Shown here: piece by piece, positions 1 to 46,671 of the stretch | Layout of the letters: each line of letters starts with the position of its first letter | Numbering within the stretch: position 1 is the first letter of the stretch | Notes under the pieces: model-generated | The model's database searches: none | Seen by the model: the letters and a program-made list of their open reading frames with translations, nothing else | Told to the model about the DNA's origin: nothing | Source: Nitrospirales bacterium | Lineage (GTDB): Bacteria; Nitrospirota; Nitrospiria; Nitrospirales; UBA8639 | DNA: 46,671 nucleotides | Assembly (NCBI GenBank): GCA_009377845.1 | Contig: WHTE01000011.1 | Coordinates: forward strand, 1-46,671 | Direction: 5' to 3' | Position numbers and translations under genes: made by a program

Positions 1-1
1 A

Positions 2-169
2 ATCGGAACCACTACCATAACGCTGGATGTGGCTAACCAGGGGATTGACCAAGCGAAGCAAACCATGGAAGAAGCCATGAAATCAGGGAATGTTAAAGAC
101 ATCGTCGCCAGGTTGACCGGCACTGGGGCTCCCTCGGAAGCTCAATCCGGAGCCGGCCATAATGGGTAA
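2..169 (+). CDS. C-terminal end of an unknown protein (partial)
   Basis: An open frame enters from the left edge and ends at TAA 167-169, leaving 55 residues. The visible part is polar and probably helical (Gln-, Lys- and Glu-rich around TMEEAMKSGNVKDIVARL), then a Gly/Ser/Ala-rich tail. I recognise no domain. The stop lies 8 bp inside the following radical SAM gene (ATGGGTAA), so the two are probably translationally coupled and in one operon. The start and most of the protein are outside the window. Confidence 0.6.
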   Translation: MGTTTITLDVANQGIDQAKQTMEEAMKSGNVKDIVARLTGTGAPSEAQSGAGHNG

Positions 170-1544
170 ATCACTTCCTGTCCTCAATTCATTTCTCAAT
201 ACGTTGACTTCGTTAGGAGGCAGCGCAGTATCTCGGTTTGAATCCTTGCGTCCTGATTCCGGTGAGCCTGGAGATGGCCGAACCGTGGATGATTTTAAAC
301 CTTACCTTGTGGCTCTCAATTTAACCAAACGATGCAATCTAAAATGTGACCATTGTTATCTGGATGCCACGACAAAAATGGGTGGGGGGCACGATGAATT
401 AACGACGGAAGAGTGTTTTCGTCTCATTGATCAGATTGCCCAAGTCAATCAGGGTAGCCTCCTTGTTATTACCGGGGGAGAGCCGTTGGTGCGCCCTGAT
501 ATTCTTGATATCGCGCGTCACGCTGTCGAACAACGGTTTATGGTGGTGTTTGGCACGAACGGTATGCTGATTGATGACAAGATTGCCAAGGAAATGGTGA
601 AAATTGGCGTGATGGGCGTGGGCATTAGTATTGATTCACTGGATTCCGCAAAACACAACGCTTTTCGAGGATTACCTGGTGCATGGGAAGGGGCTTTGGC
701 TGGTATTGAAGCCTGCAAAAGAAATAGCCTGCAATTTCAAGTACATTTCAGCGCTCAGCCCATGAACTATCAGGAATTGCCAGCAGTCATTGATTGGGCA
801 CACGATCTGGGTGCTAAAGTCTTAAATGTCTTTTTCATGGTGTGTACCGGAAGGGGGGAAGAACTTACCGATATCACCCCATCACAATATGAAGAGGTTT
901 TGAGCTATCTAGTTGAGAGCCAGGATAAATATCACGACATGCTGGTTCGAGCGCGTTGTGCACCCCATTTCAAGCGCCTTGCCTATGAAAAAGACCCAAA
1001 TTCTCCCATCACCAAAGCCCAAGGGTACATGGGTGGAGGATGCCTGGCGGGGACCAACTACGCGCGTGTGACCCCCAATGGTGATCTCACGCCGTGTCCG
1101 TATATGCCCTTGTCTGCAGGAAACATCCGCGAAAACAGTTTTGTTGACCTATGGGAAAATTCAGAGATTTTCCATTCCTTTCGCTATCCTCACCTCAAGG
1201 GTAAATGCGGGGATTGTGAATACAGTGAAATTTGCGGCGGGTGTCGCGCCCGCCCCTACGTGGACCATGGGGATTGGATGGATGAGGACGAATGGTGTCT
1301 GTACACTCCAAAAGGGGGAGAGAAAATCCAAGTGGCCTTCAATGTTTCAGAAGCCACGTCCGTGGAATGGGATCAAGCAGCAGAAGAACGGCTCAGTCGT
1401 ATCCCGTACTTCCTTCGGGCCATGGTTAAAAAGGGTGTCGAGCGGCACGCCATCGAACAAGGCATTCCGGTAGTGACTATCGAATTGATGGAAGAACTTC
1501 GAAAACGTCGGTTCGGGAACGAAAAACCTGTGTTTAAGTTCTAA
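162..1544 (+). CDS. Radical SAM/SPASM protein, NirJ/AhbD-like, with C-terminal PCP_red-like domain
   Basis: This 460-residue protein should bind a [4Fe-4S] cluster and cleave S-adenosylmethionine. The radical SAM motif CNLKCDHC has cysteines 58, 62 and 65, followed by the GGEP motif (ITGGEPL). Residues about 290-380 are a SPASM-type auxiliary cluster region with many cysteines (GGGC, TPCPY, CGDCEYSEICGGC, EWC). This arrangement is typical of the NirJ/AhbC/AhbD heme-modifying enzymes and of PqqE relatives. Residues about 400-445 (VEWDQAAEERLSRIPYFLRA and following) look like the PCP_red domain found at the C-terminus of the BchB/ChlB protochlorophyllide reductase subunit, an unusual addition. 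It overlaps the preceding gene by 8 bp and the following CopD-like gene by one base (TAATG), so all three look co-translated. A role in heme or other tetrapyrrole modification is likely but the substrate cannot be read from the sequence. Confidence 0.85.
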   Translation: MGKSLPVLNSFLNTLTSLGGSAVSRFESLRPDSGEPGDGRTVDDFKPYLVALNLTKRCNLKCDHCYLDATTKMGGGHDELTTEECFRLIDQIAQVNQGSLLVITGGEPLVRPDILDIARHAVEQRFMVVFGTNGMLIDDKIAKEMVKIGVMGVGISIDSLDSAKHNAFRGLPGAWEGALAGIEACKRNSLQFQVHFSAQPMNYQELPAVIDWAHDLGAKVLNVFFMVCTGRGEELTDITPSQYEEVLSYLVESQDKYHDMLVRARCAPHFKRLAYEKDPNSPITKAQGYMGGGCLAGTNYARVTPNGDLTPCPYMPLSAGNIRENSFVDLWENSEIFHSFRYPHLKGKCGDCEYSEICGGCRARPYVDHGDWMDEDEWCLYTPKGGEKIQVAFNVSEATSVEWDQAAEERLSRIPYFLRAMVKKGVERHAIEQGIPVVTIELMEELRKRRFGNEKPVFKF

Positions 1545-2071
1545 TGGAATCCCTCATCGGAGTCCTCTCGGACCTCAACCAGATTACTCCCATCCTGGTG
1601 CATTGGCTGCATCTGCTGTCTGCCGTGGTATGGATTGGAGGGCTGGCCTTTCTTGTTATGGCTGTCACGCCAGCTCTCAAAACTACTGTCCCGAAAGAAT
1701 TCATCCGACCCATATCCGAAACCTTCTATCGGCAATATAAACGCGTGGTGGGGATTCTGTTGGTGGTTATTCTCTTCACTGGCGGCGCCAATCTTCATTA
1801 TGTGAGTCAGGGTATGATCATGCAGTCGGGGGAAAGTGTGGCTCATCACGCCAAATACCTCACCGTTTTTTTCATCAAATTGGCGTTGGTGCTAGGAGTC
1901 CTGACTATTTTTCTATACACCGTCATCTTTAAAAATGAACCCACCGGCGGTGAGACACAAGAAGAGCTGGAAGAAATGGCCGTGGAGCCGGTTCCTTTTC
2001 AGCGGGTTGCGCTGTGGATGGGGGTATTTATCATTCTTTGTGCAGCGGCAATGAAACATCTCCATGTGTAG
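1544..2071 (+). CDS. CopD-like four-helix membrane protein
   Basis: A 175-residue integral membrane protein with four hydrophobic segments (about residues 18-42, 68-88, 103-128 and 153-172). The first carries HWLHLLSAVVWIGG, matching the histidine-containing first helix of the CopD family (PF05425), whose members include copper-resistance proteins and heme-binding membrane proteins. Further histidines occur at NLHY, HHAKY and in the C-terminal MKHLHV. The start ATG overlaps the stop of the radical SAM gene (TAATG), which strongly suggests coupled translation. From this context I infer a role in heme or metal handling next to the radical SAM enzyme rather than classical copper resistance, since no other cop gene is present. 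Confidence 0.75.
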   Translation: MESLIGVLSDLNQITPILVHWLHLLSAVVWIGGLAFLVMAVTPALKTTVPKEFIRPISETFYRQYKRVVGILLVVILFTGGANLHYVSQGMIMQSGESVAHHAKYLTVFFIKLALVLGVLTIFLYTVIFKNEPTGGETQEELEEMAVEPVPFQRVALWMGVFIILCAAAMKHLHV

Positions 2072-2342
2072 CACCCCGTTACCTCAGTGATTACTGCTGG
2101 GCGTAGTTTCCTCTCGATTTCCTCTTCAGTAAACAGTGGATAATATAGCTAGTGATTAAATTTTATTGCCCTGTCCGAGAGGACGCAGAGCTGTGCGTGG
2201 GATTTGACTAAGCGGCTCTAGCCGGTATATCACTGAACAGATTTTACCAATCCTCCGTCCCTGTTGAATCTGGTAAACTACTTCACAGATAGAAACAAGT
2301 TCTTTTCTTACGCCGTTTATCCATTAAGGATTTCGTTGCTCA

Positions 2343-3746
<1,404 letters not shown>

Positions 3747-3846
3747 AGAAATTCGTTTATTCGTCAGAGACTCTGATTGAAACAGCATGAGTCAGAGGAG
3801 AAGTGGGTTTTTGAAGTACCGCCATTAATGCAGTACAATTTGAAAT

Positions 3847-4257
3847 ATGAATCGTCTCTGTATGGGAATCCTGAGCCTTGGTAGCTGCCTGGTCTTCTAT
3901 GGCTTGGCCTATTCCAACAACGAGGCCCGGGAAATCGCTTCTCAACCGGATATTGAGCAGGGACGAGACATCTACCGGATTCATTGCCAGGAATGTCATG
4001 GAGCGGAAGGTCGGGGTGATGGTCCACGAGCGCCTATGCTGGCTCCCCGTCCAGGAAATTTAGTGTCGGCCGCCACCTCCACGAAAACGGATGAAGAACT
4101 CCTCGACATTCTTGCCGGTGGGGTTCCCCGAACCGCCATGCGTGGTTGGAGTGATCAGTTGTCGAGTGATGAACGACGCAATGTGCTTGCCTACGTCCGG
4201 TCCCTCGTGCACTTTCAAGAACCTCCTTCCACCCCGCTTCCACCTCCCGAGCCGTAG
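3847..4257 (+). CDS. Exported monoheme class I cytochrome c
   Basis: A 136-residue protein with an N-terminal signal peptide (hydrophobic 5-22, probable cleavage near AYS/NNEA) and one heme-binding motif CQECH at 47-51. Met98 in PRTAMRGW is the likely second axial ligand, in the usual position for small class I cytochromes. The GAEGRGDGPRAP segment after the heme motif is typical of cytochromes that serve as periplasmic electron carriers or domains of oxidase complexes. The C-terminal PLPPPEP tail ends at a TAG that is the first three bases of the adjacent palindromic element, so the natural C-terminus may have been changed by that insertion. The partner redox enzyme is not in the window. Confidence 0.88.
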   Translation: MNRLCMGILSLGSCLVFYGLAYSNNEAREIASQPDIEQGRDIYRIHCQECHGAEGRGDGPRAPMLAPRPGNLVSAATSTKTDEELLDILAGGVPRTAMRGWSDQLSSDERRNVLAYVRSLVHFQEPPSTPLPPPEP

Positions 4258-4421
4258 GAGCCTGTCGCGCGTAGGAAGAATCGGCTGCAAACGTGTCTAA
4301 GCCGTCCATATTTCGCCGCTTTCTTGGACCATAGTCCCACTATGGGCCGGCGAAATCGTCACAATCTGGCCTCGCTCAGCCGCTTTTTCGCTCTCGATTC
4401 CCCAAGTCCGACAGGCTCCTA
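4255..4421. repeat. 167-bp palindromic MITE-like element between convergent genes
   Basis: Perfect 13-bp terminal inverted repeats TAGGAGCCTGTCG (4255-4267) and its complement (4409-4421) bound the element. Inside lie nested complementary arms: GAATCGGCTG (4278-4287) against CAGCCG (4377-4382) and CGATTC (4395-4400), TTTCGCCG (4311-4318) against CGGCGAAA (4348-4355), and a central hairpin CCATAGT-CCC-ACTATGG (4329-4345). The whole could fold into one long imperfect hairpin in DNA or RNA. It has no coding capacity. Its outermost three bases on each side are the TAG stop codons of the two convergent flanking genes. A non-autonomous transposable element or REP-like repeat is the likely nature. 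It may also work as a bidirectional terminator. No second copy was seen in this window. Confidence 0.75.
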
Positions 4422-5822
4422 GTCTTTTTTCGGCTTTACGCGGGTCTTGGATTGAGCCGGTGGCATCCGACTCAAGCTGTCGAAGTAGTGGACGAAGGCC
4501 TCTATACCGCCTGAGGCCTGCCCCCAATCGAAATATTCATTGGGTGCGTGGTACCCATGTTCAGGCAGACTGAGGCCCATAAACAGAATCGGGACCTTCC
4601 ATGCGCGTTGTAACACCGCAACGGCCCCGATAGATCCGCCTTCCCGTACAAACACCGGTCGACGTCCAAAGCCTTGTTTCACCGCATCTTGCAGCGCCTC
4701 CGCATAGGGGCCTTCGGAGATCCCCTGATAGGGTTCCAGTTCTCCCTCATTGAGCACCTCAATATCGGGGTTGCGTGCACGAAGGTGTTTTTTCAGGAGA
4801 CGGAAAATTTTTTGGGGATGTTGATTGGGAACCAACCGCATGCTGACCTTAAGTTCACCCCAGGCGGGCACAATGGTTTTGACTCCTGGTCCCATATGCC
4901 CGCCGGTTAACCCATGCACTTCAAAGGTGGGCGAGGCCCAGATCCGTTTGAGTAAATCTTTCGGATCGGACGTTCGGAGCGATCGCAGTTGATAGGCTTC
5001 TTTAAAGAGGCGAACCTGAAATCCTGAAGCCACAAAATCTTTCATTTCGGTACGGGTCGGCGGCACTACATCATCGTAGAATCCTGGTATTTTCACCCGG
5101 CCGGTTTTCGCGTCCAGGCAGGAGTAAGCGGCCTCACACAATTCGGCTAAGGGGTTGCGCGCCCCTCCGCCCGTGAGTCCTGAATGAATGTCGGTTTCTC
5201 CTGTTCGAAGTACTAACCGGGCGGCTAACAACCCGCGAAGGCCACAGGAGAGAGCCGGGCGATTCTTTGCCACCCAAATCGTGTCGGATACCAGCACCGA
5301 ATCGGAGGGGGGGACGGTTTTTCGGTTCTGGAGCACCTCGAAAAAGTGAGGACTACCAATTTCTTCTTCCAATTCCCAGAGGACCCGAATGTTGAGGGGA
5401 ATGCCGGCTTCTCTCGCAAATCTGGCAGCAAAGAGGGCGGTTAACGCGGGTCCTTTATCGTCCGTCGCTCCACGGCCACAGTACCGTTCGCCATCTTTAT
5501 GAAAAGCAAAGGGAGGCTGACGCCATTCCGGTTCCTTAGCGGGTTGGACGTCCAGATGATTGTAAATGGTGAGGCTGGGGTGCTGTCGGCCGGCGACCCA
5601 CTCCCCGGAAATGCTGGGATATCCGCTGGTCTTCACAATGGAGGCCCTGGCTCCGAATTGTTCCAGGTACTGAACCGCCAATTGTGCCATCCGGTGCATA
5701 TCGGGAGCGTGAGCAGGGTCTGAACTCACTGATGGCACTTCCACCATCTGCCCCAACAGGTCTTCAAAGGTGGCGCGGTGATCGTGAATATAGGTGCGTA
5801 ATTGGGGATCAGCGTAACTCAT
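4419..5822 (-). CDS. M20 family metallopeptidase (dipeptidase/ArgE-DapE-like)
   Basis: A 467-residue cytosolic zinc peptidase of the M20 family, which includes dipeptidases, ArgE, DapE and CPG2. Metal-binding and catalytic motifs are visible: NHLDVQP (His89, Asp91), GRGATDDKG (Asp121/122) and ELEEEIG (about 150-156), with a dimerisation region in the middle (HSGLTGGGARNPL) and a late HMGPGVK/PEHGYHAPNE region holding the last histidine ligand. The overall pattern, with the long linker and dimerisation domain, resembles the general dipeptidase subgroup rather than DapE. Substrate cannot be told. The TAG stop is part of the terminal repeat of the neighbouring palindromic element, so the last residues (VKPKKD) may be insertion-derived. 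The next gene upstream on this strand, the M50 protease, ends 114 bp away. Confidence 0.9.
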   Translation of the reverse strand: MSYADPQLRTYIHDHRATFEDLLGQMVEVPSVSSDPAHAPDMHRMAQLAVQYLEQFGARASIVKTSGYPSISGEWVAGRQHPSLTIYNHLDVQPAKEPEWRQPPFAFHKDGERYCGRGATDDKGPALTALFAARFAREAGIPLNIRVLWELEEEIGSPHFFEVLQNRKTVPPSDSVLVSDTIWVAKNRPALSCGLRGLLAARLVLRTGETDIHSGLTGGGARNPLAELCEAAYSCLDAKTGRVKIPGFYDDVVPPTRTEMKDFVASGFQVRLFKEAYQLRSLRTSDPKDLLKRIWASPTFEVHGLTGGHMGPGVKTIVPAWGELKVSMRLVPNQHPQKIFRLLKKHLRARNPDIEVLNEGELEPYQGISEGPYAEALQDAVKQGFGRRPVFVREGGSIGAVAVLQRAWKVPILFMGLSLPEHGYHAPNEYFDWGQASGGIEAFVHYFDSLSRMPPAQSKTRVKPKKD

Positions 5823-5936
5823 GACATGACAGTTCCTTTTCGTGAGTGGGATCCGATAACCGGCAAAGGGTCGATAGTGGGGAACAGGGTGTGTATCCCG
5901 TGAACAACAAGCAAACGGGCAAGCCTAGCATGCCGT

Positions 5937-7076
5937 TCATCCAACGGAAAATGGCACCGGGGCAAAGGTCACAATAAAAATGGCCAAGGCAGCCCAGGCG
6001 ACCCATCGACGGCGTCCTCCCAACACCGTGTGCGGGTCGATCACAGGTGGATGGGCAATACCGACAAGGCCAGCTAGAGCGACCCAGAGAATCCACCCGG
6101 GCCAACCCGTGAGACCCAGATAAATAAGGACGGGAATGGTGCACAAGGCGAGTGAGCGTTGCCGACGGCCTAATATCGCAAAGGCCACATGGCCGCCATC
6201 CAATTGCCCCAAGGGCAATAAATTAATAGCGGTGACGAAAAATCCGAACCAGGCGGCGAAGGCAATCGGATGGAGCACAATATCGTGCGTGGGGGGAATC
6301 GGACCAAACATCATCCAGGCAAAAAATTGCAGAAGGAGGGGTTCGCCCAACTGTAGGCCATAGGTTTGTGATCGTGAGACGACATGAGAGAGGGAGAGTC
6401 CAACAATAATGGCCACGACCGCAGCCACAAATCCGGCAATGGGACCGGCGACGCCGATATCAAAGAGCGCGCGACGATTCATGATTGCCGATCGCATGCG
6501 AATCACCGCCCCGAAGGTGCCGATAAAGTGTGGAGGCCCAGGGATGAAAAGGGGAAATGAAGCCGGCACGCGATGGATGCGGGAGAGCGCGTAATGTCCG
6601 AATTCATGGGTGACGAGGATTCCTAACAGCGTGGCGGCAAAGGGAATTCCATTGACTAATGAGCCAGGGTACCGAATCAAAAAATCCCAGGCTCCATTGA
6701 CCGGTTTCGTATTGACTTGAAACGCTCCCGCCCAGAGTGTGGTGAACACTGTGAGCCCAAAGAGCAGAATGGGAAGGCCCCACTGGGAAAATGTGCTTGG
6801 GGGCTGGGGTTCTTGATAAACATTCTCCTTCTCGTCTCCCTCCTCCTCGGGAGGAAGGATGGACAGCCGGTCCTCTCGATGAGGATTGGTGATCATACGT
6901 TCGCGAACAAATTCTTCCTTTGAGAATGGAGTGAGAAGAGAGGAGGGAGGGGCGTGGTCAGCAGAAGTTGATAGAGGAGGATCGGGCGACTGATGGTCAG
7001 ACGGCAAATCCGGCAGTTGCTCATCAGGAAAAGGACGCCGCTCGTGAGGTGAGGGATTCATGCGTGGTTCTTTCAA
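5937..7076 (-). CDS. Site-2-protease-like M50 membrane metalloprotease
   Basis: A 379-residue intramembrane zinc protease of family M50. HEFGH (157-161) provides two zinc ligands and the catalytic Glu, and QLDGGH (291-296) provides the third ligand, Asp293. The first ~95 residues are polar, proline-rich and probably cytosolic; the rest has about seven hydrophobic helices. The motif order and the long linker between HExxH and LDGGH resemble the EGY/S2P-like group found in cyanobacteria, plants and several bacteria rather than RseP, since no PDZ domain is visible. Substrates are unknown. It is on the same strand as the HTH-MBL gene, 31 bp downstream of it, so they may be co-transcribed. Met1 and Met6 are both possible starts. 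Confidence 0.88.
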   Translation of the reverse strand: MKEPRMNPSPHERRPFPDEQLPDLPSDHQSPDPPLSTSADHAPPSSLLTPFSKEEFVRERMITNPHREDRLSILPPEEEGDEKENVYQEPQPPSTFSQWGLPILLFGLTVFTTLWAGAFQVNTKPVNGAWDFLIRYPGSLVNGIPFAATLLGILVTHEFGHYALSRIHRVPASFPLFIPGPPHFIGTFGAVIRMRSAIMNRRALFDIGVAGPIAGFVAAVVAIIVGLSLSHVVSRSQTYGLQLGEPLLLQFFAWMMFGPIPPTHDIVLHPIAFAAWFGFFVTAINLLPLGQLDGGHVAFAILGRRQRSLALCTIPVLIYLGLTGWPGWILWVALAGLVGIAHPPVIDPHTVLGGRRRWVAWAALAIFIVTFAPVPFSVG

Positions 7077-7107
7077 GGCTTACCGGGCAATGCTCAGGGA
7101 TCTCTCC

Positions 7108-7959
7108 TTATCCAAATGGATTGTGCGCCTGTTCCTCGGACACTGTTGTGGAAGGCCCATGCCCGGGGAACAAGACGGTCTCCTTCGGTAACCGTAATAC
7201 AGTTTGGCGAACGGATTGTAAGTGCTGGGGATACAGGGAAAAAGGATTGGAGCGACCTACCGACCCCGCAAAGAGGGTATCCCCCACAAAGCACAGTGCC
7301 TGGCCTTTGAGAGATAACAAATAGCAAAAGCCTCCCGGTGTATGGCCCGGTGTGGCCAAACATTCAACCGTCAGCTCTCCCAAGGCAATCATCTGGCGGT
7401 CGGTCGGGATTTTGATGGAAGCGTCCGATGGTTTCCACGGGAGCAGGTCAAAGTCGCCGTTTCCCAGATAGACGGGTACCGGCCATTGGGCCAAAATCTC
7501 TTCGAGACCTCCCGCATGATCGACATGCCCATGGGTGAGACAGACGCCGATCAAGGTTAATTTGCGTTGTTTGATACTCGTCAGCATCTGGTTGGCATTA
7601 TACCCCGTATCAATCATGAGCACCTGCCTGGTGGCTGGATCAGTCAACAGATAACCCTTGACTTCATATCCGCCGATATCCCCTTTGATGGTCTGGACCA
7701 GTTCGTGTTCAGTCGTCCACTCATGTTGAAGCTGAGGCAGCCATCCGTCCAGTGTCAGACTCACCAGTGGGCCAACGCGCAGGTGTAAGGCCTGGCTGAT
7801 CCCTTGTATTTCGCCTTTGGTCGGAAGCCGGTGGCCTTTCTCAAGGTGTTCCACGTCGGTCTGCTCGACTTTCGCCAATTCCGCCAGGGTTTCAATTCCT
7901 AGCCCTTGTCCAAAGCGAGCCTTTTTCATGATATCGCAAAATTCGTCTTCTAAACTCAT
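7108..7959 (-). CDS. XRE-type HTH domain fused to metallo-beta-lactamase-fold hydrolase
   Basis: A 283-residue two-part protein. Residues about 8-68 look like a Cro/CI-type helix-turn-helix (GIETLAELAKVEQTDVEHLE, then a second helix pair). Residues about 75-283 are a glyoxalase II-like metallo-beta-lactamase fold with the full metal-binding set: HGHVDH (His143, His145, Asp147, His148), His206 in TPGHTPGG, Asp227 in VGDTLFAG and His267 in PGHG. Such enzymes hydrolyse thioesters or similar substrates using two zinc or iron ions. The combination suggests either a DNA-binding enzyme sensing a metabolite or an HTH module that has become a structural or dimerisation domain. No DNA target can be inferred. 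It lies first in a minus-strand group with the M50 protease and the M20 peptidase. Confidence 0.85.
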   Translation of the reverse strand: MSLEDEFCDIMKKARFGQGLGIETLAELAKVEQTDVEHLEKGHRLPTKGEIQGISQALHLRVGPLVSLTLDGWLPQLQHEWTTEHELVQTIKGDIGGYEVKGYLLTDPATRQVLMIDTGYNANQMLTSIKQRKLTLIGVCLTHGHVDHAGGLEEILAQWPVPVYLGNGDFDLLPWKPSDASIKIPTDRQMIALGELTVECLATPGHTPGGFCYLLSLKGQALCFVGDTLFAGSVGRSNPFSLYPQHLQSVRQTVLRLPKETVLFPGHGPSTTVSEEQAHNPFG

Positions 7960-8452
7960 CGGACACCCAAATTCGAGTAGGCATTAAGGTTCGGAAAACT
8001 CTTTTTTCTGCTTACTTCTTCATCTAAGCAAAAAAAAGGGGTCAGAGGGAAGGGCTAATTGCAAGGTTTTAGCCCTCTAGACAAGTGAAGCTACAACCAC
8101 CAACATGTTATAGCTGAAGGTCGTGAGTAAGCAAACACATCTTCTGGAAGAACAACGGAAATGGCGCGGGTGGAAGTCTGAATTACATGCACAAAAGCGG
8201 TTAATGCCAAAAATCAGGGACACTGACCTCATCATTAACATTAAAATATGCAAAGTAACCGACTGCTTAGAAAGAATAGTTCCGTAGACTTTTTATCCTC
8301 CAACCTCTCTCTCAGGATAAGCATGATATTTGCTGCTTGCCATACGACCTGATCAAGCTGTGTGTCACTCCCTCTCTACACGCGGAATATGTTGTTCAGA
8401 AAAAAGTCAAAATGGTGGAAGATTCCATTTATCAGGGGAAAAGGGAAAAATT
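7960..8452. other. Intergenic region without a convincing gene
   Basis: About 490 bp between two divergent genes, visibly more AT-rich than its surroundings. It must hold the promoters of the minus-strand HTH-MBL gene and the plus-strand lipoprotein, but I see no near-consensus pair. A 54-codon frame starting with GTG at 8123 and ending at TAG 8287 is present; it has no recognisable domain, no proper ribosome site and is probably chance. A longer in-frame extension of the lipoprotein gene upstream to about 8330 lacks a ribosome site and is not supported. Confidence 0.4.
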
Positions 8453-8920
8453 ATGAAAAATTCCAATGGGACCGGAACGTTTGTATGTTTGTTACTGACC
8501 TGTTCAGGATGCTCTGTGGCCATGGCCTTAAGTGGAAATCCCCAACCGAATTTTGATGCATTTGATGTGGGGTCAATACGCAAGCAGGTGGAAATTCAGT
8601 TGGGTAAACCTGTCACAAGTGAAATGTTGCCGGATGGAAATACCAAAGATACCTACCAATTTGAAATGGGGAATTCTCCCAATGGTCATCGGGCAGCGAT
8701 GAATTTTTATATTGATTTGGCAACTTTTGGAATTTGGGAACTTCCTGGAACGATCATTGAAGCGATGATGGGGGATGACCAAAAGACTTCTGTGATTTAT
8801 GACAAAAACGATCGAGTCGTAAGCATTGAAGGATACCGGCCTCCAGAACCCACGGGAACGTTAAAGGAATCCATTGAGGCTCATGAAGAAAAAAAAGAGA
8901 GGTCCTCTCGCAAAGAATGA
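8453..8920 (+). CDS. Putative lipoprotein, SmpA/OmlA-like
   Basis: A 155-residue exported protein. I chose the ATG at 8453 because AAGGGA lies 5 nt upstream and it begins a signal peptide (MKNSNGTGTFVCLLLTCSGC) ending in a lipobox-like CSGC. An upstream in-frame extension of 41 codons has no signal character. The mature part (VGSIRKQVEIQLGKP, then TYQFEMGN and VIYDKNDRVVSIEGY) resembles the small BamE/SmpA/OmlA-like fold in which a G-K-P turn is followed by strands and a final D-x-x-x-x-V strand. The C-terminus is highly charged (EEKKERSSRKE). Function is unknown; an outer-membrane-attached periplasmic role is inferred. Confidence 0.65.
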   Translation: MKNSNGTGTFVCLLLTCSGCSVAMALSGNPQPNFDAFDVGSIRKQVEIQLGKPVTSEMLPDGNTKDTYQFEMGNSPNGHRAAMNFYIDLATFGIWELPGTIIEAMMGDDQKTSVIYDKNDRVVSIEGYRPPEPTGTLKESIEAHEEKKERSSRKE

Positions 8921-9021
8921 CCCAGTCGGAGATAAGGAAAGAATTCGTCAAATGTTACAGATCGAGGAGGAGAACAGGCCCATTGTTTACGAAATAATTT
9001 GAATCTAAATGGTTACCTAGA

Positions 9022-10929
9022 CTAGAAATATCCATGCAACATACCAAAAATTTCATTGTCTTTATCATGGTGGGTGAACGTGGTTCGAAAGGCAAGATTT
9101 TTGGCCAGAGTCCAACGCTGACCCACCGAAATAGGGATATCATGCGATCGATCTCCAAGGAGATAGCTCATGTACCCAGCTGATATGAGCCATTTCCAGT
9201 TATGAGTGATGGTAGCCAGGACTCCTCCCGACACGCCTCCGCCGACCCGGTGATTTTCGTCATACCCGCCACTGACGTTGGCGTCCAGCTCACCAAAGAG
9301 AAAAAAGACTTCTCTTTGAAATACCTGCTGGCTCTCCAGAGCCCCTCCGACTCCTGCATTCACATGCCCGTTTGAACAGAGGTCGCAAGACGATGTTTTG
9401 ACGGTGTCCATGCCAACTTTGATTTTCCATGATGGCGAAACAAACAACGAGTCCATGGGGGCCAAAGAGAGGACATTGGCAAACGTAAACCGTTCGACTC
9501 GAAATTGATTTCGGCGGTGATAATGCCTAAGCCCCAAATCGCCTAATTCTATTTGAGCATCTTGGGTATATCCTGGGTCAGGGTCTAAGAGATCGTGATA
9601 GGCGGCTCGGACGCTGATCTCTTCGAAGATCTCATTGTTTCTCCATCCGACTCCTACTCCGACTCTGAGCGTTTCGTGTCCGTATTCGGGAGAAAGGGAA
9701 AAGGGTTCTACATGGAAGGGGGCTGATGGAATTTTTATTTGACTGCGTGCCACTAAGATAGATCGATTTTTGGCCTTATAATCTTCAGCCCTGTCTTGAT
9801 CGGTTGCGCCTTTATATCGTAATACGTCTGAAACGAAATCCAGGAGAAACGTTTGCCGGTTCTGTGGTAAATGAAGAAATTCAGATTGGTCTATCAGGTG
9901 GGGATCGCTGATCAGTTTGGGAAGTAACGAGGTTTCTTGCTCCTCTAAAGCGCTCCTCTTCCTCTTGAGTAGAGTACTGCGTGCAGGCCGGTAAGAGACC
10001 TCTTTGACCAATCCTTTGTGTCGAAGGAGGAGTCGAATGGTGTCGGCTGGAATAGTCGCAACATGAAACTGGTCCGTCAGGTGGAGATTGGGGTCGGCCA
10101 CTTCTAATAAAGACAGGATATGGTACGCACAATTTTCTTTAAAGAAGTAATAATCGAAATAGGCATTCCCTAATTCCCACGCATGCATCAGTAGCCGATG
10201 ATTTTGCTCTTGCGAAAAATTTAACCGATATTCCCAAATGTCTCGATTTTCAATGTCCCGGTATTCTTTGACCTTCATATAATACGGAATGGTCGAGAAA
10301 AACCCCTTGTACCCTCCAAAAATTCCCTTATACGCGAATTCAATCCCCGCATCGGGCGGGACCTCTGCGGCGTAGTTAATCGTATACGCTAAGATATTCG
10401 TTTCTGTAGTTTGACCTTTTTGATCGATTCGTAAAAATGAATGCCCGAACATCGAGGCGGGATTATCCATATAGGCGGAAGGGAAAATAAATGAAATGGA
10501 GGCGGGATTCAGTTCTTCAAGCCAACTGTCAAAACGTTCGCATGCCTGTGGAGAAAGTTTGGACTCCTGAAAATGTAATTTCTCTTTAAGCCAGTGATAC
10601 CGGGCAACAAAGGCGCATTGCGCCGGCTGTTTGGAGCGACCAACTAATGTATCAGAAAAAAAATATGTCAGCGTTGCTTGTAATTCAGCTTCTGGATGAG
10701 TTTTCCCATTTGGTGAAAGGAAAAAACCTGGATCATCGACCTCGCTGGTGTAGCCGCCAAAAAAATCTTTCCGGTAATGGAGTAACAGATGCCAGTAACG
10801 GTCCTCGTGGAGTTTCCCGATGGTGGCTTGCTGAATCAGTTCTTGCAGATGGGGGGAGGGGAGATCTTGAGCCTTGAGCCCAAAGGGAAAGAACAGCAGC
10901 GTAAGGAAAATAAGAAGAGTGTTTACCAC
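9022..10929 (-). CDS. DUF4105 family exported protein with beta-barrel-like C-terminus
   Basis: A 635-residue protein with a clear signal peptide (hydrophobic 3-19, cleavage near GLKAQ). The centre holds the DUF4105 signature PSAYMDNPASMFGHSFLRI (about residues 150-168), a family with conserved His and Cys residues (ENCAYH near 265) that suggests a catalytic, possibly NlpC/P60-like, periplasmic domain. The last ~230 residues (from about 400) show alternating hydrophobic/polar strands with many Gly and aromatic residues, fitting an outer-membrane beta-barrel. The start is GTG at 10929; an ATG one frame away (ATG TGG TAA) just upstream makes only a two-codon frame. The biological role is unknown. 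The DUF3015 gene precedes it on this strand, separated by a hairpin. Confidence 0.85.
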   Translation of the reverse strand: MVNTLLIFLTLLFFPFGLKAQDLPSPHLQELIQQATIGKLHEDRYWHLLLHYRKDFFGGYTSEVDDPGFFLSPNGKTHPEAELQATLTYFFSDTLVGRSKQPAQCAFVARYHWLKEKLHFQESKLSPQACERFDSWLEELNPASISFIFPSAYMDNPASMFGHSFLRIDQKGQTTETNILAYTINYAAEVPPDAGIEFAYKGIFGGYKGFFSTIPYYMKVKEYRDIENRDIWEYRLNFSQEQNHRLLMHAWELGNAYFDYYFFKENCAYHILSLLEVADPNLHLTDQFHVATIPADTIRLLLRHKGLVKEVSYRPARSTLLKRKRSALEEQETSLLPKLISDPHLIDQSEFLHLPQNRQTFLLDFVSDVLRYKGATDQDRAEDYKAKNRSILVARSQIKIPSAPFHVEPFSLSPEYGHETLRVGVGVGWRNNEIFEEISVRAAYHDLLDPDPGYTQDAQIELGDLGLRHYHRRNQFRVERFTFANVLSLAPMDSLFVSPSWKIKVGMDTVKTSSCDLCSNGHVNAGVGGALESQQVFQREVFFLFGELDANVSGGYDENHRVGGGVSGGVLATITHNWKWLISAGYMSYLLGDRSHDIPISVGQRWTLAKNLAFRTTFTHHDKDNEIFGMLHGYF

Positions 10930-10954
10930 ATGCCAGGAGGGAGAAGGAAAGAGA

Positions 10955-10981
10955 GGCTCCGGCTTGAGAGAAGCCGGAGCC
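10955..10981 (-). terminator. Hairpin between DUF3015 and DUF4105 genes
   Basis: A perfect 11-bp inverted repeat GGCTCCGGCTT / AAGCCGGAGCC with a 5-nt loop lies 10 bp after the stop of the DUF3015 gene on the minus strand. It is followed in that direction by a pyrimidine-rich stretch rather than a clean T run. It is probably a terminator or attenuator limiting read-through into the DUF4105 gene, whose start is only 26 bp further on. Confidence 0.65.
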
Positions 10982-10990
10982 TGAAAGAAT

Positions 10991-11509
10991 TTACTTCGAT
11001 GTCGTGGCCTGAGCTAAAACGGGATGGTCTACCATGGCATCGTGAATGGCCTTCACTACCGCCTTTGGAGAGGTTTCGCCCGCCTGAACGAGCGTGGCGT
11101 ATTTCTCTTGTGTCATGGCAAAGAACGCTGGGTGTTGGTCAACTGGAATACCCATCAGTATGGCCAATGACGTCAGATGTTCACCTTGCCCTTGAGCCAT
11201 CTCTTGAGACAAATTGTCAAAGTTAATAGCCGCAAAGACATTCACCTTTTCGGCGGTAAATATCTTCCCATCGTTGGTGCAGCCTGACGTCCCGGTACTA
11301 ATCCCAAATGTTTGGGAACCGAAGGTTCCATTCGTTGTTGCCATCAGAACTTGCGGTCCGATTTGTTTTTGCCCTGAATAGTCACTCCATGCCAATTTTC
11401 CGAGGCCGCAGCCAGGTCCGTTATCCGGATTGGGAGCAGCTAGGGACACCCCTGCTCCACCTAGCATTAAAGCGAAGGCTGCGAATGCTACAACTGTTCG
11501 GTTAACCAT
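10991..11509 (-). CDS. DUF3015 family periplasmic protein
   Basis: A 172-residue exported protein with a signal peptide (MVNRTVVAFAAFALMLGGAG, cleavage after VSLA/A). The mature part begins GPGCGLGKLAW and contains QVLMATTNGTFGSQTFGISTGTSGC, which is the characteristic core of the DUF3015 family. The two conserved cysteines (in GCGLG and TSGC) could form a disulfide in the periplasm. The C-terminal half is helical (FAAINFDNLSQEMAQGQGEH and following). AGGAGG-like sequence directly precedes the ATG on this strand. An extended -10 promoter is visible about 60 bp upstream and a hairpin follows the gene. Function of the family is unknown. Confidence 0.85.
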   Translation of the reverse strand: MVNRTVVAFAAFALMLGGAGVSLAAPNPDNGPGCGLGKLAWSDYSGQKQIGPQVLMATTNGTFGSQTFGISTGTSGCTNDGKIFTAEKVNVFAAINFDNLSQEMAQGQGEHLTSLAILMGIPVDQHPAFFAMTQEKYATLVQAGETSPKAVVKAIHDAMVDHPVLAQATTSK

Positions 11510-11568
11510 ACTGTCCTCCTCATTTGGTGGTTAAAGAAAAGGGGAATTTTCCATGACCCGTGGAGGTC

Positions 11569-11574
11569 ATTATA
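11569..11574 (-). promoter_or_regulatory. Extended -10 promoter of the DUF3015 gene
   Basis: On the minus strand the sequence reads TGTTATAAT, a consensus -10 hexamer with the TGn extension, about 60 bp upstream of the DUF3015 start. A TTGACT lies 21 bp further upstream, too far for a standard -35, so this is probably an extended -10 promoter with a weak -35. Confidence 0.5.
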
Positions 11575-11782
11575 ACAAAACCGAGCCAATAGGAAAGTCA
11601 AAATTTTTAAATGAATGGTTGTCAACGGTTCATTTGAATGTATCGCCCTATTTATCGGATCAAAAGATAATCTGAGAATAGTCTCATTCTTGTGCGTAAG
11701 GATTTACATGATCGAGAATTGTCTGCCTTGTAGGGGAGAATGTCTCTTGATGGATCGGTCCTAAGCTATTGTTGACTGTGGA

Positions 11783-12067
11783 TTAAGAAGTAAGACTGAA
11801 TAGATCTGATTTTGGACATTTCTTGAGTAGTTGTTTAAACACCCAGTGGCCTTCTTGATACTGGGGATGGAGGGTTGTGAATTCCTTCATGGTGACTAGA
11901 GCTTGTTGCAGTTGCTCGGTTTCAATCAACAGTGTCGCCAGTCGTAACCAACCTGCTACGTAATCGAGATTCTTGTTTGCCAGGGTTTGCAACGTGTGAA
12001 TCTCTTCCTGATGGTTGCCTGCGCGCGCGCAATCGTCGGCATAGATGGCATAGAGATGGGTATCCAA
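11783..12067 (-). CDS. Small TPR-like protein
   Basis: A 94-residue frame starting at TTG 12067, two bases past the end of the decayed methyltransferase reading. Residues 7-75 show two to three helix-turn-helix pairs with the TPR pattern (GNHQEEIHTLQTLANKNLDYVAG; LRLATLLIETEQLQQALVTM; FTTLHPQYQEGHWVFKQLLK). TPR proteins act as protein-protein interaction scaffolds. The frame is intact, but because the gene just upstream is broken in several places, this could be the surviving tail of one longer methyltransferase-TPR protein rather than an independent gene. The TTG start has no strong ribosome site. Confidence 0.5.
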   Translation of the reverse strand: MDTHLYAIYADDCARAGNHQEEIHTLQTLANKNLDYVAGWLRLATLLIETEQLQQALVTMKEFTTLHPQYQEGHWVFKQLLKKCPKSDLFSLTS

Positions 12068-12068
12068 T

Positions 12069-12807
12069 TCAATTCAGAGACAAAGTGAGGTCGTTCCAAC
12101 TCGCCCAGTCCACTAAGACAACGGGGCGTATAGAGCCGATCTTTTGTGCCAGACGAAAGCGGTGACTGAGTGGATCAGATAGGTTTGTGATTTTGGGATC
12201 GGATGGTGTGTGGTTAAGAAATCCTAATCCGTTTCTACGCAGGCTTTCCTCAATTTCCTGAATGGGATAAGACCGTATCCCAATGGGGTCCTCGAAAGGA
12301 GCATTTCGAAAAGGGCCTATGGGCAGTTGAAAGGCCAGATACCCGCTGGGGAGTCAAGACCCGATGAATTTTCCCCAAAATAACGTTCAAACACCGGATG
12401 GGCGACATGTTGAAAGGTGACGTAGGAATACACCAGGTCAAAGTAGGAATGAGGAAATTCGCGGAGATCCACGCCGGAGGTTTCACGTGTTTGGATGTAT
12501 GTGGGGATAGTCGGCTAACCATCCTTTTGCTCTAGGCAATCATCGCGGAGGAGACATCCACCCCAAATAACTGGTGAAAATGCGGGGCTAACGCCTTAAG
12601 GACTCTGCCAATGCCGCATTCGATGTCCAAGACCTTCCAAGAAGCGTGGTGAAGGCCAGAAAGAGTCGCCAACAAGGCCCAGGCCGTATCTTTTCCTGAT
12701 TGAGCGAATTTTTCTTCCGTTTGGTAATCCTCAGTGGCTATCCAAAATAGTGCGTGGTGTTGGGCTCGTTGGTTCCAGTCTTGTTTGATTTTTTCAGCAA
12801 TAATCAT
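12069..12807 (-). pseudogene. Frameshifted class I SAM-dependent methyltransferase
   Basis: The first 91 codons (12807-12532) encode a normal methyltransferase N-terminus with the SAM-binding glycine-rich strand VLDIECGIGRVLKAL and the acidic loop FGVDVSSAMIA, then stop at TAG. Homologous continuation is found in other frames: AKGWLADYPHI, then SGVDLREFPHSYFDLVYSYV TFQHVAHPVFERYF (read without the space), then GKIHRVLTPQ, then LAFQLPIGPFRNAPFEDPIG running on to a TGA at 12069-12071. At least three or four single-base shifts are therefore needed to rebuild one gene of roughly 245 codons. Methyltransferase motifs survive in order, so decay is recent. The TPR frame starts immediately downstream. 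Confidence 0.75.
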
Positions 12808-13574
12808 TTACCCCGCTTGTTTGAAAAAAAGTGGAAATATCTTTATCCATGACGGTACTCCCATCAGACATTCTTGTTGGAAGGGAGGAAGCCAATGGAA
12901 AAACTATATTTTGTGAATTTGCGAAAGCTGAAGATGAACTGTGGCTTTCAGAAAGAATGCATTGAGCAAATCTGTTGCCAATCTTCTGGCCATGAAGAAC
13001 CAACGGGAGGGAAAAGAGATTTGACGATTGAATCAGTGGATTCAGTTTAACGAATACAAAAAACCTGAAGGGAGAGGTGAGTAAGGCAGTCGGCAAAATT
13101 GGACTTAGGACGGAAGTGTCTGCCCATCGACCACCGAGGCATTCAAGCTGTTCGCCCTGATCGATCGGTGATCTGAAAATGGTTCAGATGTTGTATCGAA
13201 ACTAAGCGGTTGATGGAAAATTTCGATGATGTCGAGACTATGGAAGAGGTTTTCGTGATTCGTCGATGAAGGTGGTGGGAACTGCTACTGGTGTGTGAAA
13301 TCGCCCGAAAGGTTTTTAAATATGTCTGTATCGGAATCCTGTTGCCGGGGGAAAAGTTCTTACATTTAAAGAAGGGTGTCTTCGACCCGTGGAGGCGAAG
13401 CGCAGTGATTTGGAGTTTGGAATTGCTTCTGCCTGAGTAGCTCAAGAATTGGATGCCCTCAATATTCTTCTGCTCGATCTCGACCAACTCGTTCGGGGCA
13501 AATAAACGGTTCTGGCCGGTTTTTCTTTTTAGAAAACAGACAATTTTGATTTCGCCACTAAGCCTCCCCTTCGT
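12808..13574. other. Degenerate region with a probable gene remnant
   Basis: About 770 bp without an intact gene. On the plus strand a short frame begins at ATG 12893 after a good GGGAGG, encoding about 50 residues without known similarity. Between about 13230 and 13503, translated pieces in different frames read LLVCEIARKVFKYVCIGILL and, after a shift and one internal TGA, LEFGIASA and ELDALNILLLDLDQLVRGK before a TAA at 13501-13503. This looks like the eroded end of a real protein, vaguely like the C-termini of DUF4388-type regulators, but the assignment is weak. The rest shows nothing recognisable. Confidence 0.35.
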
Positions 13575-13832
13575 TTAGGAGCAATGCCGGCGTAATTGTT
13601 TAATGACCTTCTTTGTATCCATCACCGGTTGTGTTGGCCACGCGGTTAGGGAAGCGAGAAAAATACTTAATACCACGAGAAGTAAAAGAGTAGTGGTCGT
13701 ATCTGGTCGGTTTAATTGGTCCAGATATAATGTTTGCGCATTCGCAAGAATTTGGTCGGCAGCAGATTCTCCGCCTAAGAGCATCATGGTCATGATGGAT
13801 CCAATGATCATTCCTCCGAATATTTGTAGCAT
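13575..13832 (-). CDS. Small two-helix membrane protein
   Basis: An 85-residue frame when started at the ATG at 13832, chosen because AAGGA lies 8 nt upstream on this strand and the hydrophobic helix begins at once (MLQIFGGMIIGSIMTMMLLGG). A second helix (TTTTLLLLVVLSIFLASLTAW) follows a polar loop of about 30 residues, and the C-terminus is basic (KKVIKQLRRHCS). A 21-codon upstream extension rich in lysine is possible. No family recognised. The opposite strand also has an open frame here, but its product looks like an antisense shadow. Confidence 0.5.
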   Translation of the reverse strand: MLQIFGGMIIGSIMTMMLLGGESAADQILANAQTLYLDQLNRPDTTTTLLLLVVLSIFLASLTAWPTQPVMDTKKVIKQLRRHCS

Positions 13833-14120
13833 GAGAGTTTTCCTTCTGTTGAAGACGAAGATCAAAAATTTTTTCGACTTCTTGGGTTCATCCAATTCCC
13901 AAAACGGAGGGAATCATTTTTTAGCGCGATGAATCTATCACCTTAGTCAAGAGATATAGAGAAGAGGGGGGTCGCGTACATACCGCTAAAGGATTAGCGG
14001 TCGAGTTGTTGTCTGGAAATTTCCGGGAAATGATGAAGTTTTTCTGACGCGATGCGTTGAGAAATGACGAGAAAGCAATTTGAAGGAGATGGGAAGGAGA
14101 ACGCCCGACAAAGAAATATT

Positions 14121-14489
14121 TTATTGGTCCAATGCTAACTGAACCATGGAGAGGAATTGGCTGAAATTACACGGTTTATCCAAAATAGCAAAGACCCCAG
14201 CCTGACGCGCACGATACTTATCCTGTTCTTCGAGGTGGCCACTTAATAAAATAATGGGGGTTTGATGTGGAATTTTCTCGCGCAGTTGGATCTGATCGAT
14301 AAAATCTAGACCCGTCAGAACGGGCATTTGATTGTCCGAGATAATCAGGTCAGCCTGTTGAGTGGATAACCAGTCGATGGCTTCTGATCCATTGCCGACC
14401 TCGATGCATTGTAATTGCTGAGATTCGAGGACCAGACGAAGAGCTTCCCTAGCATTGAGGTCATCATCTACCAGGAGAACTTTTTTCAT
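14121..14489 (-). CDS. Single-domain response regulator
   Basis: A 122-residue receiver domain with no output domain. The acidic pocket is Asp8-Asp10 (VDDD), the phosphorylation site Asp52 (SDNQMP), the switch Ser83 (LLSGH) and Lys105 (DKPC), all in canonical places. Stand-alone receivers of CheY/SpoF/DivK type pass signals by protein-protein contact. No histidine kinase is encoded nearby, so the partner is elsewhere. The DN-x-MP sequence around the phospho-aspartate is shared with the other orphan receiver at 40.4-40.8 kb, suggesting related paralogues. It is flanked by spacers of about 180 bp on each side and seems monocistronic. Confidence 0.92.
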   Translation of the reverse strand: MKKVLLVDDDLNAREALRLVLESQQLQCIEVGNGSEAIDWLSTQQADLIISDNQMPVLTGLDFIDQIQLREKIPHQTPIILLSGHLEEQDKYRARQAGVFAILDKPCNFSQFLSMVQLALDQ

Positions 14490-14664
14490 TTTCGAGTCTA
14501 CTTTTTCAAAAAGTTCCTAAATTCAGAACCATTGTCCGTACATTACGTGACCGGATAGTTACATTGTCCACCCCTCTGACGAACTAGTCATTTTTCCCTT
14601 TACCCAAAGGCCCATGAGTTCATCCTCCCCAGGATTCTGACAATTTCAAAATGAGGGTCTTTGG

Positions 14665-14910
14665 TTATTGAGAAGAAAGAGGGATAGCCGTATAACCTTT
14701 AGCCTCCAAGCAGCCTTCTACGGAATAAATCTGTTTGGTCCTTTGAGAGGTTCCTGTTGAGAGCACGGCTTCTTCACAATCGGCTTTATCACGGGTGAAG
14801 GTGGCTTGTGAGGTGTCTGACTTGTACCACTTTACCGGGGCTGTGGAACAACTGACGGCTGTGAGAATTATCATCAGGCACAGAATCAAGCCTATTCTCC
14901 GTTTCTTCAT
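14665..14910 (-). CDS. Small lipoprotein of unknown function
   Basis: An 81-residue protein when started at the ATG at 14910 (MKKRRIGL), which gives a typical basic n-region; an ATG five codons upstream is also possible. The signal peptide ends in the lipobox AVSC, so the mature protein should be lipid-anchored. The short mature part has two more cysteines (KADCEEAV and VEGCLEAKGY) that could form a disulfide, and the phrase CLEAKGY resembles the end of many small proteobacterial lipoproteins in which a conserved C-x-x-x-KGY closes the domain. Function unknown. Confidence 0.7.
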   Translation of the reverse strand: MKKRRIGLILCLMIILTAVSCSTAPVKWYKSDTSQATFTRDKADCEEAVLSTGTSQRTKQIYSVEGCLEAKGYTAIPLSSQ

Positions 14911-15067
14911 TCTGCTATACCTCATGAGGGAACAAGAAAGCGAATTGTAATGACTTTATCTCTAGTATTCAATCAGGTTGAATTGTTCATGAAAAAGTCA
15001 GGCGAAGGAATATATTGGGAGGTAGCCGGAAAGGGAAGAAGAGTGCCCCCCGTTGAATTTGTGGAGG

Positions 15068-15841
15068 TTAGGTATCCTGGCCAATTTGGACAAGGGCCCA
15101 GGATGCCCAAAAATGCACGTTAGGAGTCGGGTCTGTTTCCATAGCTTGCTTCAGGGCAGACACATCAGCGCTGCTTCCCAATTTACCTAAACGGAAAGCG
15201 GCTTCCGACCGCACGCCCACGCTTGTATCTTGAAGAAGGTGAGTGCGCAAGATCGGGAGCCCGCGGCGATCGCCTAATTCACCAAGTCCCGCAATCGCAG
15301 TTTGACGAGTTATGGGATCTGGACTTTGGAGGGCTTGAAGGTATAGGGAATAGGAAAATGGAAATTCAAAGTGAGAAAGGGCTTGGATAATGGTCCTTTG
15401 GGTGGTCATTGTGGAAATGTTGTAGGCTTCAGTTAACACCTGCAACAACTCTTCCGGAATAGTGGTCCGACCCAGAGCCAATACCACGGCCTGTTTGACC
15501 GAATCTGAAGGATCTGTTAGGCGCTGTACCAAAACCACCAGGGCCTGCTCGGAAAGTGAGGCAGACATCGTTCCTAATGCCCATGCACTCCATTGCCGAA
15601 CTTCGTCATCTGGATCAGACAAGGCCGAAACAAGAGCTGTCATGCTCTGTGGATTGCCAATTTTCCCAAGCGATAACGCCGCAGTCCGTCTGGTATCGGT
15701 TTGAGAGTCTTCTAGGAGTGGAATGAGTCGCTCGGTGACCTTTTCCGGTGGTTCGGATATGGATTCAACGACACACCCCATGAGTCCAAACAAACAAACA
15801 GCGCCGATAGCGGTAGCAGCTATGGTGGAGAACGGCAGCAA
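15068..15841 (-). CDS. HEAT-repeat lipoprotein
   Basis: A protein of about 257 residues made mainly of HEAT/PBS-lyase-type helical repeats of about 31 residues (for example TRRTAALSLGKIGNPQSMTA, VRQWSAWALGTM, VKQAVVLALGRT, TRQTAIAGLGELGD, VRSEAAFRLGKLGS). These fold into a solenoid for protein binding. The frame is open further upstream inside the TatA-like gene, but the likely start is TTG 15841 (or CTG 15853): this places a lipoprotein signal (LPFSTIAATAIGAVCLFGLM then GC) at the N-terminus with lipobox LMGC. The TatA-like stop codon (15849-15851) lies just upstream, so translation is probably coupled. A periplasm- or membrane-facing scaffold role is inferred. Confidence 0.75.
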   Translation of the reverse strand: MLPFSTIAATAIGAVCLFGLMGCVVESISEPPEKVTERLIPLLEDSQTDTRRTAALSLGKIGNPQSMTALVSALSDPDDEVRQWSAWALGTMSASLSEQALVVLVQRLTDPSDSVKQAVVLALGRTTIPEELLQVLTEAYNISTMTTQRTIIQALSHFEFPFSYSLYLQALQSPDPITRQTAIAGLGELGDRRGLPILRTHLLQDTSVGVRSEAAFRLGKLGSSADVSALKQAMETDPTPNVHFWASWALVQIGQDT

Positions 15842-15848
15842 GAAACTC

Positions 15849-16655
15849 TTATGCAGATCCGGAAGGTTCTTTTGGAGCCAGTGGCTGTTTGGCCAGCTCA
15901 ATGGAGTCTTGCATCTCTTTTTCAGCAGATTCCAACTCGGCTTGAATGGTGCGCATTTGAGGATCGATAGAGTTTTTAATATCTGCGGCGGCATCCCGGA
16001 AGGTTCGCACGGTACTTCCAAGCCCCTCTCCCAAGGATTGCATATCTCGAGGAGCAAATCCGGATTGTTGGGAAGCCTGTGCTTTCATGGCAGCTTGTTG
16101 GGCTTGGACGCGGGCCACGGCCTGTTTATTCACAACCGCCGCAGGCCGTTTAAGCACGGGCTTTGCTTGTGCTCCAGGAGGGAGAGCAGGATATTGTCTG
16201 GAAGCCATAGGGACAGGTTGAGCTTGGCGATCCTCCATGGAAACGGGTGGGGGAGCAGAAGAACCAGTCGAGGTTTGAGGGGAGGCGGCAGTTCCAGCAG
16301 GTTTGCCCGGTTGCTGGACCACTTGAGGTCCCGCTCCTTGGTATAGTAAGGAAGCGGTTGTTCCCGGAGTCTGTTCGGGACCAGGTTGATATGGTTGATT
16401 TGCCGGAATTCCTCCCGGGGTTGTGGATTGGGGTTGAGACTGGACTGATTCAGTGTTGACGGGAGTCCCAGCTTGTGCGGTAGGCTGAGGCTCATTGGGT
16501 TCCACGGGAGGGGGAATATCGGAGACCTCTTTTTTAAAGCCTTTTAAGGCTTTCCCTACACCTTCTCCAATTTGCGGAAGCCGACCTGCCCCGAAAATAA
16601 TCAGGATGATCACTAAAATGATCATGAGTTCAGAGAACCCCATGGTTCCGAACAT
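15849..16655 (-). CDS. TatA/TatB-like protein with long Pro/Gln-rich extension
   Basis: A 268-residue protein whose first ~45 residues match TatA/TatB: MFG-x-x-G-x-x-EL, one membrane helix (LMIILVIILIIFGAGRLP) and the amphipathic helix IGEGVGKALKGFKKEV. TatA proteins are normally 60-90 and TatB up to about 170 residues. Here a proline-, glutamine- and alanine-rich linker (about 48-175) leads to a helical C-terminal domain (about 185-265: LGEGLGSTVRTFRDAAADIK, then RTIQAELESAEKEMQDSIEL) that resembles the extended helices of TatB. TatA/B help twin-arginine translocation with TatC, but no tatC is present here, so the protein may be a housekeeping Tat subunit with an unlinked partner or a diverged, specialised one. 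The HEAT lipoprotein gene directly follows. Confidence 0.8.
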   Translation of the reverse strand: MFGTMGFSELMIILVIILIIFGAGRLPQIGEGVGKALKGFKKEVSDIPPPVEPNEPQPTAQAGTPVNTESVQSQPQSTTPGGIPANQPYQPGPEQTPGTTASLLYQGAGPQVVQQPGKPAGTAASPQTSTGSSAPPPVSMEDRQAQPVPMASRQYPALPPGAQAKPVLKRPAAVVNKQAVARVQAQQAAMKAQASQQSGFAPRDMQSLGEGLGSTVRTFRDAAADIKNSIDPQMRTIQAELESAEKEMQDSIELAKQPLAPKEPSGSA

Positions 16656-16831
16656 AATAAACCCCTTTTCTTCAGCTCAATTGAAAAATATTCAGCTAAA
16701 AAGACTCTATCTTTCAAGATTGACGAGTGTCAACCCAAATGGGGTAGGCTGTGACCCCAAAGGCCAAGCATTGTTTGCGAGTCCTTATCTTTGTGTTATT
16801 CCCTTAAGAAGAAGAAGCGATTAGACGCGAG

Positions 16832-17293
16832 ATGTCATTACTCTCACCGCCGCAAATCCCCCTCTTTCGTATCACTCTTTTTTATGGCCCTGAAGCCGTC
16901 GAGGGTGCCTCAGATTCGGTACACTGTGTGTTTAATGTCAAAAAGCGCAGCTGGAAGGGCGGAATACAGGTCGAGGTGGTGATGAAGAAGAATCAAATAA
17001 CACAGCTGGAGGGGTTTCTTCAATTCCCGTCATGGTTGGAAGATGTTCTGAGTGGGGTTCCGGCGGAGGACCAGGGAGAATATCTGAAAAAAAGCCAAGA
17101 TTTACTGGTCCAACTATTGTGTTTTCACAAGCTCCAGGTCTTTATTCACCAGGGTATCAGACAAGAGAATATCCAAGTTCCGGGAGACTCGTTCGTTTCT
17201 GAAACCGATGAGGTGGTTCAGCGAGAGGCCGAGAAAATTAAGCGGCAGATTTATGTCGAGTTGGATCTGGTAGAAGCAGAAAATGAGCAGTAG
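16832..17293 (+). CDS. Conserved-looking hypothetical protein
   Basis: A 153-residue soluble protein with no signal peptide or membrane helix. The N-terminal half alternates strands (FRITLFYGPE, HCVFNVKKRSWKGGIQVEVV) and the C-terminal half is helical and acidic (EYLKKSQDLLVQLLCFHKL, QREAEKIKRQIYVELDLVEA). I recognise no family. Codon use looks like that of neighbours and the frame is clean, so I believe it is a gene. It is divergent from the TatA-like gene and upstream of an exported protein, separated by an inverted repeat. Confidence 0.6.
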   Translation: MSLLSPPQIPLFRITLFYGPEAVEGASDSVHCVFNVKKRSWKGGIQVEVVMKKNQITQLEGFLQFPSWLEDVLSGVPAEDQGEYLKKSQDLLVQLLCFHKLQVFIHQGIRQENIQVPGDSFVSETDEVVQREAEKIKRQIYVELDLVEAENEQ

Positions 17294-17327
17294 TCACCAT
17301 CCAGGTATCAAATTTGCTATGATTACG

Positions 17328-17354
17328 TATTCAGACTAAGAGATCGTCTGAATA
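17328..17354. repeat. 9-bp inverted repeat upstream of a signal-peptide protein gene
   Basis: TATTCAGAC and GTCTGAATA form a perfect 9-bp inverted repeat separated by 9 bp, 35 bp after the stop of the hypothetical gene and 50 bp before the next start. It could be a short terminator hairpin or an operator for a dimeric regulator. It lacks a T run. Confidence 0.45.
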
Positions 17355-17404
17355 AAGGTTTGTACAAATGGAAACTGGAAGGTAAAAAAGGAGGGGCACT
17401 CGTT

Positions 17405-17809
17405 ATGAAACAATCCAAGAATTTTTCAAGAGGTTTACTCAAACAAGGGATAGGTGTTCTTGTGCTTTTGACTTTTTCCCTTGTCGTAGGCATTGGCGCA
17501 CCGGGCGTTAGTCTGGCTGCAGAACAAGAAGGATCAACCCCAAGCAATGAGGCTGCCCTCGGGATTGGAAGTGCGCTGCTTACAGTGGTGTATTTCCCTG
17601 CAAAGCTGGTCTATGCCACGTTAGGGGGGGTTGTGGGAGCGTTTACCTATGGATTGACTGGGGGTGACCTTGAAACGGCGAAAGAGGTATGGGAGCCCAG
17701 CTTCTATGGCACGTATGTCATCACCCCTGACCATTTGAAGGGAAATGAACCCGTTCGATTCTTTGGTGTTTCCGCTTACGAGGATGAAGCGCTTATGACA
17801 GAGAAGTAG
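17405..17809 (+). CDS. Exported membrane-associated protein of unknown function
   Basis: A 134-residue protein started at ATG 17405 because GGAGGGG lies 8-14 nt upstream and a signal peptide follows at once (KQGIGVLVLLTFSLVVGIGA, cleavage near GVSLAA). The mature part has a second hydrophobic segment (about 52-80: AALGIGSALLTVVYFPAKLV and following, glycine-rich) and a short soluble tail with the phrase TYVITPDHLKG. The phrase YVITPDHLKG-x-x-P recalls small Nitrospira/deltaproteobacterial periplasmic proteins with a membrane hairpin, but I cannot name a family. It is 28 bp upstream of the PuuD-like gene and may be co-transcribed with it. Confidence 0.65.
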   Translation: MKQSKNFSRGLLKQGIGVLVLLTFSLVVGIGAPGVSLAAEQEGSTPSNEAALGIGSALLTVVYFPAKLVYATLGGVVGAFTYGLTGGDLETAKEVWEPSFYGTYVITPDHLKGNEPVRFFGVSAYEDEALMTEK

Positions 17810-17837
17810 AATCACCTTCCTGAGTCAATCGACCACC

Positions 17838-18590
17838 ATGGTCAAGCCTATCATTGGAATCACACCGGATTTCAACCCTGGGAATCGCGAAGACATGGGG
17901 GGAAAAGAACCTACCTATTTTTTGCGGGCCCGATACCTTCAAGCAGTACAGGATGCAGGGGGAGTACCGATGGTACTTCCCCTGGTCCGTGGCTTGACTC
18001 AACAGGAATTTCTTCTACAGCGGTTAGACGGGCTACTGGTTACCGGAAGCGGATCAGATTTGGCTCCTGAGTTGTATGGGGAACGGCAGCGGTATCCCTT
18101 CCAGCGGATGAGCGAAGAGCGTGCTCAATTGGAGCTAGGCCTGTCCAAGCTGGCCTTTCGTCATGCCCTGCCAACGTTGGGCATCTGCGGGGGAATGCAA
18201 TCCATGAACGTAGCCTTGGGGGGAACCTTGATCCAGGACATTCCCTCTCAATTGGCTACGAAGATTCAGCATCGCCCCAAAAAATCGGCGACCAAAACAG
18301 CCCATTTGATTCACATTGAACCAAGCAGCCTGCTTCGGCGCATCGCCAAGAGGTCAAGCATTGCAGTGAATAGTTCGCACCATCAATCCGTCAAATCCGT
18401 CCCGTCGTCCTTCCAGGCCACTGCGGTTGCTCCAGATGGGGTCATTGAAGCCATTGAAGCCTCTACCCATCCATTTTGGCTTGGCGTTCAATGGCATCCG
18501 GAGTATTTGTACCGGCAGGATGCTATTCAGAAACGCATATTTTTTGCGTTAATAAAGGCGGCCAAACAGTTTGCCGCTCGACGAACGTAG
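17838..18590 (+). CDS. Class I glutamine amidotransferase, PuuD-like (peptidase C26)
   Basis: A 250-residue enzyme of the gamma-glutamyl-GABA hydrolase group, which cleaves gamma-glutamyl amide bonds. The catalytic triad is visible: nucleophile Cys117 in LGICGGMQ, His220 and Glu222 in VQWHPEYLY. GSGSDLAPELYGE and NSSHHQSVKS are family signatures. In E. coli PuuD works in putrescine breakdown, but no other puu gene is nearby, so the true substrate is open. Cytosolic, no signal peptide. It follows the exported small protein by 28 bp and is convergent with the next gene. Confidence 0.88.
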   Translation: MVKPIIGITPDFNPGNREDMGGKEPTYFLRARYLQAVQDAGGVPMVLPLVRGLTQQEFLLQRLDGLLVTGSGSDLAPELYGERQRYPFQRMSEERAQLELGLSKLAFRHALPTLGICGGMQSMNVALGGTLIQDIPSQLATKIQHRPKKSATKTAHLIHIEPSSLLRRIAKRSSIAVNSSHHQSVKSVPSSFQATAVAPDGVIEAIEASTHPFWLGVQWHPEYLYRQDAIQKRIFFALIKAAKQFAARRT

Positions 18591-18672
18591 GTCTATTCTC
18601 AGCCGCTCTGGCCTGTTCTTCACAAATCCCTTAGAAACAGAGAACTGAATAAGTTTAAGAGGTTGAAGATTC

Positions 18673-19077
18673 TTACGGGGACGAGTCTTCGGATTTGTGA
18701 ACTGGTTCGGGTATATCCGGAGTTGTTGCTGGTTCGGATGAAGAGGTTTTGGCTTCCTGTTTGACCTCTGCCTTAGCTGAAGGAGCGGCAGGTTTGGGCG
18801 GAGGGACAGGCTTCGGCTTTTCGGGTTTGATACCCCCTTCCCAGTGAGGGCCGGTATACATGTCGTCTGCCAATTCCGTTTCTTTCCACTTGGCTTCAAA
18901 ATCTGCGGCGGCTCGATTGGGGGTATCCCCGACCCCAATCGTTCGATTCCAAGGATAAATGCGAGGAGAAATTTGGCAGATGGAACCATCCTGGCACATA
19001 TACAGCGCAATCGGGTTTCCTCGATAGGGACCCAGGATAATATGAACCGTGCCAACTAATTCAGGAAGAGACTCCAT
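18673..19077 (-). CDS. Hypothetical protein with Pro/Lys-rich tail
   Basis: A 134-residue protein if started at ATG 19077; a TTG 23 codons upstream (19146) is an alternative and neither has a good ribosome site. The N-terminal ~75 residues look folded (MESLPELVGTVHIILGPYRG, then IALYMCQDGSICQISPRIYP) with two cysteines close together. The C-terminal ~55 residues are a low-complexity Pro/Lys/Ala/Glu tail (KPEKPKPVPPPKPAAP) likely to be disordered. No family recognised. It is convergent with the PuuD-like gene. Confidence 0.55.
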   Translation of the reverse strand: MESLPELVGTVHIILGPYRGNPIALYMCQDGSICQISPRIYPWNRTIGVGDTPNRAAADFEAKWKETELADDMYTGPHWEGGIKPEKPKPVPPPKPAAPSAKAEVKQEAKTSSSEPATTPDIPEPVHKSEDSSP

Positions 19078-19248
19078 TATGACCAATGCAACGGGTTGTC
19101 GTGTCAAAGGGGAGATAATAGTGCCACAGCCCCCTGCGGGACGCAAGATGTCATGAGGTAAGCGCGGAAAGGTTCACAGAGTTCCCATGACAAAAATCGA
19201 GTGAGGACGGATGGATGGGAAACGAAAAATTCAGAGAAAACAGAAGGT

Positions 19249-19728
19249 CTATTTGTGGAAAACGGGTTCTATTGGAGGATCGGATTTTCGATGGAGATAT
19301 AACGCAATCATTAGGACCAAAATCACGACGACGTGCAAGGTCATATCCAAAAGGTAATGACGAAAGATTTCTTCCGGGACGGAGTCTTGATGAGAAAATT
19401 CGGCACCAGCGGTGAGAATTCTTCGGACAGAGGCAATGATCCCCACATGAAGGAACGGTTCGAGTCGAATACGGTCGGATTGTAAGAACCCTAAAACCGT
19501 CCGAAACAATTCCAAAAGAATAATGACGAACAACAGGTCATTCAGTAAGGTGATCGTGGCTGGCAAAAAAGCCTTCTCTACCGATTGAACATATGCCACC
19601 CAGCTATGGCCAAACACCAACATGCCCACCAGGAGAAAACTTAGGCAGGCCGTGATATAACCCCAACGGTCCAGGAACTGCATCCACCGGACCCATGTTT
19701 TGACCGATTCTGGTGTCCACCCCAACAT
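19249..19728 (-). CDS. PsiE-family membrane protein
   Basis: A 159-residue protein with four membrane helices (about 24-46, 58-80, 84-103 and 128-146). The conserved core LLNDLLFVIILLELFRTVLG followed by RLEPFLHVGIIASVRRILTAG is characteristic of the PsiE family, named for phosphate-starvation induction in E. coli. Its molecular role is unknown. It begins 15 bp after the stop of the CCGH-repeat gene on the same strand, so the two are almost certainly one operon. I see no obvious Pho box upstream of that operon. Confidence 0.85.
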   Translation of the reverse strand: MLGWTPESVKTWVRWMQFLDRWGYITACLSFLLVGMLVFGHSWVAYVQSVEKAFLPATITLLNDLLFVIILLELFRTVLGFLQSDRIRLEPFLHVGIIASVRRILTAGAEFSHQDSVPEEIFRHYLLDMTLHVVVILVLMIALYLHRKSDPPIEPVFHK

Positions 19729-19743
19729 TACGAGTGCTTCCTT

Positions 19744-20145
19744 TTAAGCGGTTCCTTGATGTGGAGTGTTGGGCATTTGGCCCTGGTCTTTGTCCGCTTC
19801 GCGCATCTGGCCGAATTGTAAATCCTGCATGGCTCCGGCCCCAAACGAATGGCCGCAACAGATCACTTCTTGAAACCCGGCACCTCCAGCCATCACCATA
19901 AAGCGAAGTCCACAGGAATCGGTCGCGACTTTTTTCTCATCAAGGGTCATGCCGACCACTAAGCGCCCTGCTCGGCGGCCACGCTCTTGATTGAACGAAG
20001 GTACCACGTCTTCCAGGGTCAATTCATGCCCACAACACATAATCTTTTCAAACCCTTCGCCTCCGCTCATCACTTTGAGCACCAGGCCACAGGAATCCGG
20101 GTGCCGTTTGCGTTCGTCGATAATATCCCCTTTTTTCAATGCCAT
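19744..20145 (-). CDS. Duplicated Cys-x17-CCGH domain protein, putative metal binder
   Basis: A 133-residue cytosolic protein built of two homologous copies. Copy 1 (about 8-41) has DSCGLVLKVMSGGEGFEKIM followed by CCGHEL; copy 2 (about 67-100) has DSCGLRFMVMAGGAGFQEVI followed by CCGHSF. Each copy keeps Cys19/Cys78, then Cys37-Cys38/Cys96-Cys97 and His40/His99 at identical spacing, with a 59-residue period. Three Cys and one His per unit suggest zinc or iron binding, perhaps a rubredoxin- or desulfoferrodoxin-like knuckle, but I cannot match it to a named family. The last ~30 residues are polar. The gene starts an operon with the PsiE-like gene 15 bp downstream. Confidence 0.75.
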   Translation of the reverse strand: MALKKGDIIDERKRHPDSCGLVLKVMSGGEGFEKIMCCGHELTLEDVVPSFNQERGRRAGRLVVGMTLDEKKVATDSCGLRFMVMAGGAGFQEVICCGHSFGAGAMQDLQFGQMREADKDQGQMPNTPHQGTA

Positions 20146-20409
20146 GGCAGTGCTCCTTGCTACCGAAATGAATCATGAAATCCTGTAAGCAGCATACGAA
20201 TAGAAGAATGCATGTGGTCGGTTCGGACAGCGCGGCTGATAGCTAAACAAATCTTTGTGGGGAAAGTCCAGAATTGGACCAGGGCTATCTCTCGAAAGTC
20301 GATCAGGCAAGCAATAGTGAACAGACATCCAGAAATGTATACACGACCAAACGAAACCCCGATCGATTTTTTTAGCGCGTCTGAAGATTCACCCTTGTGG
20401 TCTTGTGGT

Positions 20410-21528
20410 TCAGGTCCAGGTGCGAACATGATCCTGTATGTGAGCTAACACTTCGCGATGGGCAGGAATTCCCACGGTGTAAGGGATGGAGGTTGGGTCA
20501 ATAGGTTGATAGGGATAGGCAAACCGCTGTTTTATGGCGGCAATGCGAGCCAAACTTGCCCCAAGGCCGGCCGGGTCCAATTTATGGGATTCAATGGCAC
20601 GACGAACGGCTTCAATGGTATCGGTTTCGAGCGCGCGGGTTTTACACACCAACAACATATCCGCCCCGGCTTGCAGAGAGCGCACGGCTGCATCGCCGAC
20701 TTCAGAATGGTCGGCAATTGCACGCATCTCCAAGTCGTCGCTAAGGATGACACCCGAAAATCCCATCTGCTGCCGTAGCATGCCAGATAAGATGGTATGA
20801 GAAAGTGTGGCCGGGTTCGTTGGGTCTAGGGCGGGGTAGTATACATGGGCTGTCATCATGGCCTGTAGGCCATGATCGATGGCGTACTGAAACGGTCTGA
20901 GTTCCACTTCTTCCAGCCGCTCACGGGTAGCGTGAACCACCGGCAGTTCCACATGTGAATCGGTACTAGTATCGCCATGTCCAGGAAAATGTTTTCCACA
21001 GGCCAACACCCGATGATCGTGTAGGCCCGCGATAGTGGCCGCTCCCATGAAGCAAACCTGCTCCGGCTCCTTCCCAAACGCGCGATCCCCAATAATGGGA
21101 TTGGAGGGATTCGTATGGATATCCAGAACCGGTGCCATATTCATATTAATCCCCACTGCGCGTAATTCCTTTGCCGTCACCGCCGCTGCTTGATAGGCCA
21201 GTTCCGTCGATCCCGGTTGAGCGACGGTTGCCGCAGGAGGAAAAATAGTAAAACCGGAAGGCAGGCGGGAGACCCGCCCGCCTTCCTGATCGATGGCGAT
21301 AAGCAGAGGGGTGTCACCGGCTAGCGCTTGTAAGTCGTTCGTGAGGTGCGCAATTTGCACAGGGTCGACCAGATTGCACGAAAAGAGAATGATCCCTCCG
21401 GGTTGGTATTCCCGCATCCACACTCGAAGGTCCGGAGTGACCTCCGTCCCCTCGAACCCGATCATGCACAGTTGCCCCACGAGTTCAGAGACATTCATGG
21501 AGTGTTCATTTGTCGTAGCCGTTGGCAT
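20410..21528 (-). CDS. nagZ: Beta-N-acetylhexosaminidase (GH3)
   Basis: A 372-residue glycoside hydrolase family 3 enzyme that removes N-acetylglucosamine from muropeptides during cell-wall recycling in the cytosol. The NagZ-type catalytic loop KHFPGHGDTSTDSH (about 178-191) gives the Asp-His acid/base pair, and SDDLEM (about 260) contains the catalytic nucleophile Asp. The substrate-binding KH and DREGGRV-like AIDQEGGRVSRL are present. The frame overlaps the end of pepA by 23 bp; starting at Met11 (ATG 21498) would remove the overlap and begins closer to where the conserved fold begins, so the first ten residues are doubtful. Last gene of the HAD-queE-pepA-nagZ cluster. Confidence 0.93.
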   Translation of the reverse strand: MPTATTNEHSMNVSELVGQLCMIGFEGTEVTPDLRVWMREYQPGGIILFSCNLVDPVQIAHLTNDLQALAGDTPLLIAIDQEGGRVSRLPSGFTIFPPAATVAQPGSTELAYQAAAVTAKELRAVGINMNMAPVLDIHTNPSNPIIGDRAFGKEPEQVCFMGAATIAGLHDHRVLACGKHFPGHGDTSTDSHVELPVVHATRERLEEVELRPFQYAIDHGLQAMMTAHVYYPALDPTNPATLSHTILSGMLRQQMGFSGVILSDDLEMRAIADHSEVGDAAVRSLQAGADMLLVCKTRALETDTIEAVRRAIESHKLDPAGLGASLARIAAIKQRFAYPYQPIDPTSIPYTVGIPAHREVLAHIQDHVRTWT

Positions 21529-23020
21529 GATTCAGCAAATATTGAATGAGCAACCGGGTGCCGGTACCCGTCGGACCTTTGGGAATACACGGCCGTTCGG
21601 CGCTACTCCAGTCGGTACTGGCAATGTCCAAGTGGACCCAGGGATGCTCCCCGACGAATTTGGATAAAAACATCCCGGCTGTAATCATGCCGGCTCCCCG
21701 TCCGCCGATGTTCCGCATGTCGGCCACGTCGCTCTTCAACTGCTCAAAGTATTCATCCCACAGCGGCATTTCCCACACGCGCTCTCCGGCATGGTCGCCA
21801 GCCTTTCGAAGGTCGGCTTTCAAGGTGTCGTCATTGCCTAACATCCCAATGGCAAACTGCCCAAGAGCGACGATCGCGGCGCCGGTCAGCGTGGCAACGT
21901 CAATCACGCAGGCGGGTTTGAGTCGTGTGGCGTATGCCAGGCCGTCAGCCAGAATCAACCGACCCTCGGCATCGGTATTTTGGACTTCCACCGTTTTGCC
22001 GGACAGCATTTTGAGGATATCGCCGGGTTTGGTTGCCCGTCCTCCCGGCATGTTTTCCGTGACGGGCAATAGTCCGATCACATTCACCGGGAGCCGGAGA
22101 CGGGAGGCGGACCGGATCGTCGCCAACACTTCGGCCCCGCCAGTCATATCCGCTTTCATCTGTTCCATGTTTTCGGATGGTTTCAAGGAGATGCCACCGC
22201 TATCGAATGTGACCGTCTTGCCGACAAACACGATGGGCTTTTGTGTGCGAGGGCCACCCGCATATTCCAAAATAATGAATTGCGGCGGTTCGATGCTGCC
22301 TCGCGAGACCCCAAGCAAACCACCCATGCCAAGTTTTTCCTGCTGCCGACGGTCCAACACCTTGATCCTGATTTTGGACTCCCTGGCAATTTTTTTGGCT
22401 TCCGCGACGACGCGGGAAGGCGTCATCACGTTTGCGGGATGATTACACAGATCCCGGACGAAACAGGTCGCTTCACCCAGAATTTGTCCACGGTTGGCGC
22501 CCTCCTTGACCTCAGCCAAGTCTGAGCTGGAGGTGGCGAGGACCGTGCAGGATTGCAACGTGTGGTGGTCATCCGAGCGGTCGGTGCGGTATTCATTAAA
22601 TCGATAATCGCCAAGAAACAATCCTTCCACCATCGCCTGCGCCACATCATGTACATGCCCAGCGGCCTTAGGCACATCCGGCACCACACAGACGATCCCC
22701 TTAGCTTTCACACTTTGAGCGCGTTTGACAGCCGTGCCCATCGCCTGGCGAATCCGTTCCAATGTCACGGTCTCCCGTGTTCCGAGACCGACGACGAGCA
22801 CGCGTTTCGCCGACAGTTTCCCATCGATATGCAGCAATGTCGTGTTATTCGGCTTACCGGAAAATTCTCCACTTTTGCGTAAGTCACTCAATTGTCCACC
22901 GAGTTTTTGATCCACCGGGCGAACGCCTTTGCTCCATGATTTTTCTTGTTCGTATTCCAGGCACACCAGCACGTCCGTAGTCACAGCGGTGGCTTCACCA
23001 CTCTTCACATGAATATTCAT
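21506..23020 (-). CDS. pepA: Leucyl aminopeptidase PepA (M17)
   Basis: A 504-residue cytosolic M17 aminopeptidase, a two-metal enzyme that forms hexamers and removes N-terminal residues from peptides. The signature NTDAEGRL (about 345-352) and the catalytic lysine region VGKTVTFDSGG (about 263-273) are intact, with MKADMTGGA between. I chose ATG 23020 since GAGGAGG precedes it directly; a TTG 12 bp upstream lies inside that ribosome site. Some PepA proteins also bind DNA in plasmid-dimer resolution and carAB control, but nothing here indicates it. It follows queE by 57 bp and overlaps nagZ. Confidence 0.95.
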   Translation of the reverse strand: MNIHVKSGEATAVTTDVLVCLEYEQEKSWSKGVRPVDQKLGGQLSDLRKSGEFSGKPNNTTLLHIDGKLSAKRVLVVGLGTRETVTLERIRQAMGTAVKRAQSVKAKGIVCVVPDVPKAAGHVHDVAQAMVEGLFLGDYRFNEYRTDRSDDHHTLQSCTVLATSSSDLAEVKEGANRGQILGEATCFVRDLCNHPANVMTPSRVVAEAKKIARESKIRIKVLDRRQQEKLGMGGLLGVSRGSIEPPQFIILEYAGGPRTQKPIVFVGKTVTFDSGGISLKPSENMEQMKADMTGGAEVLATIRSASRLRLPVNVIGLLPVTENMPGGRATKPGDILKMLSGKTVEVQNTDAEGRLILADGLAYATRLKPACVIDVATLTGAAIVALGQFAIGMLGNDDTLKADLRKAGDHAGERVWEMPLWDEYFEQLKSDVADMRNIGGRGAGMITAGMFLSKFVGEHPWVHLDIASTDWSSAERPCIPKGPTGTGTRLLIQYLLNHANGYDK

Positions 23021-23077
23021 ACGCCTCCTCAATAAATAAATCGCCCATACCGTAAAACGATACCTCTTCCCGGCGTG

Positions 23078-23731
23078 TTAGACGCCGCGGGTTTGAGGAT
23101 CCCAGATCACCTTATGCAATTGGAGTTGAAAGCGAACGGGCAGTCGGTCTTCGAGAATCCACTCAGCCAAGGATTGCAGATGGAGTGCTCCATACACGGG
23201 ACTCAAGTGCACGGGACACCGGTCTCCCAATTCGTACTGTTTCAGGATATCACGCGCCCACTCGTAATCGGCCCGGTCTTTCAACACGAACTTCACTTCA
23301 TCTTTTCCGGACAGATGCGCGAGGGTGTCCCACCGCATGCGGTCCGTCATCCCGCTACCGGGGCATTTCACATCCAGAATAATGGAAACCCGCTCATCCA
23401 CATTGGAAATATCAATCGCCCCGCTGGTTTCCAGCATCACCTGAAACCCGGTCTCGCACAACTGTGTTAACAATACCAGAGACCCCGGTTGATGCAACGG
23501 TTCCCCGCCGGTTACCTCCACAAGAGGACATCCATACGATTGCACCTTCTCCAAAATGGCCTCTATCGGCATCGTGGTTCCACCGTAAAAGGCATACTCC
23601 GTATCGCACCAGGTGCAGCGGAGTGGACAACCCGTTAACCGGACAAACACACACGGCTGCCCCACACGGGTGGATTCACCTTGAATGCTATGAAAGATTT
23701 CGGTGATGTTCAGGGAAGGTAGTGTCGTCAT
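23078..23731 (-). CDS. queE: 7-carboxy-7-deazaguanine synthase QueE
   Basis: A 217-residue radical SAM enzyme that converts carboxy-tetrahydropterin to 7-carboxy-7-deazaguanine in queuosine and other 7-deazapurine synthesis. The N-terminus (LNITEIFHSIQGES) and the cluster motif CPLRCTWC with Cys35, Cys39 and Cys42 are typical, as is DTEYAFYGG and EVTGGEPL. I use ATG 23731, where GGAAG precedes by 6 nt; the 41-codon upstream extension lacks similarity to the family and runs toward the HAD gene. QueC, QueD and QueF are not in the window. Part of the minus-strand cluster with the HAD phosphatase and pepA. Confidence 0.93.
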   Translation of the reverse strand: MTTLPSLNITEIFHSIQGESTRVGQPCVFVRLTGCPLRCTWCDTEYAFYGGTTMPIEAILEKVQSYGCPLVEVTGGEPLHQPGSLVLLTQLCETGFQVMLETSGAIDISNVDERVSIILDVKCPGSGMTDRMRWDTLAHLSGKDEVKFVLKDRADYEWARDILKQYELGDRCPVHLSPVYGALHLQSLAEWILEDRLPVRFQLQLHKVIWDPQTRGV

Positions 23732-23813
23732 GAGAACTTCCAACTCCACACATGTATCAGGTGATATTGTACTGAAAGTTTGGTGTGGTGGGGAGGGGAC
23801 AAAAGAAGTGTGG

Positions 23814-24509
23814 CTAAGCCCATTGTGTAATAGGCCATCCCTGTTGGCGGGCAATACGGGCCATGCCGCGAATGGGATTTACGACAAAGGGATGTCCAAC
23901 CAGTTGCAGCGCGTGAAAATCCCCGGGGCTATCCCCATAGGCATAGCTGCGGCTCAGGTCCAGATTATAACGGGCGGCCAGGCGCTCCACATGCCGGCCT
24001 TTCCCTTCGCCATAGGGCAGCGGGGCAAAGACGTTCCCCGTATACAGTCCGGACTGGGCTTCCAGCCTGGCGCCAAACACCAACGTTACCCCGAGCTTGG
24101 CCGCTAAGGGCCTAACCAAAAATTCAGGGGATCCACTGACCAATGCCACGACATGTCCTGCATCCTGATGACGGGACAAGCGGCTCAAGGCCCGAGTTGA
24201 GACCCGTGGAACGACAAATAACTCCACGTACTCGCTCGCAAACTGCTCAATGAGGGAGACATCATGACCCATCAGATACAGCTTCTTCCGTCGGAGGGGA
24301 CTCAGCGAAATTGGCGGCATCTGCCTAATGGCATACTCCATGCTGTGCCACAATTCTGGCCAACCCACGACGCCGTCTTGCCACAGATACCGGAAAAACC
24401 CGATTTCAATCGAAGCACCGGGAATCAATGTGTTGTCCACGTCGAAAAAAGCACCGATCCAGTGTTGTGAATGAGCCAGGGGTGCAGGCGAAGATGCGGA
24501 GCGAGTCAT
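23814..24509 (-). CDS. HAD-IB family phosphatase (SerB-like)
   Basis: A 231-residue HAD hydrolase with the nucleophile motif [10 protein letters not shown] (Asp23, Asp25), motif II VSGSPEF, a conserved lysine (GEGKG) and motif [14 protein letters not shown]. It belongs to the HAD-IB group that includes phosphoserine phosphatase and phosphatidylglycerophosphatase-like enzymes; the exact substrate is unknown. An upstream frame extension to 24704 is an artefact, because it would read antisense through the tRNA-Leu gene; the ATG at 24509 starts just before the conserved fold. It heads the minus-strand cluster HAD-queE-pepA-nagZ. Confidence 0.88.
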
Positions 24510-24578
24510 GGTGAGCAACAATTTCGAAACGTCAAGATGATGAGCGAATGGTCGCGATTCTACCCCTCTCTCCACTCG

Positions 24579-24607
24579 TTGACAAGGACAGCAAGAGGTT
24601 TCATAAT
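24579..24607 (+). promoter_or_regulatory. Sigma70 promoter of the tRNA-Leu gene
   Basis: TTGACA (24579-24584), a 17-bp spacer and CATAAT (24602-24607) form a near-consensus sigma70 promoter. The predicted start is 5-6 bp before the mature tRNA 5' end at 24620. It lies in the leader of the divergent HAD gene. Confidence 0.75.
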
Positions 24608-24619
24608 CTGCCTGTTCGT

Positions 24620-24703
24620 GCCGAAGTGGTGGAATGGCAGACACGCACGTTTGAGGGGCGTGTGGGGAAACCCATGCGGGTTCAAGTCCCGCCTTCGGCA
24701 CCA
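24620..24703 (+). tRNA. tRNA-Leu(GAG)
   Basis: An 84-nt class II tRNA. The acceptor stem GCCGAAG pairs with CTTCGGC, followed by A and an encoded CCA end. The D-arm carries GGTGG-AATGG-CAGAC, the anticodon stem CACGT/GCGTG encloses the loop TTGAGGG with anticodon GAG (24653-24655), the long variable arm GTGGGGAAACCCAT is typical of leucine tRNAs, and the T arm GCGGG-TTCAAGT-CCCGC is canonical. It reads leucine CUC/CUU codons. A sigma70 promoter lies directly upstream. No integrase or att repeat is seen beside it. Confidence 0.96.
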
Positions 24704-24844
24704 AATTTCTCCTCCCTATTGTTTTCGTTCCTTCGAAATTCCACAGTGAACCCGGTAAGGGTTTAACGTCAATTCAAAGAAAACCAGCTTACTGGCTCTA
24801 TTGTTTTCTTTGTGGATATCCCAAAGTAGCGTGGAGGTCATGTA

Positions 24845-25468
24845 ATGAAACGCGGGTGGTATTCACGGCGAGTGTTTCCCAGGCTGGTAAATTGGAGCAT
24901 GGTCCAACCCGGTTTCATCCCTTTGCGGCAGTCGTTGCTATCACAGGCGTCAGGTGCGGTGATGGAAATCGGGTTTGGGACCGGGGCCAACCTCACATTC
25001 TACCCTTCTCATATACATTCTTTAACAGCCATTGATCCCAACCCCGGGATGATCCCATTGGCCCGCTCGCATCTGGTCGAGGGGGTGGTTTCGGTCGATC
25101 TGGCCCTTGCTTCTGCGGAATGGCTCCCATTTCCCTCTGCCTCCTTCGATACGGTTGTCAGCACCATGACGTTATGCAGTGTTCCTCAACTTTCGAAGGC
25201 TTTGCAAGAATTGTTTCGGGTCGTGAAGCCCGGAGGACGGTTATTATTTTTGGAACATGGGCAAAGTCCTGATCGTTCGGTTTGCCGGTGGCAGGATGGT
25301 CTCACGGCGGTTTGGAAATATCTTGGCGATGGATGTCATTTAAACCGTCCGATGGCTCAGGTGATTCAGGAGCAGGGCTGGAATGTGGCTACGCTCGATA
25401 AATTTTATCTTCCCGGGGTTCCCAAGCCGTTCGGATATTTCTATCAGGGAATGGCGGTCAAGAACTGA
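24845..25468 (+). CDS. Class I SAM-dependent methyltransferase
   Basis: A 207-residue methyltransferase of the Methyltransf_11 type. The SAM site MEIGFGTGANLTF, the acidic strand LTAIDPNPGM, the LASAEWLPFPSASFDTVVST motif and the post-motif VKPGGRLLFLEHG are all in order. Proteins of this outline include UbiE-like quinone methylases and METTL7-like alkyl/thiol methyltransferases; the LEHGQSPDRSV and W-x-x-GDGCHLNRP segments favour the latter group. The substrate is unknown. The ATG follows GGAGGT at 7 nt spacing. It stands alone between the tRNA and the TPR gene. Confidence 0.88.
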   Translation: MKRGWYSRRVFPRLVNWSMVQPGFIPLRQSLLSQASGAVMEIGFGTGANLTFYPSHIHSLTAIDPNPGMIPLARSHLVEGVVSVDLALASAEWLPFPSASFDTVVSTMTLCSVPQLSKALQELFRVVKPGGRLLFLEHGQSPDRSVCRWQDGLTAVWKYLGDGCHLNRPMAQVIQEQGWNVATLDKFYLPGVPKPFGYFYQGMAVKN

Positions 25469-25590
25469 GAGACTGCGTTTTGCCCTTCCATTTCCCCTGG
25501 TTTCTTTATACATTAATTGAATGGAGTGCTGAGGGGATTTCGACTGTCTTGTTGATTATTCCTGTCTCGGAGTACTGAGATTTTCCAGTC

Positions 25591-27576
25591 ATGAATCTAC
25601 AATTACCTCCCTACTTAACTGTCTATGGTGCCATAGGTGGAATCACCCTAGTGGTGGGACTACTTGTCGTTTTCCCTTCCTATGCAGAGGAGAAGGGTGC
25701 ATCCCGGGAGATTCCGTCTCTCGCTCATGATTCTGCCGAAGAGCACCTGCGGCTGGGTGTTGATTTTTTTCTCACTGACGGACTGGATGTGGCCATCGAG
25801 GAATTTCGGGAGGCTGCCCGTCAGCGGCCTGGCTATGCTGACGCTTATCATAATCTTGGGGTGGCCCTGGCCAAAACCGGTGATTTAACCGGGGCCCTTG
25901 GGGCCTGGTCGCAAGCAGAGCGCCTGAATGTGCAGGCTGTGTCATTGCGCTACCACTTGTCTGCCCTGGTTTCCTTTAACTATGGCATCTCCCTGGTGCG
26001 TGATGGCCGCCTTAAGGAGGCCATGGAGCAATGGCAGGGGGCACTTCGGATTCAGCCTGATTTTCCGGAAGCCCATTATGCCTTGGGATTAGGCTATTTG
26101 GCCGCCAGTAATCCTGTCCCGGCTGTGGCACATTTACAAGAGACGCTTCACCATGCTTCCGATTGGCCGAATGTCCATGAAGCGTTGGGGTTGGCCTATT
26201 ATGAATCGCATGAATATGTCTTGGCCGAACAGGCCTGGCGTCAGGCGCTGGCTTTGAAACCCGATTTCCCCAAGGTGCATGCCAATTTGGGATTGCTCCG
26301 TTTACAAGAGGGAAATTATCAGGAGGCGATCAGGCATTCTCGTGAAGCGTTGACACTCCAACCGGAACTCGTGGCGGCTCATTACAATGTAGGCGTGGCG
26401 TTGTTTGCCAAAGGAGACGAGGCTGCAAGTGTGCAACCGCTGGAAATGGCCCTCTCTTTAGATTCCCGGTTGACTTCAGCCAGGTTACTGCTTGGCGTCG
26501 TGTGGAGTCGAATGGGAAATTGGGCGCAGGCCGCGTCTATTTGGCGCGAAGCCCTCCGTCAGGATCCCTTTGCCCCAGATGGTGTGTGGCTGCATTACAA
26601 TTTGGGATTAGCTATGGCTGCGATGGGAAATGTAAACGAAGCCGTCACGGAATTTCTGGCGGTGGCCGGGCATCGTCCTGAATGGGCTCCAGGGTGGTCT
26701 CAGTTGGGCTCGGCGCTTATGGCGAAGCGCCAATGGGGGAGAGCAGTGGATGCCCTGGAAACCGCTGCCCGGTTGCAACCGGGTTGGGGCCACCTCCATT
26801 TTTCCATGGGGAAAGCGCACGCTGAACAAGGGAAGTTGTCTCAGGCTGTCGACTCCTTTCAACGTGCGGTAGAGTTGGAGCCTCGTTTTGTGGACGGGTG
26901 GTTTCATTTGGGCGTGGTCCTTCGTGCTCAGAACCGATCGGATGAAGCGGTCGAGCCGCTTCGGTTAGCGGCGGAAGGCGGATCCGCAGAAGCCCAGAGC
27001 CTTTTGGCTTCGATGTATGCCAATGGAAATGGCGTGGATCGCAACATGCCCTTGGCTATGTTGTGGTGGTTTCGGAGTAGCCATACGTCGATTTCTGATG
27101 AGATTACGCAGACGGCCAAGGATCAGCTCTCACACCTTCGTCAAGGCCTTCACCGCCACCTCTTTCCACCCAATGACCGGCAGGATGTGTTCACCGGCTT
27201 TGGCCTGATTCGGCAGGATCTTCACCACCACGCTCCTCTCCACCGCTTGTCCGCCCAGGTGGTCAACGGAGAGATGACCTGGGATCATGTGACTCCGACC
27301 GGGCCGGTTCTGGCATGGGCGATTGAGCATGCTCTGGCATTGGACCGGTCTGCCCAGCACAAACTTCATGCCTGGTATGTGGAGGGCGAGGTTGGCCGGT
27401 TGGTTCCGGCAGATCCTCAAATTCGAACGTATTTTATTCGCACGGCGAAAGAAGGAGATCCTTTTTCCTGTCAGGTGGTGCGAACCTTTGCCGCCGATTC
27501 CTCAAACCCCTCTAGTGCAGACTGGCAAACGGCATTAAAGGGGTGTCCGGAACAGCCGGTGGGACCACGATTTTAA
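25591..27576 (+). CDS. Large TPR protein with Sel1-like repeat
   Basis: A 661-residue exported or membrane-anchored protein. A hydrophobic segment (about 13-30) precedes a probable cleavage or anchor site near SYAEEK. From about residue 50 to 470 I count roughly eleven to twelve tetratricopeptide repeats (for example YADAYHNLGVALAKTGDLTG, PEAHYALGLGYLAA, VAAHYNVGVALFAKGD, GHLHFSMGKAHAEQG), followed by one Sel1-like repeat (AQSLLASMYANGNGVDRNMP then LAMLWWF). The last ~150 residues form a separate domain (LRQDLHHHAPLHRLSAQ, ALALDRSAQHKLHAWYV) of unknown role. TPR solenoids assemble complexes. It is followed 46 bp later by the CHASE2-sigma54 activator, so both likely form one operon and may share a signalling role. 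Confidence 0.82.
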   Translation: MNLQLPPYLTVYGAIGGITLVVGLLVVFPSYAEEKGASREIPSLAHDSAEEHLRLGVDFFLTDGLDVAIEEFREAARQRPGYADAYHNLGVALAKTGDLTGALGAWSQAERLNVQAVSLRYHLSALVSFNYGISLVRDGRLKEAMEQWQGALRIQPDFPEAHYALGLGYLAASNPVPAVAHLQETLHHASDWPNVHEALGLAYYESHEYVLAEQAWRQALALKPDFPKVHANLGLLRLQEGNYQEAIRHSREALTLQPELVAAHYNVGVALFAKGDEAASVQPLEMALSLDSRLTSARLLLGVVWSRMGNWAQAASIWREALRQDPFAPDGVWLHYNLGLAMAAMGNVNEAVTEFLAVAGHRPEWAPGWSQLGSALMAKRQWGRAVDALETAARLQPGWGHLHFSMGKAHAEQGKLSQAVDSFQRAVELEPRFVDGWFHLGVVLRAQNRSDEAVEPLRLAAEGGSAEAQSLLASMYANGNGVDRNMPLAMLWWFRSSHTSISDEITQTAKDQLSHLRQGLHRHLFPPNDRQDVFTGFGLIRQDLHHHAPLHRLSAQVVNGEMTWDHVTPTGPVLAWAIEHALALDRSAQHKLHAWYVEGEVGRLVPADPQIRTYFIRTAKEGDPFSCQVVRTFAADSSNPSSADWQTALKGCPEQPVGPRF

Positions 27577-27622
27577 TTTCTAGCCATGTTTCACACATTG
27601 AGATGGTGGTTTCTAATCCTAC

Positions 27623-30229
27623 ATGCGTAAAAAATCTATGACGGATCGATCCAGAACAATAGGGTCGGCCCTTGCCCTTTCCCTATTGGCCACCGTGGTG
27701 GCCGTCGGTTTCTCGCAGATCGTTCCCCAAGGAGAACGATGGTTGACCGATAGGCAACTGGCGCACATGCCTCCTGGACCTGTCGATCCTTCTATTATGT
27801 TGGTGACCGCAAAGGAGAACACGAGTCCGGCGTTGTGCGGGGAAGGACGATGGAATTTTGCTGTTATGGAAGCCACTCTGCTGGCCCTTCATGAAGCCGG
27901 AGCCGCGGTCATCGTTCCCTCAATGGATGTTTCAGCGCCTATCGCCTCCGAATGTGGTGGATTGCCGGGGCTGGTTCGACTGGCCGAAGTGACAAAACGA
28001 GTTGGGTCTGTAGTCTACCCTGATTCGGTCCCTCCCCCCTTGGCGGACGCGGCAACCGCTTTAGGGACGCTGGCATTGGTACCTGATGACGATGGGGTAT
28101 TTCGAAGGGTGAAGTCCTCTTTTCCCTCTGCCGGTCCTTCGCCTCATCCACCGATCGGGCTGGCAATCGCCTCGTTCGTTTCGAAGACGGCAACGGCTAT
28201 CAAGCCGGGGGCCATTGGCAATCAGCTTCGATTCGTTGGAGGCTGGAACAATCCTCCATTCCCCAACCATGTCTTTGCCGACGTGTGGAACACAATCCAG
28301 AGCGGGGATCGCGATCAATTGGCAAATATGTTTCGAGGAAAAGTGGTAATCATTTTTTCTTTGGGGTCAAAGAACTCAACTCTTTCGACGCCGTGGGAAT
28401 TCGCCGTTCCGGTAGAATTTCTTCATGCCCTGGTGGTCAACGCTGTGCTGACCAATGGGTGGGTCTCCACGCCTCCCTTGTTGGGCGCCTTTCTTGTGAC
28501 TGGTAGCGTAGGCATGCTGCTCGCTTTTATCATTCTTGGTGAGACCCCTCTGCCACGCCTTGGAGTGATGGGTCTGGCAAGTGTTCTTCTTGCGGGGCTT
28601 GCTCTTTTTTGTGGACTTCGCCTGGGTTGGGTGTGGCCAATTTTTAGCACAGGATTGGCTTGGGGAATGACGATAGGAGGAGCGATTTTCTGGCGGTCGT
28701 TCATGTCTCAGTCGATCATTCAACGGCGGATCGCCCAGGGGCGACAGCAGTTATGGCAATTGGAAAACGAATTGATCGAGAAACAGCATCATGTTCGGGA
28801 ACTCGAGACTCAACTTCATGCTGCGCAAGACCACGCAAATCAGTCGGCGACGGTTATCGAGGGATTACAAGTCTTGCAAGGTGGCGTATATCGCCAACTC
28901 GAGATTTCTCAAGCCGGGATGGAGGAAACTCTGCGACAGATTGACGGGTTAAAAGAAGAATTGGAGAATCTCCGTCAGCAGGTGCCGGCATCTCAAAAGG
29001 CCTTTCATCTGACGCCGGTTCCCGGCGACAGCCAGGCATTATTACAAGAATGTGCATCTTTTCAGATTCTGACCCGTGATCCTTCGATCCTTCGCGCCTT
29101 TCAGGATTTAAAAAAAGCGGCGGTCACGCAGAATCCCATTCTCCTGCTTGGAGAAACGGGCACGGGTAAAGAGGTGTTTGCTAAAGCGGCTCACGCGCTG
29201 AGTCCTCGGCATCAGGGGCCATTTGTTTCGGTAAATATGGCTGCCATCCGGTCGGAATTATTTGAGGGGGAATTGTTTGGGCATGTGAAAGGAGCCTTTA
29301 CCGGGGCGGTCGGCCGCAAGGGACATATCGAGACGGCGAATGGCGGAACGCTCTTTTTGGATGAAGTGGGCGAACTCCCATCCGATCTGCAAGCAAAATT
29401 GCTTCGGTTTTTGGAGGACGGGTCATTTCACCGGGTAGGAGAAAGTCAACTGACGCAGGTGGATGTGCGAATTATCGCGGCGACGAATCGCGACCTTCAG
29501 AAAGATGTGGAGGGGGGCCGATACCGGGAAGATCTGTATTACCGGTTACGCAGTATTGTGTTGATCCTGCCTCCTCTCCGGCAGCGGGGGCAGGAAGACC
29601 GCCTGCTGTTGGCTCAATCATTCCTTCAGCATTTTTCCGGGCAACAGCATCGAATGGATTTGGAGTTCACGCAAGGAGCGCTGGATGCGATCATGGCCTA
29701 TCAGTGGCCGGGTAATATTCGAGAACTTCGGCAAACCGTGGCCCAGGCAGTAGCATTGGCTACGGGTTCCCTCATTACCGAAGCGGATCTACACCTCAGT
29801 GGTCCGGTGACACTCTTAGCGACGGGTGAAGGACAAGGGAAGGAGGAATTGGGGCGATTGGAGGACTCCATGGTGTTGGAATGCCTGCGCCGTCATGGAT
29901 TCGATATGCAGGCGACGGCCAAGGCCTTAGGGTGGGATCGCAGCACGGTCACCCAGCGGTTGAAAGGTCTCGGATTTCAAGCGCTGGTAGCCTATCAAGG
30001 GAATATTGAAGCGGCGGCTCAATCGCTGGCCGGGGATGTCGCATTGAGGCGGGTGGTTGAGGGACGGTTACGCGAGTATTCGAAAAATTTGCTCCCTTCT
30101 TCCAAACACTATTCGTCTGTTGAAGAGGCTGTTGCCGACTGCCGAAGACGGTTTCGCAATCTGCCGGAGCGGCATTTTCCGGCCGTGGAGCAGTTAGTGC
30201 ATCAGCGTTTTTCAACCCCAGGCGGGTGA
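27623..30229 (+). CDS. Membrane-bound CHASE2 sensor with sigma54-activator AAA+ and HTH domains
   Basis: An 868-residue one-piece sensor-regulator. Residues 13-33 are a membrane helix, about 35-270 a periplasmic CHASE2-like sensory domain, then three membrane helices (about 283-303, 310-334 and 335-357), a coiled coil (about 370-455) and a sigma54-interaction AAA+ ATPase (about 480-715). The ATPase has Walker A GETGTGKE (about 511-518), GAFTGA (about 557-562), which contacts sigma54, Walker B GGTLFLDEVGELP (about 574-586) and the R-finger region. The C-terminus has a Fis-type helix-turn-helix (MQATAKALGWDRSTVTQRLK) and probably a second related helix pair (GNIEAAAQSLAGD). It should activate sigma54 promoters in response to a periplasmic signal. 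CHASE2 is more often joined to cyclases or kinases. Confidence 0.9.
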   Translation: MRKKSMTDRSRTIGSALALSLLATVVAVGFSQIVPQGERWLTDRQLAHMPPGPVDPSIMLVTAKENTSPALCGEGRWNFAVMEATLLALHEAGAAVIVPSMDVSAPIASECGGLPGLVRLAEVTKRVGSVVYPDSVPPPLADAATALGTLALVPDDDGVFRRVKSSFPSAGPSPHPPIGLAIASFVSKTATAIKPGAIGNQLRFVGGWNNPPFPNHVFADVWNTIQSGDRDQLANMFRGKVVIIFSLGSKNSTLSTPWEFAVPVEFLHALVVNAVLTNGWVSTPPLLGAFLVTGSVGMLLAFIILGETPLPRLGVMGLASVLLAGLALFCGLRLGWVWPIFSTGLAWGMTIGGAIFWRSFMSQSIIQRRIAQGRQQLWQLENELIEKQHHVRELETQLHAAQDHANQSATVIEGLQVLQGGVYRQLEISQAGMEETLRQIDGLKEELENLRQQVPASQKAFHLTPVPGDSQALLQECASFQILTRDPSILRAFQDLKKAAVTQNPILLLGETGTGKEVFAKAAHALSPRHQGPFVSVNMAAIRSELFEGELFGHVKGAFTGAVGRKGHIETANGGTLFLDEVGELPSDLQAKLLRFLEDGSFHRVGESQLTQVDVRIIAATNRDLQKDVEGGRYREDLYYRLRSIVLILPPLRQRGQEDRLLLAQSFLQHFSGQQHRMDLEFTQGALDAIMAYQWPGNIRELRQTVAQAVALATGSLITEADLHLSGPVTLLATGEGQGKEELGRLEDSMVLECLRRHGFDMQATAKALGWDRSTVTQRLKGLGFQALVAYQGNIEAAAQSLAGDVALRRVVEGRLREYSKNLLPSSKHYSSVEEAVADCRRRFRNLPERHFPAVEQLVHQRFSTPGG

Positions 30230-30447
30230 AAAAGTATTCCGCCTTCATTTCCTTGGTCTATACTCCATTCTCGATCCCAACAGAATGTTTAAAAAAGACC
30301 AAGTTTCTCCCTTGCCTATCCCTGGCAAAGGAGGAGTCGTGCCTTCTCTCGTGGCAGCCGCAAGTTGCAAACCAAACGTATACTCTGTGTCGTACGGTGA
30401 ACTTCTACGCGAGCCGAGAGCAAAATGGGGGATTTTCTCAATATCCG

Positions 30448-30957
30448 TTACGCCGGAATGAATTTCAACGCGGCCGAATTAATGCAATACCGTAACCCCG
30501 TCGGTGGGGGCCCGTCATCAAACAGGTGCCCCTGATGACCGCCGCATCGGGCGCAATGGACTTCGGTGCGCGGATAAATCAATTTCCAATCGGTTCGAGT
30601 CTCAATGACCTTCTCCGAAATCGGTTGCCAAAAACTGGGCCACCCGGTTCCGCTGTCGAATTTCGTGTCAGAAGAAAAAAGCGGCAACACGCATCCCGCA
30701 CATTGGTAAATGCCTTTCGCTTTGCTTTGGTGATATTCATTGGTGAAGGGTGGCTCCGTATCTTCCTGGCGTAACACCCGATATTGCATGGGGGTCAAGA
30801 GAGCCTTCCACTCATTATCCGTTTTGGTTATTTTCGTGATGTCCGACCCCCCGGTTGAGGGATTGGGAGCGGCCAAAGACACCCCTAGCGATTTTGCCAG
30901 TACTCCGAAACCCAATGCCACGCCGACTTTCATAAGATTCCTCCTCTTGATAGACAT
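30448..30957 (-). CDS. msrB: Exported peptide-methionine (R)-S-oxide reductase MsrB
   Basis: A 169-residue MsrB that reduces the R epimer of methionine sulfoxide in proteins. Zinc cysteines lie in QCAGC (Cys86, Cys89) and HCARC (Cys135, Cys138), and the catalytic Cys158 is in [18 protein letters not shown] and [12 protein letters not shown] are family motifs. The N-terminus is a signal peptide with KRRNLMK, close to the twin-arginine consensus, then [15 protein letters not shown], so the enzyme is probably exported, perhaps by the Tat route, and repairs periplasmic proteins. The recycling cysteine typical of cytosolic forms cannot be identified with certainty. It is divergent from the hpf-like gene across 240 bp. 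Confidence 0.93.
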
Positions 30958-31072
30958 ATGATAACCCTCCTTTTATCGGGGACAGGGTAGACCCTCTTAG
31001 GTTTAGCCCAATCGACTGTATTTTACCAGTCTAGCGGACGTAGAAAAAGTTACAGCTTTGGTGAGTAAGCCT

Positions 31073-31101
31073 TTGACTGAACTCAGAGAAGTTTTTACAC
31101 T
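31073..31101 (+). promoter_or_regulatory. Sigma70 promoter of the hpf-like gene
   Basis: TTGACT (31073-31078), a 17-bp spacer and TACACT (31096-31101) form a good sigma70 promoter, giving a leader of about 90 nt before the ATG at 31197. Confidence 0.65.
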
Positions 31102-31196
31102 GTAGGAAACAGAAGAAAGAACAGGGTTGTCTGTTGTGTGGAGGAAAGTGTTTGGGGTTTTAACGGGTTCAACGATTTGCGAAAGAAGGAGTGTCT

Positions 31197-31574
31197 ATGG
31201 CTGAACAAACGCTGGATTTAAAAGTTGAAAGCCGGAACGTTGGCATGACTCCTCGATGGAAAGCCGAAATTGAGCGACGGACTGTGGCGTTGCAGACTGA
31301 TACTATGCGCATCATTCATGCCCGTGTCACGCTCACCAAGAATGCCCACCATAAAAAAGGTGCCGATAACGCGGAAGCGTTGATCGTGATTGCTCTTCCA
31401 CGGCGTCGCACCGTGACGGCCAGAAAAGAATCCAAAACTTTTGAAGAGGCCATTCGCGCAGCCTTTCAGGCGATGGAGCACGAACTGGATAAAATCGAAG
31501 AAAAACGCCTGGCCAGGAATGCCAAGGCCCTAGCCAAAAAGGCGGAAAAAGCTATGGCGTTGACTGCTGTCTGA
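31197..31574 (+). CDS. HPF/RaiA-like ribosome hibernation protein
   Basis: A 125-residue protein with the S30AE fold of short HPF/YfiA proteins, which bind the 30S decoding region and silence ribosomes in stationary phase or stress. The pattern LDLKVESRNVGMTPRWKAEI, then RIIHARVTLTKNAHHKKGAD, then ALIVIALPRRRTVTARKESK, then FEEAIRAAFQAMEHELDKIE follows the family's strand-helix order, and the end is a basic helix (KALAKKAEKAM). The start at ATG 31197 is supported by AAGGAG 5 nt upstream; GTG two codons earlier overlaps that site. A good promoter precedes and a hairpin follows, so it is monocistronic. Confidence 0.8.
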   Translation: MAEQTLDLKVESRNVGMTPRWKAEIERRTVALQTDTMRIIHARVTLTKNAHHKKGADNAEALIVIALPRRRTVTARKESKTFEEAIRAAFQAMEHELDKIEEKRLARNAKALAKKAEKAMALTAV

Positions 31575-31603
31575 AGCAGAGTCACGATCAGGGTTATCAA
31601 TGA

Positions 31604-31628
31604 GCGGGTGGACGTGTTGTCCACCCGC
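31604..31628 (+). terminator. Hairpin after the hpf-like gene
   Basis: GCGGGTGGAC and GTCCACCCGC form a perfect 10-bp stem with a 5-nt loop, 30 bp past the stop codon. It has no strong T run after it. A terminator or a 3' stabilising hairpin is likely. Confidence 0.65.
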
Positions 31629-31846
31629 CGGTGTCTGTGTTCTTATCCTGTTCTCGGTCTCCCTCAAATCTTCACATTCGTAGCATTCTCCAAAAAGTCC
31701 GGCTCTCTTTTGCAGTCTTGTCTTGGAGCTATCGATTCTTGTGATGTTCCGGCCATGGGCCGGGGAAAATTATTCGCCTCCCTTAGAGGCAGAAGTGGTC
31801 AAGAAATGATGTGGCGGGGGAAAGGCAACTTCGCAGGAAACAAAGA

Positions 31847-32069
31847 GGGAGTGTTGAAAAAGGCCGCCGTGCCTGCGCCGGAGCTTCGGCAGGCAGGCCA
31901 GCGGCGTTCTCGCCCCTTGGCCGTGCTCACGTACTCCTCCGTACGCTCCGCCCCTCCAAGAGGCTGCGGCCTTGCTGGACGGACCTTTTTGAACGCTCCC
32001 GTATTTTTTCGTATGGCTCTCGGTGACCAACATGCGAATCAACAGACAAACCATTTTAATTTATTCAGC
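31847..32069. repeat. Dispersed MITE-like repeat, copy A
   Basis: Starts with GGGAGTGTTGAAAAA (31847) and contains a near-complementary TTTTTGAACGCTCCC (31986-32000). After this comes a further ~70 bp (GTATGGCTCTC ... CATGCG-ATCAACAG ... ATTCAGC) that also occurs in the second copy at 38.0-38.4 kb. The interior has GC-rich palindromes (GCCTGC/GCAGGC, CGTAC/GTACG). The interior differs strongly from copy B, while both ends match. No clear target duplication remains. The preceding stretch 31629-31846 and the following ~130 bp up to the next gene hold nothing I recognise except pyrimidine-rich tracts near 32160-32190. Confidence 0.65.
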
Positions 32070-32202
32070 GGTTATCACGAACCTTTGGCTCACCCGTGCA
32101 TCATGAAAATAGCAGAGGGAGAAGGGAGGGAGCCGGAAGGAAAGGACTGACGAGTCTTGATCTCCTCACTTCTCACTTTTGACTTATTTATTACACAATC
32201 CC

Positions 32203-33630
32203 TTACGTTGCCGGAATATGGAGCAGTTCCCTGCCCGCCTTCATAATCTCAGCGAGTCGCTCAGGAGTTTTGGCTTCGCCGTAGCATCGGACGATGGGTT
32301 CAGTACCGGACGGTCGAATGAGATACCACCCGCCATCGGGCAGTATCAGTTTGCAGCCATCCAGTTTATTGACATGGATGATCTCCACTCCTGCAAACGC
32401 GGAAGGCGGATGATCAAGCACCTGCTTGACCTGCGCCCGGACGTGTTCGCTGAGTGTCAGATCCTGTCGTGTCGTGAACGAGGCCCCGATACGCTTAAAA
32501 AGATCTTTCAGTAACTCCTGAACGGTCTGTCCCGTAAATGCCACCATCTCCGCGACCAGCGCCCCGGCTAAAATACCATCTTTTTCCGGCACATGGCCCT
32601 TGATGGATAAACCTGCGCTTTCTTCTCCGCCAAAAACAACTTCCCCCTTCGCGAGTAATTCACCGATGTATTTGAATCCTACCGGGGTTTCGTGGACGGT
32701 CAGTCCATGGTGAGCCGCCACGGCATCAATGAGATGAGTGGTGGCGACGGAGCGTGCGACTCCCCCGGTCCATTGCCGACTGCGAATGAGATAATCCAGC
32801 AATACGGCCAATATATAGTTGGCTTGAATAAAGGTGCCGTCGGCGTCCACGATTCCAAACCGGTCTCCGCCTCCGTCGGTGGCAAGCCCGAGATGCGCGC
32901 CTTCGCGGCGAACGGTATCTTTCAGGTCCTGAAGTGTCTCGTCGGTCGGTTCCGGCCGAAAGCCTCCAAAATAGGGATCCCGCCAATGGTGTAAGACGGC
33001 CATTTTCGCACCGGCCTGCCGAAGAAATTCGTCCAGATAATTTCTGGTGGTTCCGAACAGTGGATCAAAAATGACCCGAATCCGGCCGTTCCGAATGCGG
33101 TCGCGATCCACATGTTGTTCCAGTGCTTTGAGATAGTCGGGTTGTGGATCGAAATACCGCACCATGCCTTCGTTTTTGGCGCGTTCCCAGGGGAACCATT
33201 TGATGTATTCTCCATGCAACAGGGGAAGGATGCGGAGTTCAATGGCTTTGGTTGTTTCAGGCAGCGCCGGCCCTCCCCAATCCGGTGTAAATTTGATCCC
33301 ATTCCATTCAGGAGGATTGTGGCTGGCGGAGATGTTGATACCGCCGGCCAGTTTGCGACTAATCACGTGGTAAGAGATGGCTGGAGTCGGGGTATCACGG
33401 TCGCAAATGAGACACGGGATACCATGAGCCGCCATGACTTCTGCGGCCACTTTGGCAAAATGCTCCCCCAAAAACCGTGCGTCGTAGCCGATAAGCATGC
33501 CTTGCTGGCCCAGTTTCTGTTGGCGCAGATATTGAGCGATACCCTGGCACACGACCCGAATGTTCCGGACCGTAAAGTCGTCGGCCACTATGGCCCGCCA
33601 CCCTGAAGTCCCGAATTTAATGGAGTCCAT
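32203..33630 (-). CDS. Phosphoglucomutase/phosphomannomutase family enzyme
   Basis: A 475-residue alpha-D-phosphohexomutase that interconverts 1- and 6-phosphates of glucose or mannose through a phosphoserine. Active-site Ser103 is in NISASHNPPEWNG, metal-binding Asp residues in TDGGGDRFG (about 245-253), the sugar-binding GEESAG (about 335) and the phosphate-binding RPSGTEP near the C-terminus are all present. Length fits this family. Specificity between glucose, mannose and glucosamine cannot be read; the GEESAG loop favours glucose/mannose over GlmM. Cytosolic. It lies downstream of repeat copy A and is not obviously in an operon. Confidence 0.93.
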   Translation of the reverse strand: MDSIKFGTSGWRAIVADDFTVRNIRVVCQGIAQYLRQQKLGQQGMLIGYDARFLGEHFAKVAAEVMAAHGIPCLICDRDTPTPAISYHVISRKLAGGINISASHNPPEWNGIKFTPDWGGPALPETTKAIELRILPLLHGEYIKWFPWERAKNEGMVRYFDPQPDYLKALEQHVDRDRIRNGRIRVIFDPLFGTTRNYLDEFLRQAGAKMAVLHHWRDPYFGGFRPEPTDETLQDLKDTVRREGAHLGLATDGGGDRFGIVDADGTFIQANYILAVLLDYLIRSRQWTGGVARSVATTHLIDAVAAHHGLTVHETPVGFKYIGELLAKGEVVFGGEESAGLSIKGHVPEKDGILAGALVAEMVAFTGQTVQELLKDLFKRIGASFTTRQDLTLSEHVRAQVKQVLDHPPSAFAGVEIIHVNKLDGCKLILPDGGWYLIRPSGTEPIVRCYGEAKTPERLAEIMKAGRELLHIPAT

Positions 33631-33900
33631 GTTTGATGAATACTCGTAGTGGAGAAGAAATTTCTCAGCAAAAAATAATCAATATATGATTTGGGGCGTT
33701 AGTTCCCAAAAGGGTTACAGAATAGAAGATTTTCCCTCATTTGCCAATCGGATGGCTTGAGTTTATTTCTGATGAACTTCCCAGAAATCGTCTTGAGGGC
33801 CAACTATTACAGTTGGAAGGTAACAAGAAAGTGGCGGAGGTAAAAGTCGTTGGGGGCTTTCCCGGATTGGCGCAACCCGTTAGCCCTGCATATGTGGCGA

Positions 33901-34674
33901 TTACGAGGGGGACAATTCACACCAGACGGGGGTGTGATCCGAAGGTTTATCCAGCCCGCGCGGTTTCCGATCCACATCTGATGAGACTAACCGATCCGTC
34001 GCCTGTGGAGAGAGCAGGAGATGATCAATGCGCAGCCCTTCGTCACGATTCCATCGACCAGCCTGGTAATCCCAATAGGTGTAGAGCCCTATCTCGGTGT
34101 GCAAGGCTCGAAGGGCATCGGTGTACCCGAGGTGACAGAGAGCACGAAAGCGGGCACGGGACTCCGGGCGGCACAGGGCGTCGTCGGCAAATCCCTTTGG
34201 ATCGTAGACATCGTGGTCGGTGGGACATACGTTAAAGTCACCCCCTAACACCACCGCTTCTTCAAGGGCTAAAAGGGATTGCGCGTGAGAGAGGAGTCGG
34301 TCCATCCAGGCGAGTTTATAGGAAAATTTTTCCGTCCCCACTGGATTTCCATTGGGTAAATAAATCGAGGCCACCCGGACGTTTTCCATCACTGCTTCCA
34401 CGTATCGGGCTTGTTCGTCAGAGGGGGCACCCGGCAAGGTGGTGTGTTCCACTTCGATCGGTGCTTTGGAGAGGATCGCGACCCCGTTGTACGTTTTTTG
34501 GCCGACCATCGCCAAATTATAGCCAAGTTCCTCGATTGCCATTCTAGGGAACTGGTCCTCAGTGGCTTTCAGTTCTTGAAGCAGGACAATGTCCGGGTTA
34601 GCCTGTTTGACCCAATCCATCAAATGGGGAATTCGCATGTTAATTGAATTCACATTCCATGTGGCGATTTTCAT
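33901..34674 (-). CDS. xthA: Exodeoxyribonuclease III XthA
   Basis: A 257-residue AP endonuclease/3'-5' exonuclease of the ExoIII/APE1 family acting in base excision repair. The start MKIATWNVNSI fits the family, so ATG 34674 is chosen over the upstream ATG at 34686. Catalytic motifs LLQELKA (Glu), YLPNGNP, LGGDFNVCPTD (Asp, Asn) and the C-terminal RIDHLLLS and SDHTPVW (Asp-His) are intact. The 270-bp spacer 33631-33900 to the mutase gene shows no gene or clear signal. Confidence 0.93.
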   Translation of the reverse strand: MKIATWNVNSINMRIPHLMDWVKQANPDIVLLQELKATEDQFPRMAIEELGYNLAMVGQKTYNGVAILSKAPIEVEHTTLPGAPSDEQARYVEAVMENVRVASIYLPNGNPVGTEKFSYKLAWMDRLLSHAQSLLALEEAVVLGGDFNVCPTDHDVYDPKGFADDALCRPESRARFRALCHLGYTDALRALHTEIGLYTYWDYQAGRWNRDEGLRIDHLLLSPQATDRLVSSDVDRKPRGLDKPSDHTPVWCELSPS

Positions 34675-34770
34675 CGTGGGGCTCATGCTGAGATTTTTCG
34701 AGTGAGAGGGCTCATGTCGTCAGTCATGGGAAGACAAGGTTTTTGTAGGAATGTGCCAACAGGTGACCGC

Positions 34771-35085
34771 TCATGGTGCCTCGGAATTTCGTCGAAAGTC
34801 GATCTGAAAACCCTGAAATTGTTTTTGAAACAGCGTTTTCAGAATAAAGGGAGTAATGCCGAAGAACCACACGCCATAGATACAGATTTCTAAAATATAT
34901 CGGGAGGAGGGAGAGACCATCGCGTTAAAGATCACCGGGACTCCCCATCCGATCGTCAAGCTCACAAACGCAAGAATCACCACGTGTCGCCAAACCAGAA
35001 ACCAGACGAGTTTTAATAACTCCCCATATGTCGGTATCTCCATTATTCTTGTTTTTCCTTTCTCATAAGACATAAGATTCTTCAT
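34771..35085 (-). CDS. Two-helix membrane protein of unknown function
   Basis: A 104-residue protein with two hydrophobic segments (about 27-58 and 67-85), starting 5 bp after the polA stop on the same strand, so probably translationally coupled to polA. The start at ATG 35085 has weak ribosome-site support; ATG 35043 (MEIPTYGELL) has GAAAGGA further upstream and would still keep both helices. No family recognised. The basic C-terminus (KQFQGFQIDFRRNSEAP) is cytosolic if the helices form a hairpin. Confidence 0.6.
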   Translation of the reverse strand: MKNLMSYEKGKTRIMEIPTYGELLKLVWFLVWRHVVILAFVSLTIGWGVPVIFNAMVSPSSRYILEICIYGVWFFGITPFILKTLFQKQFQGFQIDFRRNSEAP

Positions 35086-35090
35086 GGTTC

Positions 35091-37949
35091 TTAATGTGCC
35101 TCGTCCCAGGAAGGACCATGCCCGGCTTCGACCGTGAGCGGGATAGACAATTGCAGGGCCGGGAGCGTGGCAGCTTCCAGCACATGCTTGATGACGGCAG
35201 TGGTTTGGGCTACCGCCGATTCTTCTACCTCGAATAACAACTCATCGTGGACGGTCAACAACATTTTCGCCCGTGGCGTTAAGCCATACTGTGCCAACGC
35301 GGCGGGCACGCGAATCATGGCCCGCTTCAAAATATCGGCGGCCGTGCCTTGTAGGGGTGCGTTAATGGCGGCTCTCTCAGAGAAATTTCGTCGGGCGGAA
35401 TTTTTATCATGAATGCCTGGCACGTGGCACCGACGCCCAAAGAGGGTCTGGACATACCCGTGTTGCCGACAAAACTGTTTGGTGCGTTCCATGTACTCTT
35501 GGATACCGGGATACTGCTCGAAATAGGTTTTGATGTAGGACGCGGCTTCACCCTGTTCCACGCCTAGCTGACGAGCCAATCCGAAGGGGCTGATCCCGTA
35601 AATGATCCCGAAATTAATCGCCTTGGCTTTTCGTCGAATTGCCGCATCCATATTTTCTAAGGGGAGGCCGAAAACCTGGCTGGCGGTGAGGGCATGAATA
35701 TCCTGGCCTTCCCAAAAGGCCTTCTTGAGAACGGGAATATCGGCGACGTGGGCGAGCAATCGAAGTTCAATCTGGGAATAATCAAGAGACAGAAGCGTGC
35801 ACCCGGGCTCTGCCACGAAGGCCCGTCGGATTCTTCGGCCTTCTTCGGTGCGAATGGGAATGTTCTGGAGATTGGGATCTGTGGATGACAGTCTTCCCGT
35901 CGCGGCAGATGCCATGGCGTAGGACGTATGGACCCGGTTCGTGTCGGGGTTGATCTGATGGATGAGCGCATCGGCATACGTGCTGCGGAGTTTTTCCAAA
36001 TGTCGCCATTCCAACACGCGTGAGGGGAGTTCATGGCCTTGAGCCGCCAAAGATTCGAGGACATCGGCACCGGTTCCATAACTGCCGGCTTTGCCTTTTT
36101 GACCTCCTCCCAAGGCGAGCTTGTCAAACAACACTTCTCCGAGCTGTTTGGGGGAACCGACATTGAAGGATTTTTCGGCCAGGCGATGAATCTCTTGTTC
36201 CAGTTCCTGGAGACGGCGGGAAAAATCCTGGCTGACCTGTTTGAGTTGGGACACATCGACTTTGATGCCTGTTTGCTCCATGGTCGCCAGCACGGGAATC
36301 AAGTGACGCTCGAGTGTTTCGTAGACGGTGGTCATGTGTTCACTGATGAGACGGGGTTTGAGAACCCGATGCAGCCGCAAGGTCACATCGGCATCTTCCG
36401 CGGCGTATTCCAGCGCTTTATCCAAGGGAACCTGATCGAAAGTGATCAGAGATTTTCCGGTGCCCGCGACGTCTTTGAATTTGATGGTCGTATGGCCCAA
36501 AAAACGTTCTGCCAGTTCGTCCATGCCATGTCCATGCATGCCCCCTTCTAAGACGTAGGAGAGCAGCATGGTATCGTCCACGGGGGACATGTCGATGCCA
36601 TACCGGCGAAGCACGCCGATGTCGTATTTAATATTGTGCCCGATCTTAAGCACCCCAGGGTCGGTTAGCAGTGGCCCAAGGATGTCGAGCGCTCTTTGAA
36701 GTGGAATTTGTGTCGGTGTGTCCGCCAAGGAAGCAGAAGTGTCATGTGATAACAAGTCCAGTTTGGAAGTGAATCCGGGTGCCACATGACCAACGGGCAC
36801 ATAACAAGCAAGGCCAGGTTCCAAGCTCAAGGAGATACCGACCAATTCTGCCCGTGTTTGATCGAGGGACGTGGTTTCGGTGTCGACAGTCACCATCCCA
36901 CGACAGGTCGCCTCATCCACCCAGCTTTGAAGAGCGGAAACGGTTTGGATCAATTCATAGTGGGCTTTGGAGGGGAGCGCCGATGTTTCTGGCTCTTTGG
37001 TTTCGGGTGTTTGGGTTGCGAACGTTGGAGGGAGTGTGGAGCTTGGCTCCTGTTCGCCCGTTATGCGGCTTTGAATACGAGCCAGAATCGTTTTAAAGTT
37101 TTGTTCCTTGAGAAAATGTGTTAATAATTCCATGTTGGGCTGACGTCGTTCCAATTGTGCCAAGGGGATAGCCAGCGGCACATCGAATCGAAGCCGGACC
37201 AATTCACGGGATAGTCGGGCTTGATCGGCATATTCCAGGAGATTTTCCCGGCGCTTGGTCTGCTTGATTTCAGAGGCGTGAGCCAGAAGGGTGTCCAGGT
37301 CCCCGTATTCCTGAATGAGCTGTGCGGCTGTTTTAACCCCGATGCCCGGTACCCCGGGAACATTGTCCGTTGAATCTCCCGCCAATGCCTGTACATCCAC
37401 AACCTTTTCAGGCGGCACGCCAAATTTTTCTAGAACTTGCTCGGGGCCGATCCGACGGTTTTTGATGGAATCGAACATACTGACCTGGTCCGATACCAAC
37501 TGCATGAGATCTTTGTCCGATGACACAATGGTCACATCCGCGCCGGCGTCCAGCGCGTGCTTCGTGTAGGTGGCGATCAGGTCGTCAGCTTCGAACCCGT
37601 TCAACTCGATGCAATCCAGATTAAAGGCTCGTGTGGCCTCCCGGACGAGAGGGAATTGGGGCACCAATTCTTCAGGTGGTTCGGTGCGATTGGCCTTATA
37701 GCTGGGGGCCAGATCGTTTCGAAAGGTTTTACGTGCGGAGTCAAAGATGACGGCAATATGGTCCGGCTTCATGTCATCCAACAGTTTCATCAACATCGTG
37801 ATGAATCCATAGACGGCGTTGACGGGCGTGCCATCCGGGCGAGTGAGGATCTGGATGGCATGAAATGCCCGGAAAATGAAGCCTGAGGCGTCGACTAACA
37901 CGACATGACGAATCGGGAGAGGGGAAGGCTGTTCACTAACGGCGTTCAC
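35091..37949 (-). CDS. polA: DNA polymerase I
   Basis: A 952-residue family A polymerase for Okazaki-fragment processing and repair. The N-terminal 5'-3' exonuclease has VFDSARKTFRNDL, GFEADDLIAT and GDSTDNVPGVPGIG. The 3'-5' proofreading domain (about 335-530) keeps DTETTS, GHNIKYDIGVL and AAEDADVT, so it is likely active. The polymerase domain has DYSQIELRLLAHVA (about 721), AKAINFGIIYGIS (about 780) and the metal-binding VHDELLFEV (about 903). Length and order are normal. It ends next to the small membrane-protein gene. Confidence 0.97.
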   Translation of the reverse strand: MNAVSEQPSPLPIRHVVLVDASGFIFRAFHAIQILTRPDGTPVNAVYGFITMLMKLLDDMKPDHIAVIFDSARKTFRNDLAPSYKANRTEPPEELVPQFPLVREATRAFNLDCIELNGFEADDLIATYTKHALDAGADVTIVSSDKDLMQLVSDQVSMFDSIKNRRIGPEQVLEKFGVPPEKVVDVQALAGDSTDNVPGVPGIGVKTAAQLIQEYGDLDTLLAHASEIKQTKRRENLLEYADQARLSRELVRLRFDVPLAIPLAQLERRQPNMELLTHFLKEQNFKTILARIQSRITGEQEPSSTLPPTFATQTPETKEPETSALPSKAHYELIQTVSALQSWVDEATCRGMVTVDTETTSLDQTRAELVGISLSLEPGLACYVPVGHVAPGFTSKLDLLSHDTSASLADTPTQIPLQRALDILGPLLTDPGVLKIGHNIKYDIGVLRRYGIDMSPVDDTMLLSYVLEGGMHGHGMDELAERFLGHTTIKFKDVAGTGKSLITFDQVPLDKALEYAAEDADVTLRLHRVLKPRLISEHMTTVYETLERHLIPVLATMEQTGIKVDVSQLKQVSQDFSRRLQELEQEIHRLAEKSFNVGSPKQLGEVLFDKLALGGGQKGKAGSYGTGADVLESLAAQGHELPSRVLEWRHLEKLRSTYADALIHQINPDTNRVHTSYAMASAATGRLSSTDPNLQNIPIRTEEGRRIRRAFVAEPGCTLLSLDYSQIELRLLAHVADIPVLKKAFWEGQDIHALTASQVFGLPLENMDAAIRRKAKAINFGIIYGISPFGLARQLGVEQGEAASYIKTYFEQYPGIQEYMERTKQFCRQHGYVQTLFGRRCHVPGIHDKNSARRNFSERAAINAPLQGTAADILKRAMIRVPAALAQYGLTPRAKMLLTVHDELLFEVEESAVAQTTAVIKHVLEAATLPALQLSIPLTVEAGHGPSWDEAH

Positions 37950-38025
37950 GGAAAATGTCCTCTCGTGTGATGATTTGGTCCATTGAAGATACCTGATAGC
38001 CCTGGAAGTGTCGATATCTCATGAT

Positions 38026-38398
38026 GGGAGTGTTGAAAAATGCCGTCGTGCCTGCGCCGGAGCTCCCGGCCTTCGTAGCCGAAGCTACTTCGGCGGAATA
38101 GGCTCGGCAGGCAGGCCAGCGGCGTTCTTCGAACCCGTGAAACGTGAGACATGAAAAGTAGGGGGGTGACAGAAGGACACTCTGAACAGTTTGACTCTTG
38201 TCTCATATTACGCCTGATCCCTCACGCCTTACTACTTACGAATCCGCGCGGCCTTTCCTTCGAGGGCCTCAGGACAGGACTGGCCTTCCTTCGACCAGGC
38301 TCAGGACAGACTTTGAACACTCCCTTATTTTTTTCGTATGGCTCTCAGTTATTCACATGCGGATCAACAGGCAAAACATTTCAATTATTCAACAGCCC
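38026..38398. repeat. Dispersed MITE-like repeat, copy B, with 6-bp direct repeat
   Basis: Starts GGGAGTGTTGAAAAA and ends TTCAACAGCCC; both ends match copy A at 31.8-32.1 kb. CATGAT stands directly outside each end (38020-38025 and 38399-38404), as expected for a target-site duplication. An internal TTTGAACACTCCC near 38319-38331 is complementary to the left end, suggesting a nested or composite structure. The interior contains CTTCGTAGCCGAAGCTACTT, a short palindrome, and CTTCGACCAGGCTCAGGACAG, which resembles a widely dispersed bacterial intergenic repeat. No coding frame is credible. Confidence 0.7.
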
Positions 38399-38486
38399 CA
38401 TGATGGGTTAGCTGGTTTGCCCACAGAAAAGGAATAGGGCATGATAACATGCCCTATTCCCAGGCTTCTTGAGGGAGCATGCGATC

Positions 38487-40349
38487 GTGAAGAGGAACAT
38501 TATGGTGGGTCTAGCCATTGTTATCGGCCTTTGTATCGTGGGCATTTTCCTCCTTCCGGTTTTGCTGGATTTGAATCGTTACCGGGACCGGTATCTGCCT
38601 GTTCTGGAACAGGCACTCCATCGACCAGTCGATGTTCAGGATGTCCGCTTAACCATTTTCCCCAAACTAGGAGTTCGGGTGCGGGGTATCACGGTTGCCG
38701 ATGACCCGGCGTTCAGTCCTACTCCTTTTTTAACGATTCCGTCCGCCGAGGTGGTAGTTCAGTGGGTGCCACTGCTGTCCCGGCGCATTCAGGTGGAACG
38801 GGTTCTTTTTCAGGATGCAACAGTGCACGTCATTCGCACACAGAATGGTGTATTGAATACGGCCACCATCGGAAAGTATCCCTCTCTCCAACCGCCTGTG
38901 AAAGGGGCTTCTAGAGCGGAAGATTCTCTCGAGCCCATGTTGGGAGTGTTCGCTGTGGAACGCCTCTCCATGACCGGAGGAACCCTGAAGTATGAGGATC
39001 GTTCCCAAGAACACTTCCGTTCCTACCAGGTTGATAACCTGGAATTTGTGACGAATTCCGTCCAAATTGGAAAGACGGCGAGCATTCATGCCAAGGGTAT
39101 GGTTATGCCCTATCGATTATCCTTGGAGATGAACGGGCGATTGGGCCCTCTTCAGCCAACACTGGATGTGCCCATGATCGATATGGTGGGCAGGTTAGGC
39201 AAGGTGGAGGCAGTCGCCAGGGGCAAGGTCATTGATGGGAGGCTTGAGCTGGATGTGCAGATACCAAACGTGTCGACGGATGATATTCCCATGGATCCGG
39301 CATTGGCCAAGCCGGTGGTGTTGAACCACATTCAGGCCCATCTGATCGCACCATTGGTCCCCAACAAACGATTGGCGCCCTCCTCAGAAGTGAGGATTGA
39401 TCCTCTTACCCTGGATCTCCAATTGGGCGGGTCAACCATTCATCTTTCAGGCAAGGGCACGCCTGGACGTCTGCATCTGGTTGGTGAGTCACCTGCCATG
39501 TTCTCTCAGGATTTTCCTCTGGCTCTTTCCGTTCAACACCCATTTTCATTGGAGCAGATTCGTTTTGAAATCGTGATCCAAGGGGCCCGGGTGGACCTGG
39601 TGTCTCTTAACGCCAGGGCTTTTCAGGGAAGTCTTGAGGCACATGGGATGTGGGATGGGACTCTTTCTGCCCCTATATTTTCATTCAAGGGGAATTTCAA
39701 GCATTTTGCCGTTGAACCAATTATGCAAGCCGTTCGTTCTTCTTCACTCAGCTTGACCGGGACGGGAGAATTGCACTGGAGTACCGAGGGGTCCTTACCG
39801 CCATCGGGGCATCCCAACATGAACGGACCAATCCGGTTGAGGATTCAGAACGGGCAATTGGTTGGGTTTGATCTTGTGCAGGAAATAGAAGAAGCGCTTC
39901 AGCTCCCGGGCCTTCTGGGAGAATCCACCGGAGCCACGAAATTTTCCCTGATCGACACCAAAGCGGATTTGAAAGAGACGGGCCTAGCCATTCGACAATT
40001 GACCCTGGATGCACCGGATTTCTCGCTTCAAGGGATGGGAAACATCGGCTTTGATCGCGCATTGAAACTCCAAGGGAATCTTGCCTTCTCATCGGCCATC
40101 AGCGACCGGATTATTCGACAGTTTCCGCTGGCCAAAGTTGCGCGGCAACAGGGACAGTTGGTGCTTCCTTTTGAGGTAAAAGGGACCCTTCCGGAACAGG
40201 TACTACAACTGGATACGAGATCCTTTGGGAATCAGTTACAAAAGAACGTGGAACGGCGGCTTGAGAAAGCCTTGCAGGGCGATGAACAGGAATTGCAGCA
40301 ACTCTTGAAAGAGGGAGAAGACCTGCTGAAACAGTTGTTTGGAAAATAG
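38487..40349 (+). CDS. AsmA family membrane-anchored protein
   Basis: A protein of about 620 residues. I use GTG 38487, since GAGGGAG lies 10 nt upstream and the sequence that follows (KRNIMVGLAIVIGLCIVGIF) is a typical N-terminal anchor; a TTG 18 bp earlier overlaps that site. The AsmA pattern is clear: after the helix, LLDLNRYRDRYLPVLEQALH, then RPVDVQDVRLTIFPKLGVRV and SAEVVVQWVPLLSRRIQVER. The C-terminal AsmA_2-like part (SFKGNFKHFAVE, LTGTGELHWS, VQEIEEALQLPGLLG) is also present. AsmA-like proteins are long beta-groove bridges thought to move phospholipids or affect outer-membrane assembly. The C-terminus is an acidic, Gln-rich helix. Single gene. Confidence 0.85.
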   Translation: MKRNIMVGLAIVIGLCIVGIFLLPVLLDLNRYRDRYLPVLEQALHRPVDVQDVRLTIFPKLGVRVRGITVADDPAFSPTPFLTIPSAEVVVQWVPLLSRRIQVERVLFQDATVHVIRTQNGVLNTATIGKYPSLQPPVKGASRAEDSLEPMLGVFAVERLSMTGGTLKYEDRSQEHFRSYQVDNLEFVTNSVQIGKTASIHAKGMVMPYRLSLEMNGRLGPLQPTLDVPMIDMVGRLGKVEAVARGKVIDGRLELDVQIPNVSTDDIPMDPALAKPVVLNHIQAHLIAPLVPNKRLAPSSEVRIDPLTLDLQLGGSTIHLSGKGTPGRLHLVGESPAMFSQDFPLALSVQHPFSLEQIRFEIVIQGARVDLVSLNARAFQGSLEAHGMWDGTLSAPIFSFKGNFKHFAVEPIMQAVRSSSLSLTGTGELHWSTEGSLPPSGHPNMNGPIRLRIQNGQLVGFDLVQEIEEALQLPGLLGESTGATKFSLIDTKADLKETGLAIRQLTLDAPDFSLQGMGNIGFDRALKLQGNLAFSSAISDRIIRQFPLAKVARQQGQLVLPFEVKGTLPEQVLQLDTRSFGNQLQKNVERRLEKALQGDEQELQQLLKEGEDLLKQLFGK

Positions 40350-40427
40350 AAATACGGGTCAACGCTCCCGGAAACTGTTTGCATCCTTCATCCGTGTCTC
40401 AAACCGGAGTAGAACTATCTGCCTGAC

Positions 40428-40832
40428 TTATTTTGGCAACAATGAATGGTGTTGTGGCGAAACCGGTGCAGGGCACAATTGAGCGACCATGGACCGCAAC
40501 TCCCCAAAATCATACGGCTTTCCAATAATGGCATAGGCCCCTAAGCGGGAGGCTTGCTCGCGGATTTCTGCGTTGAGCAACCCGGTCACCATAATGACCG
40601 GGACATCAGGATTTTGTGATGTGTGCTGTAGCCGGTTCAAAAACTCCATGCCGGTCATGACGGGCATGGCATTATCAAGAATAACGACGTCAAAGTGTTG
40701 TGATTCAAGAAGAGACAACCCCATGGCTCCATTTTCTGCTTCCACGCAATGGCATCCATCATATTCCAGGACCATCCGGAGCAATCCGCGACTCATCTCA
40801 TCATCATCAATAATCAGTGTGTTTTTGGACAT
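40428..40832 (-). CDS. Single-domain response regulator (second)
   Basis: A 134-residue receiver domain. The start at ATG 40832 follows AGAGGAG at 6 nt; the longer upstream frame is not supported. Acidic pocket Asp9-Asp11, phosphorylation site Asp53 (LDNAMP), Thr83 (MVTG) and Lys105 (GKPYDF) are canonical. About 20 residues of Pro/His-rich tail follow (CPAPVSPQHHSLLPK). No kinase nearby. Similar to the receiver at 14.1-14.5 kb around the active site (DN-x-MPV-x-TG). Confidence 0.92.
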   Translation of the reverse strand: MSKNTLIIDDDEMSRGLLRMVLEYDGCHCVEAENGAMGLSLLESQHFDVVILDNAMPVMTGMEFLNRLQHTSQNPDVPVIMVTGLLNAEIREQASRLGAYAIIGKPYDFGELRSMVAQLCPAPVSPQHHSLLPK

Positions 40833-40975
40833 CAGGTTCTCCTCTTGATAAATGACCAATCCACCCTCCTGGTGGACCGCGCCGACAAATGCCGACCTTT
40901 CTTTGATGAAATCACCCAAGGGCTGGCTCCTCATCACCACTCACCGGTCGTGCACGCCAAGGTCTGTGGATCACC

Positions 40976-41095
40976 TTAGCTTGTGCGTGAAGAGTGGTGT
41001 GCCTTTGAGGATGAAGAGCAATGCTCCTTCCAAATGAAGAACATTCCTCCAAAGACTCCGAGGCCTGTGACACAGATGGCAAGAATGATTTCCAT
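40976..41095 (-). CDS. 39-residue single-helix membrane protein
   Basis: The ATG at 41095 follows GAGAGGA at 5 nt and starts a short frame with one strongly hydrophobic helix (MEIILAICVTGLGVFGGMFF), then a charged and Ser/His-rich tail (IWKEHCSSSSKAHHSSRTS). A longer frame starting at 41194 exists but contains an unlikely N-terminus. Small membrane proteins of this shape are common and often missed. No family recognised. Confidence 0.5.
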   Translation of the reverse strand: MEIILAICVTGLGVFGGMFFIWKEHCSSSSKAHHSSRTS

Positions 41096-41437
41096 GGGTT
41101 TCCTCTCATGTTTTGTGCCTGCCATACTGCAAAAGCAAAGAATGTACCAAATGAAGATGAGAGCTCTTTCCCGAATCTCACGGTTATAACTCATTGAAAA
41201 ATATATGAATGGAGAACTGAATTCTTATAATCGGTTTCTTATTTTTTAAAGGAGATGAAGGATAAGTACCCGAGTTGTGGCATGGGTTGTTATCCAATGG
41301 CATACAGTCTGTATCTCAATGGATAAGATCGGGGAGAGGCTCAAGGAAAAGGAGAATAAAAGGACGCTTGTGATTGTTTAGGGATTTGTTTTTAATGAAA
41401 GGGGCTTGTTGAGCAATTCAAAGATTAGCTCCTGAAA
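41096..41437. other. AT-rich intergenic spacer
   Basis: About 340 bp between two minus-strand genes. Contains a TATAAT on the plus strand near 41225-41231 without a good -35. Nothing coding is supported. Confidence 0.4.
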
Positions 41438-44095
41438 CTATTCTTGACGGAGGACTGATAGGGGAGGGAAACCAAGCAACCGATACGTACTGAGGAAGCC
41501 GGTCATAAGAGTCAGCACAATCGTCAGGAGCAATCCCATGATCAATATGATCGGGTCAAACGTCCAGGTCAGGTCAAAAAAGAAGTGCAAGATTGACCAG
41601 GAGAGGAGACATCCCAATCCAAGTCCCACAAGGCCCGCAAATGCACCAATCAAACCGAATTCCATTCCGAGTGAAAACAAGAGTAGGCTGCGACCCCCTC
41701 CCAAGGCTTTCAAAATGGCCAAATCAAACAGACGACGGTACCGGTTGATGGAAATCGCCGCAATCATGACCACGGCTCCCGTCATCAGACATAACAATGC
41801 CAGTGCCTGAATGCCCATGGCCAATTGGCGAAATATCCGGGCAATATTCTCCAGCACGTCTCCCACATTAATCGCTGTCACATTGGGCATGGCTGCCACA
41901 ATGGCTTGTTGAAGAGGCACTTCGGAGGTTTTCGGCACTCTGGTCGTGGCGATGTAGGTTAAAGGGGCACCGTCAAGAGCACCAGGCTCAAGAATCATAA
42001 AAAAATTCATGGAAAAATTGCTCCAGTCTACCTGTCGAAGACTACTGACTGTAGCCATAAATGAAATCCCTTGAATATCCAACGTGAGGGTTGATCCCAG
42101 CGTCAGTCCCAGGTTTTTTGCGGCTTCTTCTTCCATGGAGACTAATGGGAGATCGGACGGCTTATTGGTCGCACCATCCGAGACATGTTCCTTGGTGTCG
42201 TCCCACCAGTGTCCGTGAGTGAGGATGTTGTCTTTTGGAAGGATCCGGAATGTCGTCAACACGTATTCTCTGGTGAAATACCATCCATTCCGTTGGCCTT
42301 TATGCGCTTCAGGATTGATGGGTTGTCCGTTAATGGCTGTGAGGCGAGACCGCACGACCGGAACCAAATCATACGGCGAGTCCGGAAACCGTTGTTTCAG
42401 CACGCGCACGAACTGCGGATGTTGATCGGGTTGGATGTCAATGAAAAAAAATGAGGGGGCGTTGGAGGGGATTTGATTCCCGATCAGCTCGAGCAACGAC
42501 CGTTGCACAGTGGTCAGTGTCGTCATGAGCATGACGCCAATCCCAATGGCCAAGGTCATGGCTGTGGTAAAATTTCCCGGTCGTTGAAGGTTATTCACGG
42601 CATGACGCAGCAAATACCGTTGAGGAAATTGCACATGGCGGAGAATTGAGTATAAAACGCCGGTTCCTCCTAATAAGAGGAGAACGGCCAAAGCACATGC
42701 ACCGGAAAAAAACAGGCCCAGGGTCAGCGAGTGCGCTTGCCACATGGCCAGACCCGTTACGCCCCCCACAATGATGACACTGACGAGGACCCGCGTCCGA
42801 TCATTCCACCAATGTTTGAAGAGGGTGCCCCATCGTGTGACCCTGGACCGGAATTGAGCCATGGTCTGAGATTGGTCAATGGCTTGACGAAACACCAATG
42901 CCGGAGAGACATGACGGATGGCCAACAGAGGCCACAGCGAGAAGGCCAGTGTGGCGATAATTCCAAGTGCGATTCCCCGAAGGATGGGAACGATCGTGGG
43001 GTTCATGGGCATGGTTTCAGGAATAATTCCTTGAAGAAAAAGTGGTAATCCCCTGTGGAGTGCGACTCCTAAAATTCCACCGAGAAGACTGCCGATTCCT
43101 CCCAGGAAAAGGCTTTGTGTGAGGTAGAGACGGATGACTTGTGAAGAATCCGCCCCCAGCGTTTTCAGTGTGGCGATAATAGGAATCTTTTGAGTGATAA
43201 ATCCCTGAATGGTGCAAGCCACCCCGATCCCGCCTACCAATAGGATCGTTAATCCAATCAGGCCAAGATACAGATTCAATTGGTCAAGGAACCGGCGGAG
43301 TCGTGGCTGGGCATCCCTAAAGGAGCTAACCTGGACGCCTTCCTGGCTGAGGTGCCCGCGTAGCTCATCCATCAAGGGCTCAAGAGAGAAGGAGTTGTTA
43401 ATTTTCAGACGGTATCGTTCCTGAATCCGGCTTCCGGTTTTTACCAAGGTGGTTGCCTCAAGGGCTTCCCGGGAAATCATGACTCTGGGTCCTAAACTGA
43501 ACCCATCGGCAATCCGATCCGGTTCCTTTTTGAGCACGGCGGTGATAAGGAAGTTGGCCTGGCCGATTCGCAGCTCGCTGCCGACGGTTAGATTGAGTCG
43601 GATCAGCAAGGATTCCTGGGCAAGCGCACCAAAGCACGGCGAGCGACGGCAATCGGATTGAAGAGAAGCCAGAAGTTGTTCAGCCGGGTGGTCGGGTTCC
43701 ACAACCAACCGGCCATACAGGGGATAGGGGGAATCCGTGGCCTTGAGTTCAACCAATTGAGAGGCTGTTTCCGTGAGAGGGACTTGGTTGTCAGGGATGT
43801 CCACCGTTGCCATTGCCGCGAGTTCAGTCACATGAGACACGAGGATACCCCGGTCAGAAAGGGAGTTCAGCACGCCCCGGCTCTTGTCGGTGATCGCCCT
43901 CCGCCAGGATAACTCCACATCACCGCCTAACAGGGCACGGGCATCTCCCAGGATGACCTGTTCGACATTGGCGGCAAACAGGTCAACGGCCACAATGGCG
44001 CCGACGCCTAGCGCAATGCAGAGAAACAAAAACAGAAAACGAGACCAGGCGCTGGTAATTTCCCGCCAGGCCAATTTAAAGGAGACGGGTATCAT
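41438..44095 (-). CDS. ybbP: FtsX/YbbP-like ABC transporter permease
   Basis: An 885-residue permease started at ATG 44095, which overlaps the ATPase stop as ATGA. It has the YbbP layout: one N-terminal helix (about 17-40), a long periplasmic domain, a central group of helices (about 250-400 and 450-540), a second periplasmic domain and three C-terminal helices with the FtsX signature (IFRQLAMGIQALALLCLMTG, then YRRLFDLAILKALGGGRSLL, ending TGFLSTYRLLGFPPLSVLRQ). Such permeases work mechanically with a LolD/MacB-type ATPase and may release lipoproteins or other hydrophobic substrates. The gene is coupled to ybbA and, across its divergent promoter, next to a TesA-like lipase, as in E. coli. 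Confidence 0.87.
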   Translation of the reverse strand: MIPVSFKLAWREITSAWSRFLFLFLCIALGVGAIVAVDLFAANVEQVILGDARALLGGDVELSWRRAITDKSRGVLNSLSDRGILVSHVTELAAMATVDIPDNQVPLTETASQLVELKATDSPYPLYGRLVVEPDHPAEQLLASLQSDCRRSPCFGALAQESLLIRLNLTVGSELRIGQANFLITAVLKKEPDRIADGFSLGPRVMISREALEATTLVKTGSRIQERYRLKINNSFSLEPLMDELRGHLSQEGVQVSSFRDAQPRLRRFLDQLNLYLGLIGLTILLVGGIGVACTIQGFITQKIPIIATLKTLGADSSQVIRLYLTQSLFLGGIGSLLGGILGVALHRGLPLFLQGIIPETMPMNPTIVPILRGIALGIIATLAFSLWPLLAIRHVSPALVFRQAIDQSQTMAQFRSRVTRWGTLFKHWWNDRTRVLVSVIIVGGVTGLAMWQAHSLTLGLFFSGACALAVLLLLGGTGVLYSILRHVQFPQRYLLRHAVNNLQRPGNFTTAMTLAIGIGVMLMTTLTTVQRSLLELIGNQIPSNAPSFFFIDIQPDQHPQFVRVLKQRFPDSPYDLVPVVRSRLTAINGQPINPEAHKGQRNGWYFTREYVLTTFRILPKDNILTHGHWWDDTKEHVSDGATNKPSDLPLVSMEEEAAKNLGLTLGSTLTLDIQGISFMATVSSLRQVDWSNFSMNFFMILEPGALDGAPLTYIATTRVPKTSEVPLQQAIVAAMPNVTAINVGDVLENIARIFRQLAMGIQALALLCLMTGAVVMIAAISINRYRRLFDLAILKALGGGRSLLLFSLGMEFGLIGAFAGLVGLGLGCLLSWSILHFFFDLTWTFDPIILIMGLLLTIVLTLMTGFLSTYRLLGFPPLSVLRQE

Positions 44096-44850
44096 GTCCC
44101 GGGAATCGAGGAGGACAAAGGTTGCATCGTCTCGTTCACAATCGCTCCATCCCGCAACGTCAGGATACGTTGTGCCCGAGCGGCCAACAACTCGTCGTGG
44201 GTCACCAGGACAAGAGTGCTGCCGTGCTGCTGATGAAGCTCCCACAGCAGATCGATGACCATCGCACCGGTTGTGCTATCCAGATTGCCGGTGGGTTCGT
44301 CGGCGAGCAGGAGGGGAGGCTGGGTGATAAAGGCGCGGGCCAAGGCAACCCGTTGTTGTTCACCTCCCGAGAGTTGAATGGGATAATGGTGGAGGCGATG
44401 TTCCAGTCCCACGGATTGCAAAAGGGCTTTGGCTCGTGATTGGCCGGTGGAAATGCCTTGCAATTCCAACGGGAGAGCCACATTTTCCAGAGCAGTCAAG
44501 GTGGGAATGAGATGGAAGGCCTGAAAAACATAGCCAATGTGTTTCCGTCGAAAGTGGGCCATTTCAGTTTCGGTCAAGGTCGTGATCTCGGTTTGGTCAA
44601 TGCGGATGGAACCCTGCGTTGGTCGATCGAGACCTGCCAGCAGACCCAGAAGAGTCGATTTCCCGCTTCCTGATGGACCGACAATGGTGACCACCTGGTC
44701 GGGGAAGACCTCAAAGGAAATGTCCTGTAAAATCTTCACAGGCTGATTGCCTGCTCGAAGCTGCATTCCGAGATGATTGACGGAAATGAGAGGATGAGTT
44801 GATTGAGACAAGGGGAGTACAGAGCGTGTGGACGATGAAGGAACATTCAC
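44092..44850 (-). CDS. ybbA: ABC transporter ATPase, YbbA/LolD-like
   Basis: A 252-residue ATPase of the MacB/LolD/YbbA group. Walker [10 protein letters not shown] (58-66), Q-loop [10 protein letters not shown], signature LSGGEQQRV (160-168), Walker B LLLADE (180-185) and the switch His in LVTHDE are all intact. The stop overlaps the permease start by 4 bp. The divergent esterase starts nearly on top of the 5' end (44835 against 44850), so the two promoters must overlap coding sequence. Energises the YbbP-like permease. Confidence 0.92.
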
Positions 44851-45671
44851 GTGGATTACACAAACAGGCTCAGATAGTAGACAATGGGGTTGGGAGAATT
44901 CACCAAGTCGTCATGGTTAGCATCATCTTATCAGCCCTTGTGCTCTTCTGTCTGGGAACATGGGGTTGTGAGGGTCAGGAGGACACATCCACGGTCATTC
45001 CCGAGCCGATGAACACCGGCTCAGAAGCGTTAGTGCTTCGGTCACAATCCCCGCGCTCTCCACACTCAGCAGAGCCGTTGGTACGAACATACGAATCCTT
45101 TCCTAAAATTGTGGCTTTTGGCAATAGCTTAACGGCTGGACTTGGGGTGGCCCCGGATGAATCCTATCCCGCTCAACTGGCACAGCGGCTGCTGGAAAGT
45201 GGATTTCAATACGAGGTCATCAATGCCGGGGTGAGTGGAGAAACCTCAGCCGGGGGAGTGCGACGGATAGAGTGGATTCTGAAAAGTCAGCCGACAGTCG
45301 TCATATTGGAATTGGGGGTCAATGATGGACTCCGGGGGCTACCCCTGAAACAGACGTATACGAATCTCCACACCATCATTGAACGATTGAAGGCAGAAGG
45401 GGTGATGGTCATTTTGGCCGGCATGCGCATCCCCGTAAACTATGGGGAAGATTATACGGGGGAGTTCTTTGAAATGTATGAACGGTTGGCTCAGGAATTT
45501 GCGCTCCCACTGATTCCATTTTTCCTGGAAGGGGTGGCTGCACAACCTGGTTTAAATCAGGTGGACGGGGTTCACCCCACGGGGGAAGGATATACAACTG
45601 TGACTCAGAACGTCTGGCACACGTTGGAACCGATTCTTAAGGAATTGTCAGAGTCACTTAAAAAGAGTTAA
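44835..45671 (+). CDS. tesA: GDSL/SGNH hydrolase, TesA-like lipase/thioesterase
   Basis: A protein of about 278 residues (start at ATG 44835; ATG 44913 is also possible). A hydrophobic segment with SIILSALVLFCLGTWGC resembles a lipoprotein signal with lipobox TWGC. The SGNH blocks are: I, FGNSLTAG with nucleophile Ser (Asp of GDSL replaced by Asn); II, AGVSGETSAGG; III, LGVNDGLRG; V, DGVHPTGEGY with catalytic Asp and His. TesA hydrolyses long-chain acyl-CoAs, lysophospholipids and esters in the periplasm. The divergent ybbA-ybbP pair is the same neighbourhood as in E. coli. A strong terminator follows. Confidence 0.85.
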   Translation: MKEHSRGLHKQAQIVDNGVGRIHQVVMVSIILSALVLFCLGTWGCEGQEDTSTVIPEPMNTGSEALVLRSQSPRSPHSAEPLVRTYESFPKIVAFGNSLTAGLGVAPDESYPAQLAQRLLESGFQYEVINAGVSGETSAGGVRRIEWILKSQPTVVILELGVNDGLRGLPLKQTYTNLHTIIERLKAEGVMVILAGMRIPVNYGEDYTGEFFEMYERLAQEFALPLIPFFLEGVAAQPGLNQVDGVHPTGEGYTTVTQNVWHTLEPILKELSESLKKS

Positions 45672-45711
45672 CACCCCTCCCATGATGAAAAAGAGGGGTG
45701 TTAGTTTTTAT
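45669..45711 (+). terminator. Rho-independent terminator of the TesA-like gene
   Basis: TAACACCCCTC and GAGGGGTGTTA form a perfect 11-bp stem (loop 13 nt) ending in GTTTTTATTT. The stem begins at the stop codon itself (TAA 45669-45671). Confidence 0.88.
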
Positions 45712-45747
45712 TTCACTTAGAAATGGTTGGGAGGAACAAGCGAGAAG

Positions 45748-45915
45748 TTATGACTTTTTAAAGAAAATGTCATATACCCCATACGCCAAAATTACTGCGA
45801 TGGTCCCATAGTACAGTCCCGTGATACCCTCATATCCTCCACCGGGCGCATTAGCAAAGGCTGGGTTTGCGGCGAACACGAGGAGAGCACTGAGAAGAGC
45901 AACAATTCGATTCAT
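45748..45915 (-). CDS. 55-residue exported single-helix membrane protein
   Basis: ATG 45915 with GAGGA 8 nt upstream starts a 55-residue protein: signal peptide MNRIVALLSALLVFAANPAF with cleavage near FANA, a glycine-rich segment NAPGGGYEGITG and a membrane helix LYYGTIAVILAYGVYDIFF ending in basic residues KKS. An upstream frame extension of 13 codons is not supported. No family known. Downstream terminator of the convergent TesA-like gene lies 36 bp away. Confidence 0.6.
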   Translation of the reverse strand: MNRIVALLSALLVFAANPAFANAPGGGYEGITGLYYGTIAVILAYGVYDIFFKKS

Positions 45916-46211
45916 ACGACAATCCTCACTTTCGGACAATGGAAAAGAACTCACACATTTCTACTTGCTTGTATAGCTTGGTCTGGTCATCTATTTATTT
46001 TATGGTGCCGGATTGTAGTAAATTTTATTTCTGGGATGCAAGTCACGGGTAGGAGCAGTTAAATAGCTATTTAATTCTAGTTTTTATTACGTAAAATCAG
46101 GATGGAAAACGACATGGGGAGCCAAGGCAGGAAAAGTCATAAGGGAACGCATTGCAGGGAGAAAACGGATCTTTCCAGGCAAGGCCGAGTAAAAAAGCTG
46201 GGAGAGAATTA

Positions 46212-46457
46212 TTAGGATTCCAGTCGGGAATGCGAGCCATCGCAAAATGGAGCTTTTTTACTGTGTTTGCACCCGCACCACGCCACTTTTCCTTTATCTT
46301 TGATTTCCACAACGATGGGGGAAAGATCGGTTCCAGTGTGGGACCCATCGCAAAATGGCTGAGTTTGTGATCGGCCACATCGGCACCAATAGTAGGTGCC
46401 TGGTTTCATGTCTAAGACGTAAGGGGCTCGTTGCGCAATGATAATCGGATCGCCCAT
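46212..46457 (-). CDS. Double CDGSH iron-sulfur domain protein
   Basis: An 81-residue protein with two CDGSH motifs. Domain 1: CRCGRSQTQPFCDGSH (Cys25, Cys27, Cys36, His40). Domain 2: CGCKHSKKAPFCDGSH (Cys61, Cys63, Cys72, His76). Each should bind a [2Fe-2S] cluster with three Cys and one His ligand, as in the mitoNEET/MiNT family. Roles proposed for such proteins include redox sensing and cluster transfer. The sequence begins without a signal peptide, so it is cytosolic. The 296-bp spacer to the small membrane protein gene is AT-rich and empty. Confidence 0.92.
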   Translation of the reverse strand: MGDPIIIAQRAPYVLDMKPGTYYWCRCGRSQTQPFCDGSHTGTDLSPIVVEIKDKGKVAWCGCKHSKKAPFCDGSHSRLES

Positions 46458-46503
46458 GTAATTCTCCTTAGATCTGCAAGAGATTTGGTGGGGATGAACA
46501 TGG

Positions 46504-46671
46504 TTAGCCGCAGCGGGGCTGAAGACCTTTGGGGCCCAAAGGAGTCAGCCAGAGAAAATCGGCAATGCCGGTTTTCAATTCCGAACGAATTTCATCTTCT
46601 TTGGAAGGATCCCATGTCACAAGATAGATCGTGATCGATTTCACGCCGGGATGTTTCCGTTCAACTCGCTT
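46504..46671 (-). CDS. C-terminal end of a hypothetical protein (partial)
   Basis: A minus-strand frame enters from the right edge and stops at TAA 46504-46506, leaving 55 residues. The visible part is mixed strand/helix (VERKHPGVKSITIYLVTWDP, then KEDEIRSELKTGIADFLWLT), ending LGPKGLQPRCG. No family recognised from this fragment. It is upstream of the CDGSH gene on the same strand by 46 bp, so they may be co-transcribed. Confidence 0.6.
   Translation of the reverse strand, partial: KRVERKHPGVKSITIYLVTWDPSKEDEIRSELKTGIADFLWLTPLGPKGLQPRCG

Follow-up and report, generated by a model that had tools for sequence, protein, structure and literature searches.

A MITE with IS1182-type ends has very probably entered the TA of a TTAG that two convergent genes shared as overlapping stop codons, and both encoded proteins kept their ends. 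The element lies at positions 4255-4421 of the 46,671-nt Nitrospirales contig analysed here (WHTE01000011.1; the whole stretch is referred to as the window), between a cytochrome c gene and an M20-family peptidase gene. The original prediction held that the element's ends supply both stop codons and that it could act as a stop-codon donor, changing C-termini of host proteins; at the window locus a donor role is contradicted by element-free relatives, and stop-preserving insertion replaces the stop-donor mechanism.

Element architecture and the ancestral insertion site

The features of the locus are as follows.

3847..4257, forward strand: cytochrome c (cbb3 subunit III-like) gene, 136 aa, with its TAG stop (4255-4257) at the left end of the element; Pfam Cytochrome_CBB3/Cytochrom_C
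4255..4421, no strand: MITE counted with the duplicated TA on either side, 167 bp; multi-copy, and almost every copy is bounded by TA left and right
4257..4419, no strand: element proper (GGAGCC...GGCTCC) if the target duplication is TA, 163 bp; left base C/T, right base G, TA on both sides; empty sites of relatives read T-TA-G
4255..4256, forward strand: left target TA, letters 1-2 of the cytochrome stop
4255..4267, forward strand: left terminal inverted repeat TAGGAGCCTGTCG; the family consensus continues GACTTAGG, from which the window copy has diverged to CGCGTAGG
4310..4318, forward strand: left inner arm ATTTCGCCG
4329..4345, no strand: central palindrome CCATAG-TCCCA-CTATGG, with an ATAG...CTAT core nearly invariant across phyla
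4348..4356, forward strand: right inner arm CGGCGAAAT
4409..4421, reverse strand: right terminal inverted repeat TAGGAGCCTGTCG, which continues GACTTGGGG
4420..4421, reverse strand: right target TA, letters 1-2 of the M20 stop
4419..5822, reverse strand: M20-family peptidase gene, 467 aa, with its TAG stop (4421-4419) at the right end of the element; Pfam Peptidase_M20

The element reads TAGGAGCCTGTCG...CGACAGGCTCCTA and is palindromic over its full 167 bp, with terminal inverted repeats that are perfect over 13 bp in the window copy and span ~20 bp in the family consensus. Its 167 nt fold into one long hairpin (-63.3 kcal/mol, z = -3.9; 0 of 200 shuffles equally stable). Repeats and fold energy together confirm the predicted palindrome with TAG-starting 13-bp ends, nested inner arms and pairing along the whole length, and the ORFs bear out that the outer TAGs are the in-frame stops of both genes. 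Stops occur in all frames of the family consensus within 14 codons of each end, marking it as non-coding, and Rfam covariance models gave no match to the element up to E = 5.

In seven element-free genomes of the genus (L105-L111), the cytochrome TAG and the M20 TAA overlap as TTAG, and both proteins end, without the element, at residues homologous to the ends of the window's proteins, which is the outcome that the original prediction itself had set against a donor role. Compared with the M20 protein of Nitrospira sp. RCB, the window's protein shows 67% identity over 276 residues, as would fit a host in Nitrospirota. At two further loci (L112, L113) TTAG likewise provides the M20 stop, but only a short open frame runs into the TAG. 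In G009, the closest relative, the ancestral TTAG is gone: the site contains no TAG and both genes end elsewhere, so that the order of events is drawn from the other relatives.

We propose an ancestral TTAG in which the stops of the two convergent genes overlapped, TAG on the forward and TAA on the reverse strand. Insertion into its TA, which the transposase would duplicate, would have produced T-TA-[GGAGCC...GGCTCC]-TA-G, and since the element starts with G on both strands, the cytochrome and M20 genes would each again read TA plus G, that is TAG, so that both proteins would keep their ends. Because the TA is duplicated target sequence, the element itself would contribute just the G that closes each TAG, and the sole stop change would be from TAA to TAG in the M20 gene. 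The base before the left TA is G in the window and T in the element-free relatives; a T-to-G change would therefore have come later, and would be silent, turning the proline codon CCT into CCG.

The reverse course, in which neither gene had its present stop before the element arrived within or past it and both proteins acquired new C-termini from the insertion, is very unlikely. Both present stops do use one base of the element, the consensus offers stops in every frame close to its ends, and if a G already preceded the TA at insertion, the element-free M20 frame would read ~13 codons further; however, in the seven relatives the stops overlap and the two genes end at homologous residues, and at two other sites the stop likewise predates the insertion, as seen from empty sites in G009 (ATTGTC-TAG; copy in L008) and G013 (CTC-TAG; copy in L012). 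Other relatives have TAA at these two sites. A stop-donor effect is possible for the 7 of 81 copies whose insertion was classed as coding. One insertion common to two genomes (L033 and L046) is a candidate for a real case of this kind, the left gene now ending at the element's TAG where it would otherwise run on for 11 codons, though the right end is degenerate.

Copies, target site and enrichment at stop codons

With ~20 near-full-length copies in the host genome and copies in 15 of the 20 other genomes of the genus, the element is not a chance palindrome, and the genome search suggested with the original prediction of a multi-copy, MITE-like element bears that prediction out. None of 39 genomes outside the genus yielded a copy at the sensitivity of that search. 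As in a MITE, the target is duplicated, with TA on both sides and empty sites at three loci.

Merging insertions with shared flanks reduced 81 distinct insertions in the genus to 72 independent ones, where the TA was flanked as C-TA-G in 48 cases, as T-TA-G in 13 and otherwise in 11, with no consensus in the flanks beyond C-TA-G. The right junction of T-TA-G insertions, CTCC-TA-G, favours a 2-bp TA duplication; in C-TA-G targets a 4-bp CTAG duplication around a 161-bp element fits equally, only TTAG and other unlike targets favouring TA, and IS1182 elements with 4-bp duplications are on record, such as ISPse1 (PMC3281130). Read by element orientation, T-TA-G targets outnumbered C-TA-A targets (13 vs 3), an imbalance not expected of a symmetric TA target. 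In one copy (L020:1127-1591; G000:C25 ~12998-13464) the central loop is split by an insert of ~295 bp, apparently another repeat, that ends near TTCAACAGCCC. A second MITE family of the genus (in G016 and G002; L128:2058-2224, L131:2480-2646, L132 ~457-622 and L133 ~2018-2184) matches the first in both its ends (TAGGAGCCTGTCCGAGATTAG) and its central ATAG...CTAT hairpin.

Gene ends are favoured by insertions, as the original prediction had conjectured. Genes of the genus were called with a home-made hexamer caller, and background CTAGs were taken from the host genome only, excluding MITE ends. The 48 C-TA-G insertions comprised 17 on a pre-existing in-frame stop, 29 at other non-coding sites and 2 in coding sequence, whereas background CTAGs comprised 32, 207 and 318, respectively, giving an odds ratio of 3.8 for stop versus other non-coding CTAGs (P = 4e-4) that was stable across gene-score cut-offs. 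An independent multi-phylum set of same-end elements, taken among the matches listed in the end-sequence scan described below and classified by a simple ORF rule against the CTAGs of the same loci, gave a similar picture (12:18 vs 8:58, odds ratio 4.8, P = 0.003). The approximately fourfold enrichment at stop CTAGs may reflect either insertion preference or better survival.

CTAG is ~fivefold depleted in the host genome (576 seen versus 3034 expected from composition, 778 kb sampled) and already holds TAG on both strands, which makes a harmless landing on a stop codon a common outcome. With TAG on both strands of the target, TA duplication and a terminal G, a targeted stop stays a stop on either strand, even when two genes share it. 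This is a simple route by which a transposable element can do no harm to genes at insertion.

Ends shared with IS1182 elements across phyla

Genome contigs were scanned for the end sequence, and the counts and taxa given here refer to the matches listed. Among these, the ends occur in Gammaproteobacteria, Betaproteobacteria, Desulfobacterota-like bacteria, Planctomycetes, Nitrospirae and others, and paired ends at CTAG bound elements whose lengths vary but cluster clearly at 164-169 bp. Elements of 1452-1651 bp at three loci in other phyla (L280, L283 and L319) are bounded by TAGGAG[C/T/G]C[T/C]GTC-type ends and encode transposases scoring above the NCBIfam IS1182 cut-off, so that the ends match full IS1182 elements as those of an IS1182-related MITE should; L280 and L283 are located in CTAG. 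Two further loci (L323 and L338) have up to ~18-20 bp of end sequence (TAGGAGCCTGTCGGACTTA) in common with the MITE, and a 328-aa ORF of L323 matches IS1182 below the cut-off. These ends suggest mobilisation by an IS1182-family transposase. Elements of 83 bp with the same ends at CTAG were also seen in Myxococcales and other genomes (L282, L330, L358 and L366).

An IS630/RUP-type MITE with a TA target would likewise duplicate TA, and CTAG is a known IS630 preference. We nevertheless regard this identity as extremely unlikely: DDE_3 matches occur in 11 of the 21 genomes of the genus, yet none of the 24 DDE_3 loci is flanked by MITE ends, no IS630 element with matching ends was found among these genomes, and the full elements that do have MITE ends encode IS1182 transposases. 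One DDE_3 fossil with a single end nearby (L095) is degenerate.

Neither the host genome nor the rest of the genus yielded an autonomous partner with the MITE's ends, although these are draft assemblies and may have missed one. Among full IS1182 relatives, just one with similar ends was seen in the genus, an intact-looking IS1182-family element (L380:1391-3028; G016:C58), and its ends, TATGAGCCTGTTGC/TAAGAGCCTGTTGC, differ from the MITE's. IS4/IS5-type transposases (PF01609, PF13340) were rejected as partners for lack of matching ends, the sole exception being the G016 IS1182 element with its different ends, and single ends in L135-L138, L144 and L145, considered as possible full elements, enclosed no transposase. 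Lack of a partner in the same genome does not disqualify a MITE, since partner-less MITE-like elements are on record (PMC3852290).

The nearest relatives of the genus MITE among the matches listed (L308, L361 and L317; 78-82% identity, L308 and L317 being on a Sulfuricella contig) lie outside the phylum of the genus, which suggests horizontal movement of the family. Literature searches returned no match for the terminal sequence TAGGAGCCTGTC and nothing related for Nitrospira together with MITE.

A foldback conserved across phyla but not in individual copies

RNAalifold was applied to an alignment of 28 elements, each 164-167 bp long: the window element, one member of the second genus family and 26 from other taxa. 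It returned a single full-length foldback of 57 pairs, 41 of which had at least one compensatory double change. Pairing was intact in 90.2% of cells, a percentage biased towards the foldback because the structure was derived from the same alignment, and 319 cells were changed on both sides versus 105.5 +/- 8.2 in shuffles, with slid controls all far lower. These double changes were numerous and spread over all helices. Within the genus (74 copies), by contrast, 426 cells were broken by a one-sided change and 15 were compensated, and singleton changes were equally frequent at paired (93/136) and unpaired (19/31) sites. Compensation across phyla together with uncompensated decay of copies indicates that the fold is maintained along the mobile lineage but not site by site. 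This favours a function in mobility over one in the host, for example termination. The fold is thus probably selected for mobility and not as a host terminator, and we infer that the foldback serves mobility and not a function at each site.

The original prediction of a mobile terminator is not sustained. A reading in which copies are kept at gene ends as terminators or mRNA stabilisers, their hairpin being useful to the host, could draw on the fourfold enrichment at stop CTAGs, the strength of the hairpin, the native TCTTTTTT after the right end of the window element and the suggestion that YPAL, a Yersinia repeat of similar size, affects upstream transcript stability (PMC2229807). However, the terminator scan found no terminator-like site, the element has no T-tract and the right flanks of most copies no T-run, copies lose pairing in place without compensation, and intergenic copies away from stops show no shift towards 3' over 5' positions (11:13 vs 96:95, at low power with only 24 copies); we therefore consider this reading improbable.

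Template-switch correction between the arms of the quasi-palindrome could keep the cross-phylum fold without selection on mobility, and the double changes are mostly from one Watson-Crick pair to another, with few G-U intermediates, which speaks for such correction. We think it unlikely, though deserving of some weight, as the 426 one-sided breaks in genus copies went uncorrected against only 15 compensated cells and at some positions the mismatch itself is conserved from phylum to phylum (columns 31-34 with 139-142). To return to selection for mobility, a fuller hypothesis can be offered tentatively, as a possibility we find somewhat doubtful: the cross-phylum family of ~166-bp foldbacks with IS1182 ends may have its fold selected for transposition by a transposase that needs a hairpin or cruciform, and its insertion may be directed to stop-codon CTAGs, sparing genes. 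Directed insertion at stops, if true, would be a new kind of safe-site choice. Setting compensation across phyla against decay within genomes tells selection for mobility apart from a function in the host, which is a standing problem in the study of bacterial palindromic repeats.

Comparison with known systems

RUP (IS630-Spn1) of S. pneumoniae is a small non-autonomous element at TA with an IS630 partner; the window element is likewise small, non-autonomous and at TA, but differs in its ends and in its putative partner type. REPINs, which are mobilised by RAYT, differ from the window element in ends, size and mobilising enzyme. They are nonetheless miniature mobile DNA, and compensatory changes preserve their hairpin, which has been taken as a sign of selection for mobility, as here (PMC3116915). 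YPAL/RU-2 of Yersinia resembles the window element in size (~167-168 bp) and in its long stem-loop, and may affect RNA stability of upstream genes (PMC2229807, PMC2759123). YPAL is described with termini lacking TA, internal inverted repeats and duplications of 3-26 bp, whereas the window element has terminal repeats and a duplicated TA, and identity with YPAL was rejected on these features (PMC2229807). IS1182 insertion sequences (NF033551) have the terminal sequence TAGGAGCCTGTC at CTAG in common with the MITE (L280 and L283), but are 1.4-1.7 kb long and encode a transposase, the MITE having just their ends.

By size and partner type, the closest known system is the set of IS1182-related MITEs of Methanosarcina acetivorans, 160 and 169 bp long, with ~25-bp inverted ends and ISMac2 as partner (PMC3852290). 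Like the window family with its putative IS1182-type partner, they combine this size and such inverted ends with an IS1182 partner that they resemble at their ends alone; unlike it, they are archaeal, and duplications of 4 and 0 bp are reported for them (PMC3852290). Analyses of fold conservation, stop codons and occurrence across phyla are given here for the window family, and none was found for the M. acetivorans MITEs in the available text of that report (PMC3852290). What is new in the window family relative to known MITEs is a foldback conserved across phyla together with enrichment at stop codons.
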